Translations under genes and position numbers: made by a program | Source of the DNA: a bacterium | Lineage (GTDB): Bacteria > B130-G9 | Direction: 5' to 3' | Assembly (NCBI GenBank): GCA_021160245.1 | Contig: JAGHCW010000139.1 | Location: forward strand, 1 to 5,436 | Length of the DNA: 5,436 nucleotides | The notes under the pieces: generated by a model | What the model was told of the DNA's origin: nothing | Database searches by the model: none | The model's input: only the letters and a program-made list of their open reading frames with translations | Shown: positions 1-5,436 of the stretch, in pieces | How positions within the stretch are numbered: position 1 is the first letter of the stretch | How the letters are laid out: each line of letters opens with the position of its first letter

Positions 1-507
1 CTCTTTGCGCCGGGGACATTCAACCCTCTATTCGAGATAGCCTCGTGTGAGTTCACCGTGTACGCTCAACCCATTCGAGGACAGAGCGGCTCTCCGAGTC
101 AACAGACAAGCGCTGCTATTGAGCCTGCCTCAAATGAGACATCGCTTACGGTTCAGCTCTGGACTGACAAGCGCGACTACACGGCCGGCGAGACGCTTGA
201 TCTCTCACTCAGCATCGATAATCAGGGCTTCGGCATGCCATTCGACCTTTACATCGCGGCCAAGATGGATGCCGACCCGACGGGGACACTCTTCTTCTTC
301 CCGACCTGGGCGACCGATCCGAGTTTCACGAACATATCCTTCCTGCCGCTCGTGCAGGGCGCCATTTTGCCAGATCTGACGATCATGCATCTTGAGCTTC
401 CGGACTCGCTTCCAAAAGGTGATTACACGTTCCTGGCGGCCTTTTTCGTCTCGGGGAGATTTGACCTGGCCAGCGAGATTGCTGAGGCGCACTGGACGCT
501 GATGTAG
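1..507 (+). CDS. C-terminal part of a large exported propeller/beta-sandwich protein (copy 1, 5' end outside window)
   Basis: The frame is open from the first base, so this is the last 168 codons of a gene that begins upstream. GTG at 58 is an internal valine, not a start. The product matches the end of the complete protein at 1510-3510 at roughly 85% of residues by eye. It contains the last strand of the first beta-sandwich domain (ending EFTVYAQP), a linker rich in Ser and Gln, and the whole second beta-sandwich domain (motifs YIAAKMDADPTGTLFFFPTW and FLAAFFVSGRFDLA), ending HWTLM. No sorting signal, LPXTG motif or transmembrane helix follows the domain. By analogy the missing part should be a signal peptide and a PQQ-like propeller. 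The function is unknown; export and a binding or structural role are inferred. The stop codon is 72 nt before the promoter of the next cassette. Confidence 0.88.
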   Translation, partial: LFAPGTFNPLFEIASCEFTVYAQPIRGQSGSPSQQTSAAIEPASNETSLTVQLWTDKRDYTAGETLDLSLSIDNQGFGMPFDLYIAAKMDADPTGTLFFFPTWATDPSFTNISFLPLVQGAILPDLTIMHLELPDSLPKGDYTFLAAFFVSGRFDLASEIAEAHWTLM

Positions 508-578
508 GGGATTCAACGCGGTCCAACACAGCCGAAGATATCATAGGGAGAGCGAAAACCACAAAATACGTTTTTCGG

Positions 579-615
579 CTTGACAGTGTTCCCATTCTTC
601 TGGCATGATGTCAAG
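579..615 (+). promoter_or_regulatory. Sigma70-type extended -10 promoter of cassette, within an inverted repeat
   Basis: A perfect TTGACA (580-585) is followed after 18 nt by CATGAT (604-609), preceded by TGG to give an extended -10. Transcription should start near 616. The same two boxes at the same 18-nt spacing occur in the next unit (3572-3601), although the spacer sequence between them differs. The -35 box also forms an inverted repeat, CTTGACA (579-585) with TGTCAAG (609-615), which might be an operator. In the second unit only TGACA/TGTCA is kept. No other good promoter is seen before the small gene, so the predicted mRNA has a leader of about 385 nt. Confidence 0.55.
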
Positions 616-640
616 AATGAACTACAAAAGCCAATGTTGT

Positions 641-657
641 CGCGCTGAACGGGCGCG
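641..657 (+). other. Conserved GC hairpin at the start of the leader
   Basis: CGCGC (641-645) pairs with GCGCG (653-657), with one more T-G pair (646/652) around a 5-nt loop. In the other unit the same place holds a stem whose differing pairs stay compatible: T-G at 646/652 becomes C-G, and the outer C-G at 641/657 becomes T-G. The loop bases differ. Two pairing-preserving changes suggest that the RNA structure matters. It lies directly upstream of an identical stretch (GGCAAACC then GGAGGGG) that carries a ribosome binding site. Confidence 0.4.
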
Positions 658-753
658 GCAAACCCGGAGGGGATTGTGATGAACATCCTCGTATTACGCG
701 GCAATCGTCCTTGCCCTGACGAGCCGGCCTTCCGAGCCGTCTCAGCCCTGGTT

Positions 754-764
754 GGGGGGGGGGG
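754..764 (+). repeat. Homopolymer of 11 G in the leader
   Basis: Eleven consecutive G lie in the middle of the leader reading frame. The equivalent position in the other unit holds ten G, flanked by different bases. Such tracts are prone to slippage, which would change the reading frame of anything translated through them. Tracts of this length are also hard to sequence and assemble, so the exact count may be unreliable. Confidence 0.85.
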
Positions 765-819
765 AGCCTACATGGAAAGACCAGAGCGGCGAATCGGCGA
801 GCTTTTTCAGCTTCGTTTT

Positions 820-934
820 TGTTTCCAACCCCAACTTCTCTCTGCTCTGAGCGGGAAGAGGACCCGTGGAATCGTCAGACCACGAGGCCCTCCTATCATT
901 CCCGCAAGCCATTCTTTCGAATGGCGCCAAGTGT
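820..934 (+). ncRNA. Candidate structured RNA element in the leader (two adjacent helices)
   Basis: This 115-nt block matches 3819-3933 at all but one base (858), whereas sequence on both sides differs much more. It holds a nested stem: GCGGGAA (851-857) with TTCCCGC (899-905), AGGA (859-862) with TCCT (891-894), and CGTGG (865-869) with CCACG (880-884) around a 10-nt loop. After two bases (AA) comes a perfect 7-bp hairpin: GCCATTC (908-914), loop TTTC, GAATGGC (919-925). No U tract follows, so it is not a standard terminator. It ends about 65 nt before the small gene's start and could be a cis-regulatory RNA, RNA processing site or DNA recombination site. I do not recognise it as a known riboswitch class. 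The identity itself is observed; the RNA role is inferred. Confidence 0.42.
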
Positions 935-1001
935 GAGATAAGTGTCGCATTTGAGAGAAAATATACAACACATTTCGTTTTGAACATGAAAAGGAGTAAG
1001 A

Positions 1002-1364
1002 ATGAGACGACATACGACAATACTATTGTCTACGGGTATCATCGCAACTCTGGCGATTCTCGCTTTCGCCGGCTACTTCACGTCGGAGGGTTGGGTTTAT
1101 CCAACTAGCGGACCTGCAGACATGCAGCTGTTCAAGTATGAGATTCACTACAGTCTGGCTGAGGAGCAGGATGCACCATATGCCTACGTCAGGATTTGGG
1201 ATGGTGAGGACCTGATCCACTACGAGATGATGGTTGTCACGACTCTTGACCGGGTTGCGTACTACACGTACCAGACAGGTCTTGATGAAGGGGACGATTA
1301 TTCGTTCCAATTCGAGACCGTTGATGACATCACACCCGTGGCCTTCGGACCTGACGTATGGTGA
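1002..1364 (+). CDS. Small exported Ig-like single-domain protein (unit 1)
   Basis: This encodes 120 aa, with AAGGAG (991-996) 5 nt before the ATG. Residues 1-23 are a signal peptide or signal anchor: Arg2-Arg3, a hydrophobic core at about 7-22, and a possible cleavage after AFA (21-23). The rest resembles single Ig-like/fibronectin-like beta-sandwich domains of secreted bacterial proteins. Supporting positions are GWVYPTSG (30-37), an aromatic YEIHY strand (46-50), Asp57-Ala-Pro59, IWDG (65-68), Met76-Met77, YYTY (87-90), L-DEGD (94-98), YSFQF (100-104) and the end FGPDVW. It has no cysteine and no lipobox. The homologue at 4001-4363 has the same length. The first 40 residues are mostly identical, while the rest is about 40% identical by eye. 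It lies 145 nt upstream of the propeller gene and is probably co-transcribed with it. The partner and ligand are unknown. Confidence 0.85.
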   Translation: MRRHTTILLSTGIIATLAILAFAGYFTSEGWVYPTSGPADMQLFKYEIHYSLAEEQDAPYAYVRIWDGEDLIHYEMMVVTTLDRVAYYTYQTGLDEGDDYSFQFETVDDITPVAFGPDVW

Positions 1365-1429
1365 GAAACTGGAATATCTGACGCCTTAGCCAATTGAACA
1401 GCTATTCGTTAACGTAGTGTCAAGGCGAT

Positions 1430-1447
1430 GGGGGATTTGTGTCCCCT
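1430..1447 (+). other. Hairpin between small and large genes (unit 1)
   Basis: GGGGA (1431-1435) and TCCCC (1442-1446) form a perfect 5-bp stem around TTTGTG, extendable by G-T at 1430/1447. No T tract follows, so it does not look like an intrinsic terminator. It could protect the 3' end of a processed small-gene transcript or be an operator. A different hairpin occupies the same gap in the other unit. Confidence 0.3.
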
Positions 1448-1496
1448 GCCGTCCACATTAAGATGATTATAGGATGAAGACAATGGATACTGAAGC

Positions 1497-1502
1497 AAGG
1501 AG
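1497..1502 (+). promoter_or_regulatory. Ribosome binding site fixing the large-gene start at 1510
   Basis: AAGGAG lies 7 nt before ATG 1510. An in-frame ATG at 1474 would give 12 extra residues (MKTMDTEARRSE) before the signal peptide and has only a weak AGG near it. The next unit shows the same arrangement, with AGGGAG 7 nt before ATG 4483, and its product aligns from MR onward. Confidence 0.75.
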
Positions 1503-1509
1503 AAGTGAA

Positions 1510-3510
1510 ATGCGGTATGGAATCATAGTTCTGTCGTTTACATTGGTGTTTGGGATGGCTTTCTCGGCTGAGGCGGCCTCGTTCTGGCCGATGTTCCAGC
1601 GGGACCTCGGCCACACGGGTCTCGCGCCGGTTTCAACGCCGGAGAATCTTCAATTGATGTGGGAGGTGGACATAGCGACTGTGAGCCCGAGAGATTTCTC
1701 ACATCTGGTGATGGGTAATGACGGGTGTGTTTGGGCAGTCGGGACGAAGATACTGGCGGTTTCTCCTGATGGTCAAGTCAATGTCGAGTTTCGCTTTCCG
1801 TCTGATCTAGCGGGGTCCTTCAAGGGCGACCTGGCGCCTGTCGTTCTCGGCGACGGCGCGCTGGTTGTTCTGGCGCACGTTCGAGTCGAGGGCCAATTCA
1901 TACCCCACTTGTTTGCCATTGAGCCCTGGGGTGAGCTGCGCTGGACGCTCCCTCTTGAAGGTCGCGCCGGACTTTCTCTGCTCACCTTGGGGCCTCAGGG
2001 CTCTATTTACGCCGCTTCGGAAAACTACCTATACAAAGTATCCGAAGAGCCGCAAATTCAGTGGTCTTACCAATGTGACACTGAGATAAGTACCGTCCCC
2101 GCGGTCGCGGCGGATGGCTCAATATACTTCGGGGCCAAGGGCGACATACTCTATTGCCTCTCTCCCGAAGGGTCGCTTAACTGGACCTTAGAAAATATGT
2201 GGTTGCTCGGGGCGCCGACTGTTGATGCGGACGGGAGGGTCTATATCGCGACGACAAGCGATGCGTTGTATTGCCTGAACAGCGACGGTTCTGTCCAGTG
2301 GTCCTATCCGAATTCGGGAACCTCCTATACAAGCCCAGTGTTGCTCCCCGATGGCTCAGTGGTCTTCAACGGAGCCAAAGAGATGTACGGCAATTCGATA
2401 ATATGCGTTGACAGCAGCGGCGCAGAGAAATGGGCGCTTAGTATCGATTCGAACCAGAAGCCGCTGGCAAGCCCAGTTGCGGACGCGGACGGCAATGTTT
2501 ATATAGGATATTACTTGTACGAGGGCGAGCCACCCAACTATGTCTATCATCGACGCCTGGCTCGCATCAGCCCAACAGGCTCGTATGAGGAGTTCTATGT
2601 CGATTCGAGGGGAACCAAGACGAATGTAGGGGGATTCTGCATAGGGGGAAATGGTATGTTATACGCCCATAATGGCAACCTGCTCTGCGCCTTCGGAGCG
2701 GCCATAGAATCGCCAAACCTGAGTGTCTCTACACGGCTTTCATCCTTTGACATGGATATCGGCTGGCTCCGTGCGACATCGATTCATCTCGCCAACCCTC
2801 TTTCCGATATGGATGCCGACTGCTACATCGCCTATCGGAGAAAGGGAAGCGAGGAGTTGTTCTTCTACCCGTTTTGGTCAAACGAGCCATCGGGCAGTGC
2901 TTTGGAGTTCAGGCCACTGTCAGCCGGCGCCGAATTCCCCAAGATCGAGCTGATACATACTGAGGAGCGCACACTTGTGCCGGGGGAATACGAATATTTT
3001 GCCGGACTCTTCGAGCCGGGGACACTCAACCCCCTGTTGGATATAGCCTCATGTGAGTTCACCGTATATGCACAGCCCATTCGAGGGCAAAGCCACTCTC
3101 GTAGTCAGCAGATAGCTGTTATTGAGCCATCGCTAGATGAGACGCAGCTGATGGTTCAACTCTGGACAGACAAGCATGATTACACGGCGGGCGAGACGCT
3201 TAATCTCTCACTCAGCTTTGATAATCAGGGCTTTGGAATGCCATTTGACTTCTACATCGCGGCGAGGCTGGATGCAGACCCTACTGGGACGCTCTTCTTC
3301 TTCCCGACCTGGGCGACCGATCCGAGTTTCTCGAACATATCCTTTCTGCCACTTGTGCAGGGCACCCTTCTGCCAGATCTGACGATCATGCATCTTGAGC
3401 TTCCGGACTCGCTTCCAAAAGGTGATTACACCTTCCTGGCGGCCTTTTTCGTCTCGGGCAGGTTCGATCTCGCAAGCGAGATCGCTGAGTCGCACTGGAC
3501 GCTGATGTAG
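1510..3510 (+). CDS. Large exported protein: PQQ-like beta-propeller plus two C-terminal beta-sandwich domains (unit 1, complete)
   Basis: The chosen ATG gives 666 aa; ATG 1474 would give 678. Residues 1-22 or 1-23 are a signal peptide (core IIVLSFTLVFGM, cleavage near AEA). The mature N-terminus has SFWPMFQRDLGHTG (24-37), typical of PQQ-like/BamB-type propeller proteins. Eight propeller repeats follow at about 66-95, 112-150, 158-190, 196-227, 235-266, 274-311, 321-365 and 373-397, each built like DADGRVYIATTSDALYCLNS. Domain A (about 402-520) and domain B (about 545-666) are related to each other: both have YIA, an FFYPFW or FFFPTW motif, an H-x-E strand and a GEY/GDY-x-F-x-A turn before the last strand. 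A linker (521-544) separates them. There is no C-terminal anchor or secretion tag. PQQ-like repeats need not bind PQQ, and no catalytic or haem-binding motif is visible, so an enzymatic role is not supported. It is probably extracytoplasmic and may act in binding or scaffolding. Confidence 0.9.
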   Translation: MRYGIIVLSFTLVFGMAFSAEAASFWPMFQRDLGHTGLAPVSTPENLQLMWEVDIATVSPRDFSHLVMGNDGCVWAVGTKILAVSPDGQVNVEFRFPSDLAGSFKGDLAPVVLGDGALVVLAHVRVEGQFIPHLFAIEPWGELRWTLPLEGRAGLSLLTLGPQGSIYAASENYLYKVSEEPQIQWSYQCDTEISTVPAVAADGSIYFGAKGDILYCLSPEGSLNWTLENMWLLGAPTVDADGRVYIATTSDALYCLNSDGSVQWSYPNSGTSYTSPVLLPDGSVVFNGAKEMYGNSIICVDSSGAEKWALSIDSNQKPLASPVADADGNVYIGYYLYEGEPPNYVYHRRLARISPTGSYEEFYVDSRGTKTNVGGFCIGGNGMLYAHNGNLLCAFGAAIESPNLSVSTRLSSFDMDIGWLRATSIHLANPLSDMDADCYIAYRRKGSEELFFYPFWSNEPSGSALEFRPLSAGAEFPKIELIHTEERTLVPGEYEYFAGLFEPGTLNPLLDIASCEFTVYAQPIRGQSHSRSQQIAVIEPSLDETQLMVQLWTDKHDYTAGETLNLSLSFDNQGFGMPFDFYIAARLDADPTGTLFFFPTWATDPSFSNISFLPLVQGTLLPDLTIMHLELPDSLPKGDYTFLAAFFVSGRFDLASEIAESHWTLM

Positions 3511-3570
3511 GGCTGGTTATGCGGTTCAACACAGCGGAAGAGTAGCGAAGCCGGAAAATACGTTTTTTAG

Positions 3571-3605
3571 CTTGACAGCGTTCGTAGTCTTCTGGCATGA
3601 TGTCA
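3571..3605 (+). promoter_or_regulatory. Sigma70-type extended -10 promoter of the next cassette
   Basis: TTGACA (3572-3577), an 18-nt spacer, then CATGAT (3596-3601) preceded by TGG. The boxes are the same as in the first unit although the first ten or so spacer bases differ, which supports real promoter function. It lies 61 nt after the stop of the large gene, so each cassette seems to have its own promoter. No convincing intrinsic terminator lies between stop and promoter, so read-through from the previous unit is possible. Confidence 0.55.
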
Positions 3606-3633
3606 GATATGACCAACTGAAAGCCAATGCTGC

Positions 3634-3650
3634 TGCGCCGATGAGGCGCG
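3634..3650 (+). other. Conserved GC hairpin at the start of the leader (unit 2)
   Basis: GCGCC (3635-3639) pairs with GGCGC (3645-3649) around a GATGA loop, with an outer T-G pair (3634/3650). Compared with 641-657, the loop has changed but all pairs are kept through C-G/T-G exchanges. Confidence 0.4.
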
Positions 3651-3750
3651 GCAAACCCGGAGGGGATTGTGATGAACATCCTCGTAATACGCGGCAATCG
3701 TCCTTGCCCTGACGAGCCGGCCTTCCCGCGCCGCCTCAGCCCTGTTTTAC

Positions 3751-3760
3751 GGGGGGGGGG
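3751..3760 (+). repeat. Homopolymer of 10 G in the leader
   Basis: Ten consecutive G stand at the position of the eleven-G run 754-764. The bases on each side differ (TTTTAC before, CGCAGG after), so the run itself is conserved better than its surroundings or has re-expanded independently. Confidence 0.85.
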
Positions 3761-3818
3761 CGCAGGCTACCTGGAAAGACCCGACCGGCAAATCGGCGCG
3801 CTGTTTCAGATTCGTTTC

Positions 3819-3933
3819 TGTTTCCAACCCCAACTTCTCTCTGCTCTGAGCGGGAAAAGGACCCGTGGAATCGTCAGACCACGAGGCCCTCCTATCATTC
3901 CCGCAAGCCATTCTTTCGAATGGCGCCAAGTGT
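3819..3933 (+). ncRNA. Candidate structured RNA element in the leader (unit 2)
   Basis: Second copy of the block at 820-934, with a single difference (A at 3857). The helices are GCGGGAA (3850-3856) with TTCCCGC (3898-3904), and GCCATTC (3907-3913), loop TTTC, GAATGGC (3918-3924). It ends about 65 nt before the start codon of the second small gene, the same distance as in the first unit. Confidence 0.42.
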
Positions 3934-4000
3934 AAGAGAAGTGTCGCATTTGGATGTAAAATTACAACACGTTTCGTTTTGAACATGAAAAGGAGTAAGG

Positions 4001-4363
4001 ATGAGACGATATACGACAATATTATTGGCTACAGGTATGATCGCAGCGCTGGTGATTCTCGCGTTCGCCGGCTACTTCACGTCGAATGGTTGGGTTGCTC
4101 CAACTAGCGGTGATGCTGACGAGACCTGGTTCACGTGGGAGATTCACTACGCCCTGGCTGAGGACGAAGATGTGCCAGCGTGCTTCTTGAAGATACATAA
4201 CGGAGAAGTACAAATCGGCTCCTATATGATGCAAGCAGCCACTTTCGACAGAGTTGCCGTTTACACTTACAGCAGGCAATTGCCAGAGGGTGACTTGTAC
4301 AACTTCCACTTCTGTGTAGATGACGATACATCGCTTGTAACTTTCGGGCCCTTAGTCGAGTAG
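4001..4363 (+). CDS. Small exported Ig-like single-domain protein (unit 2)
   Basis: This encodes 120 aa; AAGGAG (3990-3995) lies 5 nt before the ATG. The signal sequence is nearly the same as in the first copy (TTILL, then LAFAGYFTS), with probable cleavage after AFA (21-23). The domain shows the expected landmarks of an Ig-like fold in secreted bacterial proteins: GWVAPTSGDAD (30-40), WEIHY (46-50), D-V-P at 57-59, a Met pair near 76-77, a YTY strand, L-PEGD, YNFHF, DDD and a FGP end. Unlike copy 1 it has two cysteines, in PACF and HFCVDD. From residue 40 on, identity to copy 1 is only about 40% by eye, while length and strand spacing are unchanged. The large propeller gene starts 119 nt downstream. 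The function is unknown; a secreted companion of the propeller protein is inferred from the repeated pairing. Confidence 0.85.
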   Translation: MRRYTTILLATGMIAALVILAFAGYFTSNGWVAPTSGDADETWFTWEIHYALAEDEDVPACFLKIHNGEVQIGSYMMQAATFDRVAVYTYSRQLPEGDLYNFHFCVDDDTSLVTFGPLVE

Positions 4364-4390
4364 ATAGCGGAACACTAACAGACGGTATGA

Positions 4391-4419
4391 CGGGGGCTTC
4401 GGTCTCCGCCATATCTTTT
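4391..4419 (+). terminator. UUCG hairpin with interrupted T tract between small and large genes (unit 2)
   Basis: CGGGGGC (4391-4397) pairs with GTCTCCG (4402-4408) over 7 bp, including two G-T pairs, around a TTCG tetraloop closed by C-G, which is an especially stable loop type. CC then ATATCTTTT follows, so the T tract is poor and begins late. It may act as a weak terminator that lowers expression of the large gene relative to the small one, or as a 3'-end stabiliser. Confidence 0.4.
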
Positions 4420-4469
4420 GCGGTATCCGATTTCAGTGAATAAGAGAGAAACCGACTCAAAAGAATGAG

Positions 4470-4475
4470 AGGGAG
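4470..4475 (+). promoter_or_regulatory. Ribosome binding site fixing the large-gene start at 4483
   Basis: AGGGAG lies 7 nt before ATG 4483. In-frame ATGs at 4465 and 4477 are less likely: the second is only 1 nt from this site and the first precedes it. The spacing matches the site before ATG 1510. Confidence 0.7.
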
Positions 4476-4482
4476 TATGAAG

Positions 4483-5436
4483 ATGCGTGTTTGCACAACA
4501 ATTCTGTCCTTGTTGCTGGTTGTTTTTCTATTTGGCTCTGCATCCGCGGAGTCATTCTGGCCTATGTTCCAGCAGAATCCGGGGCACACGGGCGTGGCGC
4601 CGGTCTCAACGGCTCCGGAGCTTGAGCTATTGTGGGGTACGAATGGAAGCACAGACTCCAGTTCACATCTGGTTCTCGGCAGCGACGGGAGTTTGTGGGC
4701 AGTTGGCGACAATGTTGATAGATTATCTCCCCGAGGTGAGGTCATTTTTCACATAACTCCCTCGGACGTTGGAATCATGGGATCGTTTAAGGGCCAAGGT
4801 TCGCCGGCCGTTCTTGCCGATGGAACTCTCATTGTGATGGCAGGAGTTCGCAATGAGGACAAGTTGTTTGTCCCCACGCTATATGCCATTGAGCCGAACG
4901 AGAATGTCCGTTGGACGCTTCCATTTGAGGAACAGGCACCGGCGAACTCTCTGATCACTCTTGCGTCTGACGGGCAGATATATGTGGGTTGTCCCACCTG
5001 TCTGTACTCAGTCACGCAGGAAGGCGGCATTACATGGTCCTACGATTGCGACGATCAGATCGAGACCATACCGGCCGTGGCGAATGACGGTAGCGTCTAT
5101 TTTGGGACAAGGAACAGCACTCTCTATTGCCTGAGCCCTGACGGGCTTCTCGATTGGACCTTCCGGCCGGAAGGCACAGCTTCATGGATACAGTCTGCGC
5201 CCACGCTCGATCACAACGAACGCGTGTATTTCACTGTCTCAAGCAATGGCCTCTATTGCCTGAACAGTGATGGCTCGGTTGAGTTCTCGTACCCAATCCA
5301 GAAATCCTGCTATACAAGCCCCATTCTGATGCCGGATGGCTCCATTGCCTTCTACGAAAGGGCAGAAGCGGGCCCGCAGATCACGCGCCTCAATGCCGAC
5401 GGCTCCAAGAGATGGGCCACGCCATTGCCAACAAGC
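4483..5436 (+). CDS. N-terminal part of a large exported PQQ-like propeller protein (unit 2, 3' end outside window)
   Basis: The frame is open from ATG 4483 to the last base, giving 318 codons without a stop. Residues 1-22 form a signal peptide (core ILSLLLVVFLFG, cleavage after SASA), followed by SFWPMFQQNPGHTG at 24-37, the same positions as in the complete protein. Propeller repeats follow, for example LGSDGSLWAVGD, NDGSVYFGTRNSTLYCLSPDG and SSNGLYCLNSDGSVEFSYP. The window ends inside the sixth repeat, after TPLPTS. By eye the shared part is about 50% identical to 1510-3510, with short indels in loops and strong conservation of the SFKG segment, the LYCL strands and YTSP. The two C-terminal beta-sandwich domains are expected downstream but are not in the window. 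Function as for the complete homologue: exported, non-enzymatic on visible evidence, otherwise unknown. Confidence 0.88.
   Translation, partial: MRVCTTILSLLLVVFLFGSASAESFWPMFQQNPGHTGVAPVSTAPELELLWGTNGSTDSSSHLVLGSDGSLWAVGDNVDRLSPRGEVIFHITPSDVGIMGSFKGQGSPAVLADGTLIVMAGVRNEDKLFVPTLYAIEPNENVRWTLPFEEQAPANSLITLASDGQIYVGCPTCLYSVTQEGGITWSYDCDDQIETIPAVANDGSVYFGTRNSTLYCLSPDGLLDWTFRPEGTASWIQSAPTLDHNERVYFTVSSNGLYCLNSDGSVEFSYPIQKSCYTSPILMPDGSIAFYERAEAGPQITRLNADGSKRWATPLPTS

Follow-up and report, generated by a model that had tools for sequence, protein, structure and literature searches.

A conserved double-hairpin element, probably regulatory, in the leaders of a paralogous operon family from an uncultured bacterial lineage

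The stretch of DNA analyzed here (the window, 5,436 nucleotides) is one whole short contig, C201, of a genome that was assembled in 244 contigs (G000). One unit is complete; the end of another precedes it, and the start of a further one follows. Each unit consists of a leader with a sigma70-like promoter, a gene for a 120-aa protein, and a gene for a 678-aa PQQ-type beta-propeller protein, and the family of operons formed by these units encodes probable exported proteins of an uncultured bacterial lineage. The features of the window relevant to our analysis are as follows.

580 to 609, forward strand: sigma70-like promoter at the head of the leader, TTGACA-18-CATGAT with an extended -10, 10 of 12 consensus matches
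610 to 1001, forward strand: 5' leader of the unit-1 operon, about 390 nt; the four copies in the genome are 86-88% identical over about 500 nt
754 to 764, forward strand: poly-G tract within the leader, 11 G
851 to 905, forward strand: hairpin 1, a nested stem of 7+4+2+5 bp, from folding and copy comparison
908 to 925, forward strand: hairpin 2, 7 bp (908-914/919-925) with a TTTC loop, from folding and copy comparison
992 to 996, forward strand: Shine-Dalgarno sequence AGGAG of the small gene, offset by 115 from the AGACC at 877
1002 to 1364, forward strand: small gene, 120 aa, with a hydrophobic N-terminus (signal peptide or anchor)
1474 to 3510, forward strand: gene for the PQQ-type beta-propeller protein, 678 aa, with an N-terminal signal-like sequence
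3572 to 3601, forward strand: promoter-like site of the second unit, equivalent of 580 to 609
3751 to 3760, forward strand: poly-G tract of the second unit, 10 G
3850 to 3904, forward strand: hairpin 1 of the second unit
3907 to 3924, forward strand: hairpin 2 of the second unit
4001 to 4363, forward strand: small gene of the second unit, encoding a protein 58% identical to the unit-1 small protein
4465 to 5436, forward strand: second-unit propeller gene, incomplete because the contig ends within it

The 120-aa protein matched no family in Pfam or NCBIfam, and a protein-based search of GTDB genomes with the propeller gene gave no match. Stretches resembling the small protein occur within giant open frames of about 2300-6000 aa (L046, L038, L039) in three related genomes, with E values of 5e-5 to 0.002. 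The genome carries four leader copies, two in the window and one each on contigs C120 and C202. On C120, genes for an Lrp-type regulator and an aminotransferase precede the leader, and on C202 unrelated genes come after the last unit; these two contigs therefore probably represent the left-hand and right-hand ends of a single tandem array split by assembly. An Lrp-type regulator gene lies beside the operon family in three genera (L006, L098 and L100, from G000, G001 and G002).

An earlier note on this DNA had singled out a 115-nt leader block at 820-934 as nearly identical between units and able to fold into two adjacent helices. Both observations hold. The block differs from its counterpart at 3819-3933 at a single one of its 115 bases (858 G, 3857 A), and the two hairpins were recovered in the places first given for them. 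Hairpin 1 is made up of stems at 851-857/899-905 (7 bp), 858-861/889-892 (4 bp) and 865-869/880-884 (5 bp), to which we add a 2-bp stem at 863-864/886-887 that was missing from the original description. The folded 115-nt block has an energy of -38.6 kcal/mol (z -2.95), and for an 82-nt core z falls to -5.4, with none of 400 shuffles as stable.

Nine copies of the element were found in total: four in G000 and five in G001, a genome of the same family and a different genus. All eight full copies (8 of the 9) fold with z values of -4.1 to -6.5 relative to shuffles. The 3' strand of hairpin 1, the 17-nt sequence AGACCACGAGGCCCTCC at 877-893, is identical in 8 of 9 copies. In one copy, L012, the 5' strand of hairpin 1 is gone and the fold has z -0.67, but the strand AGACCACGAGGCCCTCC is retained. 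The earlier note had named covarying helix positions as the sign of an RNA, and this sign is only weakly present. A compensatory change between the genera was found in hairpin 2 (C-G to U-A in three copies, 1 of 26 pairs), and another affects an optional outer pair of hairpin 1 in G001, but the compensatory counts do not exceed those of shuffles and the pairing measures are not clearly above them (43/500). The copies are too few and too similar to give real covariation support. Overall, the structure of the core is well supported by energy and conservation and poorly supported by covariation.

A DNA search of 60 genomes returned G001 as the sole other genome with matches. Its five matches, at 77-84% identity and with E values down to 1e-15, are confined to the hairpin region (about 842-949 of the window); between the genera, only the core of about 75 nt (851-925) aligns well, and the remaining leader aligns poorly. 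All nine copies precede the same operon family in the same orientation. The usual operon order is the 120-aa exported protein followed by the beta-propeller protein; the L012 operon lacks the small gene, and there the propeller gene is the first gene after the element, with the spacing unchanged. Counted from AGACC, the Shine-Dalgarno sequence comes 110-115 nt downstream in eight of the nine copies and 129 nt downstream in L009. A third genus, represented by G002, has the propeller gene with a promoter-like site and a long leader, without the core and without the small gene; the operon can therefore do without the core. A further copy of the small gene in G001 (L044, G001:C141:1265-1609) has a leader with a promoter-like site, a 5' hairpin and a poly-G tract but no hairpin core, and the gene downstream of it differs, carrying a Big_5 Ig-like domain.

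A covariance model built from eight copies was searched against the four genomes of the phylum and 286 genomes outside it. All nine copies were recovered, L012 only at E 0.22. Nothing else in the four genomes was convincing, a match at G002:C198 (E 0.49) being taken as chance, and the 286 outside genomes gave no match. Exact-pattern scans of GTDB species genomes and IMG/VR viral contigs, collections from which near relatives may be missing, were empty. Rfam gave three hits in the window, all at chance level (E of 1 or more) and far below the gathering score, which bears out the initial remark that the block matches no known riboswitch class, and a literature search found nothing on point. A dispersed palindromic repeat of the REP/MITE type was rejected, as the copies in G000 and G001 are only operon-linked. 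The element is thus real, conserved, folded and absent from Rfam, and its copies known to date come from two genera of a single small phylum.

The core is less variable than the sequence around it. Between the window units, 1 of 75 core sites varies, compared with 40 of 333 in the rest of the leader (Fisher p 0.0017). Among the four G000 copies the counts are 6/75 for the core and 84/330 for the flank (p 0.00038), with five of the six core changes falling in loops, and among four G001 copies they are 9/75 and 147/366 (p 7e-7). When three G001 copies only are used, the flank has 92 variable sites out of 443 and p is 0.048. The earlier note's description of noncoding sequence more conserved than the neighboring genes needs one correction: the stretch of high identity also takes in coding sequence.

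That stretch raises the question of homogenization between units. Identity is high over window positions of about 1-1080 and drops to 42-70% beyond. This zone of about 1.1 kb comprises the 3' third of the propeller gene, the intergenic sequence, the leader and the signal peptide of the small gene, and it has two peaks of 98% identity, one at the hairpin core and one at 661-720. Synonymous divergence is 0.51 for the propeller C-termini (u0/u1; 0.42 for the last 111 codons) and 0.21 for the first 27 codons of the small gene, compared with 1.75 for the rest of the small gene and 1.9 for the N-terminal part of the propeller gene. With synonymous divergence at 0.2-0.5 in the coding sequence on either side of the leader and at 1.75-1.9 in the other coding parts, the zone has the reduced divergence of a gene-conversion tract, and we conclude that gene conversion or unequal exchange homogenized the zone. 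The near-identity of the two window blocks is partly due to this process. Given that the high identity runs continuously through coding sequence and that synonymous divergence is low on both sides, the block could be merely the most recently homogenized part of a tandem array, a product of gene conversion or unequal crossing over that has no function of its own. We regard this as quite unlikely, because it fails to account for the core identity of about 80% with copies from another genus whose leaders otherwise hardly align, for the spacing, and for the smaller number of changes in the core than in its flanks inside the homogenized zone itself. As a full explanation, homogenization is largely refuted by the G001 copies. 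Of the three options raised at the outset (a cis-acting RNA, a recombination site or gene conversion), a functional structured element is favored by the five G001 copies, and homogenization explains part of the near-identity.

About 240 nt separate the element from the promoter-like site upstream of it, and about 110 nt separate it from the Shine-Dalgarno sequence that follows. By sequence matches, a promoter-like site is present ahead of the leader in both window units and in every G001 copy checked; those at leaders L008 and L009 and at the L011 locus have 10-11 of 12 consensus matches. No terminator-like site (a GC-rich hairpin followed by a T run) was found within 480-1480, and a transcription attenuator with an intrinsic terminator was rejected for this reason. 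Sequestration of the Shine-Dalgarno sequence is likewise not supported, since the free fold of every copy shows almost no pairing of CCUCC with AGGAG; such pairing is strong only in L008 and L011 when the 5' strand is blocked.

The double-hairpin stretch is probably a new, lineage-specific regulatory element because conservation between the two genera is seen in the core and does not extend to the leader around it, and it is most likely an RNA. In the reading that we prefer, and to which we give slightly better than an even chance, the block contains the core of a structured cis-acting leader element, two adjacent hairpins of about 75 nt that lie toward the 3' end of the roughly 390-nt 5' leader, before each operon of the paralogous family. 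Such an element would act as RNA on the operon's own mRNA. A trans-acting factor, either a protein or an RNA, would most likely bind it through the invariant strand AGACCACGAGGCCCTCC, and binding may set the translation or mRNA stability of all paralogues together. Against this reading, L012 keeps this strand without its partner, as expected of a site recognized by sequence rather than by structure, and the G002 leader lacks the core. We favor the sense leader as the active molecule because of the position of the element, the promoter and the near-fixed spacing.

A function as sense-strand RNA is not assured, since the antisense strand keeps more pairs and has the stronger fold. Of the cells for the same 26 pairs, 96.6% remain paired when read antisense and 92.3% when read sense (7 versus 16 broken cells), because most sense A-C mismatches become G-U pairs on the opposite strand. 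The consensus fold is -42.5 kcal/mol with z -9.1 for antisense and -30.7 kcal/mol with z -6.5 against column shuffles for sense, and folding energy is lower on the antisense strand in every copy. These differences could be explained by a structured RNA transcribed from the opposite strand, with each leader giving rise to one member of an antisense RNA family whose members pair with or titrate all of the paralogue leaders. We consider such a family unlikely, given that the opposite strand ahead of the element has no consensus promoter in any copy (the best sites have 7-8 of 12 matches, at no constant position) and that the wobble bias, which rests on about six events versus two or three and is a hint only, could have arisen by chance. 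Marginally less likely again is the extended proposal that each leader encodes a small structured RNA on its opposite strand, so that the whole family of paralogous exported-protein operons carries antisense RNAs of its own, through which the array can be cross-regulated. About as unlikely as the antisense family is a role for the core as a DNA site, either an operator for a regulator such as the adjacent Lrp-type protein or an anchor for recombination or conversion, with inverted repeats that show as RNA hairpins. The 17-nt strand AGACCACGAGGCCCTCC survives even in L012, which no longer has hairpin 1, and the Lrp-type gene adjoins the array in G000 and G001 as well as the G002 homologue, as this reading would have it. 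Yet the distances from the promoter-like site and the Shine-Dalgarno sequence put the core in an unusual place for an operator, two hairpins with internal loops form no simple operator palindrome, and the Lrp neighbor is present also in G002, which does not have the core.

The poly-G tract and the short upstream ORF would allow one more mechanism. A run of 7-11 G is present in eight of the nine leaders and absent from L009, and it could be a slippage tract. In both genera's leaders the run is often followed by GCAG, though its surroundings hardly align (L004 1342; on the reverse strand, L008 1671, L010 1667, L011 886 and L044 1764). The G000 copies have a good Shine-Dalgarno sequence and an ATG just upstream of 680. 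In u1, u2 and c120, the frame of this short ORF crosses both hairpins and stops just after hairpin 2, and removal of one G would place the stop right before hairpin 1. A leader-peptide attenuator would use these features: ribosomes translating the short ORF at 679 would enter the hairpins or pass through them, downstream expression would depend on where this ORF ends (before 851 or after 925), and poly-G slippage would switch the operon on or off. We judge this mechanism very unlikely. The frames of c202, L008 and L011 end elsewhere, no terminator was found, and one leader has no poly-G tract. Homopolymer lengths in metagenome assemblies are uncertain, and the genome shows no excess of runs of at least 9 G (about 15 sites versus about 38 expected for random sequence of the same GC). 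Moreover, dN and dS are about equal, in both genera, for the single long ORF upstream. On this ground, and because the frame through the hairpins is not kept across copies, a protein-coding explanation was rejected; a protein-coding match in one frame, which the earlier note had named as a refutation, was looked for and not found.

Poly-G tracts occur elsewhere in these genomes in other settings. In G001, the promoters of two similar genes (L109 at about 1034 and L110 at about 1071, both reverse strand; C66 and C86) have 11 and 9 G between TTGACA and TAGAAT, where the spacers measure about 17 and 19 nt; phase-variable promoters are laid out in this way. In G000, two near-identical genes (L070 at 279 and L108 at 1088, the latter on the reverse strand; C13 and C236) carry runs of 11 and 10 G immediately behind a start that resembles a signal peptide, an arrangement found in phase-variable coding sequences.

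Compared with known systems, the element read as a leader RNA resembles in layout the structured 5'-leader cis-regulatory RNAs of bacteria, with a promoter-like site upstream, a folded core before one gene family, and a core conserved above the rest of the leader; it differs from them in having neither an Rfam match nor real covariation support. Leaders of the E. coli ompA type carry 5' stem-loops that stabilize mRNAs for abundant exported proteins. Stable hairpins in the long leader of an exported-protein gene are common to both, but the hairpins described here lie about 240 nt from the predicted 5' end and are conserved in sequence on one strand. As with antisense RNAs opposite leaders, the opposite strand folds better here and keeps its pairs through G-U, but no promoter was found on it. 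Tandem arrays of surface-protein paralogues with homogenized flanks likewise combine diverged gene bodies with a conserved 3' end, leader and signal peptide, whereas the core described here is conserved beyond the array and beyond the genus. The element would thus belong to a known kind, that of structured leader elements.

If the preferred reading is correct, the double hairpin would represent an RNA family not described before, with all members known to date in one small uncultured phylum. It would link how the members of an expanding exported-protein family are expressed; the bodies of these proteins diverge, whereas their control region and ends stay alike. It would also provide a clean case for separating functional conservation from homogenization in tandem arrays and a handle on the regulation of surface proteins in such lineages.
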